Assembly: GCF_022267535.1 (NCBI RefSeq) | Contig: NZ_JAHNZV010000002.1 | Coordinates: 62,001 to 126,000 of the forward strand | DNA length: 64,000 nt | Source of the DNA: Psychromonas antarctica | GTDB lineage: Bacteria > Pseudomonadota > Gammaproteobacteria > Enterobacterales > Psychromonadaceae | Direction of reading: 5' to 3' | In this document: one piece after another, positions 1-64,000 of the stretch | How positions within the stretch are numbered: the first letter of the stretch is position 1 | Layout: each line of letters starts with the position of its first letter | The notes under the pieces: generated by a model | The model's database searches: none | Seen by the model: the letters and a program-made list of their open reading frames with translations, nothing else | Told to the model about the DNA's origin: nothing | Position numbers and translations under genes: made by a program

Positions 1-49
1 ATTGGAAGATAATGGTAATAAAGGACCGATAGTAAAATGTGCAAAGAGG

Positions 50-259
50 TTATATTTCCAACTCAAGACCAATACTCGTGCAGCCCTTCTCGCACTCCAC
101 TCCCACATCACTTTTAGTGGAAACGCTTAATTTAAGCGGCCTTTGGCAAGCAACGCAGAGCACCGTTTCACCCCTGCCTATTCTTTTAATCAAATTACGC
201 TGTTCATTAAAAGAGTTTGCCGTTGATTTATTGATCGCTGAAAAGTCTAATTTAGCCAT
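50..259 (-). CDS. Small putative zinc-ribbon protein
   Basis: A 69-residue conserved-looking protein that I cannot name. It carries CVAC near residue 34 and an ECEKGC segment near the C-terminus, a four-cysteine arrangement that could bind zinc, and ends in an acidic, hydrophobic tail. The ATG chosen gives MAKLDF. A further in-frame ATG seven codons upstream is possible, and neither has a strong Shine-Dalgarno sequence. It lies after the truB terminator on the same strand, so it probably has its own promoter. Function unknown; any nucleic-acid-binding role would be inference. Confidence 0.55.
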   Translation of the reverse strand: MAKLDFSAINKSTANSFNEQRNLIKRIGRGETVLCVACQRPLKLSVSTKSDVGVECEKGCTSIGLELEI

Positions 260-298
260 TATTATCACTATGGTTGTCACTGTAGAAATCTGATTGAT

Positions 299-335
299 AA
301 AAATAAATGCCCTGATAGAGATCCGAGCATTTTTA
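299..335 (-). terminator. Rho-independent terminator after truB
   Basis: On the minus strand an A/T-rich stem (AATAAAAATGC pairing with GCATTTATTTTT) is followed by a run of T just beyond the truB stop codon. It closes the rimP-to-truB transcript. Confidence 0.6.
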
Positions 336-341
336 TTGTTT

Positions 342-1274
342 TTATAAGTTAGCTAATCGCTTAGGTGCGATTAAGCCATCATCGTTCATCTGCCCGACGC
401 CAATAAAGGTATGCTCATCACCCACTGTCAAACGCACAATCGTATCATCTGGGGCGCCAGAGATTTGTACAGGCTGGCCATGCAAAATATAATCCCCCAT
501 CTCCAGCGATAGATTAATTTCCGGATAGTTTTTTACGGCGCTGTCCATGGCTAATAAAAGCGGATCTAATAGTTCATAAGGGCTGACATCCGACTCTTTC
601 GCCTGCTCAATTAACGCTTCTAGCTGATCGACAGTCACCATCCGTTGATAGGGGTAATCTGCAACCTGCGTACGACGCAGCATCGACACATGTGCACCAC
701 ATCCGAGTAATTCGCCCAGATCGTCAACAATAGTGCGGATATAGGTACCTTTACTGACATGAATGTCTAAATCAACTTCATTATTTTCAAATCGTAATTG
801 ATTGATTTCATAGACTGTAATCGGTCTGGCATCACGTTCGATGGTAATACCTTCACGCGCATATTTATAAAGCGGTTGGCCTTTATGTTTTAATGCCGAG
901 TACATCGACGGCACCTGCATAATATCGCCACGAAAAGTATTGAGTGCATCATCAAGCTGCTGCTGATTAACTGCAACGGCACGCTCGCTAACCAGATCAC
1001 CTTGTGAGTCACTGGTTGTTGTACGAATACCTAAAGTTGCAGTGACCGTATAACGCTTATCAGAATCAAGTAAGAACTGAGAAAATTTGGTTGCTTCACC
1101 TAAACAGATGGGCAGCATCCCCGTTGCAAGTGGATCCAACGCGCCTGTATGTCCTGCCTTATTAGCAAAGAAAATACGTTTAACACGTTGTAATGCATGG
1201 TTTGAGCTGATACCCGTTGGTTTATCCAATAAAACAATACCATTTATTGAACGCCCCTTTCCTCGTCTTGCCAT
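342..1274 (-). CDS. truB: tRNA pseudouridine(55) synthase TruB
   Basis: Converts U55 to pseudouridine in the T-loop of tRNAs in the cytoplasm. The 310 residues match the usual gammaproteobacterial length (about 314). The catalytic motif [13 protein letters not shown] lies at about residues 41-53, with the nucleophilic Asp within it. [14 protein letters not shown], in the middle of the protein, is another TruB signature. The start codon overlaps the rbfA stop (TAATG), so the two are translationally coupled. It is the last gene of the rimP-nusA-infB-rbfA-truB operon. Unusually, rpsO does not follow it as it does in E. coli. Confidence 0.97.
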
Positions 1275-1675
1275 TACTCGTCGTCCTCTTCCGTACGCTC
1301 AGATTCAGCCAGTTTGGTTTTGTCTACTTTGACCGCATTGCTGACCAACTCAGAAATACGCAAACCTTCCGTTAAGGTTTCATCAAAACAAAAGCGCACT
1401 TCCGGCACAATACGTAAACGCATCGCTTTACCCAGTAATCGGCGGATATATCCCGCTGCCGCGTTAAGGCCTTCTAAGGATTCATCATTAGTTTGTTCCC
1501 CAATTGTTAAAAAGGTAACAAATACTTTTGCGTAAGCAAGATCGCGAGTGACATCTACACCAGAGATAGTCACCATACCAATACGTGGATCTTTTACTTC
1601 CTGTTGTAATATACGCGCCAACTCTTTTTGAATCTGTTGAGATACGCGCGAAGTGCGGCTATATTCTTTTGCCAT
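1274..1675 (-). CDS. rbfA: 30S ribosome-binding factor RbfA
   Basis: Binds free 30S subunits, helps late 16S rRNA 5'-end maturation and is needed for growth in the cold in E. coli. The protein has 133 residues, the same length as the E. coli protein. It has the typical N-terminus ([22 protein letters not shown]), the [13 protein letters not shown] segment and the final KH-like FDETL...RISEL part. It overlaps truB by one base and follows infB in the conserved operon. The C-terminal tail is acidic. Confidence 0.96.
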
Positions 1676-1721
1676 TTTTAACTCCAGAATTACTTGTGTG
1701 ATTATTCTTTATAAATACGAA

Positions 1722-1740
1722 TGGAGGCATAAAGCCTCCA
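1722..1740 (-). other. Intercistronic hairpin infB-rbfA
   Basis: A perfect 7-bp stem (TGGAGGC/GCCTCCA) with a five-base loop sits in the 90-base gap between infB and rbfA. The T-run lies on the plus-strand side only, so on the coding (minus) strand it is not a standard terminator. It may be an RNase processing or mRNA-stability element; this is inference. Confidence 0.4.
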
Positions 1741-1765
1741 TTTTTACAGTAAAGTTAATTTGTAC

Positions 1766-4408
1766 TTATAGAGTACGTTTAACTTCAATTATTTCAAATA
1801 CTTCAATCTGATCGCCAACACGCACGTCATTGTAGTTCTTAACACCAATACCACATTCCATGCCATTACGCACTTCATTGGCATCATCTTTAAAGCGACG
1901 TAGGGACTCAAGTACACCTTCGTAAATAACGATATTCTCACGTAATACACGGATAGGGTTATTACGTTTAATCGTACCTTCAGTCACCATACAACCGGCA
2001 ATTGCGCCAATTTTAGGTGATTTAAAGACTTCACGAACGTCTGCAATACCAGTGATTTCTTGTCTAAATTCAGGAGCTAATAGACCGCTCATTGCAGCAC
2101 GAACTTCATCGATTAGATCGTAAATAATGCTGTAATAGTGTAAATCAACGCCTTCATTATCGATCAGTTTACGTGCAGAGGCATCCGCACGCACGTTAAA
2201 GCCAATAACAATAGCACCTGAAGCAGAGGCAAGTGATGCATCGGTTTCAGTAATACCGCCAACACCACGGATAATGATGTTAACTTTCACTTCATCAGTC
2301 GATAATTTGTTTAATGACTCACAAATAGCTTCGAGCGACCCTTGTACATCTGCTTTAAGTACGATATTAAGCTCAGAAACCTCGCCCGCTTCCATATTTG
2401 CAAACATGTTATCAAGCTTCGCTTTCTGTTGACGAGCAAGTTTGATATCACGGAATTTACCTTGACGGTATAGCGCGACTTCACGTGCTTTTTTCTCATC
2501 TTTAACAACAGTCGCTTCATCACCTGCCATTGGCACGCCCGAAAGACCTAATACTTCGACAGGGATAGATGGACCCGCCACTTCGATAGGTTGACCATTT
2601 TCATCACGCATTGCACGAACACGGCCATATTCAAGACCACAAAGCACAATATCGCCCTGCTTAAGTTCACCATGCTGAACTAAAATAGAAGCTACCGGAC
2701 CACGGCCTTTATCTAGACGGGATTCAATAACCACACCTGATGCTGGACCTGTTGCTACTGCAGATAAATCTAACATTTCAGCTTGTAGAAGAATACTGTC
2801 TAATAATGCGTCAACACCCGTTCCCTCTTTTGCAGAAACGAAAGCAAAGATATTTTCGCCACCCCATTCTTCGGAAATAATGTTGTGCTGAGAAAGCTCA
2901 CTTTTAACACGATCAAAATCAGCACCCTCTTTATCAATTTTATTAACCGCAACAATTAATGGCACTTTGGCAGCTTTAGCATGTTGAATTGCTTCAATAG
3001 TTTGCGGCATAACACCATCGTCCGCGGCAACCACTAGTATTACGATATCCGTCGCTTTAGCACCACGAGAGCGCATCGACGTAAACGCCGCATGTCCTGG
3101 CGTATCTAAAAACGAAATCATGCCTTTAGCAGTTTCTACGTGATAAGCACCGATATGCTGTGTAATACCACCCGCTTCACCATCAGCCACTTTTGCCCGA
3201 CGAATGTAATCTAACAGCGATGTCTTACCATGGTCAACGTGACCCATAATAGTTACAACAGGTGCACGAGAAGTACGTAAGCCGCCTTCCTGCTGCGCCT
3301 CAGCCATGACCGATTCTTCTAATTCATTTTCTTTGGTTAGAATAACCTTATGACCCATCTCTTCTGCAACAATCGTAGCCGTTTCTTGATCTATCACTTG
3401 GTTAATGGTCGCCATAGCGCCCATTTTCATCATCACTTTGATGACTTCTGTCGCTTTAACTGCCATTTTATTAGCAAGCTCAGCAACAGTGATAGTTTCA
3501 CCTATTCTCACATCGCGCTCGACAGGAGCAACGGGCTTTTCAAAAGCTTGTTGTAATGCAGAAGGAGTGTTAGGTCGCATTTTTTTCTTACCACGACGAG
3601 CACGACGTCCCTTCTCTTCTTCTTGTATAGAAGCAGCTGCTTTTTTCTTTTTCTTACGGCGAGATGGACCTTCTGCTTTTGAATCAGATACGTCTTCTGC
3701 TGCTCTTGCCTCTACAGATGAGGTCATATGATAGTCAACATCGGCAGCTTTTTTACGCGCTTCTTCTTCTTCTGCCCAGCGGGTAGAGTTTTCTTCAGCT
3801 AATTTTTTCGCTAATTCGACCTGTTTTTCCGATTCTTGCTCAGCTTTAACTAAGGCATCATGCTCTGCTTTTTTAAGAATATCAGCCGCTTCTTTCTCTG
3901 CCAATATTTGTTCAGCTGTTTTTTCCGATTTAACATGCACCTGCTTTTCTTTATTAGCTGCAGCCGCTTTTTTGGCCTTTTCATCAGCCAATTTTTTAAT
4001 AGCTAATTTTTCAGCTTGTGCTTGTTCTGCAATTGCTTTTTTGGCATTAATATCCGCTTGGACTCTTGCTTCTTCAGCTTGAATAGTTGCAAGTTCAGCT
4101 TCTTTAGATGCTTCTATTTCGCTATCTGTACGTTTAACATAAGTGCGTTTTTTGCGTACTTCAACATTAATTGCATTCGCTTGACCTTTAACATTTAAAG
4201 TCGATTTCGTTTTACGCTGCAGGGTCATTTTCTGTTTAGACTCGCCACCATGCAATTTTTGTAAAAAGTTAGTAAGTGTTTCTTTTTCTTTTAAACTCAC
4301 TTTATCTGATGCTAATTTATTAATACCGGCATCCGCGAACTGTTTAACCAATACTTCTTCCGATTTATTTAAATCTTTGGCAAGGTCTTTTAGTAATATA
4401 TCTGACAT
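1766..4408 (-). CDS. infB: Translation initiation factor IF-2
   Basis: GTPase that brings initiator fMet-tRNA to the 30S subunit and promotes subunit joining. It has 880 residues (E. coli 890). An N-terminal IF2_N fold (residues 1-50) is followed by a long charged Ala/Lys/Glu linker (about 80-260) and a second IF2_N-type segment. The GTPase domain has G1 [10 protein letters not shown]3 DTPGHAAF and G4 NKID. Domains II-IV follow, ending with the fMet-tRNA-binding C2 domain. A strong RBS (AGGAG) precedes the ATG. It lies 22 bases downstream of nusA in the same operon. Internal starts giving shorter IF-2 forms are known in E. coli; I did not resolve one here. Confidence 0.98.
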
Positions 4409-4430
4409 TATTATTTCTCCTATCTGATGC

Positions 4431-5930
4431 TTATTCAGTGTCTTCGCTGAACCAACAGATGTTACGAGCAGCCATAATCAGCTCCCCTGCTTTTGCTTCA
4501 TTCAGTTCATCAATTTCGATTAGATCATCAACTGCTTGTTCTGCTAGATCTTCAAGCGTAATGATACCTTTACTTGCAAGTACGAATGCCAAATGGCCTT
4601 CTAAGCCTTCAAGTGCAAGTAGATCGGCCGCTGGTTTAGCGCCTTCTAAACTTTCTTCTTGTGCGAGTGCTTTCATTGCCAAGACGTTTTTAGCACGTGC
4701 GCGCAACTCGTCCACCATCTCCTCATCAAGACCTTCAATTTCTAATAACTCATTAATTGGCACGTAAGCAATTTCTTCTAGTGAACTAAAACCTTCAGAA
4801 ACCAATATACCGGCAAACTCTTCATCTATTTCCAATGCATCAGTGAATACGCTAATAACACTATCCGCTTCTGCCTGATGTTTTTCTTTTAACTGTGCCA
4901 CTGTCATTACGTTTAACTCCCAACCGGTAAGTTGAGATGCTAAGCGAATATTTTGTCCGTTACGGCCAATTGCCTGCGCAAGGTTTTCTTCCTCAACGGC
5001 AATATCCATACTGTGAGAATCTTCATCGATGACAATAGAAGCGACTTCTGCAGGAGACATTGCGTTAATTGCAAATTGTGCTGGATTTTCATCCCACAAA
5101 ATAATATCAACACGCTCACCGCCTAGCTCACTTGATACAGCTTGTACGCGAGCACCACGCATACCGACACAAGCACCGACAGGGTCAATACGTTTGTCGT
5201 TGGATTTTACAGCGATTTTTGCACGAGAGCCAGGATCACGAGCCGCGCCCATAAGATCAATCATCTCTTCCGCAATTTCAGGCACTTCTAAACGGAATAA
5301 TTCCGTCAGCATTTCTGGCCGAGTACGTGTCATAAATAACTGTGCACCACGCGCTTCCGGTCGCACATCAAACAGTAGACCACGTAAACGGTCACCAGGA
5401 CGGAAATTTTCACGTGGTAACATCTCATCACGGAAAATAACAGCTTCGGCATTGCCGCCTAAATCAAGTAGGATGTTGTCACGGTTCATACGCTTAACCA
5501 CACCGGTGATTAACTCACCTTGTTGCTCTGCATATTGCTCAACCACTTGCGCACGCTCAGCTTCACGCACTTTTTGTACAATAACTTGTTTCGCTGTTTG
5601 TGTGGTTATGCGGTCAAAGGTGACAGATTCAATTTCATCTTCAATATACTCACCCACTTTAATTTCTGGGTTATCATATTCCGCCGCTTCAAAAGTTATC
5701 TCTTTACAAGGGTTTAACATCTCTGCGTTGCTTTCAAGTACTAACCAACGACGAAATGTATCAAACTGACCCGTTTCACGATCAATTTCGACACGCACTT
5801 CGATATCGTTCTCATATTTCTTTTTAGTTGCAATTGCTAACGCGCTTTCTAATGCTTCAAAAATTGCTTCACGAGGAAGGCCTTTTTCGTTAGATACTGC
5901 CTCTACGACAAGTAAAATCTCTTTATTCAT
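4431..5930 (-). CDS. nusA: Transcription termination/antitermination factor NusA
   Basis: RNA-polymerase-associated elongation factor acting in pausing, intrinsic termination and rRNA antitermination. The 499 residues contain the N-terminal RNAP-binding domain (1-130), S1 domain (about 135-200, [16 protein letters not shown]), KH1 and KH2 domains ([19 protein letters not shown] and [19 protein letters not shown]) and two C-terminal acidic helix-hairpin-helix repeats (about 365-490), as in E. coli. It sits between rimP and infB with short spacers (15 and 22 bases), so it is cotranscribed. Confidence 0.98.
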
Positions 5931-5945
5931 CTATAACCGCCTTAA

Positions 5946-6404
5946 TTAATCAAATTTTGGAACAATATTCGCTTTTTGGATATTACTCAGTGCAAAACGT
6001 TCTTCAGTACCATCAACGTTTACGCAAATAATTTCGCCTGCTACAGAGGAGATAATACCTTTCCATCTGCGACGGTTTTGAATAGGCATTCTTAATTGAA
6101 CTTTCACCTCTGAGCCAATAAATGCGGCATATTGTTCAGCAGAAAAAAGAGGCCGCTCTAAACCTGGAGATGAAACTTCAAGTGTGTATTCATTGGTAAT
6201 TGGATCTTCGACATCCATTAACGCACTGATTTCACGGCTTACCGCTGCACAGTCATCAACTAAAATACCATTTTCATGATCAATATAAACACGCAGTGTT
6301 GAATGCTTACCTGCACGAATATATTCTATACCCACTAATTCGTAGCCAAGATCTTCAACATTGACTTTAAACATCGCGGTTAAACGTTCTTCTAAACTTG
6401 CCAA
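5946..6404 (-). CDS. rimP: Ribosome maturation factor RimP
   Basis: Binds the 30S precursor and is needed for its maturation. The 152 residues match the family's length. The N-terminal alpha/beta domain contains [13 protein letters not shown] and [34 protein letters not shown] is the diagnostic region in the middle, followed by the SH3-like C-terminal half. It is the first gene of the rimP-nusA-infB-rbfA-truB operon and lies behind a terminator that isolates it from the tRNA-Leu gene. Confidence 0.96.
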
Positions 6405-6424
6405 AGTTACCCCCTTTTAGAAAC

Positions 6425-6445
6425 AAAAAAAGGGCATATAGCCCT
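6425..6445 (-). terminator. Terminator-like hairpin upstream of rimP
   Basis: On the minus strand AGGGC-TATAT-GCCCT is followed by seven T. It lies between the tRNA-Leu gene and rimP, just before the rimP start, so it could end read-through from upstream or attenuate the rimP operon leader. Confidence 0.5.
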
Positions 6446-6531
6446 ATTTAATTAACAACTTATGTTTATTAAAAACAAAAATAAGTTGTTATGTAATAAA
6501 GTTGAAAAGCAATTCCAACTCCCTAAATAAC

Positions 6532-6555
6532 AAAAAAGCCCCAATAAATTGGAGC
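6532..6555 (-). terminator. Terminator after tRNA-Leu
   Basis: On the minus strand GCTCCAAT-TT-ATTGGGGC is followed by six T. It ends the secG/tRNA-Leu transcript. Confidence 0.65.
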
Positions 6556-6682
6556 TTCATTCATTTTTTATCCGCTGACTTGGATAAACCACTCTATTCT
6601 GATAAGAGCATTGAATGTTGCTGATTGTACCTACTTAGCTATTCCTAAGCAATCACTATTATCAACATTAACAACAAATATT

Positions 6683-6767
6683 TGGTGCGGATAGAGAGAC
6701 TTGAACTCTCACGACCTAAGTCATAGCCCCCTCAAGGCTACGTGTCTACCAATTTCACCATATCCGC
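6683..6767 (-). tRNA. tRNA-Leu (anticodon GAG)
   Basis: Read on the minus strand, an 85-base cloverleaf includes an encoded CCA end. The acceptor stem is GCGGATA/TATCCGC with discriminator A. The D-arm contains TGGTGAAATTGGTAGACACG. The anticodon stem TAGCC/GGCTA encloses the loop TTGAGGG, giving anticodon GAG. A long variable arm is typical of a class II tRNA, and the T-loop is GTTCAAGTC. The place downstream of secG matches leuU in E. coli. Confidence 0.95.
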
Positions 6768-6785
6768 AAATTTATAAAATCTATT

Positions 6786-7100
6786 TTATTCTGGTATTTT
6801 ATCTGAGAGGTCAACATCAATGGGTTGTTCAATAGGTGTCAAATCAGAAAAGTCATCATTGACTGATACTTTATTTGATGACAGATTGCCCAACACTAGA
6901 CTGAGTGCAAAAAACATAACAGCCAGAACAGCCGTCGTGCGTGTCATAAAATTACCCGCACCGCTTGCACCAAATACTGTATTTGAAGCACCTGAGCCAA
7001 AAGAGGCACCCATGCCGGCTCCTTTCCCCTGTTGGATTAAAACAAATCCAACCAAAATAATTGCAACAATTAAATAAACTACTAACAGCATCTCGTACAT
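6786..7100 (-). CDS. secG: Preprotein translocase subunit SecG
   Basis: Accessory inner-membrane subunit of SecYEG that eases SecA-driven translocation. The 104 residues have two transmembrane helices (about 3-22 and 52-72) joined by the Gly-rich cytoplasmic loop with GKGAGMGASFGSGAS, the family signature. The C-terminal tail is acidic. It lies between the glmM terminator and the tRNA-Leu gene, the conserved arrangement. Confidence 0.95.
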   Translation of the reverse strand: MYEMLLVVYLIVAIILVGFVLIQQGKGAGMGASFGSGASNTVFGASGAGNFMTRTTAVLAVMFFALSLVLGNLSSNKVSVNDDFSDLTPIEQPIDVDLSDKIPE

Positions 7101-7122
7101 AAGAATATATCCAATTTTTCCA

Positions 7123-7152
7123 GAAAAACTTCTTTAAGCTCCGTTAAAGAAG
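7123..7152 (-). terminator. Terminator after glmM
   Basis: On the minus strand a 9-bp stem CTTCTTTAA/TTAAAGAAG with a six-base loop is followed by TTTTT. It separates glmM from secG. Confidence 0.75.
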
Positions 7153-7295
7153 CGTGCAAATACTACCCAAAAGAGCTTGAAACCACAAGAGATTATACAC
7201 ATAATTTGTTAATTTTAGCGGCCATATCACTTAACCGCTCAAAATTAATACAAACAGTCGCTATTCTGCTCGCTGCTTTATTTTACTTCTCACCA

Positions 7296-8627
7296 TTATG
7301 CTTTCACTTTATCTGCAATCACTTGCGCATAACCACGAACAACCTCTTCTTTATCATCCGCTTCGACCATCACTCTAAACACCGGTTCAGTACCTGATTT
7401 ACGTAATAATACACGGCCACGGTCTCCCAATAACTGTTCAACACGTTTTACCTCGGTCAGTACGTCTTCATCTTGTAATGGATCTATTTCATTATTAAAA
7501 CGTACATTGATCAATATCTGCGGGAATTTTTTAATACCTTGTCGCAAATCATGCAATGTCATACGACTTCCTTGCATCGCACTTATCACCTGTAAACCAG
7601 AAACAATACCATCACCCGTTGCAAGATAATCCGAGCAGATAACATGGCCTGAATTTTCTGATCCTATTGACCAATTATTTTTCTCCATCAACGCCATTAC
7701 ATGACGATCGCCCACATCGGAACGCTCAAATGGAATCGCGAGCGCTTTTAAAGCAAGCTCTAGCCCCAGATTGGACATTTTGGTCCCTACCGCCCCGCCT
7801 TTCAGGGTACCCGAACGTAATTTTTCTCGGGCAATAATATACAGGAGTTCATCACCATCTAAGACGTATCCCGTGTGATCAACCATCATGACACGATCGC
7901 CATCACCATCAAAGGCAATTCCAAAATCAGCCTTCTCTGCAACAACTCGTTTAGCAATTGCCTGCATACTGGTCGCACCACAATTCAAATTAATGTTGAC
8001 TCCGTTTGGTTCAACCCCCATTGCGATGACTTTTGCGCCAAGCTCATTAATGACCAAAGGTGCGATATGATAAGTTGCACCATTCGCACAATCGACAACA
8101 ATTTTCAAGCCTCTTAAATCGTACTTATTTGGAAACGTGCTTTTACAAAATTCGATGTAACGTCCAGCGGCATCTTCTATGCGAGAGGCTTTGCCCATAT
8201 CACTCGATTCAACACAGATCAGTTCTTTTTCAATCTCAGCCTCAATTTCAAGCTCTATTTCTTCAGAGAGCTTCACGCCTTGATCGGAGAAAAATTTAAT
8301 GCCGTTATCATAATAGGGATTATGAGAAGCGCTAATAACAATACCAGCCGTTGCGCGGAAAGTATGCGTTAAATATGCCACCGCAGGTGTCGGCATAGGT
8401 CCCATCAGTACAGGGTGCAAACCTGCAGCAGTCAGCCCAGCTTGCAGTGCAGCTTCTAACATGTAACCGGAAATACGTGTATCTTTTCCTATTAATACTT
8501 TCTTAGAGCCCGATTTAGCAAGCACACGTCCTGCCGCCCACCCCAATTTCAATGCGAATTCAGGGGTAATCAGAGAGGCGCCTACTTTGCCGCGAATACC
8601 ATCTGTACCAAAATATTTCTTTTTCAT
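7296..8627 (-). CDS. glmM: Phosphoglucosamine mutase GlmM
   Basis: Interconverts glucosamine-6-phosphate and glucosamine-1-phosphate, feeding UDP-GlcNAc for peptidoglycan and LPS. It has 443 residues (E. coli 445). The N-terminus YFGTDGIRG is typical. The active-site phosphoserine loop is [15 protein letters not shown] (about residues 96-110). The metal loop is DGDGDR (about 241-246), the sugar-binding segment GSENSGH, and the phosphate-binding C-terminal [14 protein letters not shown]. It lies 21 bases after folP on the same strand. Confidence 0.97.
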
Positions 8628-8648
8628 TATGTTCTCGATTATTAAAAT

Positions 8649-9482
8649 TTATTCTTTGAATGAATTTATATGTTGCAACACCTTAAGTACATCAACCGTT
8701 TCTGCAACGTCATGAACGCGGATGATTTGCGAGCCTCTCTGCGCTGCTATTAAAGCCCCCGCCAAGCTGCCTGATAAGCGATTTTTTATATCTCGATTGA
8801 GTAATTTGCCAAACATTGATTTTCTTGAAACGCCGGTTAGTAGCGGATACCCCAGTGCTACAAACTGTTTAGTAGCAGCTAACAACTGAAAATTATGTTT
8901 GAGTTGCTTACCAAAACCAAACCCTAAATCTAAAATAATAGCTTCTTTTTTTATCCCTGCATTGAGACAAGTTTTAACCTGTTGTAATAAAAACTGTTCG
9001 ACTTCTTCAAGCAGATTGTTGTATTCAGGTGCACATTGCATAGTGCGCGGCAAACCTTGCATGTGCATCAAACAGACTGCAACGTCAGCTTTTGCTGCGA
9101 CAGCGAGCGCCCCTTCATCACGTAACGCGCGTATATCATTAATGATATCAGCACCCGCATTAACGGCCTCTTCCATGACTTTAGCTTTACTGGTATCAAT
9201 AGATATCCAGCAATCTAAATTCTGATTTATCTTTTCGATGACAGGAATGACACGATCTAGCTCATCTTGCAACGAAACATCAGAAGCGCCAGGCCGGCTA
9301 GATTCGCCACCAATATCAATAATAGCAGCTCCTTGCTGCACCATCGTTTCGGCTTGTTTTAATGCTCGCTCTACATTGCTAAATAAGCCACCATCAGAAA
9401 ATGAATCAGGTGTTACATTTAAAATCCCCATTACCTTAGGCGCGCTTAAATCGAGCATTTTATTTTTGCTATGCAGATGCAT
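8649..9482 (-). CDS. folP: Dihydropteroate synthase FolP
   Basis: Condenses p-aminobenzoate with 6-hydroxymethyl-dihydropterin diphosphate in folate synthesis; it is the sulfonamide target. The 277-residue TIM barrel has the signature MGILNVTPDSFSDGG near residues 18-32, IDIGGESSRPG, SIDTSKAKVM, NDIRAL, and the pterin-binding GFGFGK and GVSRKS. Folate and cell-wall genes (folP-glmM) run together as in E. coli. A terminator stands between ftsH and folP, so folP may use its own promoter as well as read-through. Confidence 0.97.
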   Translation of the reverse strand: MHLHSKNKMLDLSAPKVMGILNVTPDSFSDGGLFSNVERALKQAETMVQQGAAIIDIGGESSRPGASDVSLQDELDRVIPVIEKINQNLDCWISIDTSKAKVMEEAVNAGADIINDIRALRDEGALAVAAKADVAVCLMHMQGLPRTMQCAPEYNNLLEEVEQFLLQQVKTCLNAGIKKEAIILDLGFGFGKQLKHNFQLLAATKQFVALGYPLLTGVSRKSMFGKLLNRDIKNRLSGSLAGALIAAQRGSQIIRVHDVAETVDVLKVLQHINSFKE

Positions 9483-9510
9483 TTTATCTCTCCATCATAA
9501 AAAAGGAAGT

Positions 9511-9539
9511 AAAAAAAACCTAAGCAAGCTTAGGTTTTT
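9511..9539 (-). terminator. Terminator after ftsH
   Basis: Near-perfect palindrome AACCTAAGC/GCTTAGGTT with T-runs on both sides; on the minus strand it ends the rlmE-ftsH transcript ahead of folP. Confidence 0.75.
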
Positions 9540-9569
9540 CGGTGATAACGTTAATTAATCATGCATTAA

Positions 9570-11513
9570 TTATTTATCGTCTTTATTTTCTTCAGTTTCA
9601 GCAGCTGGGGACGCTGCTATTGAATCATTATCAGCAACCGTTTTGTCTTCGCTGCTTTCTTTAATTGGCTCTGCTTTCGCTGGATTATCTTTAGCCACTT
9701 CTGCATCTTCTACCCAATCTGTAGGTGGACGCACTTCAATTCTCGCCATTAAATCAGCGACTTGATCGCTATCAATTGTTTCATATTTCATTAATGCATC
9801 TTTCATTGCATGCAGTATATCAATATTATCATTTAATATTTTCTGTGCACGTTGGTAATTTTTATCAATAAAGAATTTAACTTCATCATCGATCAGTTTA
9901 CCCGTCTCATGAGAAACGACATTAGAGCGCAGTGTATTTGCATCCACGGTTAATAAAATGGGTCCTAATTTTTCGGAAAAACCCCACTCGGTAACCATAG
10001 CTCGCGCAATCGCAGATGCTTGTTTAATATCTTGAGAGGCACCTGTGGATACTTTATCAAGACCATAAATAATTTCTTCTGCAATTCGCCCGCCATAAGC
10101 AACCGCAATACTACTTTCTAATTCAATCCGATTTTGACTAATCTGATCGCCTTCAGGTAAAAATTGTGTCACGCCTAATGCGCGTCCACGCGGAATAATA
10201 GTAACTTTATGAATAGGGTGATGCTGTGGTACTAATTTAGCGACAATTGCATGCCCCGCTTCATGGTAAGCAGTCGATTCTTTATCTTCTTCGCGCATCA
10301 CTAAGCTACGTCGCTCAGCCCCCATTAAGATTTTATCACGCGCTTGCTCGAAATCTTGCTTATCAACTGTACGTTTATTGCTACGAGCCGCAAAAAGAGC
10401 CGCCTCGTTGACTAGATTGGCAAGATCCGCACCTGAGAAACCAGGCGTTCCTCGGGCAAGTACCATCGCTTGAACATCATCACTTAGCGGCACTTTGCGC
10501 ATATGCACATTAAGAATCTGCTCACGCCCACGCACGTCAGGTAAGGAAACAACGACTTGTCGGTCAAAACGCCCCGGACGTAATAAAGCAGCATCAAGTA
10601 CATCTGGGCGGTTAGTCGCTGCAATCACGATAATGCCTTCATTACCTTCAAAACCATCCATTTCAACTAATAATTGGTTGAGTGTTTGCTCGCGTTCATC
10701 ATTACCACCACCGACACCTGCACCACGTTGGCGACCTACAGCATCAATTTCATCTATAAATATAATACAAGGCGCTGATTTTTTTGCTTGTTCAAACATA
10801 TCGCGCACGCGCGAGGCACCTACACCAACAAACATCTCCACAAAATCAGAGCCGGATATAGAAAAGAATGGCACTTTAGCTTCACCCGAAATCGCTTTTG
10901 CCAACAAGGTTTTACCCGTACCAGGAGGACCAACTAAAAGTACACCAGTAGGGATACGTCCACCTAGTTTTTGAAATTTTGTTGAGTCTTTTAAGTAATC
11001 AACAAGTTCCTTAACATCTTCTTTGGCTTCATCACATCCCGCTATATCAGCAAAAGTGGTTTTGATTTGATCTTCACCCATTAGCTTGGCTTTACTTTTA
11101 CCAAATGACATGGCTCCGCCTTTGCCCCCTCCCTGCATATTACGCATGAAGAATATCCATACGCCGATTAATAGCAACATAGGGAACCAAGAAACAAAAA
11201 TAGACGCTAAGAAGCTTGTTTCTTCCGGAGGTGTACCTTTAACTAGTACATTGTTTTTGATTAAATCATTCAGCAAGTCAGGATCCGACGCGGGAATATA
11301 AGTAATAAATTTACTTTGATTACTTCTTATACCCTTGACTTCTTGCCCGTCAATTTGGACTTGTTGAATTTGTCCTTGGTTAACTTCGTTGACGAATGTT
11401 GTGTAGTCTATTTGGGACTGTTTTGCTTCATCTTTTCCAAAACCTTGGAACAGAGACATCAATACTACTGCGATGACTAACCACAATATCAGGTTCTTTG
11501 CCATATCGTTCAA
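9570..11513 (-). CDS. ftsH: ATP-dependent zinc metalloprotease FtsH
   Basis: Membrane-bound hexameric AAA+ protease that degrades misfolded membrane proteins and regulators such as LpxC and sigma-32. It has 647 residues. Two transmembrane helices (about 8-24 and 103-122) flank a periplasmic domain. The AAA domain has Walker A GPPGTGKT, Walker [13 protein letters not shown] and the second region of homology [17 protein letters not shown]. The zinc site is HEAGH with a downstream Glu/Asp. The C-terminal tail is acidic and variable. The TTG start was chosen because AGG lies 8 bases upstream and it gives an MNDMAKN N-terminus, close to the E. coli form; an ATG three codons inside is the alternative. 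It is downstream of rlmE. Confidence 0.97.
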
Positions 11514-11558
11514 GATGTAAACCTCATGTTAAGAAATAAAAATTTAGATTGTAGGTTA

Positions 11559-12227
11559 CTACAGTTTAAAACCGGTCGCTACTAAATATACTTCACGTGA
11601 ACGCGCGCGTGAAGAATCAGGTTTACGCGTTTTAACTGTTTTAAATAATTTACGTACTTCAGCCATAAACGGATCAAAATCAGATCCCATAAAGACTTTA
11701 ACAATAAAACAGCCATCTTTAACTAATACCGAACGACACATATCCAAAGCAAGTTCGACTAAATACATCGATTTAGGTTGGTCCATAGCTGCATTGCCAC
11801 TCATATTGGGTGCCATATCCGACAGCACGACATCAACCTTTTGCTCGCCAATGCGATTCAATAATGCTTTTAAGACCATCTCATCGCGAAAATCACCCTG
11901 CAAAAAATCGACACCTGCAATAGAGTCCATGGGTAATATATCGCAGGCAATTACTTTTCCTTTCAAGCCAACTGTATCAACAGCCCACTGTGACCAGCTG
12001 CCCGGCGCAGCCCCTAAATCAACAACGGTCATGCCCGAGTGAATTAGCTTGTCTTTTTTGTTGATCTCTTCCAGCTTAAAAACGGCACGTGAACGTAATC
12101 CTTTTTTATTTGCCTCTTTGACATAGAAATCATTTACATGCTCTTGCATCCAACGTTTAGAGCTACCTGAACTGCTTTTCTTCAATACACCGGGCTTAGA
12201 CGCACCCGAATTAACTCTTTTACCCAT
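11559..12227 (-). CDS. rlmE: 23S rRNA (uridine-2'-O-)-methyltransferase RlmE
   Basis: Methylates the 2'-O of U2552 in the A-loop of 23S rRNA and is heat-shock induced with ftsH in E. coli. The 222 residues form a Rossmann methyltransferase: SAM-binding [14 protein letters not shown] (about residues 70-83), acidic loop [11 protein letters not shown], then [11 protein letters not shown]. The catalytic K-D-K-E set is consistent with the visible Lys and Asp. The N-terminal extension is basic, slightly longer than the E. coli protein. It lies 45 bases upstream of ftsH. Confidence 0.96.
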
Positions 12228-12361
12228 TAATTTATTCCTCGGTATTGCTACACTGCAATTATTTATAATGAATAAACAGGATAAATAACAATCAAAATAG
12301 TAAAGATTAATAATTAAGGGTAGAATGCTCTGTTTTCAACCCTTAAATGAAAGAAATTCGT

Positions 12362-12658
12362 ATGAAATTATCAAATAAACAAAAGCAACACTTAAAAGGT
12401 CTTGCTCATACCCTAAAACCCGTTGTATTACTTGGCCAAAATGGCTTAACTGAGGGTGTACTCGCAGAAATAGAGAATGCTCTTAACTTCCACGAATTAA
12501 TTAAAGTCAAAATTGCTACCGATGATCGTGACGTAAAACAATTAATTATTGATGCAATAGTACGTGAAACAGAAGCCATTAATATTACCAAAATTGGTCA
12601 TATTGTGGTGTTATTTCGACCAAGTGAAAATAAAAAAATTGAATTACCACGTAAGTAG
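12362..12658 (+). CDS. yhbY: Ribosome-assembly RNA-binding protein YhbY
   Basis: CRM-domain protein associated with pre-50S ribosomes. The chosen ATG gives MKLSNKQKQHLKGLAH, matching the E. coli start; an ATG five codons upstream is possible. The CRM signature GQNGLTEGVLAEIENAL is clear, followed by HELIKVKI and a final GHIVVLFRP. It is divergent from rlmE across a 134-base gap, the E. coli arrangement. Confidence 0.94.
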   Translation: MKLSNKQKQHLKGLAHTLKPVVLLGQNGLTEGVLAEIENALNFHELIKVKIATDDRDVKQLIIDAIVRETEAINITKIGHIVVLFRPSENKKIELPRK

Positions 12659-12682
12659 TCAAAGTAATTTAACCTAACTTAT

Positions 12683-12711
12683 AAAAAAGCCCAGTGCTCA
12701 CTGGGCTTTTT
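12683..12711. terminator. Bidirectional terminator between yhbY and greA
   Basis: AAAAAGCCCAGTG-CTCACTGGGCTTTTT: an 8-9 bp GC-rich stem with A- and T-runs on either side, shared by the convergent yhbY and greA genes. Confidence 0.85.
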
Positions 12712-12728
12712 ATGAGGTAAATTACATA

Positions 12729-13208
12729 TTAAACAGTATATTGTACCTTGATAATCTCATATTCAATTGTCCCACCCGGTGTTTCAATCGTAATTTCATC
12801 ATCTAGCATTTTACCAATTAGGCCACGTGCAATAGGAGAGCTCACAGAAATTAAATTTTTCTTAATATCAGCCTCATCATCACCCACAATACGGTAAGTC
12901 ACTTCCTCATCAGTAGCGACATTAACAATAGTGACCAGTGACCCAAAAATAACTTTACCACTATTGTTTAGCTTACTGATATCGATGATCTGCGCATTGG
13001 ATAATTTAGCTTCGACATCTTGAATTCGCCCCTCACAAAATCCCTGTTGTTCCCGTGCTGCATGATATTCAGCATTTTCTTTTAAATCACCGTGCTCACG
13101 TGCTTCTGCAATTGCCCTGACAATCGCGGGGCGTGTCACCGTTTTCAATTGCGCGAGTTCAGAGCGTAATATTCCAGCGCCATTGACTGTCATAGGATAT
13201 TGAACCAT
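12729..13208 (-). CDS. greA: Transcription elongation factor GreA
   Basis: Rescues backtracked RNA polymerase by stimulating transcript cleavage. The 159 residues are the usual length. The N-terminal coiled coil carries the catalytic acidic tip [16 protein letters not shown] (about residues 40-55) and the C-terminal FKBP-like domain has [10 protein letters not shown] and the closing GxIEYEI strand. It stands alone between terminators. Confidence 0.97.
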
Positions 13209-13278
13209 TAAAAATTACCTTTATATTCACAAGAAGTTGTAGTTAAATAATACAATTATTTTACCCTTATTTTCTTCG

Positions 13279-14052
13279 TTAGTCATTATTTAAGGAAAAA
13301 ATGCTGGTAGTATTTTTAACAATTTGTGCCGCCAAGCAACTTTTAGATTCTGTTCGTAACAAGCATAACGACTCAAAAATAGTGATCAAATTAAGCGGGC
13401 AATTAAAGCCACCTTTTTGTAAATAAAGGGGGCTACCGGGGGCATCGGTTTCTAACAATAAAGATCTGATAGGTAATCGGCTAATTGTTTTTTTTGTTTT
13501 TGTGGCGTTTGGGTAAGTGATCACCCCGCCAATACCAAGTTTAAAGCCCAGCTTGATAAATTCCATCGCAACCTCATAACTACCGGAGAAAGAATGGTAT
13601 ACACCACCTTGTTTAAAATTTACGGCTTTTAATATTTCCAGTACCCGCCCCTGTTTTTTAAGCACATGTAAGATAATAGGTAAACTACACTTTTCTGCTA
13701 TCTGTAATTGCTTAATAAACACATTTTCTTGAAGCGCCGTATCTGCTTGAGCGTATTTATCTAAGCCAATCTCCCCTAGCGCCACACATTTTTTATCCGC
13801 GGTAATCAATGATTTTTCTAAGAAAAGTAAGTCATCTGCTTGGAAAGTATCAAGGAAATGGGGGTGGATCCCTAACCCATAATAACACTGAGTATAAGTC
13901 GAACATAATTGCTGGATAGCACCCCAACTCTTTTTTTGTGTCCCAGGAATAATGACATTGGTTATTCTATTTTCTTCTAACTGTGATAAAAGAGGAGCAA
14001 GTTGCGTTGCAAAACAAGGAAAATCCAAATGGCAATGACTATCAATAAACAT
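13279..14052 (-). CDS. yjjV: TatD-family metal-dependent hydrolase, YjjV type
   Basis: Putative metal-dependent DNase of the TatD amidohydrolase superfamily. The start was placed at the ATG giving MFIDSHCHLDF, preceded by AGGTGA; a longer open frame upstream lacks a good site. Metal ligands are visible in DSHCH, GEIGLD, ILHVLKK, VYHSFSG and LLETDAPG. The GLGIHPH segment and the GIGGVITYPNATKTK region resemble YjjV more than TatD or YcfH. About 257 residues, the family norm. The exact substrate is not known from sequence. Confidence 0.85.
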   Translation of the reverse strand: MFIDSHCHLDFPCFATQLAPLLSQLEENRITNVIIPGTQKKSWGAIQQLCSTYTQCYYGLGIHPHFLDTFQADDLLFLEKSLITADKKCVALGEIGLDKYAQADTALQENVFIKQLQIAEKCSLPIILHVLKKQGRVLEILKAVNFKQGGVYHSFSGSYEVAMEFIKLGFKLGIGGVITYPNATKTKKTISRLPIRSLLLETDAPGSPLYLQKGGFNCPLNLITIFESLCLLRTESKSCLAAQIVKNTTSIFSLNND

Positions 14053-14145
14053 GCATTCACCTAGAACGTTAAAGCGACTATCGAGCAAAAGCAATACGTC
14101 AGCATAAATACACCACGGTGTTTATGCTGACGTTAGCAGCGCAAA

Positions 14146-15732
14146 TTAATGTTCGCGGGTTTTTCTAAAATTAATAGCGGGATAACGTTCGATTGCCAGA
14201 TTTAAATTAACCATAGTAGGCGCGACATAGGTCAAGTTATTACTGCCATCTAACGCCAAATTATCATATGCCTTACGCTCAAATTCAGCAAATTTGAGTG
14301 GATTATCACTATCGACCCATAACGCGGTGGCAACACCAATCCCCTCATAGAGGGCTTCCACTTTGTATTCTGACTTTAAACGCTGAACAACAACTTCAAA
14401 CTGCAACACACCAACCGCACCCACAATCAAATCATTGCTGCGTAACGGCCGAAACACTTGCACAGCCCCCTCTTCTGAAAGCTGCATTAGGCCTTTTAGT
14501 AACTGCTTCTGTTTAAGGGGATCTTTTAAGCGGATACGACGGAACATCTCCGGTGCAAAATTTGGAATGCCTGTAAATTTAAGCTCTTCATTGCTGCTAA
14601 ATGCATCACCAATTTGAATCGTTCCATGGTTATGTAACCCAATAATATCGCCAGGATAAGCTTCTTCAGCAGCGCTTCGGTCACCGGCCATAAAGGTTAC
14701 CGCATCAGAAATACTGACCATTTTACCGGTGCGCACATGGCGCATTTTCATCCCTTGCTCATACTTACCGGAACACACTCGCATGAAAGCAATGCGGTCA
14801 CGATGTTTTGGATCCATATTAGCTTGAATTTTAAAGATGAAACCAGTAAATTCATTTTCAGTTGGCTCGACAATACGCTGTTTAGTTGCGCGAGATAACG
14901 GTGTCGGTGCCCATTCAACCAATCCATCTAATATATGATCAACACCAAAGTTACCTAATGCAGTACCGAAATAGACTGGCGTTAGTTCTCCTTTCAAAAA
15001 AAGATCATGATCAAACTTATTGGATGCACCTAACACCAACTCTAATTCCTCACGTAGCTGAGCGGCAAAAAGTGGTATCGCTTGATCTACCTCAGGGTTA
15101 TTTAACCCTTTAATAACGCGACTTTTTTGAATGGTATGACCTTGGCCTGATGAGTATAAAATAACTTCATCACGTATTAGGTGATAAATACCTTTGAACT
15201 CTTTCCCCATCCCAATCGGCCACGTAATAGGAGCACAGGCGATATTTAACACATCTTCCACTTCGTCCATTAAGTCGATTGGATCGCGGATATCACGATC
15301 GCATTTATTCATAAATGTGATAATTGGCGTATCACGCAGACGTGTAACTTCCATCAGTTTAATGGTGCGTTGTTCAACACCTTTTGCTGAATCAATAACC
15401 ATTAAGCAGGAGTCAACTGCGGTTAAAGTACGGTAAGTATCCTCCGAGAAGTCTTCATGTCCCGGCGTATCAAGCAAATTAACTATCGCATTGCGATATG
15501 GGAATTGCATAACCGAAGTAGTAATCGAGATACCACGCTCTTTTTCAATCTCCATCCAGTCAGATTTTGCATGCTGACCTGATTTTTTACCTTTCACCGT
15601 ACCCGCTTTTTGTAGCGCGTTACCAAACAGAAGTACTTTTTCAGTGATCGTTGTTTTACCCGCATCGGGGTGAGAGATAATAGCAAAAGTTCTTCTTTTC
15701 CTTACGTTCTCTATAATGTCTTTGTTTGGCAT
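14146..15732 (-). CDS. prfC: Peptide chain release factor 3
   Basis: GTPase that recycles RF1/RF2 after peptide release. It has 528 residues (E. coli 529). G1 [13 protein letters not shown] at about residues 20-32, the switch segment [14 protein letters not shown]3 [14 protein letters not shown] and G4 NKCDR are all present, followed by beta-barrel and RF3-specific C-terminal domains. Monocistronic as far as can be seen. Confidence 0.97.
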
Positions 15733-16013
15733 TTATCTTTTTCTCTGATTATGTACGCACATCTGTAAGTACATCTTTTATTAAAAAATGGGAATCTAAA
15801 CGATATTGCGCACATGATAACAAATTTTAGCTTGCAAGCTAAAAGGTATTATTTAATGAAGGTTAAAATTTCAGTCAATTAAGCTGGGATATTAAACACC
15901 TAAACAGAGAAAGTTAGCAAAAATAGGGCCTGCAGAGCATACCCGATAGATATCACACTCATTTATAATATTGAAGCGCACGAAAAAGACCGGGCTAGGT
16001 AACTTCATGACAT
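15733..16013. other. Intergenic stretch with no gene
   Basis: A/T-rich spacer upstream of prfC (minus). No convincing coding frame or repeat was seen; it presumably holds the prfC promoter. Confidence 0.4.
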
Positions 16014-16042
16014 AAAAAAAGGAAGTAAAAAACTTCCTTTTT
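16014..16042 (-). terminator. Terminator after the Imm51-like gene
   Basis: On the minus strand GGAAGTTTTTTACTTCC is followed by seven T, 40 bases after the stop codon. Confidence 0.75.
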
Positions 16043-16084
16043 GTAGATGTGTTTATGGCGTAGCGCTGGGGTCGCCCCCATTAG

Positions 16085-16477
16085 TCACTCAATGTAGCCG
16101 CCAGCAGTCGCTATTTTGATGCATTTTTCGCGATAACTTGTATCTGACGAGAGCTTGTCAATAACCGACTTAACCTTATTAGCGGCTATTTCGCTATTAC
16201 TATAAGCGACAAAAGCACCACCTTCAGGAGCAAATTCAATATCTGATAACAGTGCCGCATTTTCAGTCGTTAATGCCGCTTTGACCAAAGCCACCCAAGT
16301 ATAACCACTACCTTGTAAATTGGCATTGGTAAAATGAAGGGCGACATCTTCATTAAAATTATAATAATTTATCGCATACTGGCCATCGACATTTCGAATA
16401 GTCGCATGTTGTTCTTCATCTGCTGCAAAAAGACTTATAGAAGCCAGAGTCAAAATCAGTAAAATAATACTACGCAT
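16085..16477 (-). CDS. Secreted Imm51-like protein
   Basis: A 130-residue protein with a clear signal peptide (MRSIILLILTLASISLFAA). The start was chosen because AAAGGA lies at the right distance upstream; a longer frame exists but reads through non-coding-looking sequence. The mature part, with a central GYTWVALVKAAL, then a SDIEFAPEGGAFVAYSN strand-rich part, resembles the immunity-51 family, which neutralizes polymorphic toxins. This is recognition by pattern, not a search. No toxin gene is adjacent, so a role as an orphan immunity protein is inference; it may simply be a small periplasmic protein of that fold. Confidence 0.6.
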   Translation of the reverse strand: MRSIILLILTLASISLFAADEEQHATIRNVDGQYAINYYNFNEDVALHFTNANLQGSGYTWVALVKAALTTENAALLSDIEFAPEGGAFVAYSNSEIAANKVKSVIDKLSSDTSYREKCIKIATAGGYIE

Positions 16478-16570
16478 AGTAGTGTTCCTTTTAAGTTGTA
16501 AAATTCCATAGAAAGAAGCATTACATGCTTCTATTAACAAACAATTTGTAATAAAAATAAACTCTAGCAT

Positions 16571-16863
16571 GATTCAAAAATGTTTATCAAATGCTTATAT
16601 TCGTGAATCGGGGCTACTTACCATAAATAGATTAAATAATTTAATATTTGCGATAATCGCAGTAGATTCAATACCTTTAATATGAGGCCTATTTATTATA
16701 AACTTCGCCACTCGTGAAGCGGCTTATTAGCCCCATCATGTTCGGTATATAAGCTATTTTAACCTCTACTCGAGAAAATGAAAAACAAATAAGCAAAAGA
16801 AATATGCCTGAATACCTGTTAATATGAACTACTTAAAATTATTTAAAATTAAAATGGTGCCCC
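16571..16863. other. Divergent promoter region
   Basis: About 290 bases between the minus-strand Imm51-like gene and the plus-strand RRM gene. It holds a short TTCGCCACTCGTGAA inverted repeat but no gene that I can support; promoters for both neighbours are expected here. Confidence 0.35.
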
Positions 16864-17253
16864 ATGAAATTACTCGTACGCAATCTCGCAACGGCGACAA
16901 CCGAAGAGAAGTTATTAAGTCTATTTAGCGAATATGGAAAGGTACAATCTTGCACCTTGGTTTTAGATAAAAGCACTGGAAAATCAAAAGGTTTTGGATT
17001 TATTGAAATGCCAAAGGTTGGTGAAGCTAAAATTGCAGTGCATAAACTAAATGGTTATAAACTGGCAGGTAACATCATTCGCGTCAAACGGGATGAGGCT
17101 AAAAAAGAAATAGCTGAAGTGTCATCTGCAACAGAAGAAATAGAGCACTCTAAAGTAGTAAATGCAGACATTAAAAAAGACGTAGTCGGCTTAGGCGAAG
17201 TACAAGGTAATGAAAATAATAAGAACAACATTTACGGCACCATAAAAAAATAA
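16864..17253 (+). CDS. RNA-binding protein with one RRM domain
   Basis: The 129-residue protein carries one RNA-recognition motif at residues 1-80: RNP2 KLLVRNL at the N-terminus and RNP1 SKGFGFIEM near residue 45, with the usual SEYGKV and IRVKRDEA boundaries. The C-terminal third is a low-complexity, charged tail rich in Glu, Lys and Asn. Bacterial single-RRM proteins (Rbp type) are often cold-induced in cyanobacteria and marine gammaproteobacteria; cold induction here is inference. Monocistronic, ended by the following terminator. Confidence 0.85.
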   Translation: MKLLVRNLATATTEEKLLSLFSEYGKVQSCTLVLDKSTGKSKGFGFIEMPKVGEAKIAVHKLNGYKLAGNIIRVKRDEAKKEIAEVSSATEEIEHSKVVNADIKKDVVGLGEVQGNENNKNNIYGTIKK

Positions 17254-17272
17254 CACTTTGCACTCAAAAAGC

Positions 17273-17311
17273 GACTAAATAGAGGACGTTTGGCTTTTGC
17301 CACCTCTATTT
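17273..17311. terminator. Terminator shared by RRM and small secreted gene
   Basis: An 11-bp stem CTAAATAGAGG/CCTCTATTTAG with a 17-base loop, then a T-run on the plus side after GAGCTAA. It also contains the last codons of the convergent minus-strand gene. Confidence 0.65.
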
Positions 17312-17665
17312 AGGAGCTAATTTTTTTTCTTGCATTTTTCTGGATAACAGGTCAAAACGTATTAAACAAAATTGACCTAAGTTTTCTGGATCAATCTTAG
17401 CAAGCTTAGCCATTCCAATTTTTTCTTCAACAATTACAATATCTAATTGCCCTTCTTGGTAATCTTGGGCTTTTAATAAACTATCATCGTACATTTCACT
17501 GTAATAATTAAGCATGGCTTTATCTCCCATTTCTAGGGAGAGTTTGCTGCACATATGATAATTGGCTAAAGTTTGTCCTATTGTTTTCAATTCGTCATCA
17601 GTAACAGCACTAGCCAATATAATTGAATGATAAAGAAATAAAAAAATGCCTATCCTTTTTTTCAT
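17306..17665 (-). CDS. Small secreted hypothetical protein
   Basis: A 119-residue protein not recognised. It starts with a signal peptide (MKKRIGIFLFLYHSIILASA) preceded by an excellent GGAGGG site, which is why the longer frame upstream was rejected. The mature part is mostly helical and acidic with two cysteines about 60 residues apart, possibly forming a disulfide in the periplasm. The stop codon lies inside the terminator stem shared with the RRM gene. Function unknown. Confidence 0.65.
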   Translation of the reverse strand: MKKRIGIFLFLYHSIILASAVTDDELKTIGQTLANYHMCSKLSLEMGDKAMLNYYSEMYDDSLLKAQDYQEGQLDIVIVEEKIGMAKLAKIDPENLGQFCLIRFDLLSRKMQEKKLAPK

Positions 17666-17865
17666 ACTCCCTCCTAAAAAACGCATTATTTTTACTGCTG
17701 CAGGCACTTACACTGCTAATTTCACACTCTACTTAAGCGAAAAAAACAGAATAAAATCAACATTTTTAACCACAACAGCTCGTTCGTATGATTACAAATG
17801 TAGAAAAAATCTGGCATTCATTTTAACAAGTATAAATGGCTAGGCTATTAGTAACGTTGCTATAA

Positions 17866-19092
17866 TTACGCAAGCGCTTGTTTAAAGTCGGCGAGTAAAT
17901 CAGCACTGTTTTCAATACCAATCGAACAACGTACCATCGTCTCACTGATCCCCATTTGCTTACGTACTGCTAGTCCCATTTCACCATAAATAGTAGGAGC
18001 AACAGGTAACGCCAAAGTACGGTTATCGCCTAGATGGGTCGCATTGATGACAATATCTAGTTTATTCAAAACCTTACAACAATCCTCATCTTTAATTAGA
18101 TCAAAACTTAAAATTGCGCCAAATTTTTTAAATAAACGCTTTGCAAGATCATGCTGAGGATGAGAGTTAAGGCCAGGATAATAAACTTTCGCAACTTTAG
18201 GGTGTTGTTCCAAGAATTCGGCTAGCAGCAGTGCATTATCACATTGGCGATCCATACGTAATTCCATCGTTTCACTACCCACTGAAATTAAATGTGCGAT
18301 TTGCGAGCTCATACATCCCCCCATATCACGAAGGCCTTTTTTCTTGATCTGGCTGATGCCCCACATTTTGCTATCACCTTTACGGTAACCCTCAAAAATA
18401 TTTGGGTAAGCTTGCCAGTCAAATAAACCACTATCTGTAACCGCACCACCTAATGCATTGCCGTGGCCAGCCACATATTTAGAAAGAGAGGTAATAATCA
18501 GGCTGGCTTTAACTGTTGTCGCATCGAATAGGTAACACGAAGCCATCGTGTTATCAATCACGTAGACTAACTTTTCTTTTTCACAGAAATCACCAATTGC
18601 ATCAAGCGCACTAATTTGGGTAACTGGATTAGCAATGCTTTCGGCAAACACCATACGGGTATTGTCTTTTTGTGCCGCTTTAACTTCTTCAATATTAGTG
18701 GTGTCTACCAGAGTAACCTCGATTCCGTAACTTTGCAGAGTACCCATTACGCTGTTAGTGTTACCAAATAAAAAACGGCTACAAATCAGGTGATCGCCAG
18801 ATTTCAACAAGCTTAAAAAGGTAGTCACAATAGCAGCCATACCAGAAGCAAATGCCAGCGTTGCATAACCATTATCCATTTGACATAACTTATGCTGCAA
18901 CGCATCAATTGTTGGTGTTGATTGGCGCGCATAAGCATGCCCAGGTTGACCTTGGAAAATATTGATCAAATCTTGCACATCGTCAAAACCATATGGAACA
19001 GAATTGTGAATGGGTGCGTGAACCGCCCCATATTCTAAATTCAACAAGCGGTCTGAATGCACTATCTTTGTTGTAAAACCTTGCTCTGACAT
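17866..19092 (-). CDS. Cys/Met-metabolism PLP-dependent enzyme
   Basis: A 408-residue trans-sulfuration-family enzyme (cystathionine gamma-synthase / O-acetylhomoserine sulfhydrylase / methionine gamma-lyase type). The fold-type I features are visible: AYARQSTPTIDALQ, the cofactor loop FASGMAAI, the DNTMAS aspartate and the PLP lysine in SLSKYVAGHGNALGG near residue 210. C-terminal residues include the substrate-carboxylate arginine in MVRCSIGIE. The exact reaction cannot be settled from sequence. It is monocistronic; upstream I saw no clear MetJ box or SAM riboswitch. Confidence 0.88.
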   Translation of the reverse strand: MSEQGFTTKIVHSDRLLNLEYGAVHAPIHNSVPYGFDDVQDLINIFQGQPGHAYARQSTPTIDALQHKLCQMDNGYATLAFASGMAAIVTTFLSLLKSGDHLICSRFLFGNTNSVMGTLQSYGIEVTLVDTTNIEEVKAAQKDNTRMVFAESIANPVTQISALDAIGDFCEKEKLVYVIDNTMASCYLFDATTVKASLIITSLSKYVAGHGNALGGAVTDSGLFDWQAYPNIFEGYRKGDSKMWGISQIKKKGLRDMGGCMSSQIAHLISVGSETMELRMDRQCDNALLLAEFLEQHPKVAKVYYPGLNSHPQHDLAKRLFKKFGAILSFDLIKDEDCCKVLNKLDIVINATHLGDNRTLALPVAPTIYGEMGLAVRKQMGISETMVRCSIGIENSADLLADFKQALA

Positions 19093-19701
19093 CTTAGTTC
19101 CTTGAGTTGTTTTTTATACCAAATCCATTGAATTCTATTCATTGAAGTTTGCCGAAATGAATACTCGTTAAAGGCAAATAATATTTGCGTATTTGTTATT
19201 GATTTTGTAATTAAGACAACGAGTTGCTGCAATCAACACATCTACTTTATTGGTTTATCATGCGTCTGAAGGGATCTTTTAATTAATACAATGGGGAGTT
19301 AATCCTGATCCACATTAAATAAATTAGATTTAAAAATATTCAGACACAAATTAATAAGTTTGAATATTATACAGAGATCAAGAAGTAAGTTGAAACCGAA
19401 TCTATATAGTTTTTTGGTCTTTCTTATCTGTTTATGCATTACCTGTTGCGTACATACCCTAATAAAATTAAAACTGTCAAAACCAATACTAGCGTATAGA
19501 CATATCTCCATGATACATCAAGGTGCTAAATGCTCGCTTTTACACCTATCGGTTAGATGATTAAGGAAAATAATCGTTCACAAGGTCACCATGCTAAGTC
19601 AGATTCTGGTTTTCGAGCCGAGTCCTCATTGGGTACCTAAAATAAAAAAAAGGCTTGCTTATCAGAAGTTAAATCAGTAATTAATAGAGAGGAAATGTTA
19701 T
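19093..19701. other. Intergenic region with degenerate repeat pieces
   Basis: About 600 bases without a gene I can support. Pieces at 19535-19552 (CTTTTACACCTATCGG) and 19610-19628 (TTTTCGAGCCGAGTCCTC) resemble parts of the intergenic repeat also seen near 21.1 and 33.9 kb. Short overlapping frames on both strands lack RBS and family resemblance. Confidence 0.4.
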
Positions 19702-19743
19702 AAAAGTAATAAAATAAGCTCTATCCTTATTTTATTACTTTTT
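19702..19743. terminator. Long A/T-rich terminator after dcd
   Basis: A 17-bp perfect stem AAAAGTAATAAAATAAG/CTTATTTTATTACTTTT with a short loop, 40 bases past the dcd stop on the minus strand. It has T-runs in both directions. Confidence 0.75.
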
Positions 19744-19784
19744 AGCTGTGCTTTCATTATCAGCATGGCGATAAATGGAGATAT

Positions 19785-20369
19785 TTAGTTGTCTTGGCTA
19801 ATTCGGCTCGCCACTGCACCTTGCTGCTCTTGATATTTCGCATTAGTACGTTTGTTATAAGGCCTTGCCGCAGGCGCGGATAGTCGTTCAAAGTTCAATG
19901 CTGCGATAATCATTTTAGGGCGTAATGCCAAGGGTAATTTACCACTATTATAAAACTCTAAGACAATTTTTCCTGACCAGCCAGGATCGATTCTATGCGC
20001 TGTGACATGGACCATTAAACCCAAGCGAGCCAATGAAGAGCGGCCATCTAACCATCCAACAATATCAGCAGGCAAGGTCACATCTTCGTATGTAACCGCT
20101 AACGCAAGCTCACCAGGATGCAAAAAGAATGCTTGATCTTCTTTGATGACGATGACATCACTCATTACTTTATCTAACGATGCAGCTACCTCTTCTTTAG
20201 GACCAGAGAGATCAATATAAGGCGTAGTGTGTTCACTAAACACTCTAAATTCATTACCTAGGCGGATATCGACACTAACACCTGATATAGCAGATTGAGG
20301 CGGCCGAGGATTTATAATCAACTTACCTGCATCTAAATATTCTTCGATATGGGTATCACACAGGCGCAT
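19785..20369 (-). CDS. dcd: dCTP deaminase
   Basis: Deaminates dCTP to dUTP, the main dUTP/dTMP source in gammaproteobacteria. The 194 residues (E. coli 193) contain the trimer core with [24 protein letters not shown], holding the catalytic Glu/Arg/Ser region, and the C-terminal [18 protein letters not shown] that folds over nucleotide. Single gene. Confidence 0.96.
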
Positions 20370-20511
20370 TTTCTTCTCCAGAAAGCTAAAGTCATTATCA
20401 ATTTAGTGCATTATATAGGTAATGTGGATTACATTAAATATTTGCAGCGTTCGAATTTTTTCAAAGGGGGTAGATATAAAACATGATCGCTAGCCATTTT
20501 ATAACAGGCAT

Positions 20512-20535
20512 AAAAAAAGCAAGTCAATGACTTGC
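20512..20535 (-). terminator. Terminator after the cold-shock gene
   Basis: GGCAAGTCATTGACTTGC followed by seven T on the minus strand, about 50 bases beyond the stop. Confidence 0.8.
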
Positions 20536-20582
20536 CTTATTGTTCAATCAGAATGAGCTAATTAAAGCTCATCGAAGCAATA

Positions 20583-20792
20583 TTAAAGAGCTACGATGTT
20601 TTCTGCTTGAGGACCTTTTTGACCTTGAGTTACAGTAAACTGTACTTTTTGGCCTTCAGCAAGAGTTTTAAAACCAGTGCTTGCAATTGCAGAGAAATGT
20701 GCGAATACGTCAGGACCGTTTTCTTGCTCAATGAAACCAAAACCTTTAGATTCGTTAAACCATTTTACTGTACCAGTAGTAGTTGTAGACAT
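20583..20792 (-). CDS. Cold-shock protein, CspA family
   Basis: A 69-residue OB-fold RNA chaperone. RNP1 KGFGFI and RNP2-like VFAHFSAI are intact, with the start [13 protein letters not shown] and the end GPQAENI typical of CspA/CspD-class proteins. RBS AGGA precedes ATG. It has a long, gene-free stretch upstream, typical of cold-induced csp genes whose leader folds differently at low temperature. The particular paralogue (A, C, E, G) cannot be assigned. Confidence 0.94.
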
Positions 20793-20950
20793 AATAGTAT
20801 CCTATTTAATTTGAGTAATTTAACCTTGTAAATCAAGGCAGTTGGCGAGAAGTGTTGCTATTACTTATGAAGTATAGGATCGGTACATAATACGGAACAT
20901 CGAACATAAATATAAAACGAACTTTCAAGCTACAAAGAATTATATATTGC
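20793..20950 (-). promoter_or_regulatory. Probable long 5' leader of csp gene
   Basis: About 150 A/T-rich bases upstream of the csp start, including GCCTTGATTTACAAGG, an imperfect inverted repeat near the RBS. CspA-family mRNAs commonly have such leaders acting as thermoswitches. The extent is inferred; no transcription start is visible from sequence alone. Confidence 0.35.
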
Positions 20951-21552
20951 TATCGTTATCTGTCAACTGCTATTTGAATTAAAAATCAATTTTTTGCAAA
21001 AAACTCTTTTAATTAATTAAAAACCCAAGTCGAGTGGCTAAATACAATGAATTACATTTAAGCGTACGTTAATTTTAATCAAGATACCTTGTTAGAATTC
21101 AGTTCTGAGCCCTCAATTCGGCAGCACATGTACGCCTTTACCGCGATTAATTTCGTTAACGCGCTGTCTATAGGTGTAAAGGCAAATATCGAGCCTTCTT
21201 AATAGAAGACTTTTATCAAATACTGTGAGGTTATATTGATTTTAAGCCGTTCTAGCAGGGCAGCTTAAAGTCGTACCAATTTTATTAATTACGTGATTTT
21301 TTTCGGTGTAGTAAAAATGTATTGAAGCGATACAGGGACAACAGTAAGCACTTGTTCTAATTGCACATAAACAACAAAACACCAATCAGCATTGTGTTTA
21401 ACTCGTATTCATCTTAACAAACATAAATGAATAGATAATTGCTATATTTGCTATAACATAGGTGTACAACAATGCTCTAAATTTCCCTGCGACATTGATG
21501 TAAAAGTGGCCGCAAAAACATTGCATTCCCTTATAATTAAAGAGATGAAGTA
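20951..21552. repeat. Gene-free region with degenerate intergenic repeat (copy A)
   Basis: No gene is supported here. Positions 21095-21195 resemble 33866-33960: both have TTCAGTTC or CTCAGTTC, then CCTTT, then GCGATTAA-N5-GTTAA with matching spacing, then a GGTGTAAA/GATGTAAA segment. This suggests a dispersed, decayed repeat of around 100 bases. Confidence 0.4.
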
Positions 21553-22002
21553 ATGACTATTTGGATTGATGCAGATGCTTGCCCAGTGGCGGTAAGAGAT
21601 ATGGTTCTACGGGCAAGCCAACGCACAGCAACCGCACTGGTTTTTGTGGCAAATAGCCCATTACCCATAGCGACTCGCCCTCTCGTTAAAACAGTGCGCG
21701 TATCACAAGGTTTTGACGTAGCAGATAACTATATTAGTCAGCATGTCGAACTAAATGACTTAGTGATAACTCAGGACATCCCTTTAGCGGCTGAAATTGT
21801 TGAAAAAGGCATTACTGCGTTAAATCCTAGGGGAGAGCTATATACGCAGGAAAATATTCGTCAACGTTTAGCAATGCGCAATTTTGCAGAGGAACTGCGC
21901 TCGATAGGACAGATGAGTGGCGGCCCTAATAAATTTGCGGATAAAGAAAAACAAGCCTTTGCCAACGCATTGGATCGCTGGCTACAAAATAGTAAGAAAT
22001 AA
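21553..22002 (+). CDS. yaiI: YaiI/YqxD family protein (DUF188)
   Basis: A 149-residue protein of the UPF0178 family, related to PIN-like nuclease folds. Visible are IWIDADACPV at the N-terminus, VFVANSPLP, GFDVADNYI, LVITQDIPLA and the conserved GGPNKFADKEKQAFANALD. Those acidic residues would form a metal site by family analogy; activity is not established. It lies convergent to nqrM with a terminator between. Confidence 0.9.
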   Translation: MTIWIDADACPVAVRDMVLRASQRTATALVFVANSPLPIATRPLVKTVRVSQGFDVADNYISQHVELNDLVITQDIPLAAEIVEKGITALNPRGELYTQENIRQRLAMRNFAEELRSIGQMSGGPNKFADKEKQAFANALDRWLQNSKK

Positions 22003-22025
22003 GAGAGGGATCCCCCTCTCTTATA
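22002..22025. terminator. Terminator between yaiI and nqrM
   Basis: AAGAGAGGGATCCCCCTCTCTTA, an 8-bp GC-rich stem with A/T flanks, serving the two convergent genes. Confidence 0.65.
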
Positions 22026-22028
22026 TTC

Positions 22029-22253
22029 TTAAAGAATGCGCTCTGCGCTTTTTAGTTTTTCTATGCGCGCGGCTTCAACATTCTTTTTTTTACGATTGTC
22101 ACAAGGCTCTGGACAGTCACACTCTTTATCAATACCCACAGAAGCCAAGCCTCCACAACTGCCTGCGATTGTTTTTTTGTTTAAAATATAACCAATAGCC
22201 ATTGCTACTGTCACAACTAAAAAAACAACAAAAGTCGCAATAAAATAGATCAT
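22029..22253 (-). CDS. nqrM: Na+-NQR maturation factor NqrM
   Basis: A 74-residue protein with one N-terminal transmembrane helix (about 4-24) followed by cysteines in GSCGGL, GIDKECDCPEPCD. NqrM delivers iron for the Fe site between NqrD and NqrE in Vibrio. It overlaps the end of apbE by 4 bases and closes the nqr operon. Confidence 0.93.
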   Translation of the reverse strand: MIYFIATFVVFLVVTVAMAIGYILNKKTIAGSCGGLASVGIDKECDCPEPCDNRKKKNVEAARIEKLKSAERIL

Positions 22254-23296
22254 TCTTTTTTCTCAAAAAAATAAGGCTCAAAATCAGGCGTGTAATGTTC
22301 GATAATTTCATCGCCTTTTTTAACTAATAAAAACACAGGTATCTGCTGTTTTTGAGCGAAGGCGAATCCTGCAGTCGGACCCAACACAGTAATTGCAGTA
22401 GCCAATCCATCTGCGACCATACTACTTTTATGAATCACGGTAACCGACACTAATTTGTGGCTAATAGGTTTGCCGGTTTTCGGATCAATAGTATGTGAAT
22501 AACGTATGCCATCAGATTCAAAATAATTACGATAATCACCAGATGTGGCAATGGCATTATCACCGATATGTATTAATCTTTGTACATTTTGCCCTGCCAC
22601 TGGCCGCTCAATAGCCAGAGTCCATGGTTTCTTACCCGGTTTATAACCATGTACTCGTAATTCACCACCAATATCGACTAGGTAATTACTTATACCTAAC
22701 TCTTGTAAATAATCAGCAATAAAATCAACACCGTAGCCCTTCGCTATGGATGAGAGATCGAGATACAATTCGGGTATCGACTTAATCAAGCGATTGCCTT
22801 CAATAGATAAATATTGGCTACCGACTATCTTCCGTTTTGCCGCAATAAGCGCATCAGAAGGTACTTTATTTGGTTTTTTATCTGGCCCAAACCCCCAAAG
22901 ATTAACCAGCGGGCCAACGGTAATATCATAAGCACCGCCACTTTCTTTAAACAAAGACAGCGCGACCTCGACAACAGAACTTGTCGCATCTGACACCACT
23001 AGTGATTTTTCTGCTTGATTAAAACGCGACAGTTCTGAATTTGGACGGTAGGTTGACATCTGATCGTTGACTAACTCAAGGCGTGAATCAATTTGCGCCT
23101 GTATGTTATCAATGGACAACTCTGAATTATTTTTCTGAGCGTCAGAAAGCACATATTTAACTTGGTAATATGTGCCCATCGTTTGCCCTTTAATCTGCTC
23201 TATTTTAGGATCATTTTTAGCACATGAGGAGAGCAGGGAAGAAACAATAAAGGCTAGCCCGATGAAGGCCAGCCGTTGTAATAAAAGTTTAAGCAC
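22250..23296 (-). CDS. apbE: FAD:protein FMN transferase ApbE
   Basis: Periplasmic lipoprotein that covalently attaches FMN to Thr of NqrB and NqrC (and of Rnf/Rsx D and G). The 348 residues start with a signal peptide ending in the lipobox LLSSC. Motifs MGTYYQVKY, SSIAKGYGVD, YLVDIGGELRVHG and the HTIDPKTGKPI metal/FAD region are present. It lies directly after nqrF, so modification enzyme and substrates are coexpressed; it can also serve the rsx operon 18 kb away. Confidence 0.96.
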   Translation of the reverse strand: MLKLLLQRLAFIGLAFIVSSLLSSCAKNDPKIEQIKGQTMGTYYQVKYVLSDAQKNNSELSIDNIQAQIDSRLELVNDQMSTYRPNSELSRFNQAEKSLVVSDATSSVVEVALSLFKESGGAYDITVGPLVNLWGFGPDKKPNKVPSDALIAAKRKIVGSQYLSIEGNRLIKSIPELYLDLSSIAKGYGVDFIADYLQELGISNYLVDIGGELRVHGYKPGKKPWTLAIERPVAGQNVQRLIHIGDNAIATSGDYRNYFESDGIRYSHTIDPKTGKPISHKLVSVTVIHKSSMVADGLATAITVLGPTAGFAFAQKQQIPVFLLVKKGDEIIEHYTPDFEPYFFEKKE

Positions 23297-23301
23297 TAAT
23301 A

Positions 23302-24525
23302 TTAACCACCAAAATCATCAAGGAATATATTTTCGTCTTCAACGCCTAAATCTTTAAGCATGGCGATAACTGCGGCATTCATAACCGGTGGACCACACAT
23401 GTAATACTCGCAGTCTTCTGGTGCGTCATGATCGCGTAAGTAGTGCTCATATAAAACATTATGAATAAAACCGGTGTAACCATCCCAAGCATCCTCTGGT
23501 TGCGGATCACTTAAAGCAACATGCCACTGGAAATTTTCATTTTCGGCTGCAATGCTGTCGAAATCTTCGACATAAAACATTTCTCGCTTCGAACGGGCGC
23601 CGTACCAGAAACTTACTTTACGCTTGGTTTTTAAACGACCGAATTGATCAAAAATGTGCGAACGCATCGGTGCCATACCTGCCCCACCACCTATAAACAC
23701 CATTTCATTTTCAGTTTCCTTGGCAAAGAACTCACCAAATGGGCCGGAAATAGTGACTTTATCGCCTTTTTTAAGACTAAAAATATAGGAAGACATTTTA
23801 CCACAAGGCAATGCTAGATTACGTGGAGGTGGCGTTGCAATACGTACATTCAGCATAATTAATCCAGCTTCATCGGGATAGTTAGCCATTGAATATGCAC
23901 GGATGGTTTCTTCATCAACTTTTGACTCTAACTTAAAGAAGCCGAAATGCTCCCAATCACCACGATATTGTTCTTCAATATCAAAATCACTGTATTTTAC
24001 ATGATGCGCAGGCGCTTCAATTTGAATGTAACCGCCAGCCTTGAATGGCACAGTTTCACCATCAGGGATCTGTAATTTAAGCTCTTTGATAAAGGTTGCC
24101 TGATTGTCATTAGAGATAACCGTACATTCCCATTGTTTCACACCAAAAATCTCTTCGGGTAGCTCAATACTCATATCATTTTTAACACTCACTTGACATG
24201 CTAAACGTTCACCCTCTTTCGCTTCACGTTTACTAATATGATCAAGCTCAGTAGGTAAAATGTCTCCCCCACCAGACTTCACTTTAACGCGGCACTGTCC
24301 ACAGGTACCACCGCCACCACAGGCTGAAGAAATAAAGATGCCCGAGTTTGCAAGCGCACCAAGTAATTTATTACCGGCCTGAGTAGTGACATTTTTGTCT
24401 GGATCATTATTAATTGAAATTGTGATATCACCTGTGCTTACCAGTTTTGCTTTTGCTACTAAAATAATAATAGCTAACGCGAGAACAATAATGGTAAACA
24501 TGGCAACGCCGAGAAATATTTCCAT
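23302..24525 (-). CDS. nqrF: Na+-translocating NADH:quinone reductase subunit F
   Basis: NADH-oxidising entry subunit of Na+-NQR. It has 407 residues: N-terminal membrane helix (about 5-22), 2Fe-2S ferredoxin domain with [12 protein letters not shown] and a distal Cys in ACQVSV, FAD-binding segment RAYSMANYP, and NADH-binding domain with [14 protein letters not shown] and [12 protein letters not shown]. It is last of the nqrA-F order, 66 bases after nqrE. Confidence 0.98.
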
Positions 24526-24545
24526 CGACTTTTTCCTTGTTTTGA

Positions 24546-24561
24546 GGGGGACTTTGCCCCC
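24546..24561 (-). other. GC-rich hairpin between nqrE and nqrF
   Basis: GGGGGCAAAGTCCCCC, a 5-bp all-GC stem without a following T-run, in the nqrE-nqrF gap. Probably an mRNA-stability or partial attenuation element rather than a terminator. Confidence 0.45.
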
Positions 24562-24591
24562 GAAATTACATTAAATCTAAAACAGCAAAAA

Positions 24592-25200
24592 TTACAGTTG
24601 AATACCAGAGAAAGACATAAAACCTAATGCCATTAATCCAGCCGTTACAAATGTAATACCCAATCCACGTAATCCATCGGGTACATTTGAGTATTTCATT
24701 TTTTCACGAATCCCCGCTAATGCGACGATAGCTAAGGTCCAACCTACACCACTACCGACCCCATAAACAACTGATTCTATTAAGTCATATTCTCGCTGCA
24801 CCATAAACGCGACACCACCGAAGATGGCACAGTTGACTGTAATGAGAGGCAGAAAAATACCTAAGGCTTGGTATAAAGCAGGAAAGTATTTATCCAGTAC
24901 CATCTCCAATATCTGCACTAATGCGGCAATCACACCAATAAAAGTGATAAAGCCTAAGAAGCTCAGATCTACATCAGGAAACCCCGCCCACGCTAGGGCT
25001 CCTGGTGCTAGCAAATTGAAGTAGATAATCTGGTTAACAGGTACCGAAATTCCCAGTACAACAATTACCGCTATGCCCAGCCCCATGGATGTTTTTACTT
25101 TCTTCGAAACGGCCAGAAAGGTACACATGCCAAGAAAGAATGCCAGTGCCATATTTTCCATGAAAATAGAACGCACGAATATACTAAGATAATGTTCCAT
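24592..25200 (-). CDS. nqrE: Na+-NQR subunit E
   Basis: Integral membrane subunit with six predicted helices over 202 residues; homologous to RsxA. NCAIFGG in the middle holds the conserved Cys that with NqrD ligates the intramembrane Fe centre. Starts [24 protein letters not shown]. It lies 5 bases after nqrD. Confidence 0.97.
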
Positions 25201-25205
25201 TCAAA

Positions 25206-25838
25206 TTACTCCTTTGGCTCTACTTGTTCGGGTTTAAGCGTTCTGATGATCCAAATAAGGCCACCAATAATAAAAAACGCACTAGGAGGAAGCAGTAATA
25301 AACCATTACTTTGATACCAGCCGCCATTCGATGTTAAGGGTAATATTTCGATACCGAATAAAGCACCAGCGCCAAATAACTCACGGAAAGCACCCACTAT
25401 AACCAGAACAAATCCATATCCTAATCCGTTACCGACGCCATCCATAAAGCTGGCGAGCGGTTTGTTTTTCATCGCAAACGCTTCAGCGCGGCCCATTACA
25501 ATACAGTTGGTAATAATCAAACCGATATAAACGGATAACTGTTTAGAAAGACTAAAGGCGTAAGCCCTTAACACTTGGTCAACCACAATAACCAGAGAGG
25601 CAATAATGGTCATCTGCACTATAATTCGCACGCTATTTGGAATGTGGTGACGGATCATGGAGATAAACAGATTAGAAAATGCAGTCACAAAAAGGACTGC
25701 CAGCGTCATTACAACAGCAGTTTCGAGGGTACTGGTTACCGCCAATGCCGAGCAGACACCCAAGACTTGTAGTGCAATAGGGTTATTATTGACAATTGGC
25801 GATGTTAATACCGCTTTCAATTCACTTGATTTAGCCAT
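25206..25838 (-). CDS. nqrD: Na+-NQR subunit D
   Basis: Integral membrane subunit with six helices over 210 residues, homologous to Rsx[13 protein letters not shown] is the diagnostic segment holding the Cys for the Fe site. It overlaps the end of nqrC by 8 bases and forms a symmetric pair with NqrE. Confidence 0.97.
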
Positions 25839-26610
25839 TATTTAGCGCTCCTTCTTGAACTTTGCTAAGGAACGGTCCGAAACCTTCCGAACCGAGCCAA
25901 AACGTAAAGGTATTCTGTACGCCGTTACTGGTCAACGTTGCGCCGGATAGCCCATCAATTTCATGCGTTGAACCTGCAGAAGCCTGCCCTTTTACAATTT
26001 TAATTGCCGGTGCACCCTGTTCATCAAATAACTCTTTACCTTCCCACAATGAGCGCCAGCGTGGATTTTCAACTTCCCCGCCTAAGCCAGGCGTTTCACC
26101 TTGATCATAATAAGTGATTGCTTCAACAGTGTTACCATCTGGTTTAATCGCAACGAAAGCATACATCGTTGACCATAATCCCGCCCCATGAACAGGTAAA
26201 ATGATACGTTGCAGTTTACCTGTATCATCAGAAACCAAATAAACAGTAGCGAGATTGGCGCGACGGCCAATCTTTGCAACATTTTGCTGTTCACTGAGTT
26301 TGATACTGCGTGCTGGATCTTTAGCCGCTTTACGTTGGTCATAGTTTTTTGAATCAACATTCTCAACAAAGTCACCCGAGTCTAGATCGACGAGTTTTGT
26401 CTGAATATTTGAGTCGAAAATTTCAGCGCTTGTTTTATCGGTGTTTAAGCCTGCAACTGCAAGAATATTACTTTGCTTATCTTTTTCTTTATTCGCTAAT
26501 TGTGTTGAACGCAGGCCAACCGCAGAGCCGGCCACAATTATTGAACAAGCTAAACAAACGGCGAGTACCACCCATATTGTTCTGGCGAACGTTTCATGTT
26601 TATTAGACAT
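25831..26610 (-). CDS. nqrC: Na+-NQR subunit C
   Basis: Membrane-anchored subunit with periplasmic FMN-binding domain. One N-terminal helix (about 12-32), then a globular part with the flavinylation motif [12 protein letters not shown] (Thr is the FMN attachment site) near residue 222. [10 protein letters not shown] is another family signature. It has 259 residues. It overlaps both nqrB and nqrD by 8 bases; ApbE encoded downstream attaches the flavin. Confidence 0.97.
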
Positions 26611-27811
26611 TGCGTGCTAACCTCCGTTTAATATTTCCTTGCACCACAAAATAATCGAACAGCGGTGCAAATAGATTGGAAAATAAAATCGCTAACATCA
26701 TACCTTCAGGGAAAGCGGGATTTACAACGCGTATTAATACGACCATCAAACCAATCAAAAGACCGTATGCCCACTTTCCTTTATTAGTAAAGGCCGCGGA
26801 GACTGGATCGGTTGCCATAAAAATCATGCCAAAAGCAAAACTTCCGACAACTAAGTGCCAGTACCAAGGTAGTGCAAACATCTGATTGGTATCACTACCG
26901 ATAAGGTTAAAAAGGGTAGAAGTAGCCATCATACCGAGCATTACACCGCCAATAATACGCCATGAAGCAATGCCTGTTATAACAATAAATACACCACCTA
27001 TTAAGATCGCAAGTGTAGATACTTCACCGATACTGCCTTGTATATTGCCAAGAAAAGCATCCATCCAAGTAACACCCGATTGCGCGACAGCATCTAAACC
27101 GCCTTGTGCAGCAGCACTTAAAGGGGTCGCACCAGAGAAACCATCTGCAGCAGTCCAGACGGCATCACCAGAAATGTTGGTAGGATAGGCGAAAAACAGA
27201 AAAGCTCGGCCAGCTAACGCAGGATTTAAGAAGTTACGCCCCGTTCCACCGAAAATTTCTTTTGCCACTACCACACCGAAGGTGATCCCTAAAGCCACTT
27301 GCCATAATGGAATAGTCGCCGGTACGATCAGCGCAAAAAGGACAGATGAGACGAAGAAGCCTTCATTCACTTCATGTTTACGTACACTGGCAAATAATAC
27401 TTCCCAAAAGCCACCCACCATAAAAGTAACGGCATAAATGGGGACGAAGTAGATGGCGCCATATAGCAAGTTATCGAAAATACCCGCATCAGACCCCATC
27501 GTTACGCCAAGCATGTTTAAAATAGCTATTCGCCAATCATCAAATGCCGTAAATCCCGCAACAATTGCCTCATTAGCTTGAACACCTGTATTGTACATCC
27601 CGAAAAACATAGCGGGGAACGTTGCTAGCCAAACAAAAATCATGATGCGTTTTAAATCGAGGCCATCTCGTACATGAGTAAGTCCTTTGGTAACAAGCCC
27701 CGGAGTATAGAGAAAAGTCGCCGTTGCTTCATATAAGGCAAACCATTTTTCATAACGCCCGCCCGCCTCAAAATGCGGCTCTATTTTCTCAAGTAAATGC
27801 TTAAGATTCAT
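26603..27811 (-). CDS. nqrB: Na+-NQR subunit B
   Basis: Largest membrane subunit, in the sodium path, carrying covalent FMN and riboflavin. The 402 residues have about ten predicted helices. The flavinylation site lies in [11 protein letters not shown] (Thr). [22 protein letters not shown] and [16 protein letters not shown] are family signatures, the latter shared with RsxD. It starts 2 bases after nqrA ends. Confidence 0.97.
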
Positions 27812-27813
27812 TC

Positions 27814-29154
27814 TTAGCCTTCCTTTTCAATTTTGCTTAAATTACTGCGTAAAATTGAGCCGTAATCATATTTACCGGGGCAAACATAAGTACATAATGC
27901 CAAATCTTCTTCATCTAATTCCAAGCAGCCCAATGTTTGCGCGCCATCACTATCACCAACAATTAGATCGCGTAATAGCACTGTAGGTAAAATATCTAGC
28001 GGCATAATACGTTCATATTGACCAATAGGTACCATCGCTCGCTTACTACCACCCGTTGTCGTAGTGAAAGCAAAACGTTTTGCTGTCTTTAAAGCTGAAA
28101 TAAACACCTTGGCGACAGAGAACTTCTCACTTCCAGGGACTCCCCAACCAAATAATTCTTTCTCATAACCTTCAATTAGAGCGGAAACTTGATTGTGGTA
28201 TCGCCCAAGAAAAGCATGCGCGCCACCAGCACTCACACCACAGAATACTGAACCAGAAATGCTGCGGACTTCACCTTGAATGAACTCGTTTTCGGTTAAT
28301 TCAGTAATAGATGCACCAAGAATCGTGCGTAATAGACGTGGTTTTTTTACCGCAGGACCTGCAAGCGAAATTACTTTGTTAACGTAAAGCTCACCACTGG
28401 TAAATAGCAAACCAAATGCAATCACATCTTGGTAGTTAATTGACCAGACTGATTTAGTTATCGACACAGGATCAATAAAATGAATATGTGTGCCTGCGAG
28501 CCCTGCTGGGTGAACACCCGAAAAAACCTTTTCTTGTACATTTTTCTGCGTGGCTTGAGGTAAACTAGATTCACCTTTACACACATAAACGTTACCTACA
28601 GTTAATTGTGATAGCAACGCCAAACCATCGATAAATGCTTGCTGATTTTCATTAATAATCAACGCGGCATCAGCAGCCAAGGGGTTAGTATCCATTGCGG
28701 TGACAAAGATAGAAGCGGGTAGCGCTTTAATTTCAGGCACTTTACTGAATGGACGCGTACGAAACGCAGTCCAAGCGCCTGACTCGACCAAGTTGTCCAC
28801 AATCTTACTACGCTCTATACTGGAAAGTTGCGCACTCTCATACTTACAAAAAGAGAGACTCTGCTGTCCGGAAACTGAAATAACAACTGACTGTAACACG
28901 CGTTTTGCACCGCGATTTATCGCTTTGACGATTCCCGATGCTGGCGCGGTAAATTTAACACCCACATTCTTTTTATCACTAAAAAGTAGCTGCCCTTTTT
29001 TAACGGCATCACCGACTTTGACCGCCATTGACGGACGCATTCCTATATATTCTTCCCCCAGTATCGCAACTTCAGTAATGGTAGGACCATTATGAATAAC
29101 CTGTTCTGGCTCACCTGATATAGGAAGCTTTAGCCCTTTTTTTATAGTAATCAT
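27814..29154 (-). CDS. nqrA: Na+-NQR subunit A
   Basis: Peripheral cytoplasmic subunit, implicated in ubiquinone binding and related to the RsxC core. The start ATG giving [16 protein letters not shown] was chosen, preceded by GAGAGA; 446 residues as in Vibrio. A longer frame upstream is not supported. Conserved segments include [26 protein letters not shown]-like and [12 protein letters not shown] at the C-terminus. First gene of nqrABCDEF-apbE-nqrM. Confidence 0.97.
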
Positions 29155-29461
29155 ATTCTCTCGCACTATGTTTACGGGAAGCAAAGTTAGATGCCTAGTG
29201 GCATAAAAACATTGCATAATTTCTAGTCGCCTACAAAACAGCAACAATCAGTTAACATGCAGACCGAAAAATTTCTGAGGTATAATATCATTATCAATGG
29301 GAAATTTTCCATCTTAAAAACGGGCTAATTGATTGCAGATCAAATTTTAATGCGAAAATAATTTACATAAATAAATATTTTTTAACATTTAATAGTGAAT
29401 CGAATAATCGTATAAATAAGCACTTTTTTTAGATATGTAGTAGTTAGCCTTAAATAAGTCG

Positions 29462-29773
29462 TTATTTCCCACCACCTAAGCAATCAGCGGAATCAGGTGA
29501 CAATCTATTTTTAGCGATCCACTGAGCGGTCGTGTAAGTATGCAAAGCAAGCGCATGAACGGGGCCTGCTAACTCTTCTCTCAATAACTCATTTAGCAAA
29601 CGGTGGCGTGCGATGAGGGGCATTCCCTCAAACATTTTGCTCACGACAGTCACTTTAAAGTGTGTTTCTGAATGGGCAGGCACCGCATGACGGTGACTTT
29701 CGTTTTCAATCTGTAAAAATTCAGACGAAATATTCGTCATTATTTTTTTTTCAATTATTTTATGCACACTCAT
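29462..29773 (-). CDS. bolA: BolA-family protein
   Basis: The 103-residue protein carries the BolA/IbaG fold: the FKVTVVSKMFEGMPLIARHRLLNELL segment includes the conserved surface and the helix-turn-helix-like part, with VHALALHTYT after it. Invariant His in the domain suits Fe-S cluster sharing with monothiol glutaredoxins. The start used gives MSVHKIIEKKIM; an ATG at residue 12 is possible. The SHRH..PAHSETHF part suits BolA itself. Stands alone upstream of the nqr operon. Confidence 0.9.
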   Translation of the reverse strand: MSVHKIIEKKIMTNISSEFLQIENESHRHAVPAHSETHFKVTVVSKMFEGMPLIARHRLLNELLREELAGPVHALALHTYTTAQWIAKNRLSPDSADCLGGGK

Positions 29774-29926
29774 TTTTACTACCTTGTGATAATGTTAATA
29801 TTTCACTCAAAACTGTAACAAACACAACACATTTATACTCATGATACACTAGGGTGCTTTATACATGTTGAAGTAACATCGCTACTGTCATGTTTATTGA
29901 CCATATTTAACGCCCATAGGTGAAAT

Positions 29927-30646
29927 TTGTCCACTCAAAAAGCCCTATTAAATGTCGCCATAAGTGATGCATTCCCCTGTTCATATCTGAGCGATCAGCA
30001 GGAACAGCTACTGCTGCTTATCGATCCGCAGCTGAATGGTCGGCATTTCTATCCGACTTTATTGGCAAATGGCTTTCGCCGTAATGGTGATCAGCTCTAT
30101 CGCCCACACTGTAGACTTTGCCAAGAGTGCCAATCACTGCGCACCCCTGTTCAACAGTTTAAAGCTTCGCGAAGCCAGAAACGGTTAAATAATAAGAACA
30201 AAAAATTTCGTGTGCAAATAAGTACCAACACCAGCACACAATACTTCAGCTTATATCAAAATTATATTAACAAAATTCATAAGGACGGCCCGATGTTTCC
30301 GGCATCCGTAGAGCAATATGATGATTTTATTAACTCGACTTGGAATGAGCCGTTATTTATTGAAATTTATGACCAAGAAAAACTAATTTCAGTGAGTGTA
30401 ACAGACCAAGTAAAGAGTAAAAAAAATCAATCATGGAGCGCATTCTACTGTTTTTATGATCCTACTTATCAGCACTATTCACTTGGTAAATTTGCCATAT
30501 TAAGCCAGTTAAAATTAGCGAAAAAACTTGGAATTGATTGGTTATATCTCGGCTATTACATAGAAAAATGCCAAAAGATGAATTACAAAACAGGGTTTAT
30601 GCCCCACCAGCGATTTATAGGTGAACAGTGGTTTGATTTTAATTAA
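29927..30646 (+). CDS. bpt: Aspartate/glutamate leucyltransferase Bpt
   Basis: Transfers Leu from Leu-tRNA to proteins with N-terminal Asp or Glu, marking them for the ClpS-ClpA N-end-rule route. The 239 residues have the N-terminal ATE domain with PCSYL, GFRRNGDQLYRPHC and CxxC (CRLCQEC), then the GNAT-like C-terminal half ending in LGYYIEKCQKMNYKTGFMP. The TTG start was chosen because AGGTG lies 6 bases upstream. Its place near clpS/clpA fits a functional link. Confidence 0.93.
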   Translation: MSTQKALLNVAISDAFPCSYLSDQQEQLLLLIDPQLNGRHFYPTLLANGFRRNGDQLYRPHCRLCQECQSLRTPVQQFKASRSQKRLNNKNKKFRVQISTNTSTQYFSLYQNYINKIHKDGPMFPASVEQYDDFINSTWNEPLFIEIYDQEKLISVSVTDQVKSKKNQSWSAFYCFYDPTYQHYSLGKFAILSQLKLAKKLGIDWLYLGYYIEKCQKMNYKTGFMPHQRFIGEQWFDFN

Positions 30647-30800
30647 AACAGCTAATTTAGCTGCGCTCACTCTTTACTTACTATAAATATCATAAATGGC
30701 TCAATAAACAAGCAACAATACTTTACCCTATTGGATAATTCTGGCATTATGCGCCGATTGAAAATATTTAAGTTTGCTCAAACTATTTGGGTATATATAA

Positions 30801-31040
<240 letters not shown>

Positions 31041-31087
31041 CTTAAATGTAGTAAATATAGCTCTTTAATGTTCATTTGAAAGAGCAA

Positions 31088-31116
31088 TAAAAAACCAGCT
31101 TCAGGCTGGTTTTTTA
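31088..31116. terminator. Terminator between infA and clpA
   Basis: AAAAAACCAGC-TTCA-GGCTGGTTTTTT: 7-bp GC-rich stem flanked by A- and T-runs, shared by convergent infA and clpA. Confidence 0.85.
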
Positions 31117-31134
31117 TTGGCTGTTAAAAATAAA

Positions 31135-33393
31135 TCAGCTTAAAACTGACGTTTTAGCATAGTGAAAGACGATTTCCTTGTCCTCGGTATCAAAGGAAAC
31201 AGCGACACTTCCCCCATTTTGTAATTGACCAAATAATATCTCATTAGCCAGTGGTTTTTTTAGTTTCTCTTGAATTAAACGCGCCATCGGACGTGCGCCC
31301 ATCGCACGATCATAACCTTTCTCCGCTAGCCAGTTACGCGCGGTTTCACTGACCTCTAAAGAGATCTGTTTTTTATCTAATTGCGCTTGTAACTGCACAA
31401 TAAATTTATCAACGACCCGATGAATAACAGCGAGATCCAGGTGATTAAACCAAATTATATTGTCCAAGCGATTACGGAACTCTGGCGAAAATAACTTATT
31501 GATTTCATCCAACACCTTATGTGAATCTTTTTGATCTTTAAAACCAATACTTTGTTTTACTGTTTCGCGTGCCCCTGCATTGGTTGTCATCACCAAAATA
31601 ATGTTTCTAAAATCTGCTTTACGGCCATTGTTATCGGTCAAAGTCCCATGATCCATCACTTGCAATAGAATATTGTAAATATCACTGTGTGCTTTTTCTA
31701 TTTCATCCAAAAGCAGCACCGCGTAAGGCTGCTTAATAACCGCATCAGTTAATAACCCAGCTTGCTCATAACCAACATAACCAGGAGGAGCCCCCAATAA
31801 GCGCGAAACCGTATGCTTTTCCATATATTCGGACATATCAAAACGCAATAGTTCGATGCCCATGGCTTTTGCAAGCTGCTGCGTCACCTCTGTTTTGCCT
31901 ACACCAGTAGGACCGGCAAAGAGGAAGGATCCAATAGGTTTCAGCTCTTCAGAAAGTCCCGATCTATTTAAATGAATGGCATCGGTTAGCGCATCAATTG
32001 CATCATTTTGACCAAACACGGTCATTTTTAAACGCTCTGATAATTTCGCTAACTGATCTTTATCTGAACTGCTTACGGATTTTTGTGGAATACGCGCAAT
32101 TTTTGCAATAATGTTTTCAATTTCGGATACACCAACGGTTTTTTTACGCTTGCTTGCGGGTAATAAACGCATTTGCGATCCCGCTTCGTCGATCACATCA
32201 ATCGCTTTATCGGGCAGGTGGCGATCATTAATATATTTTGCACTCAACTCTGCAGCGGCTGTTAATGCTTTATTGGTATAACGAATATGGTGATGCGCTT
32301 CATAACGAGAGCGTAAACCGAGTAGTATTTTTTCCGTTTCTTTAACGGAAGGTTCGAGCACATCTACTTTTTGGAAACGACGCGCTAACGCATGCTCTTT
32401 TTCAAAAATTTGACCAAATTCTTTATACGTTGTGGACCCCATACAACGTAGTTTACCGCCACTTAGTAAGGGTTTTAATAAATTAGCCGCATCAAGTTGC
32501 CCTCCTGTTGCCGCCCCTGCACCGATAATAGTATGAATTTCATCAATAAATAAAATGGCATTATCTTGCGCCTCTAACTGAGTTAATACCGTTTTAAAGC
32601 GTTGCTCGAATTCACCGCGGTATTTTGTGCCCGCCAGTAATGCCCCCATATCAAGCGAATAAATAATATTATCTTCAATCACTTCGGGTACATTTTTATT
32701 AACAATACGGTACGCAAGTCCTTCTGCAATTGCTGTTTTTCCGACCCCTGCTTCTCCAACCAATAAAGGGTTATTTTTACGGCGGCGACAGAGGATCTGA
32801 ACACAACGTTCGATCTCTTTATCTCGCCCAATTAGCGGATCGATAATACCGGCTTCTACCTGCTCATTTAAATTGATGGTAAAAGGCATCTCTTCAGTTT
32901 GCTCAATAAGGGTTTCACTTTCCTCACCATTTTGTAAGAATTCAGGCCTGTAATCGCTTCGGCTAGCTGCCCCATGAGAAATATAGTTGACAACATCTAA
33001 GCGTGAAAGCTGTGCTTTTTTAAGAAAATATACCGCTTGTGATTCTTGCTCGCTAAAAATCGCCACCAATACGCTGGCGGCAGAAACCTCAATATTGCCA
33101 GAAGATTGAACATGAAAAATAGCACGTTGTAACACACGTTCAAAAGCGATTGTGGGTTGAATTTCAACCTGTTGGGCCTGCACTTCGGGTATGCCAGGAA
33201 TGCCCTGTAAAAAGGTAACGATATCCACATGCAAGGAGACTAAATCAACCGAACAAGCGTTTAATAATGTCTTAATTTCATCATTTTCTAAGAGTGCAAG
33301 CAATAGATGCTCTACCGTCATAAATTCATGAGACTTTTCAAAGGCAAAATGAAAGGCTAAATCTAAACTGTTTTCTAATGCTTTATCTAACAT
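31135..33393 (-). CDS. clpA: ATP-dependent Clp protease ATP-binding subunit ClpA
   Basis: AAA+ unfoldase that feeds ClpP; with ClpS it degrades N-end-rule substrates. It has 752 residues (E. coli 758): Clp N domain (1-145), AAA module 1 with GEAGVGKT and [13 protein letters not shown] module 2 with GPTGVGKT and LLDEIEKAH, and the C-terminal D2-small domain. The IGFKDQ ClpP-binding loop near residue 615 is visible. It lies 45 bases downstream of clpS. Confidence 0.98.
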
Positions 33394-33438
33394 AAAAGCC
33401 TCCTTAAAAGTTAATTACTGCGAGAACATAGGCCATAT

Positions 33439-33765
33439 TTATGATTCTTTTTCCATCGAACAACGCAGTGGATGCTCACTTTGTTGCGCATAAGCCATGA
33501 CTTGTGCCACTTTTGTTTCCGCTATTTCGGCAGTGAATGTCCCACAAACACCGATCCCTTTGTAATGAACGTTGAGCATAACTTCTGTCGCTCTTTCATT
33601 ATCTAATCTGAAGAAACGCTGCAGCACCTCAATCACAAAATCCATCGGCGTATAATTATCATTATGTAACAATACATTATACATCGACGGAGGCACCAGC
33701 TTAGTTATTGATCGCGCTATCGTCGCAGATTCATTACCTGTTTGAGAGGAGGTCTTATCGCTCAT
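33439..33765 (-). CDS. clpS: ATP-dependent Clp protease adaptor ClpS
   Basis: N-recognin adaptor that hands N-end-rule substrates to ClpA. The 108 residues have a flexible N-terminus then the core [20 protein letters not shown] with the Asp/Asn pocket residues, and [20 protein letters not shown]. It is upstream of clpA and the two are cotranscribed. Confidence 0.97.
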
Positions 33766-34531
33766 TTTTAAGTTTAGTCTTAATTAGTAAAGTTAGGAAA
33801 AATTTAATTTTCGGTCAAAGTAATCTGTTAATAGGTATAACCACTATACCTCAATATTTTTTATCAGGACTCAGTTCAGAGACCAGAATAAGGTGCAGTA
33901 TCAGGCCTTTCGAGCGATTAACTGCGTTAATCCTCTACCGACAGATGTAAATGCGGATTCCCTTATCGAATGCTGCAACGCAATACTAGTTTTCGAGCAG
34001 ATCCTCGCAGGGCAAGCCAAATTGCATATTCAAATATCATGGGTATAGATTAATGCTTCGTTTGCAAATGTGCAAACAGTGCGTCTTAGTAAGACCATAA
34101 CTTATGATGTTATAACAGAGCAAATTAATATGCTAATTTGCTATAAATTAACTTAGCAATAACTCACTATTGCCCCCCCTCACATTAACAAACGCAAACC
34201 CATCTCCCATTCAATGATACAAAGACCAACCAGACTGTCATCTCATTGTCACTTAGTTCCTTATAATAGTAGAAAAATATGAGCGATATATTTAAGCTCC
34301 GCTCGGAGTAATGAAATATAATTTACCATTAAAATCATCAAGTTAAAATATAACAACATGTAATGTTAATCATTTTTTATAGTGCCAGCAACTCAACGAA
34401 CAATCGCGGGCTATTGCTCGTTGGATTAACGCAGAAATACACGAAAATAGCTGTACTGTATCGATTTACCTGTTCCGAGCTGAGGGTATTTATATCAAGC
34501 AACCATTTTTAGTATAAAGACAGGAAATGCA
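33766..34531. repeat. Gene-free region with degenerate repeat (copy B)
   Basis: No gene is supported. 33866-33960 matches the copy at 21095-21195 in order and spacing of short blocks (CAGTTC, CCTTT, GCGATTAA-N5-GTTAA, GATGTAAA). 33988-34008 (TTTTCGAGCAGATCCTCG) matches the piece at 19610-19628. The promoter for the following PBP-OmpA gene is presumably near 34.4 kb. Confidence 0.4.
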
Positions 34532-36313
34532 ATGTCAGAGCAGACTGGGCACTTAAACTTAAATCCGCAATTTAAAAAGCAACTTGGCTTGTTACAAGCA
34601 ACGGCAAAAAGCGAATTTAATATTCATATCTCACTCGATAAAATGGCTCAAGATAAACAATATAGAGAAACCGTACTGAATGAACTCAGCGAGTTAGGTA
34701 ATGAAACATTAAATGAGCAAGTGCACCTGTTAAGACGAGTTCGCATCTATTTAAAGTCTGCTCCCAGCTCTTTAGTGTTAGATTCTTTACCCTCTCCAGT
34801 GCCTTCAAACGGGAAAAAGGACTGTCAATTTAATCTACTCGCTTTCTTTTTTTTACTGTTCGTTTGCCTATCCGCTATTGCGGCATGGCAGAACGGCTAC
34901 CTATATATTTCCTTAAGCCAATGCCCTATCACAGATCCCCCCCTGCTTATTGCAGATAAACAAGCACGATTCATCACCGAGACGGTAATCGCAACGCCCA
35001 CTATAAGGGAGATAACGACACCGGCTATGAGTAAAAAAACGCTGACTTTACCGAGCGAAGATCGAACCATTAGTTTACGTTTACATGGTTCAAATACAAT
35101 TGGTGAAAACCTCGCGCCCGTATTATTAGAGAATTATTTAAAATCGCAAGGGATCTTGGATATGCTTTGGATCAAAGGAAGTGAACAAGCTGAACGCGAA
35201 TTACAATATATTAAAGACGGGCATATTTATGCGATTGAATTACTGGCGCATGGTTCCAGCACCGGCTTTAAAGATATTATAAATGGCCAAGCTGATATGG
35301 CTATGTCATCACGGAGAATTAAAAATAAAGAGGTGCAATTATTGCGACCTTTATACGGCGATTTAGGATTATCCGCACAAGAATATATTATCGGGTTAGA
35401 TGGACTGGCTGTCATTGTCAATCCTAATAATCCTATTACACACCTGACAAATGAAATTTTAGCAAAAATATTCTCTGGAAAGATAGTTAATTGGATAGAT
35501 CTCGGCGGCCCTGATTTAACCATTAACGTCTATGCCCGCGACCAAAATTCAGGTACTTGGGATACTTTTAAAAACTTAGTACTAAAGGCCAATGGACAGC
35601 AATTAATAAGCTCAGCAAGACGTTATGAGTCTAGTAGTAAGCTTTCTGAAAAGGTGGCGAAGGATCCCGGTGCTATCGGTTTTATTGGGCTGCCTTATGT
35701 TAATAACAGTAAAGCCCTTGCTATCGCCGCATCAGACACTACGATACCTATCTACCCGACCCGTTTTACCATCAGTACAGAAGATTACCCGCTTTCACGG
35801 CGCTTATATGTTTATGCCCCTTCAGTCGGTAACAAAATGGTCAAAGAGTTTGCTCATTTTATTACCTCCCATGCAGGGCAGGAAATTGTTGAACAGATAG
35901 GGCTTATTTCACAAAATATAAAGCTAGAAACTATTTATAAAATTAAAAATGCACCGCAGGTTTATAACGATTACAGCGGAGTGGCGAAACGCCTTTCGGT
36001 CAATTTCCGTTTTGAAAGTAGTCGTAATGAACTAGATAACAAGGGCAAACGCGATCTGTTACGCCTAATTGAGTATATGGCCGATAATCCTGGCCGCCGT
36101 ATCGTCCTGATGGGGTTCTCAGATTCACTCGGCGATCCTGAAAAAAATAAAAATCTGTCTTTACTACGCGCCAGCGTTGTTGAGCAAGCATTAATAGAAA
36201 GGGGGATAAATGTGATTGCCGTTGAAGGTTTCGGTGAGCAATTGCCGATAGCCTCTAATCACAATGCACTGGGTCGAAGTAAAAATAGACGCGTAGAAGT
36301 CTGGTTTTTCTGA
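34532..36313 (+). CDS. Phosphate-binding-like protein fused to an OmpA domain
   Basis: The 593 residues show a three-part layout. Residues 1-95 are cytosolic and helical. A single transmembrane helix lies at about 103-122 (LLAFFFLLFVCLSAIAAW). A PstS-type periplasmic binding domain spans about 180-465, with GSNTIGENLAP, GSSTGFKDIINGQADMAMSS and RDQNSGTWDTFK, the phosphate-coordinating loops of PstS-like proteins. The C-terminal OmpA-like domain (about 480-593) includes GFSDSLGDPEKNKNLSLLRA and RSKNRRVEVWF, which binds peptidoglycan. It would be anchored in the inner membrane and tied to the wall. Similar PBP-OmpA fusions exist; the ligand and role are unknown. The next gene follows after 31 bases. 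Confidence 0.8.
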   Translation: MSEQTGHLNLNPQFKKQLGLLQATAKSEFNIHISLDKMAQDKQYRETVLNELSELGNETLNEQVHLLRRVRIYLKSAPSSLVLDSLPSPVPSNGKKDCQFNLLAFFFLLFVCLSAIAAWQNGYLYISLSQCPITDPPLLIADKQARFITETVIATPTIREITTPAMSKKTLTLPSEDRTISLRLHGSNTIGENLAPVLLENYLKSQGILDMLWIKGSEQAERELQYIKDGHIYAIELLAHGSSTGFKDIINGQADMAMSSRRIKNKEVQLLRPLYGDLGLSAQEYIIGLDGLAVIVNPNNPITHLTNEILAKIFSGKIVNWIDLGGPDLTINVYARDQNSGTWDTFKNLVLKANGQQLISSARRYESSSKLSEKVAKDPGAIGFIGLPYVNNSKALAIAASDTTIPIYPTRFTISTEDYPLSRRLYVYAPSVGNKMVKEFAHFITSHAGQEIVEQIGLISQNIKLETIYKIKNAPQVYNDYSGVAKRLSVNFRFESSRNELDNKGKRDLLRLIEYMADNPGRRIVLMGFSDSLGDPEKNKNLSLLRASVVEQALIERGINVIAVEGFGEQLPIASNHNALGRSKNRRVEVWFF

Positions 36314-36344
36314 AAATACGCGGTTATCCATTAAGGAGATAAGA

Positions 36345-36809
36345 ATGCATTTACTAGATAAAATTAAAACCACATTAGTTGATTTTTTCAACAGCTTTGA
36401 TCCGCAACAAGCGGTAATGATGGCACAGAACATTCAAAAAAAATTAGTAGAGCCACTGTCACCAGCACATCAAGTATTACTTTTAATGGACGATAAAAAC
36501 ATTAAATTGGATGATTTTTCGGCTGACAAATACCTTCCATTGCTGCATTTTTATTTGCCCCCGATTAAAATGCAGCAAGCTATCTTTTTATCTCAAGCAA
36601 AACTTGCACAGCTGCAACAATCATTTCACAGCACGAAAACATGCGATTATTTAGATTGTTTTTATCAACTACAGGCGGGTAAATTACAGGTAGTCAACAC
36701 TCAGCAAAGCTTTCATCAAAATATGATCTTATATAGTGAATTATCGCCGCTACAGCAATTAGAAGCACAAAAATTACTTAAGCAAAAAAGAAATGTGGCA
36801 TCGGCTTAA
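36345..36809 (+). CDS. Hypothetical protein downstream of PBP-OmpA fusion
   Basis: A 154-residue protein with no family I recognise. It has a strong RBS (AAGGAGATAAGAATG) and starts 31 bases after the PBP-OmpA gene, so is probably in the same transcript. It is rich in Gln and Leu, mostly helical by composition, has no signal peptide or membrane segment, and a single CDYLDC pair. Likely cytoplasmic partner of the membrane protein by context only. Confidence 0.55.
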   Translation: MHLLDKIKTTLVDFFNSFDPQQAVMMAQNIQKKLVEPLSPAHQVLLLMDDKNIKLDDFSADKYLPLLHFYLPPIKMQQAIFLSQAKLAQLQQSFHSTKTCDYLDCFYQLQAGKLQVVNTQQSFHQNMILYSELSPLQQLEAQKLLKQKRNVASA

Positions 36810-36998
36810 ACTCTCATAAAAAATCCTATTAACCTTCTATTAATTAGCTGCAAGCCCGTATCCCGTTAGTAAATATATATAGAAAAATAATATAAAAAAA
36901 ACATAATAAAAGGGTGGGAATTCGCATTATATTGTCCTATACCTATTCTGAAAGATGGGACTTTCCACACGACCAGCAATATTTATAAGGAGTCAATA

Positions 36999-37418
36999 AT
37001 GAAAATTGTACCCAGAGATTCATGGTTTACCATGGATAATTTTTTTGATGACCTGTTTGCACATAGGCGCTTAATTGGTGATTCAGGCTCTTTTCAACCT
37101 CGGGTTGATATTATCGATAAAGACGATCAGTATGTATTTATCGCTGAGCTTCCCGGTGTAAAAAAAGAAGATATAGGTGTGAATCTGCAAGAGGGTGTAT
37201 TAACCATTGAGGCTAAAGTAGACGAAGAGAAAACATCAGAAACTGATCGTATGATCCGCAAAGAAAGGCGCTCAGGTTTCTTTAGTCGCAGCATTAACGT
37301 CGGAGAAAATATTGATGCTGCTGATATTAAAGCGGAGTTTATCAATGGATTACTGAAGCTCACTGCACCTAAGCCGCAACAAAGCAGCAAAGAGATTAAA
37401 AAAATAGAAATCCTTTAA
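36999..37418 (+). CDS. Small heat-shock protein, Hsp20 family
   Basis: The 139-residue protein has the alpha-crystallin domain from about 30 to 130 with YVFIAELPGVKKEDIGVNLQ, ERRSGFFSRSINVGENID and AEFINGLLKLTAPK. It lacks a clear long N-terminal arm. It is a holdase chaperone. RBS AAGGAG is 8 bases upstream. I saw no convincing sigma-32 box; the 190-base upstream gap is A/T-rich. Confidence 0.95.
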   Translation: MKIVPRDSWFTMDNFFDDLFAHRRLIGDSGSFQPRVDIIDKDDQYVFIAELPGVKKEDIGVNLQEGVLTIEAKVDEEKTSETDRMIRKERRSGFFSRSINVGENIDAADIKAEFINGLLKLTAPKPQQSSKEIKKIEIL

Positions 37419-37624
37419 TATGTTGGCAGGCAGTCTTAATATAAGTGTCGGCAACGTTCGGCACTTTACAGTCTCTCCCCCTTAAAATTTGTATACAACA
37501 TGAAAAACCGGATACCCATCTATTTATCTAATATTTAAGAAAAAAATCAATAGCATCGGCTTGATACTTATTTACAAAACAGATCAAGTAGAGTGAAGTA
37601 TTTGCTAGCCCACAATTAAAAAAT

Positions 37625-37659
37625 AAAAAAAAAAGGAATAAAGTTAACGGCTTTATTCC
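37625..37659 (-). terminator. Terminator after nrdG
   Basis: On the minus strand GGAATAAAG/CTTTATTCC (9 bp) with a seven-base loop, followed by ten T. Confidence 0.85.
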
Positions 37660-37678
37660 TCTATTTTATATAGAATGG

Positions 37679-38155
37679 TTATTTAACGCTTTTATCAAAA
37701 CGGTGAACAACCTGATTAGCACTGCCACGCCAGACTAGGTTTGGCTCAACTAACTGCTCAATAAACTTTCCATCAATGAGCACATCAATTAGGGAAACAA
37801 TCTCTTGCTGCTGAGCATTAAGTTCCGAAAACAGGTATCCAGTCCAGAGCCAGATATCTTTGTTAATGCATTCTGCTTTAACACGTTTGATCAGCCTCAG
37901 TACCTGACCTAGATTAGCTGGATGCAGTGGGTCACCACCAGAGATGCTTAAGCCCTGCTTTTTAATACGCTGATCATTAAGGTCGGCAATGATCTGATCG
38001 GCAAGTTCCTCTGTAAAAAGTTCCCCCGCATCAGGCGACCAAGTTGACTGGTTATAACAGCCTTTACATTGATGTATGCAGCCAGAAACAAATAGCGTAC
38101 ACCGGGTGCCCTCACCATTTAACACATCAAGCGGATAATATTTGGAATAATTCAT
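37679..38155 (-). CDS. nrdG: Anaerobic ribonucleotide reductase activase NrdG
   Basis: Radical-SAM enzyme that generates the glycyl radical on NrdD under anaerobiosis. 158 residues. The 4Fe-4S motif is in SGCIHQCKGCYN (CX3CX2C) near residue 26-33. The SAM-binding GGDPLHPANL motif follows. It lies 63 bases downstream of nrdD. Confidence 0.96.
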   Translation of the reverse strand: MNYSKYYPLDVLNGEGTRCTLFVSGCIHQCKGCYNQSTWSPDAGELFTEELADQIIADLNDQRIKKQGLSISGGDPLHPANLGQVLRLIKRVKAECINKDIWLWTGYLFSELNAQQQEIVSLIDVLIDGKFIEQLVEPNLVWRGSANQVVHRFDKSVK

Positions 38156-38172
38156 CTATCAATTCCTAAAAT

Positions 38173-38199
38173 AAAAAACCCCACATTGAGCGAGGTATT
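38173..38199 (-). terminator. Weak intercistronic terminator nrdD-nrdG
   Basis: On the minus strand ACCTC-GCTCAATGT-GGGGT followed by six T, between nrdD and nrdG. It may reduce nrdG relative to nrdD expression. Confidence 0.45.
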
Positions 38200-38218
38200 T
38201 TTATATTAAATAAGAAGA

Positions 38219-40336
38219 TTAAAGGTGCTTAACACGACGCTTTACTTCTTCTTGCTTACCTTCATTAAACGGACGAGCATCCGGGCTACCTAAATAACCG
38301 CATACTCTGCGGGTCACGGCTACTTTTTCTGAATCTGAATTACCACAACTTGGACAAACAAAGCCTTTGCTGGTGCAATCAAACTCCCCATGAAAACCAC
38401 ATTCATAACACTCATCGATGGGTGTATTAGTCGCATAATATGGAACACGTGAATAGCTATAATCCCAAACATCTTCGAGTGCTTTAAGGTTATTCTGCAT
38501 GCTCGGATATTCACCGTAACAGATGAAACCACCACTAGCGATTTCAGGGTAAGGCATCTCAAAATCGAGTTTATCGTAAGGATTAACCGCCTTTTCAACG
38601 TCTAAATGGAAGCTATTGGTATAATAACCTTTATCAGTGACGCCTTCTAACACACCGAACTGCTTTGCATCCAAACGACAGAAACGATCGCATAAATTTT
38701 CTGACGGTGTGGAGTATAAACTGAAACCATAGCCCGTTTCTGCGGTCCAGCATTCTGTAGCCTCTTTTAAATGGCGGATAATCGCAACGGCTTTTAGTTG
38801 CTTATCTTTATCATCAAACAGATGCTGCGTACTGCCATACAATGCATTAATCGTTTCATGCAGACCGATATAACCAAGAGAGATAGAAGCACGCCCATTT
38901 TTGAAAATATCGGCAACACAGTCATCCGCTTTTAAACGAACACCACAAGCGCCTTCCATATAGAGGATAGGTGCGACACTCGCTTTGACTTCAGATAAAC
39001 GTTCAATACGTGTATCCAATGCTTTTTTAACTAACTGTAAACGAATATCTAATAATTTATAAAAAGCTTGTTCATCACCTGCCGATTCTAATGCAATGCG
39101 CGGTAAGTTAATGCTTACGACACCAAGATTATTGCGGCCGTCATGAATTAATTCATTATTTTCTTCGTAAGTACCTAAGAAGCTACGGCAACCCATTGGC
39201 GTTTTAAACGAGCCAGTTACTTCGACCACTTTTTCATAGTTTAAAATGTCAGGATACATACGTTTTGAAGCACATTTTAGCGCGAGCTGCTTAATATCGT
39301 AATTTTGATCTGTGCTTTTATGGTTAACACCATCTTTTATCGCAAACACTAATTTAGGGAAAATAGCCGTTTTGCGATTTTTACCGAGACCGGCAATGCG
39401 GATATTGAAAATTGATTGTTGGATTAAACGCGATTCCCAACTTGTCCCCAAACCAAAACCAAAGGTCACAAAAGGAGTTTGTCCGTTCGCTGTATGTAAC
39501 GTATTAACTTCATATTCGAGCGATTGAAACGCATTAAAACACTCTTTTTCTGTCTGTTGCATGGCGTACGCTTTACTATCAGCGATTCCCCACTCCTGCG
39601 CGGTTACTAAATGTTTTTCATAACTTTTAGTCACATAGGGTGCAAGGATTGTATCGATACCATTAATAGTCGTACCGCCGTAAATATGACTAGCAACTTG
39701 TGCAATAATTTGTGCAGTCACAGCGGTTGCTGTTGAGATTGATTTTGGCTCTTCGATTTCTGCATTACCCATTTTAAAACCTTGGGTAAACATCCCTTTA
39801 ATATCAATTAACATGCAATTAAACATAGGGAAAAACGGCGCGTAGTCTAAATCATGATAATGCAGCTCACCTTTATCATGTGCTCGCACAACATCACGCG
39901 GTAAAATATATGACTTAGCGTAATGCTTAGCCACGATCCCCGCCAGCAAATCTCGCTGTGTCGGAATCACCTTACTGTCTTTATTAGCATTTTCATTGAG
40001 CAATGAGGCATTACTTTGCTCAATCAAACCATAAATTTCACTGTTGAGATGACTTTTGCGTTCACGCGCAATATCTCGGTCATGGCGATATTCAATATAC
40101 ACTCGCGCAAGCTCAGTATGGCCACTTTTCATTAAACAGACTTCAACCGCATCTTGAATATCATGGATATCCACTTCATGCTGGTTTTCTAATTGGCTCT
40201 CGACTTCATTGGCAATCGAAAATGCATCAACACCTTTACAGCGCGCGGCACCTGAGGCTTTTAGGATGGCTTCCGCAATACGCAAGGCATTAAAAGGGAC
40301 TTGACTACCATCTCGCTTAATAACGACAGGTTTCAT
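38219..40336 (-). CDS. nrdD: Anaerobic ribonucleoside-triphosphate reductase NrdD
   Basis: Glycyl-radical class III reductase making dNTPs without oxygen. The start was set at the ATG giving MKPVVIKRDG (RBS GGAGCC), 705 residues (E. coli 712); an extension upstream is A/T-rich and runs into the regulatory boxes. It has an N-terminal ATP cone (1-95), NLP-type catalytic cysteines in MGCRSFLG and GACGVRLK regions, C-terminal zinc site CYECGFHGEF...CPSCG, and glycyl-radical site RRVCGYLGSP. Controlled by NrdR/FNR sites described upstream. Confidence 0.97.
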   Translation of the reverse strand: MKPVVIKRDGSQVPFNALRIAEAILKASGAARCKGVDAFSIANEVESQLENQHEVDIHDIQDAVEVCLMKSGHTELARVYIEYRHDRDIARERKSHLNSEIYGLIEQSNASLLNENANKDSKVIPTQRDLLAGIVAKHYAKSYILPRDVVRAHDKGELHYHDLDYAPFFPMFNCMLIDIKGMFTQGFKMGNAEIEEPKSISTATAVTAQIIAQVASHIYGGTTINGIDTILAPYVTKSYEKHLVTAQEWGIADSKAYAMQQTEKECFNAFQSLEYEVNTLHTANGQTPFVTFGFGLGTSWESRLIQQSIFNIRIAGLGKNRKTAIFPKLVFAIKDGVNHKSTDQNYDIKQLALKCASKRMYPDILNYEKVVEVTGSFKTPMGCRSFLGTYEENNELIHDGRNNLGVVSINLPRIALESAGDEQAFYKLLDIRLQLVKKALDTRIERLSEVKASVAPILYMEGACGVRLKADDCVADIFKNGRASISLGYIGLHETINALYGSTQHLFDDKDKQLKAVAIIRHLKEATECWTAETGYGFSLYSTPSENLCDRFCRLDAKQFGVLEGVTDKGYYTNSFHLDVEKAVNPYDKLDFEMPYPEIASGGFICYGEYPSMQNNLKALEDVWDYSYSRVPYYATNTPIDECYECGFHGEFDCTSKGFVCPSCGNSDSEKVAVTRRVCGYLGSPDARPFNEGKQEEVKRRVKHL

Positions 40337-40360
40337 AATAGGCTCCGATAAAAAATAAAA

Positions 40361-40408
40361 ACACAATATGTAGTGGGTGCGAATAATACATAACACTATA
40401 TGTAGAGT
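40361..40408 (-). promoter_or_regulatory. Two NrdR-box-like sites upstream of nrdD
   Basis: ACACAATATGTAGTGG (40361-40376) and ACACTATATGTAGAGT (40393-40408) both resemble the NrdR consensus ACACWATATATWGTGT and are 32 bases apart, about three helical turns, the usual arrangement. NrdR, an ATP-cone repressor, would lower nrd expression when dATP is high. Confidence 0.85.
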
Positions 40409-40409
40409 A

Positions 40410-40423
40410 TTGATGTAAATCAA
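40410..40423. promoter_or_regulatory. Perfect FNR box upstream of nrdD
   Basis: TTGATGTAAATCAA equals the TTGAT-N4-ATCAA FNR consensus exactly. It sits just behind the two NrdR boxes, so FNR would activate nrdD from the minus-strand promoter in the absence of oxygen. Effect on rsxA, 330 bases away on the other strand, cannot be excluded. Confidence 0.85.
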
Positions 40424-40452
40424 TTTTAAACTAAGGTAAATATTTACTGTTA

Positions 40453-40479
40453 AAAAAGTGCTTCTTTATTGCACTTTTT
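40453..40479. terminator. Bidirectional hairpin between nrdD and rsxA promoters
   Basis: AAAAGTGC/GCACTTTT stem (8 bp) with T-runs on both sides. It lies between two divergent transcription units, possibly insulating them; it does not follow a gene on the plus strand. Confidence 0.45.
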
Positions 40480-40753
40480 GTTTTTTTATCTTGCTATTTT
40501 CAGTGGCCATTTGTGTGATGCTTTATAACAATAGTCATCCCCCTCCAACCAATCCGATAATGAAAATAGACAGCAGAGATTAATTAATAGGCATAAGGAC
40601 AAAATATTGGGAAATAGTCGTTTCCATGAGCTGCCGATAAGATAACTACACAAGCAGACTACTTTTTCACTGATTATCTACTAATTTATTGCTATCATAG
40701 TGCTCTATTTTGCGCTAGCAAATCCCTTACATAAGTAGTGGAATTAGATTCTT

Positions 40754-41332
40754 ATGAGCGACTATGTTTTACTGTTTTTTGGCACGGTACTGGTTAACAA
40801 CTTCGTATTAGTAAAATTTTTAGGTTTATGCCCCTTCATGGGGGTTTCAAATAAAGTGGAAACTGCGGTTGGCATGTCTTTTGCGACCACCTTTGTTTTA
40901 ACATTAACAGCGGCACTCTCTTATATCGTCAATACTTATCTGCTCATGCCGCTTGACTTGATTTATCTACAGACCTTAAGCTTTATTTTGGTGATTGCTG
41001 TTGTTGTGCAGTTTACTGAGATGGTGATGCACAAAACCAGTCCGACTTTATATCGGTTATTAGGCATCTTTTTACCCCTGATCACCACTAACTGTGCCAT
41101 TTTAGGCCTAGCACTCCTTAACATTACTGAAAATCATGATTTTGTTGAATCTATCATTTACGGATTTTCTGCAGGTATCGGTTTTTCTTTGGTATTAGTG
41201 CTGTTTTCTTCAATACGCGAGCGCTTAGCCAGTTCAGATGTACCACTTCCTTTTAAAGGCGCATCCATTGCGATGATCACAGCAGGCTTAATGTCACTGG
41301 CCTTTATGGGCTTCACGGGCCTTATTAAGTAA
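40754..41332 (+). CDS. rsxA: Rnf/Rsx electron transport subunit A
   Basis: Inner-membrane subunit, six helices over 192 residues, homologous to NqrE. Diagnostic segments are [14 protein letters not shown] and [16 protein letters not shown] with the Fe-site Cys. It begins rsxABCDGE, the Rnf complex that moves electrons between NAD(H) and ferredoxin, or reduces SoxR in enterics. Confidence 0.97.
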
Positions 41333-41359
41333 TAAGCGACAACATACGGAATAAACCAG

Positions 41360-41917
41360 ATGCTAATCAATATTGCCATCGCTATTTTTACACTCGGGAT
41401 TTTAGGAGCTATTTTTGGCGCCATATTAGGTTACTCGTCACTGCGTTTCAAAGTGAAAAGCGACCCTATTGTTGAAGAACTTGATGCTATTTTGCCACAA
41501 ACACAATGTGGTCAATGTGGTTATCCCGGTTGTAAGCCTTATGCTCAAGCGATTGCCAATGGAGAAGATATTAATAAATGTCCACCAGGTGGCGATGCGG
41601 TGATGCGCCAACTCGCGGAGCGCATGGGCATTGAACCTAAAAATTTAGAAGGTGAAGAGAAACCTAAATTGATTGCTTTTATTCGTGAAGATCAATGCAT
41701 TGGCTGCACGAAGTGTATTCAAGCCTGCCCTGTCGATGCAATTATAGGCGCGACGAGGCAAATGCATACAGTGATCACAGATGAATGCACTGGCTGTGCA
41801 CTGTGTGTCGATCCTTGTCCCACTGACTGCATTGATATGGTTCCGGTTGTTTTAACCACACAAAATTGGCAATGGGATCTTAACCTTATCCCCACTAAAA
41901 ACAGCACTGAGCGCTAG
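41360..41917 (+). CDS. rsxB: Rnf/Rsx electron transport subunit B (ferredoxin)
   Basis: The 185 residues contain one N-terminal membrane anchor, a 4Fe-4S site ([14 protein letters not shown]), and two ferredoxin-like clusters [12 protein letters not shown] and [12 protein letters not shown]. It links soluble ferredoxin to the Rnf membrane core. It lies 27 bases after rsxA and 1 base before rsxC. Confidence 0.97.
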
Positions 41918-41918
41918 T

Positions 41919-44003
41919 ATGACAACAACCCCTATTAATCTGCTCAGTGAAGAGCAGCTTGCAGAAATATCATCAGGGAAACACTGGTCTTTTCACGGAG
42001 GTATTCACCCTCAAGAGAATAAACAGCAAAGTAGCAAAGCAATTATTAAAGATGCTGGGATCCCCCCTTTTTTAGTTATAGCCGTTGAGCAGAAAGGAGA
42101 GAGCCCCTTACTGCTAGTTAATATTGGTGATTCCGTATTAAAAGGACAAGCTTTAACGAAAGCAACTGACGTTATGGTCGTACAAAACGCGAGCAGTTCA
42201 GGTACTGTCACGGCTATCGAGAAACGCACCGACCTTCATCCCTCTGGCTTACCTGTTTTGTCCGTAGTCATTGCAACTGATGGCTTGGATCGGAGTGTAG
42301 AATATAGCCGCTGTGCTGATTATAAAGCGCAAACAAATACACAACTTATTGAAAAAATTCAAAATGCAGGCATCATCGGGTTAGGTGGAGCGGGTTTTCC
42401 AACACATTTAAAGCTGGCCCATTATGCAGCTATTAAACTACTCATTATCAATGCGGTTGAATGTGAACCCTATATCACTGCAGATGACCGCTTAATGCAG
42501 GAGCATGGCGATGAAATTATTGATGGGATCACGGTACTGCAGCATATTCTCAAACCTCAATTAATTGTGATAGCCATTGAAGATAATAAACCAGATGCTA
42601 TTGCAGCGATCAAGCGCGCATTACAAAAAAAACAATCATCACAAAGCGCTAATATCATTATTCGCACTATTGCGACTCACTATCCATCGGGTAGTGAAAA
42701 GCAGTTAATTGAGATTATTACAGGGCAACAAACGCCTATTGGCAAACACCCTAGCGAGCTAGGAATTGTCATGCACAATGTGGGAACTGTTTTTGCGATT
42801 AAAGAAGCGATTATAGATGGTAAACCGCTCACCTCTCGTATTGTCACGCTTACCGGTGAGGCTTTTCGCAAAAAGGGAAATGTTAGTGTCCGTATCGGCA
42901 CGCCGATTCAGTACCTATTAGATAAATATGAATTCACTCCCACGGCATCACAAAAGTTAATTATTGGCGGACCAATGATGGGATTTTCGATCACACATGG
43001 TGATGTTCCGGTCACAAAAACCTGTAATTGTATTGTTGCACCGACCTTGCAAGAGATGCCCGAATCGCCACCTGAAATGCCCTGTATCCGCTGTGGGGAG
43101 TGTGCAGAAGTTTGCCCTGCACAGCTATTGCCACAGCAGCTTTTATGGTATGCAAACAGCAAAGATAACTCTAAATTAGATGAGTACAATCTTTCATCTT
43201 GTATTGAGTGTGGTGCTTGTGCATTCGTTTGCCCTAGCCATATTCCATTAGTGCAATATTACCGCATCGCTAAAGCTGAAATAAGCAGTGCCAAACAGCA
43301 AGCGGAAAAAGCAGAAATTGCACGCATTCGTTTTGAACATCGCGCGGCTCGCTTGCAGCAAGCCAAATTAGATCGCCAAGTAAAACATAAACAAGCGGCT
43401 GAAAAACGTAAACAGCAGTTACAAGAGACAAACGGCGGTGAAGATTTAATTGCCGCCGCTATCGCCCGTGCTAAAGCGAAAAAACAGGCAACAGCTGACC
43501 CTAGCGACGCGCCTGCCGATAACAAAAAAGACGCCGTAGCTGCTGCCATTGCCCGTGCTAAAGCAAAGAAACAGGCTGCCGCCGAGCACAGCGACGCGCC
43601 TGCCGATAATAAAAAAGACGCCGTAGCTGCTGCCATTGCCCGTGCTAAAGCAAAGAAACAGGCTGCCGCCGAGCACAGCGACGCGCCTGCCGATAATAAA
43701 AAAGACGCCGTAGCTGCCGCCATCGCCCGTGCTAAAGCGAAGAAACAGCAAGCCTTAGAATCGACGCAGATAAATACAGAAATAAATCCCGAAAACAGTG
43801 CGGCTATAGCAGCACGTAAAGCGCGTAAAGAGCAAGCAAGATTACATAAGCGACAAGACCTGCCAGCACAAATAATTGACACAACGATCGCTGAGCCGCA
43901 AACGATTGACACAACCATCAAGGCGAGCGACGACAAAAAAACTAAAATTGCAGCCGCCATTGCGAAAGCGAAAGCGAAAAAAATTGCACAAAAGGATCAA
44001 TAA
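41919..44003 (+). CDS. rsxC: Rnf/Rsx electron transport subunit C
   Basis: NADH-binding peripheral subunit with FMN and two 4Fe-4S clusters. It has 694 residues. Residues 1-440 form the NqrA/51-kDa-like core with GLGGAGFPTHLKL, then CIRCGECAEVCP and CIECGACAFVCP. The C-terminal half is a low-complexity Ala/Lys/Asp tail with three 29-residue repeats and further partial copies. Such repeated tails are known in RsxC proteins and vary in number between strains; their function is unknown. Confidence 0.96.
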   Translation: MTTTPINLLSEEQLAEISSGKHWSFHGGIHPQENKQQSSKAIIKDAGIPPFLVIAVEQKGESPLLLVNIGDSVLKGQALTKATDVMVVQNASSSGTVTAIEKRTDLHPSGLPVLSVVIATDGLDRSVEYSRCADYKAQTNTQLIEKIQNAGIIGLGGAGFPTHLKLAHYAAIKLLIINAVECEPYITADDRLMQEHGDEIIDGITVLQHILKPQLIVIAIEDNKPDAIAAIKRALQKKQSSQSANIIIRTIATHYPSGSEKQLIEIITGQQTPIGKHPSELGIVMHNVGTVFAIKEAIIDGKPLTSRIVTLTGEAFRKKGNVSVRIGTPIQYLLDKYEFTPTASQKLIIGGPMMGFSITHGDVPVTKTCNCIVAPTLQEMPESPPEMPCIRCGECAEVCPAQLLPQQLLWYANSKDNSKLDEYNLSSCIECGACAFVCPSHIPLVQYYRIAKAEISSAKQQAEKAEIARIRFEHRAARLQQAKLDRQVKHKQAAEKRKQQLQETNGGEDLIAAAIARAKAKKQATADPSDAPADNKKDAVAAAIARAKAKKQAAAEHSDAPADNKKDAVAAAIARAKAKKQAAAEHSDAPADNKKDAVAAAIARAKAKKQQALESTQINTEINPENSAAIAARKARKEQARLHKRQDLPAQIIDTTIAEPQTIDTTIKASDDKKTKIAAAIAKAKAKKIAQKDQ
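43504..43764 (+). repeat. Three tandem 87-bp repeats inside rsxC
   Basis: The segment beginning GCGACGCGCCTGCCGATAA recurs at 43504, 43591 and 43678, exactly 87 bases apart. Each unit codes for 29 residues starting SDAPADNKKDAVAAAIARAK. The copies are nearly identical in DNA, so recent expansion or gene conversion is likely. Confidence 0.9.
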
Positions 44004-44005
44004 AG

Positions 44006-45058
44006 ATGGCATTTATCAGTTCAAGCTCCCCTTATCAACGCGTCCGACGCAGCACTTCTGAGATTATGTTGTTAGTGCTGTTGTGTTTAATTCCGGGAAT
44101 ATTTTTACAGAGTTATTTTTTCGGGCTAGGTAACTTATTGCAGATATTACTGGCATCTACTGTTGCCCTGCTCAGCGAAACGCTGATCTTAATATTACGA
44201 AAGCGACCAATTTTAAGTACCATAAAAGATGGCAGCGCATTATTAACCGGCGTACTTATCGCCATTGCCATTCCTCCCCTCGCCCCTTGGTGGATTGCGG
44301 TTATTGGCACTGTTTTTGCGGTGATTTTTGTTAAACAGTTATATGGCGGACTTGGGCAGAATATTTTTAATCCAGCCATGGCAGCTTATGTGCTTTTGCT
44401 GATCTCTTTTCCAGTACAGATGACAACTTGGATCCCAGTGCAATCGTTGCACCCATTTTCACTTACAGTGATGGATCAGATAAACGCATTGTTTACAGGG
44501 TTCACCTTGGATGGTTATTCTGTTGCACAGATTAGCACCAGTATTGATGGTTTAACCATGGCAACCCCGCTTGATACCGCAAGGAACGCCTTGAATTCGG
44601 GCAAAACAATCAGCGAAATATTTAACAGTCCTGAATACAAGGCTTCCTCTTGGCAAGCGATTGAGTGGGTTAATCTAGGCTTTTTAATCGGGGGGTTAAT
44701 TTTACTCTATAAGCGCGTTATTCTGTGGTATATCCCAATTGCTTTTTTGGCCGGTATTAGTATTTTTTCTTTTATCGCTTTTGCCTATAATCCCGATCTA
44801 AATATATCACCGCTTTTCCACCTTTTTTCCGGCGCAACCATGCTCGGGGCTTTTTTTATATTAACCGATCCGGTTACAGCGTCAACAACCGTCAAAGGGC
44901 GCATTTTTTACGGGGTATTAGCCGCTTTAATTGTCGTTGTCATCCGTAACATCGGCGGTTATCCTGATGCACTGGCATTTGCCGTATTACTTGCCAATAT
45001 GTGTGTGCCTTTTATTGACTACTATACTCAACCAAAAGTGTATGGGAGGGGACGTTAA
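44006..45058 (+). CDS. rsxD: Rnf/Rsx electron transport subunit D
   Basis: Membrane subunit homologous to NqrB, 350 residues with about nine to ten helices. The flavinylation site is in GLTMATPLDTARN (Thr). FNPAMAAYVLLLI and LTDPVTASTTVKGR match NqrB counterparts. ApbE at 22-23 kb could supply the FMN. Confidence 0.97.
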   Translation: MAFISSSSPYQRVRRSTSEIMLLVLLCLIPGIFLQSYFFGLGNLLQILLASTVALLSETLILILRKRPILSTIKDGSALLTGVLIAIAIPPLAPWWIAVIGTVFAVIFVKQLYGGLGQNIFNPAMAAYVLLLISFPVQMTTWIPVQSLHPFSLTVMDQINALFTGFTLDGYSVAQISTSIDGLTMATPLDTARNALNSGKTISEIFNSPEYKASSWQAIEWVNLGFLIGGLILLYKRVILWYIPIAFLAGISIFSFIAFAYNPDLNISPLFHLFSGATMLGAFFILTDPVTASTTVKGRIFYGVLAALIVVVIRNIGGYPDALAFAVLLANMCVPFIDYYTQPKVYGRGR

Positions 45059-45059
45059 G

Positions 45060-45695
45060 ATGTTAACCACAATAAGCCGTAACGCTTTATTATTAGCTGT
45101 ATTTGCAATTATATGTACCGGCGCAATCGCTATTATTAGCCAGTTAAGCCAACCGATAATTGCACAGCAAGAGCAAAAAGCACTGTTAAAAACACTTAAT
45201 CAGCTGATTCCAAAAGCATCTTATAATAACGATATCTTTGCCAGCTGCTTTATCGTCAACGACGATAATTTACTCGGTAAAGGTCAATCACAGCAAGTCT
45301 TTGTCGCAAAAAAAGATAATCAACCCGTTGCCTTGATGCTGCAGGCGAGTACCTTTCAAGGCTATGCGGGTGAAATAAAACTAGCAATCGGTATCCATGA
45401 AAATGGCCAGCTTGCAGGAGTACGCGTTATCCGCCATAGCGAAACGCCCGGACTAGGTGATAACATTCAAACCAATAAATCTGATTGGATCTTCTCCTTT
45501 AGCGATAAATCTTACCAGAAATCTCAAGATAAACGCTGGGACGTGCGTAAAAATGGAGGCGATTTTGATGCTTTTACAGGAGCAACCATCACCCCTCGGG
45601 CAGTGGTTTTAGCCGTGAAAAATGCCTTAATCTATTTTGCAGAGCATAAAGAGACTCTTTTTAAACACCGAGCAAACTGCGGAGAAGCGCAATGA
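45060..45695 (+). CDS. rsxG: Rnf/Rsx electron transport subunit G
   Basis: The 211-residue protein has one N-terminal helix (about 10-30) and a periplasmic FMN domain with [11 protein letters not shown] holding the flavinylated Thr; homologous to Nqr[12 protein letters not shown] is the other signature. The start with MLTTISRN was chosen for its GGGAGGGG RBS; a longer frame reads inside rsxD. It overlaps rsxE by 4 bases. Confidence 0.96.
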
Positions 45696-46384
45696 GTGAA
45701 CGACAAACAGAGGTCACCACGCAACAAATACCCCCTAAAGATCCAGCGGTAAGTTACACCGAGATAGCCTGGCAAGGTGTTTGGAAAAACAACCCCGGCA
45801 TTGTGCAGTTGCTCGGTTTATGCCCTCTACTTGCGGTCACCAACACAGTAACCAATGCCCTGGGGTTGGGGATTGCCACCCTATTTGTGCTCATTGCATC
45901 GAACACTCTCATCTCCCTGATCCGCAGTTATGTGCCACAAGCAATTCGCATCCCCATCTTTGTCATGATCATCGCTTCATTAGTCACCTGCGTACAACTG
46001 CTAATGAATGCTTTTACCTATGAACTTTACCTATCACTGGGTATTTTTATTCCGTTGATTGTGACCAACTGTATTATTATTGGTCGAGCGGAGTCATTTG
46101 CCTCTAAAAACAGCGTTAAATATGCTGCTTTTGATGGTCTGATGGTGGGGTTGGGCTTCAGCCTAGTGCTAATATTATTAGGTGCAAGTCGTGAAATTTT
46201 AGCTCAAGGCACTCTTTTTGCGGGCATTGATGCATTATTAGGAGATTGGGCTAAAGAGTTAACCCTTGAGCTTTATCACGCTGACAGCCATTTTTTACTG
46301 GCAGCACTGCCACCAGGCGCTTTTATGATTATGGGTTTGATTATTGCGTTAAAAAATAAAATTGATCAGCGAGTCAGCAAATAG
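45692..46384 (+). CDS. rsxE: Rnf/Rsx electron transport subunit E
   Basis: Membrane subunit with six helices over 230 residues, homologous to Nqr[20 protein letters not shown] and [15 protein letters not shown] are diagnostic, with the Fe-site Cys. It overlaps rsxG and nth by a few bases each. Confidence 0.97.
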
Positions 46385-47034
46385 TGAATAAAATAAAGCG
46401 TCGTGAAATATTAACTCGCCTGCGTGCTGAAAATCCGACTCCACGAACAGAGCTTCACTATCATTCTCCATTTGAGTTACTGATTGCGGTTATTTTATCA
46501 GCACAAGCTACCGACGTCAGCGTTAATAAAGCGACCGCTAAACTTTACCCCGTTGCCAATACGCCGGAGTCAATTGCCGCTTTAGGCGTCGAGGGCCTAA
46601 AGCAGTATATAAAGACCATCGGCCTTTATAATAGTAAAGCGGCTAATGTGATTAAAACCTGCCAAATGCTCGCCGAACTTCATCACAGTCAAGTTCCGGA
46701 AAACCGCAATGCGCTGGAAGCCCTGCCAGGTGTCGGCAGAAAAACAGCCAATGTGGTTTTAAATACCGCTTTTGGCTGGCCAACTATTGCCGTTGATACG
46801 CATATTTTTCGCGTATCAAATCGCACTAAACTGGCTGTCGGAAAAAACGTTGAACAAGTGGAAGAGAAGTTGCTAAAAGTGATCCCTGCTGAATTTAAAG
46901 TAGATGTACACCACTGGCTTATTTTACATGGCCGTTATACCTGCCTCGCCCGTAAACCTCGCTGTGGATCCTGCATTATTGAAGATCTCTGCGAGTACTC
47001 TCCACCAAAAGAAAGCGTAAAGAAAAACAAGTAA
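46384..47034 (+). CDS. nth: Endonuclease III
   Basis: DNA glycosylase/AP lyase removing oxidised pyrimidines. 216 residues: helix-hairpin-helix NALEALPGVGRKTANVVLN with catalytic Lys, catalytic Asp in AVDTHIFRV, and 4Fe-4S ligands ARKPRCGSCIIEDLC. It starts with GTG overlapping the rsxE stop; rsx-nth order is as in E. coli. It is the last core gene before the accessory island. Confidence 0.97.
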   Translation: MNKIKRREILTRLRAENPTPRTELHYHSPFELLIAVILSAQATDVSVNKATAKLYPVANTPESIAALGVEGLKQYIKTIGLYNSKAANVIKTCQMLAELHHSQVPENRNALEALPGVGRKTANVVLNTAFGWPTIAVDTHIFRVSNRTKLAVGKNVEQVEEKLLKVIPAEFKVDVHHWLILHGRYTCLARKPRCGSCIIEDLCEYSPPKESVKKNK

Positions 47035-47142
47035 AAACCTCGGAACAACATACATACACACTCTTGATTGAGTATTTTTCCTTTACAAAATTACAACCAC
47101 TACCTATAGTAGAATTACGTGTAGGTTAGTCAAGGTTTTGTA

Positions 47143-48468
47143 ATGGTTAATTTCGGTAAAAATATTAAAGTAAATATTTATAGAGATACCATGGGTTACT
47201 CATTTCCTTTGGTGGTGCGAAGCAATGTTTTCCCTGCTTGTTTGTATCTCAATGCGTACTTGAATGGTAATCACAACTCACCTTTTTCCAAGGGAAATAA
47301 AGGCTCAAGCACGCAAGCGCCAAGTCTAAATACTCGCATAAAGTACGCTTACGAGTTAAAAATTTTGTATTGTTATTTCACAAAAAAGGACATAAATCTA
47401 GTTGATAGGGTTGCTGATGGTGAGCTCCTTTCAAGGGTAGAGGTGAAGGATTTTGTTCGAGCATGTAAGCTCTATACTGATGATAACGCTTCGCAAGAAA
47501 GCTCGAATGTAACCAGTATTACAGATAAGCGTATCAGAGACGCTATCCATGCAACAGCAAACAGTCACTCGCAAGTATCTGCGCACACCTTTCGTCAGCG
47601 CTTAATTCGTCTGAGAAGCTATATTGAGTATTTGTACGTCTGCCATCATTACGACCAAGCCTCTACAGAAGAGAATGCTAAAACTGACGATAAATTCAGA
47701 GCTTTTCAGCTCTATATCAATAAGTTTATTTCAGGCTCTCGAAAAGATAACACAATCACAAAAGACGCCTTTGAACCCGCCATTTCAACAGATAAATTCT
47801 TTGAGTTGCTCGAAACCATTAAAGAAAGCTCACCGAAAAACCCATTCAAATCGAGTAAGCTGAGAAATCAAATCATCATGCAAATACTGATTGATACAGG
47901 TGTTCGAGTCGGCGCAGTTTTAAAGCTCAAGATTAGTGATTTAGTGGATGATTGGGATAACCCTCGATTCCTTCTTACTAGAACGCCTGACGATGCTACG
48001 GATACTAGGCGTATACCTGCTGCAAATAAAACCAAAGCACTTTCAATATCGGTCTCGTCAGATTTAATGAAGCTAATCAAGCTCTACGTATCAACGATGC
48101 GGGTATCACGATCTAGCGCTCATGAACATGATTTCGTTTTTGTTTCGGAAAAAGGAGTTACATCAGGCCAACCTATATCTTACAAGGCAATTCACAAACT
48201 GGTGGATAAGTTTGGTGACGCAGTTGGTATCAATTTGCACCCTCACAAGCTAAGACACAAGTGGAATGAAGTTTTTACTGACAAAGCGGAAGAGGCAGGT
48301 TTTGAGCCGGCGCAGATTGAAGATATGCGTAAATACAGCATGGGTTGGGTTGAAGACTCCAAAATGGCGCAAACCTACAATGAGTTTAAATTGGCGGTAA
48401 AAGTTCAAGAACTCTCTGCGAAAAATCAATGTAAATCTGTACCAAGTCTTGGAGGCGTTAATGAATAA
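47143..48468 (+). CDS. Tyrosine recombinase, IntA-like
   Basis: First recombinase of the island, 441 residues. The catalytic domain has Arg I at about R255 (DTGVRVGAVLKL), a likely beta Lys in NKTKALSIS, HKLR at H368-R371, Trp at about 402 in the second His position, and nucleophile Y412 (MAQTYNEF). All core residues are thus present. The N-terminal part (1-210) would bind core sites. SE-type IntA or gamma-mobile-trio recombinase GmtY by position and size; the exact name is uncertain. It overlaps tfp by 8 bases. Confidence 0.85.
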   Translation: MVNFGKNIKVNIYRDTMGYSFPLVVRSNVFPACLYLNAYLNGNHNSPFSKGNKGSSTQAPSLNTRIKYAYELKILYCYFTKKDINLVDRVADGELLSRVEVKDFVRACKLYTDDNASQESSNVTSITDKRIRDAIHATANSHSQVSAHTFRQRLIRLRSYIEYLYVCHHYDQASTEENAKTDDKFRAFQLYINKFISGSRKDNTITKDAFEPAISTDKFFELLETIKESSPKNPFKSSKLRNQIIMQILIDTGVRVGAVLKLKISDLVDDWDNPRFLLTRTPDDATDTRRIPAANKTKALSISVSSDLMKLIKLYVSTMRVSRSSAHEHDFVFVSEKGVTSGQPISYKAIHKLVDKFGDAVGINLHPHKLRHKWNEVFTDKAEEAGFEPAQIEDMRKYSMGWVEDSKMAQTYNEFKLAVKVQELSAKNQCKSVPSLGGVNE

Positions 48469-50110
48469 ATCTCAGCTCTTCACCTTAAACAAAGAGTACA
48501 CTGGTCAAAGAACGTTCTCAGCTAGAGAAAATGGCTACACATTTGATATATTGTCTGATGAATGGTCGCTTGGATATAAAAACACACTTTATTTAGAGTG
48601 GATGAATGAACTGAGCGTCGATAACGCCACTTTTCTCGATTTGAGGCTATCAATAGCCCATTCTACTTCGTACTATGCATTCAGTAGCGTGAATGGTCAC
48701 GTAAGCACACTTAAAACTATCATCAATCACCTTGATATCAATGAATTTAATGCATGGTGGTTAACGCTAGATAGTTACAAAAAAAATGTTCGAAAGGCAC
48801 TGTTTTTTTTTCAGCGTAGTGATGAATACCACTCATCAACACTTACCCCTTTGTATGACTCAATTAAAGAGGTAAATCTAGGTGGCTGGAATCATATTAA
48901 AGGGATTCTTGACATAAAAAAAGGCGCTTACAGTGAAATTGAGCATGATAATCTTCTAGAGGCACTTCGTATTGAAACCCTTCAAGCGCTAAATGGCGAA
49001 ATATTGACCCACAAAACATTTACACGTTTTCGGAACGTGATTGCAAGCCAACTCATGGTGGCAATTGTAAGGCGGCCTGTTCAACTTGTGAAAATCAAAT
49101 GGTGTGATGTTTTACGAGTTGGTCAAGAGTTTCAGTCGCACAAAGAACCTGACCGAGATTGGCACCCCATTACACAGCATCTATTTTCAGATGTCGAGCA
49201 GTTACACCTTCGAACTTTTAAGGGTAAGGATGGGGAGTTTCGTTTTAACGCAGAATCACGTTCACACCGTTTAGAGCCTGATTTTTCTAGAGTGTTATTA
49301 TGCTATTATCAGGCTTATGAAAACCTCCTTTCAAACCAGTTACATAAAAGCAATATCAATCTATGTGGTGATGAAATGACAGAGTTAATGAGGCGTTTAC
49401 CCCTACTGCCAGAGCAAAGCCTCTTTAGTTCTGGGTATCAATCAAAGCCTGAGATTTTCATGGCAATCAGTGACACCTCGAAAGCATACCACATGACTTC
49501 AAATAACCTGTCTTCAGGCATCACCTATCTATTTAAAGCAAAACTCAATGCGCAGAGTGATCGATTGCTCAATAAACCCTTAGTTCTTTCAAACAATCGG
49601 TGGAGACACACGCAATTAACGCAAGCAATTTGGCAGGGATTCAGCCCTGCGCAAGTGGCATCAATTACAGGCGTGACCATTGAAGCCATTTTGCCCTACA
49701 TAGATCTCAAGGCTCAAGAGCGCGTCAAAATAGACCAAGCTTACGCGGATAACCATATTATCAAGAGGTTTGATACTGCATCGGTTCAAGAGTTACAAAA
49801 GGACAAGGCGTTTTATGTCAAAAGTCAGTTTGATGAAGAAGTGGGATACAAGTTAACCCCTGAAAATTGCTCAAGTTGCAAATCCAAAGGTGGTGCACCA
49901 ATGGGTTGCTACCCCTGTGACAACTTTAGGCCGATCGAAACAGCAAACCATCAGCAGTATCTTAATAAGGCGCAGCGTAAGCTTGAAATCAATAGTCAAT
50001 CGGCGCACCCTTCGACGGTAAAAAGACTCAAGAAAATCATCATTTACATCAAGGCAACCATTGCCCTTTGTGAAGAAAGAAAGACATTGAAGCTCGGAGG
50101 TAAAAAATGA
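48461..50110 (+). CDS. Tyrosine-recombinase-fold protein (Tfp-like)
   Basis: The 549 residues start at the ATG preceded by GGAGG inside the end of intA; an in-frame TTG four codons upstream looks unlikely. The fold is recognisable: R204-R205 in VRRPVQLVKIKW, RWRHT at 380-384 with R382, and a Tyr in LPYIDL at 413. The His two before the second Arg is Asn379 and no His/Trp precedes the Tyr normally. Catalysis may therefore be impaired. A C-terminal cysteine cluster (CSSCKSKGG...CYPCD) suggests zinc. Middle gene of the SE core; ends overlapping intB (ATGA). Confidence 0.75.
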   Translation: MNKSQLFTLNKEYTGQRTFSARENGYTFDILSDEWSLGYKNTLYLEWMNELSVDNATFLDLRLSIAHSTSYYAFSSVNGHVSTLKTIINHLDINEFNAWWLTLDSYKKNVRKALFFFQRSDEYHSSTLTPLYDSIKEVNLGGWNHIKGILDIKKGAYSEIEHDNLLEALRIETLQALNGEILTHKTFTRFRNVIASQLMVAIVRRPVQLVKIKWCDVLRVGQEFQSHKEPDRDWHPITQHLFSDVEQLHLRTFKGKDGEFRFNAESRSHRLEPDFSRVLLCYYQAYENLLSNQLHKSNINLCGDEMTELMRRLPLLPEQSLFSSGYQSKPEIFMAISDTSKAYHMTSNNLSSGITYLFKAKLNAQSDRLLNKPLVLSNNRWRHTQLTQAIWQGFSPAQVASITGVTIEAILPYIDLKAQERVKIDQAYADNHIIKRFDTASVQELQKDKAFYVKSQFDEEVGYKLTPENCSSCKSKGGAPMGCYPCDNFRPIETANHQQYLNKAQRKLEINSQSAHPSTVKRLKKIIIYIKATIALCEERKTLKLGGKK

Positions 50111-52425
50111 CAGCATTTAACCGCTATATTGCTAACCAACGCGCCTACATTGAAAATAAAATGCTGCAACCTTTAACGGGCTTTAAGAATCAAAAAGGAG
50201 AACAAGCCAAATGGGATGATATCGCGGTCATTTTTACGAATGCAACAGGGGTAACAGCAAACTTCTTATTCAATAATGACAATCAATCCAACGCAAAAAT
50301 AGGCAGCGAGTTCACCAAGGAAGACAGACTAAATGCAGAGACGCATCAGTTGCTTTTCGCTTATTTACTGGATGTACTTAAAAAGAATGTCAGTATAAAT
50401 ACTAAGAAAGCTAGGTTAGCCATCGCCAAGCAGTTTCTTATTAAACATGGCAATAACGTTGCTTCAACCAGTTTGACTGATATTCAGCGCACCATTGACA
50501 ACATGGCTTATAGTCAAGGGTTAGTCTCTTTCCTTAACTGGCTTCATCAGCATAAAATGCTTGCTACGAGCTGTAGTCCGAGTATTCCAGTACAGATACG
50601 TGGAATGAGATCTAAATCTGGGCATGAGGCAATTGAGGCAGAAAATAGCAAACTTCCCGACGAAAAAGCGCTCCTCGCGTTAGGCGCTATTTTTCATGAT
50701 GTTATTCCTCCTTTCAAAAGCGAGCAATCCGATCTAAGCGCTTGGCAGCACCTTGTCCACCTTTCGTTATACCAACTTGATGCCTTTACTTGTACCATGG
50801 TAGCTCTCGCTATGTCATCGCCTAACCGAGCAGCAGCAGAGCAAGTTCTTCTGACGAAGCAGCGTTTAAAAAGCCATACCGAAACCGTTAAGGGAAAACA
50901 GGAAACCGTTTATTATCTTAACTGGCGTGGCTCTAAGGGATATCTAGATAACCAAAAGCATTTCAATGCTGAAATGGCGAAAAGCCTTGATCGGGCTTTG
51001 CATTACACAAGTATTGTGACTGAGCCAGCAAGGGTGTTAGCAAGATTCTATAAAAATCCCGCTCAACCACTGAAAGATGTTCTTGGTGAGTTCAAACCAA
51101 GCATTGAGAATCTTAAATTGCAGTCCCCTGCGATGGGAAAGCCCATTACCCTCATACATCTTGCGTTACTCTTAGGTTTTTTCGATGGTACAGATAAAGT
51201 CGCCCGAGTGACACACGATACGCAAGGATCAATCGAGGCTCCAAACCCCAAAGGACAACCAAAACACATTAAGCCTATTGCAGAGCTTTCCCCTTTCGAT
51301 AAGCTATTGATGATATCTCAATGCTCTTGCGCTGCTGCACTTCTTGGGGTGAAGCTACACACAAAAAAGCAGTTTGAAAAATATTGCGCGGGGAGGAAAG
51401 TGCTCACGGTTGCAGAGTTTCAAAATCACTTTGTTCACACCAACCAGCCAAGCCTGACGGGTTACAATAGAAAACAAACCAAGCAAGTGGATTATGAGAA
51501 CGCCCTATTCGCCTTTACCGCAAAGCAATTAAACGAGCAAAAAGCGTCACATTTTCTATTGGTGCCTATCTCATCTTTGGAGCAATTCTTCTCTCAGGAC
51601 TTAATAAAAAACAAGGGAAAGACTCAAAAAACCATCTTTGAGCGACACGGTTTTTCTGCGGATTTTTTTATTAAACCTCATCAATTTAGGCATTGGCAGA
51701 ATGATTATTTGGCTAAAAAGGGCTTACCTCACCTACTCATCACAATGTTGTCAGGTCGAAAAAGCGCAGAGCAAACCTTAACCTACATACACACAACAGA
51801 CGCTCAAAATTCCTCAGTTATCAGTGATATCATGTATGACCAAGAAGCTGAATGTGAGGTTGAAGAAAACGTAGGTAAGCGTATGCAAAGTAAAACTCAG
51901 TATGACGCCGCGACTGAAAACCTCACTCCAACGTTCGTAACAGAAGTGGGGTTTTGCGTTCAAAACCTCACATTATCACCTTGTACATACATGACTGAAT
52001 TTGTAACTCAATGCACATTATGTCCATCTTCCTGTCATGTTGCTCATGATGAGGAAGCCATTGAACTATTAAAGAAAGACCTCAAGGTGCAAACCTATGA
52101 TTTAGAGCGAGTTCAAGACGCAATTAACTTCACCACGAGCGATGGGATGCAACAATGGTACTTAACGCATTATCGTAATACCTGTATGTTAAAAAATTTA
52201 ATAGAGGTACTTTCAGACAAGACCATAAAACAAGGTTCGATTGTACGGTATCTCACAAGCTCAAATATAATACGCATTACAGACTTGGATACTAAAACAG
52301 TTTCTGAACGAAAGTTGACCCTACCGAATCCAAACAAGGCGTTACAAGCTGCAATTGAAGCAAAAACAAAACCCGATAACACGATTGCCAAAAACAATTT
52401 TTTAGGCTTTTTGGGTTCTATATAA
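50107..52425 (+). CDS. Large tyrosine recombinase, IntB-like
   Basis: The 772 residues have a long N-terminal part, then a recombinase domain with Arg near 241 (SSPNRAAAEQ), HQFRH at H525-R528, and nucleophile Y560 (TLTYIHT). In place of the second His is Arg (LSGRKSAEQ). A zinc-like cluster CTLCPSSCH is near residue 640. By size and order it resembles IntB of SEs and, from memory, the VPA1269 family/GmtZ. It is translationally coupled with the preceding gene. Confidence 0.78.
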   Translation: MTAFNRYIANQRAYIENKMLQPLTGFKNQKGEQAKWDDIAVIFTNATGVTANFLFNNDNQSNAKIGSEFTKEDRLNAETHQLLFAYLLDVLKKNVSINTKKARLAIAKQFLIKHGNNVASTSLTDIQRTIDNMAYSQGLVSFLNWLHQHKMLATSCSPSIPVQIRGMRSKSGHEAIEAENSKLPDEKALLALGAIFHDVIPPFKSEQSDLSAWQHLVHLSLYQLDAFTCTMVALAMSSPNRAAAEQVLLTKQRLKSHTETVKGKQETVYYLNWRGSKGYLDNQKHFNAEMAKSLDRALHYTSIVTEPARVLARFYKNPAQPLKDVLGEFKPSIENLKLQSPAMGKPITLIHLALLLGFFDGTDKVARVTHDTQGSIEAPNPKGQPKHIKPIAELSPFDKLLMISQCSCAAALLGVKLHTKKQFEKYCAGRKVLTVAEFQNHFVHTNQPSLTGYNRKQTKQVDYENALFAFTAKQLNEQKASHFLLVPISSLEQFFSQDLIKNKGKTQKTIFERHGFSADFFIKPHQFRHWQNDYLAKKGLPHLLITMLSGRKSAEQTLTYIHTTDAQNSSVISDIMYDQEAECEVEENVGKRMQSKTQYDAATENLTPTFVTEVGFCVQNLTLSPCTYMTEFVTQCTLCPSSCHVAHDEEAIELLKKDLKVQTYDLERVQDAINFTTSDGMQQWYLTHYRNTCMLKNLIEVLSDKTIKQGSIVRYLTSSNIIRITDLDTKTVSERKLTLPNPNKALQAAIEAKTKPDNTIAKNNFLGFLGSI

Positions 52426-52436
52426 GGAAACGAGAA

Positions 52437-52859
52437 ATGGCATCAAAGTCACTTGATACAGAGCAACAAATCTCAATACAAGCTGTAATTCGCAGTTGGG
52501 ATGGTAAGTTAACATGGGATTTACTGGTCACGAAAATTGAATCTAGCCTTGCAATTACGACGTCTCGACAGACGCTGGACACATACGTCAACATCAAAAA
52601 TGAATACAAAGAGAAAAAGCGTTTACTTAAAGGTAAGCCTATCTCAACAACAGATACAAAGCTTGTATCGTATCTTGAGAAGGACATTGACTTAGCTGAA
52701 AAAGTTATTCAATTAGAAGCGGAAGTGAAAGTGGCAAAGGATGAAGTTGGCTACTTGCAAGCCTTTATACAGAAAATTGCCAATATTGGTGAGAGTAATC
52801 CTGCTGTAATGGATGTTTTCAATAGAACATTGCAAGACATTGAGTCTAAAGCTAAATAA
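52437..52859 (+). CDS. Small recombination accessory protein (SRAP/GmtX-like)
   Basis: A 140-residue helical protein starting with an AAGGA RBS 11 bases after intB. The second half (about 70-120) is a heptad-like coiled coil rich in Glu/Lys/Val. An N-terminal part resembles a helix-turn-helix (SLAITTSRQTLDTYV). SE elements code for a protein of this size here (srap), needed for recombination; gamma-mobile-trio nomenclature calls the third member GmtX. No direct proof. Confidence 0.6.
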   Translation: MASKSLDTEQQISIQAVIRSWDGKLTWDLLVTKIESSLAITTSRQTLDTYVNIKNEYKEKKRLLKGKPISTTDTKLVSYLEKDIDLAEKVIQLEAEVKVAKDEVGYLQAFIQKIANIGESNPAVMDVFNRTLQDIESKAK

Positions 52860-52915
52860 CACTCTTCTATAATAAAATATGTTAAACCTTAATCGAAAAA
52901 AACAGAGGTCTAATA

Positions 52916-53353
52916 ATGGCAAGTGGTCAGCAAAAAGCGCAGCAAAACCTTGAGGCATTTGAGGTATGGAAAGCGACACAAACCGATGATGACTTTAAAC
53001 AAATCGTGTTCAGAGGTCAGCTTAACCGCATCGAAGTGGCAAAAAGCATCGGCTGTGGAAAATCAGCCCTAAATCAAAACCCAGCCCTCAAAAAAACACT
53101 CAAGGCATTAGAAGATGAACTACGTGACAAAGGTGTGCTCCCTCCTTTAACGGAATCGGCCAAGAAGAATGCGGATAAACCCAAAGCCTACGACAGCACT
53201 ACTAATCGTAAGTTACTGGATTCAAAACGGGTATCGTCATTAGAGGTAGAGAACATTGAATTGAAAGCCAAGGTCAAAGAGCTTGAAAAGCGACTTGAAC
53301 GCTTTGGTGAGCTGTCTGAGACTCTATCTGAAATGGGATTAATGCCGCGATGA
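52916..53353 (+). CDS. VPA1267-like island protein
   Basis: A 145-residue protein: N-terminal helix-turn-helix-like region (about 35-60, LNRIEVAKSIGCGKSALNQN) and a C-terminal coiled coil (about 103-135, SLEVENIELKAKVKELEKRL). It resembles from memory the VPA1267 family that follows the recombinase trio in Vibrio islands. Its stop overlaps the helicase start (ATGA), so the two are coupled. Possible DNA-binding cofactor or regulator; function unknown. Confidence 0.6.
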   Translation: MASGQQKAQQNLEAFEVWKATQTDDDFKQIVFRGQLNRIEVAKSIGCGKSALNQNPALKKTLKALEDELRDKGVLPPLTESAKKNADKPKAYDSTTNRKLLDSKRVSSLEVENIELKAKVKELEKRLERFGELSETLSEMGLMPR

Positions 53354-55373
53354 ATCCCGTTTTGAATGAAGACAAAATGCGCGTTACGAGCATCCCTTAT
53401 CGCTCAACTAAATTGGTGATATTTAGCGGTGTACCACTGGCGCTAGACTCTTACAAAACCAATAATGGCAAATATTATGTCACCATCAAAGCTAACCCTG
53501 ATAGCATCCCCATTCAACCCACGCTAGGTCAGCATTGGTCGGTCAAAGGTACTCGCCAAATTAAAGATGTCGAAACTGGCGATTATTTAATGAAGCAACA
53601 CACCTATGATTCACCAGAGCATATTGAATGTGCCTTGCCAGAAACAGGTGAGCAACTGATACGCTTTATAGCTAAAGAAAAGGACTTCAAAGGGATTGGT
53701 GAAAGCAAAGCTAGAGCGCTCTGGCAGCTCCTAGGTAAAGACTTCCATGCCACCTTGAGAAAAGATACGTCTGAATCCAGAGAATGCCTGACATCGATTC
53801 TAAATGAAGGCTCAATAGAAGCGCTCTTTAAAGGCTACGCCAAGTATAAGAATCTGTCGTATTGCAACTGGATGAGTGAGCACCAAATCCCCGCCAGTGT
53901 ACAGCAACGGCTACTTAAACATCATGGCGAAGCCTCCATAGATGTTATCAAGGGTAATCCCTACACACTGATTGGCTTTGGTCTGTCTTTCAGCGCCATT
54001 GACGATATCATTAAGGCAACGGATTTTAAGAGCGATATTACACAGGATGACCCAAGAAGACTCAGTGCGGCTCTAGAAATGGCAATCCGAAAAGAGATTG
54101 AAAAAGGTCATACTTACACCACTCAGAACGCCATAAAACCAACCGTTAAGAAACTTCTTGGTAATGCCGAACTGACAAGCCAAGCATTTGTGGCTGGTCA
54201 TCAAAAGGCACAATTCATTCTAAATGGCGAGACAGGTACATACCACCCAACAGCTCAACTGCTGATGGAATCTGTGGTAGTAAAACGGCTATTAGCACTT
54301 GCTGAGCAAAAACACTTATATGATGAGCATGCAAATTCGGCCTATTTGTCTGCGGCTGATGAATTGCCCTATGAGTTAACTGAACGCCAAAGCGAAGCTG
54401 TAATGACTGCTTTAGACAATGCGGTAGCTTGTATTACAGGCGGTGCAGGAACGGGTAAAACAACAGTGTTAAGAACCGCACTTCGGGCTTATCATCAATT
54501 AGGCTATGAGATCCACGCGGTAGCACTATCAGGCCGAGCGGCTATGCGTTTGCACGAATCGATTGGATTCAAAACAATGACGATTGCGGCCTTACTACGC
54601 AAGGAAGTCATTGAACCAAGCAATGAACAACCTAAAAACCTGTTAGTCATCGATGAAGCTTCAATGATTGATCTGCCGACCATGTACCGATTGGTGATCC
54701 ATTTACATCCCTCAACACACATTATATTCACAGGTGATCCAGACCAATTACCACCTATCGGCTGTGGCAAGGTGTTATCAGATATCGTTGAGTCAAAGGT
54801 CATCGCAAATACCATGTTAGACATTGTTAAACGACAAGACGGATCAACAGGGATACCTGAGTATTCAAAGTTAATTAACGCGGGGGTTGTGCCTGAAAAC
54901 ATTAGCACTGGATCGATTACTTTTCATGAAACACAGAAAGAAGAAATTGCTCAAACTTGTACAACGCTATTCCAAGCCTCTCCTGATGATAGCCGTATAA
55001 TGGGGGCAACAAAGGTGATGGTTGCTGACATTAACAAGTTGACTCAAAACGCTACAAACCTTAACGGGCAAAGACTTGAGTTTGAGTGGCATGGTGAAAA
55101 GTTCTTCCGTGACCTACGTAAGGGTGACGTTATTTTGTTCACGCAAAACAATTACGATAAAGGCATTCAAAACGGTTCATTAGGCGTGTTGTCATCAGTT
55201 GAATCCGTTGGAGAAAGCTATGGTTCTGTTGTGCTAGATACAGGTGATAATGTTGAAATTACACAGCCTGTATTGGACTGCATGGAATTAGGTTACTGCA
55301 TTACGCTCCACAAAGCACAAGGTTCGCAATTTCCACGCATTATTATAGCGTTACAAAAAGGTATGATAGTTGA
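53350..55373 (+). pseudogene. RecD-like helicase, 3' end lost at IS21
   Basis: Superfamily-1B helicase. The first ~200 residues contain helix-hairpin-helix-like repeats as in RecD2. Walker A GGAGTGKTT has its Lys at 370, Walker B is VIDEASMID, motif III GDPDQLPPIG, and motif V/VI region YCITLHKAQGSQFPRI near the break. Native residues end at about 674 (KGMIVD). The expected motif with AITRA is missing and an IS-derived stop follows about 13 codons later. Activity is doubtful without the last motif. SE-type islands carry cargo after the core, and a helicase downstream of the small genes fits that. Confidence 0.8.
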
Positions 55374-55552
55374 TGCATATTCTCACCCATCCCGATCACC
55401 CATTCTCATGTAAGCCGATCACTTGTTCTCACTTACCCCGATCACCTATTCTCATCGATGCCGATCACTTTTTTTAAGTAAAAGGTACTCAAAAATCATT
55501 TTGCTTTGTTAAACCCGCATACTTTCTTTTTGTTTTTAAAAAGGAAAGGTTT

Positions 55553-57100
55553 ATGCCAGCAGAGTCAATTTCAATGAGAAAACTAAAAGAGATATTGCGC
55601 TTAAAGTATCAAGCCAAACTATCACACCGTAAAATAGCTAAAAGCCTATCGATATCAGCATCAACGATCTCCAACTACATTACTCGTGCAAAAATGATGG
55701 GGATTGAAGCGTGGCCATTGCCTGATGAATGGACGGATACAAAGCTTAATAAAGCCTTTCTACAAACTAAACACACACCAAGAACGGCTATTCCTTTACC
55801 GAACTGGCCTGAATTTCAACTTGAGTTAAAGCGTAAAGGGGTTACTAAACAACTGCTCTGGCAGGAGTATGTTGAGCGTAATAGCGACAACTATTACAGC
55901 TACCCACAGCTCTGTAGATACTATAAAGAATGGGCAAGGAAGCTACAGCCTTCAATGCGCCAAAACCATAAGGCGGGTGAAAAGCTCTTTATTGATTATT
56001 GCGGGCCAACACTCCCGCTTGTTAACCCTGACACTGGAGAGATACGAACAGCACAAGTCTTTGTCGCAGTACTTGGCGCCTCTAATTACACTTATGCTGA
56101 AGCAACACTCTCTCAGAAGCTTGAAGATTGGGTAATGAGTCATGTGCGGTGCTTTGAATTTTTGGGTGGTGTGCCTGACTTACTGATCCCCGACAACTTG
56201 AAATCAGGAACAACTCGCGCTTGTAAATATGATCCTGATTTAAACCCCACGTATCAGCAAATGGCAGCACATTACAATGTCACCATTTTACCCGCCAGAC
56301 CACTTAAACCAAAGGATAAAGCGAAGGCTGAGAATGGTGTGTTGATTGTTGAACGCTGGATAATGTCGGTGTTGCGTCATGAGGCATTTTATTCTTTAAC
56401 GCATTTAAATCAACGTATTAAAGAGTTACTGTTACTGATGAACAACAAACCTTTTCAAAAAATATCGGGTACTCGGTCATCATTATTTAACAGCATAGAC
56501 TTGCCTGCATTGAAGCCTTTACCCCGGCAACATTATCAATATACCTACATTAAAAAAGTGCTCGTCCACATTGATTATCATGTTGAAGTTGAAAAGCACT
56601 ACTACTCAGTCCCTTACGGGCTGATCCGAAAACGATTAGAAGCGCATGTTACCCAAAAGATGATCTGTATTTACCATCAAGGTAACTGCATTGCACAACA
56701 TATAAAATCAACGAAAATCGGCGGACATAGCACCCTCAATGACCACATGCCTAAATCTCATCAAGAGTACACAAAATGGACGCCTGAGCGTTTTGAAAGC
56801 TGGGCAGGCTCATTGGGTGATGCAGTATTAGAGTGGGTTAAATTTCAATTAAACAATAAGCAACATCCGCAGCAAAGCTATCGCGTCTGTCTGGGGCTAC
56901 TTACTCTGAATAAAAAATATCCTAAAGATCGCCTTAATGCAGCTTGCAGACGCGGGCTTGATACAGGGGCATATCGATTGCAAAGTATTAAAGCAATCTT
57001 AAATAATCGCTTAGACCAACTACCACTGATCTCTGATTCATCCGATAAATTAATCAATGTCGAACACGATAATCTCCGTGGCGAAAACTATTACCATTAA
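55553..57100 (+). CDS. istA: IS21-family transposase IstA
   Basis: The 515 residues contain an N-terminal helix-turn-helix (about 24-45, SHRKIAKSLSISASTISNY) and an rve integrase core with D in LFIDYCG, D in LIPDNLKSG and E in KAKAENGVL, the DDE triad. It is followed after 9 bases by istB. Intact, so the IS may be active. Confidence 0.94.
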   Translation: MPAESISMRKLKEILRLKYQAKLSHRKIAKSLSISASTISNYITRAKMMGIEAWPLPDEWTDTKLNKAFLQTKHTPRTAIPLPNWPEFQLELKRKGVTKQLLWQEYVERNSDNYYSYPQLCRYYKEWARKLQPSMRQNHKAGEKLFIDYCGPTLPLVNPDTGEIRTAQVFVAVLGASNYTYAEATLSQKLEDWVMSHVRCFEFLGGVPDLLIPDNLKSGTTRACKYDPDLNPTYQQMAAHYNVTILPARPLKPKDKAKAENGVLIVERWIMSVLRHEAFYSLTHLNQRIKELLLLMNNKPFQKISGTRSSLFNSIDLPALKPLPRQHYQYTYIKKVLVHIDYHVEVEKHYYSVPYGLIRKRLEAHVTQKMICIYHQGNCIAQHIKSTKIGGHSTLNDHMPKSHQEYTKWTPERFESWAGSLGDAVLEWVKFQLNNKQHPQQSYRVCLGLLTLNKKYPKDRLNAACRRGLDTGAYRLQSIKAILNNRLDQLPLISDSSDKLINVEHDNLRGENYYH

Positions 57101-57109
57101 GGAATACTC

Positions 57110-57859
57110 ATGAATAAACACTTATCCGAGCAACTTAATAATCTACGTCTTAGCCACGTATTTAGTGCACTTGAAGCACAAAATGCACAGCCCCAACACT
57201 ATCAAGATCTCAGCTTCCAGGAACGATTAACACTACTACTTGATGAAGAAATTACGCAGCGAGAGCAACGTAAAATAGGACGGCTAGTCAAGCAAGCTAA
57301 ATTCCGATTACAGGCAATTCCAGAGCAGATCGATTACCGAGCGGGTCGTGGTATTGAAAAAGCAAAGGTTCGCAGTTTGCTTGAAGGTCACTGGTTAACT
57401 CACCACCAAAACCTTATTTTTACAGGTGCTACTGGCTGTGGAAAAACATTTATGGGTTGCGCCATTGGCCAATACTTCTGCCAGCAAGGCAAGAGCGCTC
57501 GCTACTTTAGGTTAAAGGGATTGCAAGAACACCTACAACGCGTCCATGGAGAGGGAAGTTACCCTCGATTTCTTGCTCAACTTAATAAATGCCAAATCCT
57601 GATCATTGATGACTGGGGAATGGAAAGCTTAACGGGTCAAGAACGGAGCGATCTACTTGATATTATCGATGCGCGGCACGGGCAAAGTTCGATGATCTTG
57701 ATGAGTCAGCTACCGATTTCGAAATGGCATGAGTTAATTGGGGAAGCAACTTATGCGGATGCGATCATGGATAGATTGATCCACTGTGCAGAGCGATTTG
57801 AATTAAAAGGCGAGTCGATGCGTAAAATGGGGGCAAAGGTATTGACGAATATTGAATAA
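57110..57859 (+). CDS. istB: IS21-family helper ATPase IstB
   Basis: AAA+ ATPase of 249 residues that assists IstA target capture. Walker A GATGCGKT near residues 105-112, Walker B LIIDDWGME, sensor arginine region DRLIHCAERFE. Intact. Confidence 0.95.
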   Translation: MNKHLSEQLNNLRLSHVFSALEAQNAQPQHYQDLSFQERLTLLLDEEITQREQRKIGRLVKQAKFRLQAIPEQIDYRAGRGIEKAKVRSLLEGHWLTHHQNLIFTGATGCGKTFMGCAIGQYFCQQGKSARYFRLKGLQEHLQRVHGEGSYPRFLAQLNKCQILIIDDWGMESLTGQERSDLLDIIDARHGQSSMILMSQLPISKWHELIGEATYADAIMDRLIHCAERFELKGESMRKMGAKVLTNIE

Positions 57860-57970
57860 AGCATTACAACTCAATCTCACCGTAAAGTGACGAGTAAAAG
57901 TGATCGGCATGAATGAGAATGACTGATCGGCTTCGGTGAGAATGAGTGATCGACATCATGAGAATACGCA

Positions 57971-58490
57971 ATACCAATACAATATCGTTATCAACTTAAT
58001 CATGTATTAGATAATCACATTAATATTCCACTTTTGAAGCAATGTGAAACGGTTATAAATCGTATCCCATAAACTAAAATATTCAGGTAAATACTCATTA
58101 CACTTCGGCCAACTGTTGCCTAGGCAGCTGAACAAGGGGATTTTAAAATCAAAAACACTATAAACTACCCTATTCACCATCTTAATCGTCGCAATGAGGA
58201 CTCGAATCTAACCCGCTTGTGTTTTTGTTACATGAGCGCCAGCGCCTTTCCAAATCAATAACACGAGAACATCGGCATTCCTACTGCCTAATAAGTACGC
58301 AAAGCTTCCGTTATTACATTTAATTCTATTGCACCCAATTGGCTTCGAAGTACAGATTTGCGATATTTAACCTTTAGATTATTAAACCTACATTCCTATA
58401 AGATCTTAATATTTATCTAAATGGCTATTTGTGCTGCTATTGAGTCTTTTTCAAAGACCGTGGCAAGACCAAAGCCTCTAGTGCGGTTTC
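57971..58490. other. Gene-free stretch right of the IS
   Basis: No helicase continuation, no second IS end and no supported gene. A small palindrome GCCTAGGC lies at about 58120. The sequence is A/T-rich and could be remnant cargo or host DNA. This is where the right half of the broken island would be expected. Confidence 0.4.
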
Positions 58491-58961
58491 TTATAGTTTA
58501 ATCCTCTTAAACAAGACCAATTCATTTCCTGAACCATACTCTTCTATTCTTCCATTTCGAGTTACACCCAAGGTAGACTTATACAATTCTTCTGCATAAT
58601 TCCCTTCCGAAGTGGTTACCATCACGGCACCAACATCAAGGCCTAACCCCGCAATATGAGATTTAAAAAGTTTAAAGGATTCAACAATTAATTTTCTACC
58701 AATGCCTTGTTTTGCGTGAACCGGATGAACACCAAGCTGTTCTAACTCAATAATAGTGTTAGACCGAAAACCATTTCTTACGCTCCATAATATGTAACCT
58801 TGAATACACTCATGACTTTCACAAACGTAATAGACAGATTTAGGGAATGAATTGAAGCAACAATTTATCCACATATCATGATTCCTTTCTCTGGGGAAAC
58901 AGGCTGAATAAACGTTTGAAATATGTTCTAAATTTGATTTTGTGGCTTCTCTAATTATCAT
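58491..58961 (-). CDS. GNAT-family N-acetyltransferase
   Basis: A 156-residue protein with the GNAT fold: motif A QLGVHPVHAKQGIGRKLI near residue 75-90 for acetyl-CoA pyrophosphate binding, then LDVGAVMVTTSEGNYAEELYKS. Substrate cannot be told. Short GNAT genes are common in integron cassettes and islands. The start ATG gives MIIREATKSN, typical of the family. Confidence 0.85.
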   Translation of the reverse strand: MIIREATKSNLEHISNVYSACFPRERNHDMWINCCFNSFPKSVYYVCESHECIQGYILWSVRNGFRSNTIIELEQLGVHPVHAKQGIGRKLIVESFKLFKSHIAGLGLDVGAVMVTTSEGNYAEELYKSTLGVTRNGRIEEYGSGNELVLFKRIKL

Positions 58962-59050
58962 AATCGAACCTTTCTTAAAAAGTTAGCATCCAGTGGAACG
59001 CTTGTTGAACAAAGCCGCTTTGCTGCCGAAAAAAGCGCTCCATACTCTAT

Positions 59051-59497
59051 TTGACCAGACCGCCATCTGGGTGGCGCCTTATGGAGTACCTATTATGGAA
59101 CCCCTTGACGAACAACACTCGCCCCTTTTATCATCAATATATTATTAACTTAATACTACAAAGGAAGCGCCCTGCCACCATTGATGCGTATTCTCGTGCT
59201 GTACGTCGCATTGCAGATTACTTTCAACGTATCCTCGATACCTTAACGCCCCAAGAGCTAAAGCAACATATCGATACTCTGATAAAAACACGCTCATGGA
59301 GTACTGTAAAATCAGATCGTACAGGTTACAATTCATCTATCACTTCACGCATGAGGAAAATGGCAATGGACCGATACAGTCAAACCACCACTACTTATCA
59401 TTGCCTGTGGCCCGTTAATCCCTCGGAAAAAACAAGTTGGATCTGCCCTTGCTACCATCAAGTGATACAATTTGATGGGCTAATTCAACTGCGATAG
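59051..59497 (+). pseudogene. Frameshifted tyrosine recombinase N-terminal remnant
   Basis: One reading frame gives RKRPATIDAYSRAVRRIADY, then DTLTPQELKQHID and SWSTVKSDRTG, the SAM-like core-binding domain of recombinases that often accompany IS91-type elements. After 59323 the frame changes: the next frame reads LQFIYHF, the normal continuation, so at least one base is missing. The catalytic domain is absent. The start also looks interrupted (MEPLDEQHSPLL in another frame). Non-functional remnant. Confidence 0.6.
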
Positions 59498-59739
59498 GGA
59501 TGTAATAATAATGGTGACCATTAAATAGAGGGCATGAGCGCATAAGCAAACTCACTAAAAACAGCCTAACTAATTGATAAATAAAAATTCAAATTCCAGA
59601 TTTAGTGGGGCTCAGCATGGGAAATGAAACTGAATAATACACCTCTCCAATTACTTCGTATAACCTGCTATAAATAAGCAGAACAAACTTGTTCTATCTC
59701 CGCATAAGGTGTCGGCGACACAACTTCTATTCTTATTTG
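59498..59739. other. Spacer between recombinase remnant and yceI
   Basis: Contains GTGTCGGCGACAC (13-base palindrome, about 59709-59721) and an AGAACAAACTTGTTCT palindrome nearby, inside a larger imperfect inverted repeat GCTAACAAATAAG/CTTATTTATAGC downstream of the yceI gene. This could be a degraded attC or terminator. Confidence 0.35.
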
Positions 59740-60384
59740 TTAGCTATCATCATTCAGAAACTCGGCATAAATTTCTAAATCGATTTTATCGCCGACAATA
59801 GGTATATAGTTACTCATACCAAAGTCTGAACGTTTGATTTGACCAATAGCACTAAAACCAATGGTGTATTTTCCTGTTATCCAATTATTAGCACCACCGT
59901 GAAAAGTAGCTTTAAAAGTCACTGGTTTGGTGACTCCCTTAAGTGTTAAATCACCCGAAAAATTAAAACTGCTATCAGATACTGGAGTAACAGTATGACT
60001 AGTAAATGACGCTTGTGTGAATTCCTCGCTGTTAAACCACGTAGCGCTTTGTAACGTTTCCGCTAAATCTTCATCATTAATATCAATCGAGCTGATATAC
60101 ACTATGGCATTTAGTGAGGCATCAGACATATTCTTTGGATCAAAGTTGAGTTCCGCATCGAATTTATTAAAGCGACCGACATAGGTTGATAATCCCAAAT
60201 GCTGGATTTTAAATATTAATGCAGCATGCTTACCATCGAGATGATACTGGCCAGCTTGCAGCTCGATTATCTCAGACTTAACAGTAGGAGCTATCCAGCT
60301 AACACAGCTTGATAGCGATAGCACCGCTAAAATTACTAGCAGAGTTTGTTTAACCATCCATTTTCTATTCATTGAAGTCATCAT
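59740..60384 (-). CDS. YceI-family lipoprotein
   Basis: A 214-residue lipocalin-like protein. The signal peptide ends with lipobox LSLSSC, so it is membrane-anchored in the periplasm. The YceI domain is shown by YHLDGKHAALIFKIQHLGLSTYVGRF, FNSEEFTQASFTS, LTLKGVTKPVTF and IGFSAIGQIKRSDFGM. YceI members bind polyisoprenoids; ligand here unknown. First codons (MMTSMNRKW) allow several ATG; the first is used. Confidence 0.9.
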   Translation of the reverse strand: MMTSMNRKWMVKQTLLVILAVLSLSSCVSWIAPTVKSEIIELQAGQYHLDGKHAALIFKIQHLGLSTYVGRFNKFDAELNFDPKNMSDASLNAIVYISSIDINDEDLAETLQSATWFNSEEFTQASFTSHTVTPVSDSSFNFSGDLTLKGVTKPVTFKATFHGGANNWITGKYTIGFSAIGQIKRSDFGMSNYIPIVGDKIDLEIYAEFLNDDS

Positions 60385-60476
60385 TATTTAGCTCTTGGTT
60401 AGTATTTCTGCAGACGATGCAGAATAGTTTAGTGTGATTTTTAGAAAATAGATATTCATACACGTTCGCTATGATT

Positions 60477-60552
60477 GCTAACGCTGCAACCACCGACACA
60501 CAGGTTTGGCCTCGTTTTTGCTAGACTTAAAAAACGATGACAGTCGTTAAGC
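60477..60552 (-). other. attC-like palindrome after ParE-type gene
   Basis: On the minus strand 76 bases run from GCTTAACGACTG to TTGCAGCGTTAGC. The ends pair (GCT-AACG-CTG with extrahelical bases) and the interior holds CGTTTTT/AAAAACG. R'' GCTTAAC fits RYYYAAC. It lies directly downstream of the toxin gene, where a cassette attC belongs. R' fits GTTRRRY only partly. Confidence 0.4.
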
Positions 60553-60580
60553 GTCGAGTGCTTAGCTTTATAGCTGTATA

Positions 60581-60880
60581 TTATATAAGCAACAAGAATT
60601 TTCTTAAGTCACGTTCTTGTCTCATTATATGTAAAATGAAAACATTGCCGTTTTCTATTTTATAAAATAGACGACAGGGATTCACAATAATTTCTCGATA
60701 ATTAAGATTATTTAATTCAAACGGTTTCTTACCCGACTCAGGAAATGCTTCAAGCCGTTCCACTTTCTCAAAAATAATTTTCACCAGTTTATTTGCCGAC
60801 AACAGATTACTTAAAGCAATATATTCGGCTATGTCATTTAGATCTTCAAGCGCAGGTTTTGTCCAAATTATTTCAGCCAT
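60581..60880 (-). CDS. RelE/ParE-family toxin
   Basis: The 99-residue protein has the ParE-type pattern: IIWTKPALEDLNDIAEYIALSN at the N-terminus, VERLEAFPESGKKP in the middle, YREIIVNPCRLFYKIENG and VFILHIMRQERDL at the end. ParE-like toxins poison gyrase; RelE-like ones cut mRNA. Overlaps the antitoxin gene by 13 bases. Confidence 0.88.
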   Translation of the reverse strand: MAEIIWTKPALEDLNDIAEYIALSNLLSANKLVKIIFEKVERLEAFPESGKKPFELNNLNYREIIVNPCRLFYKIENGNVFILHIMRQERDLRKFLLLI

Positions 60881-61125
60881 TTATTCATTTTCTCTTTAGC
60901 TTCAATATTAGAGGTAGTTTCCCCTCGACTTATTGCGGTCTCACCTTTAGCAAGTGCTTCGAGAATTTGCATTCGTTTTTGCATAAATTCAAAATCATCT
61001 ACATCAACAAGATATGCGGATGGTTGACCATGTTCAGTGATTAATACGGGCTCTTTAGAAGTGTGTAGTTCAGATAATATTTTCGTGGCTTGCCGCTTCA
61101 GTGTCGTAACTAATTCAACTTTCAT
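60868..61125 (-). CDS. Phd/YefM-family antitoxin
   Basis: An 85-residue antitoxin starting MKVELVTTLKRQAT (ATG with GAGG upstream; a TTG four codons earlier was rejected). N-terminal Phd fold with VLITEHGQPSAYLVDVDDFE, then a C-terminal helix that binds toxin. It is upstream of its toxin and would autorepress. Confidence 0.88.
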   Translation of the reverse strand: MKVELVTTLKRQATKILSELHTSKEPVLITEHGQPSAYLVDVDDFEFMQKRMQILEALAKGETAISRGETTSNIEAKEKMNKWLK

Positions 61126-61194
61126 AATAAACCTCAACGATAAAATGTATCACTATAGTAGCACTTTTGCGGCTTATTGCAATTTGAGATATAC

Positions 61195-61290
61195 AGCTAA
61201 CGCCTCAAGCACTGCCACTTAGGTTAGCGCTTTTTTTACCGCTTTTTATTTTAGCAAAAACTGCGTCGAGTCCGCGCACAGCAACTTATA
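61195..61290 (-). other. Possible attC-like end upstream of the TA pair
   Basis: On the minus strand the segment ends in CTTGAGGCGTTAGC (61207-61195), typical of an attC 3' end, and has GCTAAC 30 bases before it giving a short inverted repeat. The 5' end of a full site is unclear. The TA pair begins about 70 bases further on. Confidence 0.25.
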
Positions 61291-61346
61291 TGTACAATTC
61301 ACTCAGTCTTTAATCTAGAATGTGAGGTTGTTTTACCTATTTACTT

Positions 61347-61405
61347 TGGGGTGAACAAAGAAGATTTCCTACCGTTACACTGTCAAACCTATGCGATTCA
61401 CCCCA
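61347..61405. repeat. 59-base block with 9-bp perfect terminal inverted repeats
   Basis: TGGGGTGAA at 61347-61355 and TTCACCCCA at 61397-61405. The second arm runs straight into CCCCAG-CAGAA-CTGGGG hairpin. Could be a small mobile-element remnant or regulatory palindrome. Confidence 0.45.
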
Positions 61406-61454
61406 GCAGAACTGGGGGGTGGATTAAGGTTAATAATCACAAGTGGTATTACAT

Positions 61455-61985
61455 TTAGTGGGTTAAAACCAGGCCTTTAGATTGCTCCAATGCTGCAGCA
61501 ATAGCCTCAGTGGCAATAGCGCCACGGCTGAAATAGTTGTATTTACCCATCGGCATATCCATGAAATAATCATTTTTAATTTTGAAATCGATAAGTTCAC
61601 CTTCAAATTCATTCGGCATTTTCATAAAAAACTCTTCGACAACCGGGAAAATTATCGCTTTTGTTTCTGGGTATTGAATCCACTCTCGCAAGCTGGTTCG
61701 CTCATCAAATTCAATTTTAAGCGGCTGTTTTGAGTTCAGTTGAATGGTACTACGCAGGCGGATATCTTCGCTTGATGCCGCAACTAGAATTTCAAACTGA
61801 CCGGATTCGGCTATCCAATCGCTAAAAGACTCATCGAAATATGAAAAATCACGCGTTGTTAATTCAAACTTAACGTTAGTTTTTTCACCTGCTGACAAGC
61901 TAACCTTGCTAAAGCCTTTAAGTTCTTTAATCGGTCGAATCAAACGAGATTCTTTATCACAAACATTGGTATTAATAGAACACCA
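61455..61985 (-). pseudogene. C-terminal remnant of GH3 beta-glucosidase
   Basis: Only the fibronectin-III-like end of a glycoside hydrolase family 3 enzyme is present: RPIKELKGFSKVSLSAGE, FELTTRDFSYFDE and ESGQFEILVAASSEDIRL, then about 80 more residues. Reading further back in frame gives DKESRLIRP, and the resemblance stops near 61985. The catalytic domains (some 600 residues) are gone, so this is a truncated gene with no true start. Confidence 0.75.
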
Positions 61986-62135
61986 TTATTGAACCATGCT
62001 CCTAGACTGAAGACAGGCACCGCGACGTAAAAAGCAAGGTGGGATAGGTGATTGAAAGATCATAACCCACGGATACCAGCATGAAAACCGTCGACATTGC
62101 CGCTTCATAGCGTGTATTAACTTTTATCGATTTAA

Positions 62136-62181
62136 TTGCTTTGTCATATTTGCTACGCTAAAATGTACGGCAACACCGTAC
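62136..62181 (+). promoter_or_regulatory. Promoter and palindromic operator of yefM-yoeB
   Basis: TTGCTT and TAAAAT are 17 bases apart (62136-62141, 62159-62164). The palindrome GTACGG-CAACA-CCGTAC follows at 62165-62181, overlapping the expected start of transcription. It is a good candidate for autorepression by the antitoxin complex. Confidence 0.6.
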
Positions 62182-62199
62182 TTAAATAGCGAGATAAAT

Positions 62200-62472
62200 A
62201 TGCATAGCATAAGTGTAAATCAGTTTAGAGATAACTTAAAAACATATATTGAACAAACTGTTAGCGACCATGAACCTATTAAAGTAACAAGACGGGCTGG
62301 TGAATCTTTTATTGTTATGAGTGCCGATGATTGGGAAAGAGAGCAGGAAACCTTGCATGTGCTACAAAGTAGCACTTTAATGCAGCAAATTGCTGAATCA
62401 ATCGGTACACATAAAAATAATGACGGTTATAAACCAACACAAGAGCAATTAAATGAGATCACTAGTCTTTGA
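62200..62472 (+). CDS. yefM: YefM-type antitoxin
   Basis: The 90 residues begin MHSISVNQFRDNLKTYIEQT, with PIKVTRRAGESFIVMSADDWE, the classic YefM fold, and a C-terminal tail that binds YoeB. It overlaps the toxin gene by 20 bases. Confidence 0.92.
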   Translation: MHSISVNQFRDNLKTYIEQTVSDHEPIKVTRRAGESFIVMSADDWEREQETLHVLQSSTLMQQIAESIGTHKNNDGYKPTQEQLNEITSL

Positions 62473-62722
62473 AGGTAAAACTTGGCTCACCTATGGGCTA
62501 TTGAGAGAAAATGACAAAAAGCTACATAAGTCATTATGCAAAATTTTAAAAGAAATGCTGCGTTCCAATCCTGCAACTGGACTAGGTAAACCAGAACCGT
62601 TAAAACACAATTTATCAGGGTTATGGTCAAAGCGGATTTCACAAAAAGATCGACTTATCTATAAATTTGATGACGTAAGTATTTATATTTTCGCAATCGG
62701 TGGCCATTACGAGCAACACTGA
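62453..62722 (+). CDS. yoeB: YoeB-type toxin
   Basis: An 89-residue RelE-superfamily ribosome-dependent mRNA interferase. GKPEPLKHNLSGLWSKRISQ and DRLIYKFDD match YoeB, and the C-terminal HY pair (GGHYEQH) with the preceding basic residues gives the catalytic site. Slightly longer tail (EQH) than the E. coli protein. The group II intron end lies immediately beyond its stop. Confidence 0.92.
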   Translation: MRSLVFEGKTWLTYGLLRENDKKLHKSLCKILKEMLRSNPATGLGKPEPLKHNLSGLWSKRISQKDRLIYKFDDVSIYIFAIGGHYEQH

Positions 62723-62770
62723 AAATATAATCATGGTAGAACGATCTGTTACCAGACCGCCCCACACACA

Positions 62771-62803
62771 GATCCAGACGTGCGGAACTACCGCATCCAG
62801 CTC
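62771..62803 (-). ncRNA. Group II intron domain V
   Basis: Minus-strand GAGC (containing the catalytic AGC triad) TGGATGCGG / GCACGTCTGGATC hairpin, with the class C style bulge. It lies 35 bases beyond the RT stop codon, the usual place. Confidence 0.75.
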
Positions 62804-62837
62804 TTCAGTTATATATTCACTCGTGTAAAACACGACC

Positions 62838-63353
62838 CTAGTACCAGTCGACAAGCACATTTCTGGCGCTAACTTTCGCTACCTCAATTTTAAAATACGT
62901 TAACATCTTCTTGAAATTACTCCAGTTATAACTTTGCCGACCACTGCGCCTATTGAGCCATTTGTACAGTGCATGCAAAACATAACTATATAAATTCGCT
63001 ACGCTTCGGCTGTTATCGAGTGATCCAAAATAATTTTTAAATCCTAGCATTTTTCGTTTCAATTGCGGCAACCACTCTCTCAGTTTGAGTGATCGTTTTG
63101 CCTTTATCCATTGGTAATATTCACTTAGTGTGGCTTTCTGCTTCTTAACCGCAGTTCTTCGCCTTAACCTCGCTTTACCATTGGCATCTGTTCCCCAATA
63201 AAATTCAAATCCTAGAAATACAGAGTGACGTTTTTGCCCGACATGAAATCGGCTAAAACGCATTAATGATGTTTTATCTTCTGCCACGTCCAAATTGCTT
63301 ATTTTAAAGTGTGTCTCCAGCCCTACTTTGCGGACTATGTGTCTGCTTAACAA
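62838..63353 (-). pseudogene. C-terminal fragment of group II intron RT/maturase
   Basis: The 171 residues start at about the RT thumb (LDVAEDKTSLMRFSRF) and contain SVFLGFEFYWG, RRRTAVKKQK, the maturase X domain LPQLKRKMLGFKNYFG, and VLHALYKWLNRRSGRQSYNW, all of class C type. The palm with the YADD box and N-terminal half are missing. A likely original start ATG is at 63381 (MVKEL), fused by a deletion near 63355 to the C-terminal part in another frame. It cannot reverse-transcribe; splicing would need a protein from another copy. Confidence 0.8.
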
Positions 63354-63869
63354 CGGATATAACTGTCAGCTCCTTTACCATGTACAAGGCTTTCTCCTGC
63401 TCAGACTACTACGGGCTGAGCTGACTTCCAAAGAGTCATCGTTGGCCTTACTTTTTTGGATCTCTCAATGAGCCTTAAGCCAGTAAAAGGAAGATACATC
63501 TCTTCATACATGCCACGACTTAACTTTCACCTTCAGGGAAGCCGCTGACCCGCCACAACCTTACCATTACGGTTGCTTTGCTTGGACTTCGATGACACTT
63601 TCGTTGAGAAGAGAAGAAACCTCGTCAGTCAGATCTAATATTTATCGGAGCGATACCAGCACTTTAGAGCCACGACAGCCCCTATGGCCTATATGATTCT
63701 CTGTGTAGGCTTCACCTATATTGTTCATCTAGTGCGACTAAATCGCTGATAAGTATTTCACGAATCCTAGATTCCGCCATAGGCGCAACACTCGTTACAA
63801 GTGATTGGTTAAACCTTACCTGGCAGGGACTTATACCCTGCAAGATGCATCAAACTTCGCTTGACGCAC

Positions 63870-63927
63870 TAACGCCGCAATAAACAGCAACAGCCGTAAT
63901 GCGTCCGATTTAATTGCACTTGTTATA
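63870..63927 (-). other. attC-like site at intron 5' boundary
   Basis: On the minus strand TATAACAAGTGC...CGGACGC...TTGCGGCGTTA, 58 bases, with the ends TAAC and GTTA and paired inner blocks (R''-L''/L'-R'), resembles Vibrio-type attC. The intron begins directly after GTTA. Class C-attC group II introns are known to insert into such sites. Confidence 0.6.
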
Positions 63928-64000
63928 TTTCTATTTAATGAATTAACTCATGAGTGAACCTGTCACGCCCTTTCCAATAATTACATTGCGGACATGATCC
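63928..64000. other. Window edge, no supported gene
   Basis: Seventy-three bases upstream of the attC-like site; too short for assignment. A preceding cassette or integron gene could begin just outside the window. Confidence 0.3.

Follow-up and report, generated by a model that had tools for sequence, protein, structure and literature searches.

What might be the role of a PstS-like phosphate-binding domain that is joined, in one polypeptide, to a membrane helix and to a peptidoglycan-binding domain, away from any phosphate transporter genes? The question is raised by a gene in a window of 64,000 nt from the genome of Psychromonas antarctica (contig NZ_JAHNZV010000002.1). A first-pass annotation, made from the sequence alone, had read its product as a cytosolic helical domain followed by a membrane helix, a PstS-like domain and an OmpA domain, and the ORF, the Pfam matches and the AlphaFold2 model agree with this reading. 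The small gene of no known function that it had placed close downstream, and to which it had thought a phosphate signal might be passed, is also found as an ORF on the same strand. We refer to the two genes as the fusion and the partner (Table 1).

Table 1. Features of the fusion-partner locus, in window positions; residue numbers are those of the fusion protein
Feature	Position	Strand	Basis or remark
Pho box CTGTCATCTCATTGTCAC, 13/14 consensus positions	34235..34252	+	scan of window upstream region
-10 hexamer TATAAT (perfect), 9 nt after Pho box	34262..34267	+	composite score 19/20 for 34235-34267
Fusion gene (593 aa)	34532..36313	+	ORF, Pfam domains, AlphaFold2 model
Cytosolic four-helix module, residues 12-69	34565..34738	+	AlphaFold2 and profile comparison; kept across Gammaproteobacteria
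Membrane helix, residues 99-129	34826..34918	+	AlphaFold2; membrane-segment check
Flexible linker, residues 130-178	34919..35065	+	pLDDT mostly <50 at 130-160
PstS-like phosphate-binding domain, residues 179-457	35066..35902	+	Pfam, fold, residue alignment
OmpA peptidoglycan-binding domain, residues 486-592	35987..36307	+	Pfam, fold; D531 and R546 invariant
Partner gene (154 aa), soluble product	36345..36809	+	ORF, 31 bases downstream of fusion; repeat 1 and C-terminal part kept

In Pfam the fusion matches PBP_like_2 at residues 235-446 (E 6.5e-33, above the cut-off) and OmpA (PF00691) at residues 494-586 (E 2.1e-14; 54 bits vs. a cut-off of 27.2), and shows the order that defines the PstS-OmpA family, PBP_like_2 and then OmpA in a single chain. 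The AlphaFold2 model, computed from an alignment of 36 family members, has a mean pLDDT of 87.7, with low confidence in the linker between membrane helix and binding domain (about 130-178). A membrane segment lies ahead of the PBP domain in all 37 module-bearing fusions examined, and the linker that follows it has a median length of 52 residues (range 30-112). In Foldseek the OmpA part matches the C-terminal domain of OprF, and its residues D531 and R546, invariant over the 36 members, form the Asp/Arg pair that we take to bind diaminopimelate. Full-length relatives of the fusion occur in 9 of the 24 genus genomes (10 copies; one genome has two tandem copies of the pair) and in at least 573 tblastn-confirmed stretches of genome contigs, so the architecture is not a product of chance. 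The best 80 of these at least 573 relatives, from the genome contig scan, served as our locus set, which includes Colwellia, Pseudoalteromonas, Rheinheimera, Marinobacterium, Amphritea, Cellvibrio and Pseudomonas. The NCBI name of the family, "phosphate ABC transporter substrate-binding/OmpA family protein", is borne by a 47% identical relative from Pseudoalteromonas.

Around the fusion, reading of translations points to clpA, clpS, hsp20, nrdG/nrdD and rsx genes as neighbours, and the ORF list for 28-44 kb of the window contains no ABC transporter gene. A pstC/pstA/pstB operon is absent around the window fusion, and no pst cluster appears in the commonest neighbour families of the 80 relatives. 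The first-pass annotation had made the same observation on ABC transporter genes and had concluded that a transport component was unlikely; this is a weak argument, since a role in phosphate acquisition is suggested by the Pho-type promoter and by the relatives of Psp3 type (both described below), and it is further weakened by a separate PstS-like gene elsewhere in the same genome. In the copies with readable flanks, the pair is located at two sites, either by clpS and hsp20 (the window and its sister genome G022) or by dapD, near yciI and trp genes, and fusion and partner remain paired at both. At about 43259-43960 of the window, the stretch for the C-terminal tail of an RsxC-like protein contains near-identical in-frame repeats (KDAVAAAIARAKAKKQ...). 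In 16 of the 80 loci (L093, L097, L098, L100 and 12 more) a TerC/Alx-family gene, confirmed as TerC for L093, lies near the PstS-OmpA gene; these are Pseudomonas-type loci, and the gene is on the same strand, mostly directly downstream and in one case upstream.

The residues expected to hold the ligand are well kept. In E. coli PstS we take S38, D56, R135, D137, S139, G140, T141 and T10/F11 to be the phosphate contacts. Residues S242, R336, S340, G341 and T342 of the fusion correspond to S38, R135, S139, G140 and T141, with which they are identical, and are invariant over 36 diverse fusion members; the T10/F11 loop contacts are misaligned in the E. coli PstS alignment, and the GSNT motif of that loop is invariant. 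D56 is replaced by S260, as it is by Ser in every one of the 17 aligned PstS-like proteins, and the position of D137 is variable in the fusions, as in those PstS-like proteins. Foldseek places PstS structures closest to the binding domain in the PDB (1twy, E 6e-21; 4n13, E 1.1e-20; also 4gd5), and the fusion scores 170.3 bits against the PstS model TIGR02136, below the curated cut-off of 206.6. The first-pass proposal of phosphate as ligand, for which conservation of binding residues had been named as a check, thus gains support from these contacts and from the PhoB-type promoter, and the protein probably binds phosphate.

To see how widely Pho-type promoters precede fusion genes, we scanned upstream regions for plus-strand sites starting at -120 to -40, with E. 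coli pstS as a control (Pho box 14/14). Two of 88 upstreams were dropped (<200 nt), and the start codons of 51 were set by script. A Pho box of at least 11/14 was found in 45 of 86 fusion upstreams vs. 11 of 886 other genes, a contrast whose p-value overstates independence because 44 of the 86 are Pseudomonas-type and similar module-less loci. The mean over fusion upstreams was 10.58, higher than that of each of 400 permuted motifs (8.53, sd 0.29, largest 9.88). The composite of Pho box and -10 element reached at least 15/20 in 43 of 86 fusion upstreams vs. 10 of 873 other genes, and at least 16/20 in 22 of 86 vs. 1 of 873, the latter above all 150 permuted motifs. Several family members have no good Pho site. 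The family-wide association of fusion genes with predicted PhoB-type promoters is new and is the strongest point of this analysis.

In the window itself the putative Pho box is at -297 relative to the start codon, vs. a usual position of -50 to -110, and the fixed -120 to -40 range yields only 7/14. A naive scan of the whole window gives 5 sites vs. 4.97 expected, i.e. chance level, so what speaks for this box is where it lies, the -10 element and the evidence from the family. The sister genome G022 has a row of tandem half-sites spaced by 11 nt, the last of which ends 9 nt ahead of TATAAT. In the P. antarctica genome, only three sites differ from CTGTCAY-N4-CTGTCAY by at most one mismatch, vs. 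0 + 2 for the pattern reversed as a control: the one before the window fusion, one 72 nt before a two-acyltransferase gene and one inside a transposase-like gene. The second of these, a strong Pho-box-like site, precedes a gene with Acyltransf_2 and Acetyltransf_5 domains (G000:C231, L225:1443-3263) that resembles OlsF, presumably, and its presence suggests ornithine-lipid synthesis under phosphate starvation. The promoter at the window fusion, if used, would give the mRNA a leader of about 260 nt (34268-34531), in which no Rfam family was matched. Scans for sigma-70 promoters and terminators performed no better than on shuffled sequences.

The cytosolic module is a single family, as the N-termini of the Alteromonadales group and of other Gammaproteobacteria align as one (hhalign 96.2%, E 2.5e-9); it was found in 8 of 274 class genomes. 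Sequence comparison of the module with the PDB returned mostly designed helical proteins (best E 0.00016). The Pseudomonas fusions have a short signal-peptide-like N-terminus in its place, and in a Desulfuromonas copy (L111) it is replaced by a region weakly resembling Roadblock/LC7 (E 0.0014, short of the cut-off). The module also occurs outside PstS-OmpA proteins. Four loci (L178, L180, L181 and L182) encode it ahead of a membrane helix and a beta-helix-like domain; Pho-box-like sites of 12/14 lie upstream of two of them (L180 and L182), and L180 is divergent from genes reading as pstS, pstC and pstA. Short module proteins of about 90-100 residues (L175 and L176) are encoded next to a gene reading as a sigma54-type regulator.

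Conservation of the downstream gene had been set by the first-pass annotation as a check on the proposed link, and the link proved real. The partner, whose start codon is preceded by AAGGAG, is directly 3' of the fusion in all 10 Psychromonas copies, and a diverged partner is found 3' of the fusion in 12 further loci of Alteromonadales type (Marinifaba, Pseudoalteromonas, Colwellia, Rheinheimera and two MAGs). Profile searches of all ORFs of the 80 loci detected it with 14 of 36 module-bearing fusions and with none of the 44 that are module-less; it is always on the same strand, at a distance of 9-122 nt downstream. In L099 and L117 a wrong-frame ORF was apparently taken as the fusion, but across all loci the module had no match in another ORF. 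A survey of 295 genomes sampled from the order gave the same picture: the partner was found in 11 of the 13 genomes whose fusion bears the module (G039 and G045 being the exceptions), in 0 of 19 whose fusion is module-less (a few of these being partial matches) and in 1 of the 263 that have no fusion at E 1e-60. A Fisher test of 11/13 vs. 0/19 gives p 6e-7 with kinship of the genomes ignored. The Psychromonas partner profile matched only the window genome among the 274 class genomes. The partner groups are homologous by hhalign (95.4%, E 1.8e-8; 98.0%, E 1.9e-13; 73%, E 3.1e-5), and profiles built from single groups cross-match, e.g. at E 5.5e-9 and 2.4e-10. In a tree of the fusions, in which the row for L099 is apparently a wrong-frame ORF, the partner-bearing group appears as one change, with weak support (33/91; 40% of bootstrap trees). 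The pairing is specific, adjacent and co-inherited. Module-bearing fusions outside the Alteromonadales have no detectable partner, so the module must function there without it.

The partner appears to be a new family built of two repeats. The model of the Rheinheimera protein shows two three-helix repeats (8-50 and 87-129) followed by C-terminal helices, and the repeats are related to each other (hhalign 98.4%, E 7.6e-15). The window partner has an in-frame gap by which the middle, including the second repeat, is gone, vs. its relatives, which keep it; since the closest relative, from G022, is full length, the loss is either recent or an assembly fault. No convincing family was found in Pfam, only scattered matches in NCBIfam and PHROGs and none in PADLOC, and no solved structure is clearly similar (Foldseek best E 2.3; VIA-align best Z 4.5). 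Weak Pfam matches suggested an H-NS relative, which is doubtful, as hhalign against the H-NS N-terminal domain gave only 0.5-22%. That domain (PF22470) occurs in 0 of 24 genus genomes vs. 9 of 17 other relatives. A repeat matched a Fis-type helix-turn-helix at 77% over 33 columns in hhalign, against a set that included L204, itself found by the repeat profile, and whole-partner profiles reached only 50% and 18% against the same set; a Fis-type fold for the repeat is best taken as a lead. The sole orphan, a protein of 134 aa in G445 (L177:6703-7107, minus strand), has a single partner repeat and adjoins a gene with a Zot domain (PF05707), and may reflect an inovirus-like element carrying a piece of the family. 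This protein had no match in phage records and one in plasmids, a pair of the known kind.

The closest described relatives are from Pseudomonas. Psp3 is a Pi-binding protein with an OmpA domain present in all Pseudomonas screened, its secretion under Pi stress being seen only in P. stutzeri DSM4166, one of three Pseudomonas strains (PMC5082522), and deletion of P. putida PP_3818, of the same make-up, from a strain without Pi transporters lowered the final density in phosphite medium, the function of PP_3818 being called unknown (PMC9358898). Psp3 and PP_3818, which we assign to the family of L093-L137 by domain make-up and genus rather than by direct alignment, share with the window protein the PstS-like and OmpA domains in the same order, and Pho-type promoters are predicted upstream of many of the Pseudomonas relatives examined here. 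In contrast, the Pseudomonas forms have a short N-terminus and neither module nor partner, whereas the window protein has an inner-membrane anchor and a cytosolic module. PstS proteins of the TIGR02136 type (Borrelia BB0215, 4n13; Vibrio cholerae, 1twy; Clostridium, 4gd5) have the same fold and phosphate-contact motifs, but the fusion has no pstCAB alongside, is joined to OmpA and a membrane anchor, and scores below the cut-off. Inner-membrane OmpA proteins of the MotB/ZorB/TssL type likewise have a cytosolic N-terminus, one membrane helix and a C-terminal OmpA domain, but lack the periplasmic PstS domain; the PADLOC ZorB/MotB models match only residues 499-592 of the fusion, and no MotA-like gene is among the listed window neighbours. 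Nothing recognised as treating the partner or the module, or a Pho box of the PstS-OmpA family, came up in the literature covered, which takes in few subscription journals. The fusion thus appears to be a membrane-anchored variant of Psp3, accompanied by a new partner family.

We consider it about an even chance that the pair is a phosphate-capture unit of the Pho regulon, tethered to inner membrane and peptidoglycan and docked in the cytosol. When phosphate is scarce, PhoB-type control would turn the pair on, and the PstS-type domain would be held in the periplasm by the inner-membrane helix at one end and by OmpA on peptidoglycan at the other, so that phosphate would be captured near the membrane. 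The periplasmic core would be the part in common with Psp3 of Pseudomonas, and the four-helix module, to which the partner may bind in Alteromonadales, would dock the receptor on a cytosolic or inner-membrane machine, either Pst/PhoU/PhoR or another. Forms with the module and forms without it share both the periplasmic part and the Pho promoter, so the likely core function is to capture phosphate during starvation. Module and partner add a connection to the inside, by which signalling to the cytosol is possible.

Such signalling would be central if the fusion were a true transmembrane phosphate sensor, in which the ligand would alter either the oligomerisation of the protein or its tension, with module and partner relaying the signal. 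It would fit that a binding-protein and membrane-helix architecture carries a conserved module in the cytosol, that the partner is restricted to module-bearing fusions and that the cytosolic part is swapped in the Desulfuromonas copy; however, the long disordered linker, the Pseudomonas relatives that keep periplasmic part and Pho promoter without a cytosolic part, and the finding that neither module nor partner has a known output domain make a sensor unlikely, if well worth considering. Linkers of 30-112 residues are mechanically poor for a relay, and recruitment or scaffolding is more plausible. Of the signalling idea in the first-pass annotation, the association of fusion and downstream gene therefore stands, but a direct conformational relay is improbable. 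More speculative is that module and partner form a second Pho signalling route apart from PstB-PhoU-PhoR, through which the cytosol would read whether a wall-anchored receptor has phosphate bound; since the module is also on the beta-helix type proteins, half of them with Pho-box-like sites, it would serve generally as the cytosolic plug of envelope proteins of phosphate starvation. We regard this as rather unlikely.

Two further explanations concern the binding domain. The ligand might be another oxyanion or a phosphonate, phosphate starvation being merely the inducer, as is hinted at by the variable D137 position and by the Ser in place of E. coli PstS D56, a residue which we take to discriminate against sulfate. 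The same Ser in all the PstS-like proteins aligned and the PstS structures as closest in the PDB argue against this, and we hold it to be improbable. The least probable explanation, to which we give little credence, is that the protein serves only to tie the inner membrane structurally to peptidoglycan, as needed under phosphate starvation, with the binding domain as spacer or scaffold; OmpA domain and inner-membrane anchor would suit it, as would the ZorB/MotB matches confined to the OmpA part, but a spacer would need none of the phosphate-contact motifs, which are all invariant.

The capture unit that we favour would place a widely annotated family of PstS-OmpA fusions, of unknown function, in the Pho regulon, and the partner defines a protein family without a convincing match in the libraries searched. 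By what means Pst/PhoU convey phosphate status through the membrane has long been an open problem. A predicted Pho-regulated receptor on inner membrane and wall, with a co-inherited partner, offers a compact system for asking whether such proteins provide another route for reading phosphate or a means of capturing it by tethering.

What the first reader, a model, noticed from the sequence alone, without database searches (positions are those of the whole stretch)
47143..55373. Triple-recombinase SE/gamma-mobile-trio-like island with a RecD-like helicase in the same operon
Three different tyrosine-recombinase-fold proteins, a coiled-coil protein, a second small protein and a helicase run in one tightly packed operon (overlaps ATGA, short gaps). 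The first four match the intA-tfp-intB-srap order of strand-biased circularizing elements. The helicase joined by translational coupling to the fifth gene suggests that it takes part in element excision, unwinding or copy-out rather than being a random cargo gene. These elements are poorly understood and were described mainly in Vibrio/Shewanella; occurrence beside nth in a Psychromonas-like chromosome widens the range.
Basis: partly seen in the sequence, partly recalled or inferred. Interest (0 to 1): 0.85.

Follow-up and report, generated by a model that had tools for sequence, protein, structure and literature searches.

The report
Three-recombinase island with swappable helicase cassette
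A mobile DNA island that uses three recombinases sits at the end of the bacterial repair gene nth and carries a two-gene helicase cassette that different families of such islands repeatedly swap among themselves, which suggests a shared but unstudied step in how they move; in this particular genome the helicase has been broken by another jumping gene.

Summary
Six packed genes at 47143-55374 encode three tyrosine-recombinase-fold proteins, two small helix-turn-helix/coiled-coil proteins and a RecD2-like helicase. [quoted passage not shown] The last two (VPA1267 family plus helicase) are 90-92% and 76% identical to the tail of GMT elements. The helicase here is truncated: an IS21-family element removed motif VI and the C-terminus, and no right end (attR) was found, so this copy looks defective. 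attL lies in the last codons of nth. The same GInt lineage occupies nth in Psychromonas, Vibrio, Photobacterium and Aliagarivorans.

The new point is modularity. Of 56 helicase loci, 55 have VPA1267 directly upstream in an overlapping frame, behind at least four recombinase modules (GMT, GInt at nth, GInt at ssb, SE-related trio). Against P. marina, synonymous divergence is 0.18-0.29 in the pair but saturated or above 2 in gin genes and chromosomal neighbours. The helicase tree needs at least eight GMT/GInt switches. The pair is optional (14/32 GInts, 3/14 GMTs, 0/10 SEs). Likely role: VPA1267, a GinD relative, recruits the helicase to a recombination intermediate; this mechanism is inferred.

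The parts
46990..47003 (+). attL core: nth 3' end joined to the GInt left end (TGCGAG/TACTCT/CCACC...). The native nth C-terminus (F/Y)KEKT.. is replaced by SPPKESVKKNK
   Evidence: Comparison with empty nth ends in relatives and with the same junction in P. marina, G375, L061, L095 and L100. Left boundary also given by the plasmid copy L013, whose homology starts at 46996
46384..47034 (+). nth (endonuclease III), host gene used as integration target; its last codons come from the element
   Evidence: ORF; alignment of nth ends in 30 loci
47143..48468 (+). ginA: tyrosine recombinase with R255, H368, R371, Y412 conserved
   Evidence: PF00589 6.5e-16; GInt GinA homologues; conserved catalytic columns
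48461..50110 (+). ginB: tyrosine-recombinase-fold protein, box-II His replaced (Asn/Arg), Arg and Tyr kept; positional counterpart of SE Tfp
   Evidence: NF041502 3.6e-24; alignment A4; hhalign to Tfp 90%
50107..52425 (+). ginC: large tyrosine recombinase with R241, K277, H525, R528, Y560 invariant; positional counterpart of SE IntB
   Evidence: alignment A2; hhalign to IntB 90%
52437..52859 (+). ginD: small HTH plus coiled-coil accessory protein
   Evidence: alignment with GinD of P. aeruginosa GInt L113 and others; AlphaFold model pLDDT 77
52916..53353 (+). VPA1267-family protein, distant GinD relative, first gene of the exchangeable cassette
   Evidence: NF040697 198 bits; hhalign to GinD 86-91%; AlphaFold model pLDDT 85 with the same helix order
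53350..55374 (+). RecD2-like SF1B helicase, C-terminally truncated (motif VI and last ~46 aa lost), second gene of the cassette
   Evidence: nearest solved structure RecD2 3e1s E 1e-33; homology ends at 55374
55375..57969 (+). IS21-family insertion (istA 55553-57100, istB 57110-57859) that interrupts the helicase; left end 55375-55379, right end about 57969
   Evidence: NF033546 and NF038214; terminal TATTCTCA/TGAGAATA; end fragments at other contig ends of the genome

Best explanation
This is a decayed GInt integrated in the 3' end of nth. Its ginABCD module catalyses attL x attR recombination (as shown experimentally for GInts elsewhere). It also acquired a portable two-gene cassette, VPA1267 plus a RecD2-like 5'-3' helicase, which circulates between GInt, GMT and SE-related recombinase modules. 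I propose that VPA1267, a GinD-like DNA-binding coiled-coil protein made in translational coupling with the helicase, tethers the helicase to the recombinase-DNA complex. The helicase would then unwind from the recombinase-made nick, helping single-strand exchange, replication of the circle (copy-out) or disassembly of the covalent intermediate. Shown: gene content, GInt relatedness, nth target, cassette linkage and repeated exchange, VPA1267-GinD resemblance, helicase truncation by an IS21-family element. Inferred: every biochemical step of the helicase and the tether role. In this window the helicase is most likely inactive and the element immobile.
For: GInt class: BLAST to GInt trios L050, L049, L113 and no match to the SE trio L054; sister GInts at ssb, including the second element of this genome, ssb being a published GInt target (PMC5385486). 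Target: nth-adjacent in every chromosomal window-type GInt tested, with attL shown in several and attR in P. marina and Aliagarivorans. Cassette: 55/56 pairs adjacent, 55/56 with an ATGA junction. Identity jumps from about 60% to 94% at the VPA1267 start. dS 0.18-0.29 in the pair, against 2.0-2.9 in nth/rsxE and saturation in gin genes. nth-GInt L061 shares only 9567-12207 with six GMT elements at 91-94% DNA identity. At least 8 GMT/GInt switches on the helicase tree. VPA1267-GinD profile match E 1e-6 to 5e-6 and same helix order. Divergent pairs with the same order in other GInts argue for long joint function.
Against: The cassette is dispensable: absent from 18 of 32 evaluable GInts, about 10 of 14 GMTs and all 10 evaluable SEs, and pGInt0 moves with ginABCD alone (PMC5385486). 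A role in mobility is therefore accessory at best. No experiment links the helicase to recombination. The VPA1267-GinD match includes coiled coil, which can inflate scores. Foldseek found no significant fold match for VPA1267.
Confidence: 0.6

Rival explanations
1. The VPA1267-helicase pair is a defence or anti-defence gene pair carried as cargo directly behind the recombination genes, where it is transcribed with them; its exchange reflects selection for defence, not for mobility.
For: GMTs and GInts often carry defence genes (PMC12039261, PMC10121019); PADLOC helicase models match (typeIV_RecD 1.9e-45); the pair is optional.
Against: PADLOC matches are generic RecD/SF1 similarity and VPA1267 has none. 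Cargo usually varies in position and partner, whereas the pair holds one slot behind several recombinase modules in 55 of 56 loci. VPA1267 resembles the recombination factor GinD.
Confidence: 0.2
2. The pair aids element maintenance or establishment after transfer (for example replication restart or repair of the incoming or excised circle) rather than the recombination reaction.
For: RecD2 helicases act in repair and fork processing (established knowledge); SE circles are nicked double-stranded DNA (PMC10214605); many pairs are on conjugative plasmids.
Against: Nothing sequence-based separates this from a copy-out role; GinD relatedness and operon coupling point to the recombination complex.
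Confidence: 0.25
3. The helicase is a chance neighbour, a random passenger.
For: It is absent from many related islands.
Against: 55/56 linkage with ATGA coupling, purifying selection (dN/dS 0.06-0.11) and repeated recapture.
Confidence: 0.03
4. The element is an SE or a GMT.
For: Same gene order as SE; VPA1267 and helicase as in GMT.
Against: No BLAST or HMM match to the SE trio, marginal matches to GMT recombinases, strong matches to GInt trios.
Confidence: 0.05

Closest known systems
[quoted passage not shown] Bardaji et al. 2017, PMC5385486; Tn6571 family)
   Same: Four-gene ginABCD operon at the left end; site-specific insertion at a gene 3' end; homologous proteins; sister copy in this genome at ssb, a published GInt target
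   Different: Target here is nth, not ssb or an ABC transporter gene; carries VPA1267 plus helicase directly after ginD, which the paper does not mention; ginC here keeps the box-I Arg, whereas the paper reports it missing
Gamma-mobile-trio (GMT) elements (gmtY, VPA1269-type integrase, gmtX; Mahata et al. 2024, full text not held)
   Same: VPA1267-family protein (90-92% identity) followed by the RecD-like AAA ATPase (76% identity, truncated here)
   Different: No gmtY/gmtZ/gmtX; recombinase module unrelated at BLAST level
Strand-biased circularizing integrative elements (SE; PMC10214605, PMC9345347)
   Same: Gene order catalytic recombinase, degenerate recombinase, large catalytic recombinase, small coiled-coil protein; 6-bp variable junction between imperfect inverted repeats
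   Different: No BLAST match to SE IntA/Tfp/IntB/Srap; SEs sampled here lack the helicase (0 of 10)
RecD2 helicases (e.g. Deinococcus radiodurans RecD2, PDB 3e1s)
   Same: HHH, RecA-like and SH3 domains, SF1B motifs
   Different: Encoded on mobile elements, coupled to VPA1267; window copy lacks motif VI

Membership tests
GInt | ginABCD operon: three recombinase-like genes plus small HTH/coiled-coil gene | tested here: met
GInt | Sequence kinship to known GInt proteins | tested here: met
   GInt trio next to ssb L050 (E 1e-23, 5e-8, 6e-27) and P. aeruginosa GInt L113; NF041502 profile over full length
GInt | GinC lacks the first catalytic Arg (reported in PMC5385486) | tested here: not met
   Gene 3 of this clade and of L050 keeps box-I Arg R241. 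I treat this as a subgroup difference, because gene 2 and gene 3 are homologous to GInt genes by position and sequence
GInt | Site-specific insertion at a gene end with attL/attR | tested here: met
   attL in nth here and in sisters; attR in P. marina and Aliagarivorans. attR not found in the window
GInt | Excision/integration dependent on ginABCD | not testable with these tools
   needs experiment
SE | Tfp and Srap homology | tested here: not met
   no BLAST match between the window trio and SE-Pda04Ya311; only a distant profile match
SE | Strand-biased circularization without empty site | not testable with these tools
   needs PCR/sequencing of circles
GMT | GmtY, GmtX and VPA1269-type recombinase | tested here: not met
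   GmtY 18.5 bits against a cutoff of 340; no GmtX or GmtZ match
GMT-associated VPA1267-helicase pair | VPA1267 family protein followed by RecD-like helicase | tested here: met
   198 bits against a cutoff of 90; 76-96% helicase identity; helicase truncated in this copy

The most novel reading that the evidence does not exclude
The VPA1267-helicase cassette is a general, exchangeable motor module for multi-tyrosine-recombinase transposons. A GinD-like adaptor loads a RecD2-type helicase on the strand nicked by the recombinases, turning site-specific recombination into replicative copy-out, and unrelated element families repeatedly capture it.
Probability: 0.35. Interest if true: 0.8.

Novelty: new variant of a known kind. 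Interest (0 to 1): 0.58.

Why it matters
SE, GInt and GMT elements spread resistance, defence and toxin genes, but how they copy out a circle without leaving an empty site is unknown, and no dedicated replication or unwinding factor is named in the SE and GInt papers I could read. A helicase cassette repeatedly swapped between these families is a concrete candidate for that factor. Natural plus/minus pairs at the same nth site make the question directly testable.

Tried and rejected
SE membership: rejected after fetching the authentic SE of pAQU1. GMT membership of the trio: rejected. Right end in the window: searches for attR motifs found nothing, and downstream DNA is not syntenic with relatives at nth. 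A conserved 3' cassette border motif (AAACTCGTT..CCCCA) was tested: it occurs in only 13 of 47 loci and follows one helicase clade, so it is shared ancestry rather than a general cassette signal. Viral contigs gave no relatives with a helicase query. Fold search of VPA1267 gave no significant match, only weak helix-turn-helix regulators. The GMT founding paper is not held, so I could not check whether it already reports the helicase.

Full report
Observation. Window 47143-55374 contains six co-directional, tightly packed genes: three tyrosine-recombinase-fold proteins (441, 549-553 and 772 aa), a 140-aa protein, a 145-aa VPA1267-family protein (NF040697, 198 bits, cutoff 90) and a RecD2-like helicase (TIGR01448 7e-99). 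Junctions 2/3 and 5/6 are ATGA overlaps. The window lies in contig C112 of a 3.9-Mb draft genome that resembles Psychromonas: its nth-GInt is nearest in the pair to that of P. marina (L056).

Helicase integrity. Alignment with four intact GMT helicases (721-724 aa) shows that the window protein diverges after MIVD and ends in IS21-family sequence; the RAWLYTAITRA block (motif VI) and the last ~46 residues are missing. istA/istB lie immediately downstream, and IS end fragments occur at other contig ends of this draft. No remnant of the helicase C-terminus follows the IS. The helicase of this copy is very likely inactive.

Which family. BLASTP among trios ties the window to GInts: the trio next to ssb in K. 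oxytoca pKOX-86d (L050), P. rettgeri (L049), P. aeruginosa (L048) and, by profile, the P. aeruginosa GInt L113. The authentic SE of pAQU1 (L054) shows no match. Catalytic columns: gene 1 complete; gene 2 without the box-II His; gene 3 with R, K, H, R, Y. The published statement that GinC lacks the first Arg (PMC5385486) does not hold in this clade.

Target site. nth here ends in SPPKESVKKNK instead of the usual KEKT.... The same altered end and left-end sequence (TGCGAGTACTCTCCACC...) occur in P. marina, G375, Vibrio sp. CK2-1, Photobacterium malacitanum and V. ostreicida. Right ends were found in P. marina (element about 24 kb) and Aliagarivorans (about 13 kb): TTTTTGGTGG..., an inverted repeat of CCACCAAAAA at the left, followed by the native nth end. 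All ten chromosomal loci tested with window-type gin genes adjoin nth; some of these are the same genomes fetched twice. No right end was found in the window. Genome G378 has nth followed directly by a helicase C-terminal remnant, a decayed element. The second GInt of this genome (contig C2; L016/L017) lies at the 3' end of an ssb gene, a published GInt target, and has its own divergent VPA1267-like protein and a full-length helicase.

Cassette. A scan with close helicases gave 57 loci; excluding one remote RecD2-like hit, 55 of 56 have VPA1267 directly upstream, and 55 of 56 VPA1267 genes end in ATGA. Upstream modules are GMT (most), divergent GMT, GInt at nth, GInt at ssb, and an additional trio whose third protein matches SE IntB by profile (97.5%). 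Within nth GInts, window against P. marina identity is 60-68% across ginABCD and 93-95% in the pair, the jump lying at the VPA1267 start. Synonymous divergence is 0.18 (helicase) and 0.29 (VPA1267) but 2.0 (rsxE), 2.9 (nth) and saturated for gin genes. The nth GInt of Vibrio sp. CK2-1 shares with six GMT elements only the stretch from the VPA1267 start to 25-40 nt after the helicase stop, at 91-94% DNA identity. The helicase tree needs at least 8 GMT/GInt changes; strongly supported branches force 4-6 changes for most groups. The quick tree has long branches among divergent members, so the exact number is uncertain, but the recent DNA-level exchanges do not depend on it.

How general. In 395 genomes of the order, the pair follows 14 of 32 evaluable GInts (the window, its sister and P. 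marina counted), 3 of 14 GMTs (a fourth has VPA1267 only at a contig end) and 0 of 10 SEs. Two nth GInts (L239, L241) lack it and one (L240) carries a very divergent version, so presence varies at one site. Detection of divergent VPA1267 by HMM may miss some; helicase detection should not.

VPA1267. Its profile matches GinD (hhalign 86-91%, E 1e-6 to 5e-6), and the VPA1267 HMM retrieved the GinD of L265 (E 1.6e-4). AlphaFold models of VPA1267 (pLDDT 85) and GinD (pLDDT 77) show the same order of a small helical domain followed by a long C-terminal helix. GinD and its SE counterpart Srap are essential for recombination (PMC5385486, PMC10214605). A second GinD-like factor coupled to a helicase suggests that the helicase is addressed to the recombination complex. 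This is inference.

Mechanism. SE circles form without an empty site and as nicked double-stranded circles, for which a copy-out route has been proposed (PMC10214605). A 5'-3' helicase could open the strand at the recombinase nick, help replication of the bridged intermediate or displace the covalently bound recombinase. Because GInt and SE cores recombine without it, it must be an enhancer or act at a later step. Rivals are a defence role and a maintenance role.

Novelty. The components are known: GInt, the VPA1267 family and a RecD-like ATPase in GMT annotations. I found no description of the pair as a unit exchanged between element families, or of nth as a GInt target, but the main GMT paper was not available. 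I file it as a new variant of a known kind.

Noticed in passing
L240 7869-8426 and L104 8972-9529: A serine resolvase gene sits between the small recombination gene and VPA1267 in two unrelated recombinase modules, exactly at the module junction.
   Followed up: no
L056 from 12175; L080 and L106 after the helicase stop: The same repeat (GTGACTACGGGTGCAAGCGGAAATAA...) follows the helicase in three elements with different recombinase modules.
   Followed up: no
L025 (genome G371), - strand 190-450: A degenerate second copy of the nth 3' end with an attL-like scar lies about 1.3 kb downstream of intact nth, possibly the footprint of a lost GInt.
   Followed up: partly
L024 (genome G378) about 2150-2420: nth followed directly by a helicase C-terminal remnant: a decayed nth GInt.
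   Followed up: partly
L060, L079, L104: An additional trio-plus-small-gene recombinase module (398/742/697/220 aa type) without NCBIfam match for its large genes; gene 3 is distantly related to SE IntB. Possibly an undescribed family.
   Followed up: partly
L056 12438-20644: Cargo of the P. marina nth GInt includes a dynamin-like protein and a ResIII-type helicase, which look like defence genes.
   Followed up: partly
window 59051-59497: N-terminal fragment of a tyrosine recombinase; similar DNA occurs in several copies in other genomes of the genus.
   Followed up: partly
G000 contig C2, L016 11928-19914 and L017 59-652: Second GInt of the same genome at ssb with a full-length divergent helicase; downstream genes include a trypsin-like protease gene.
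   Followed up: yes
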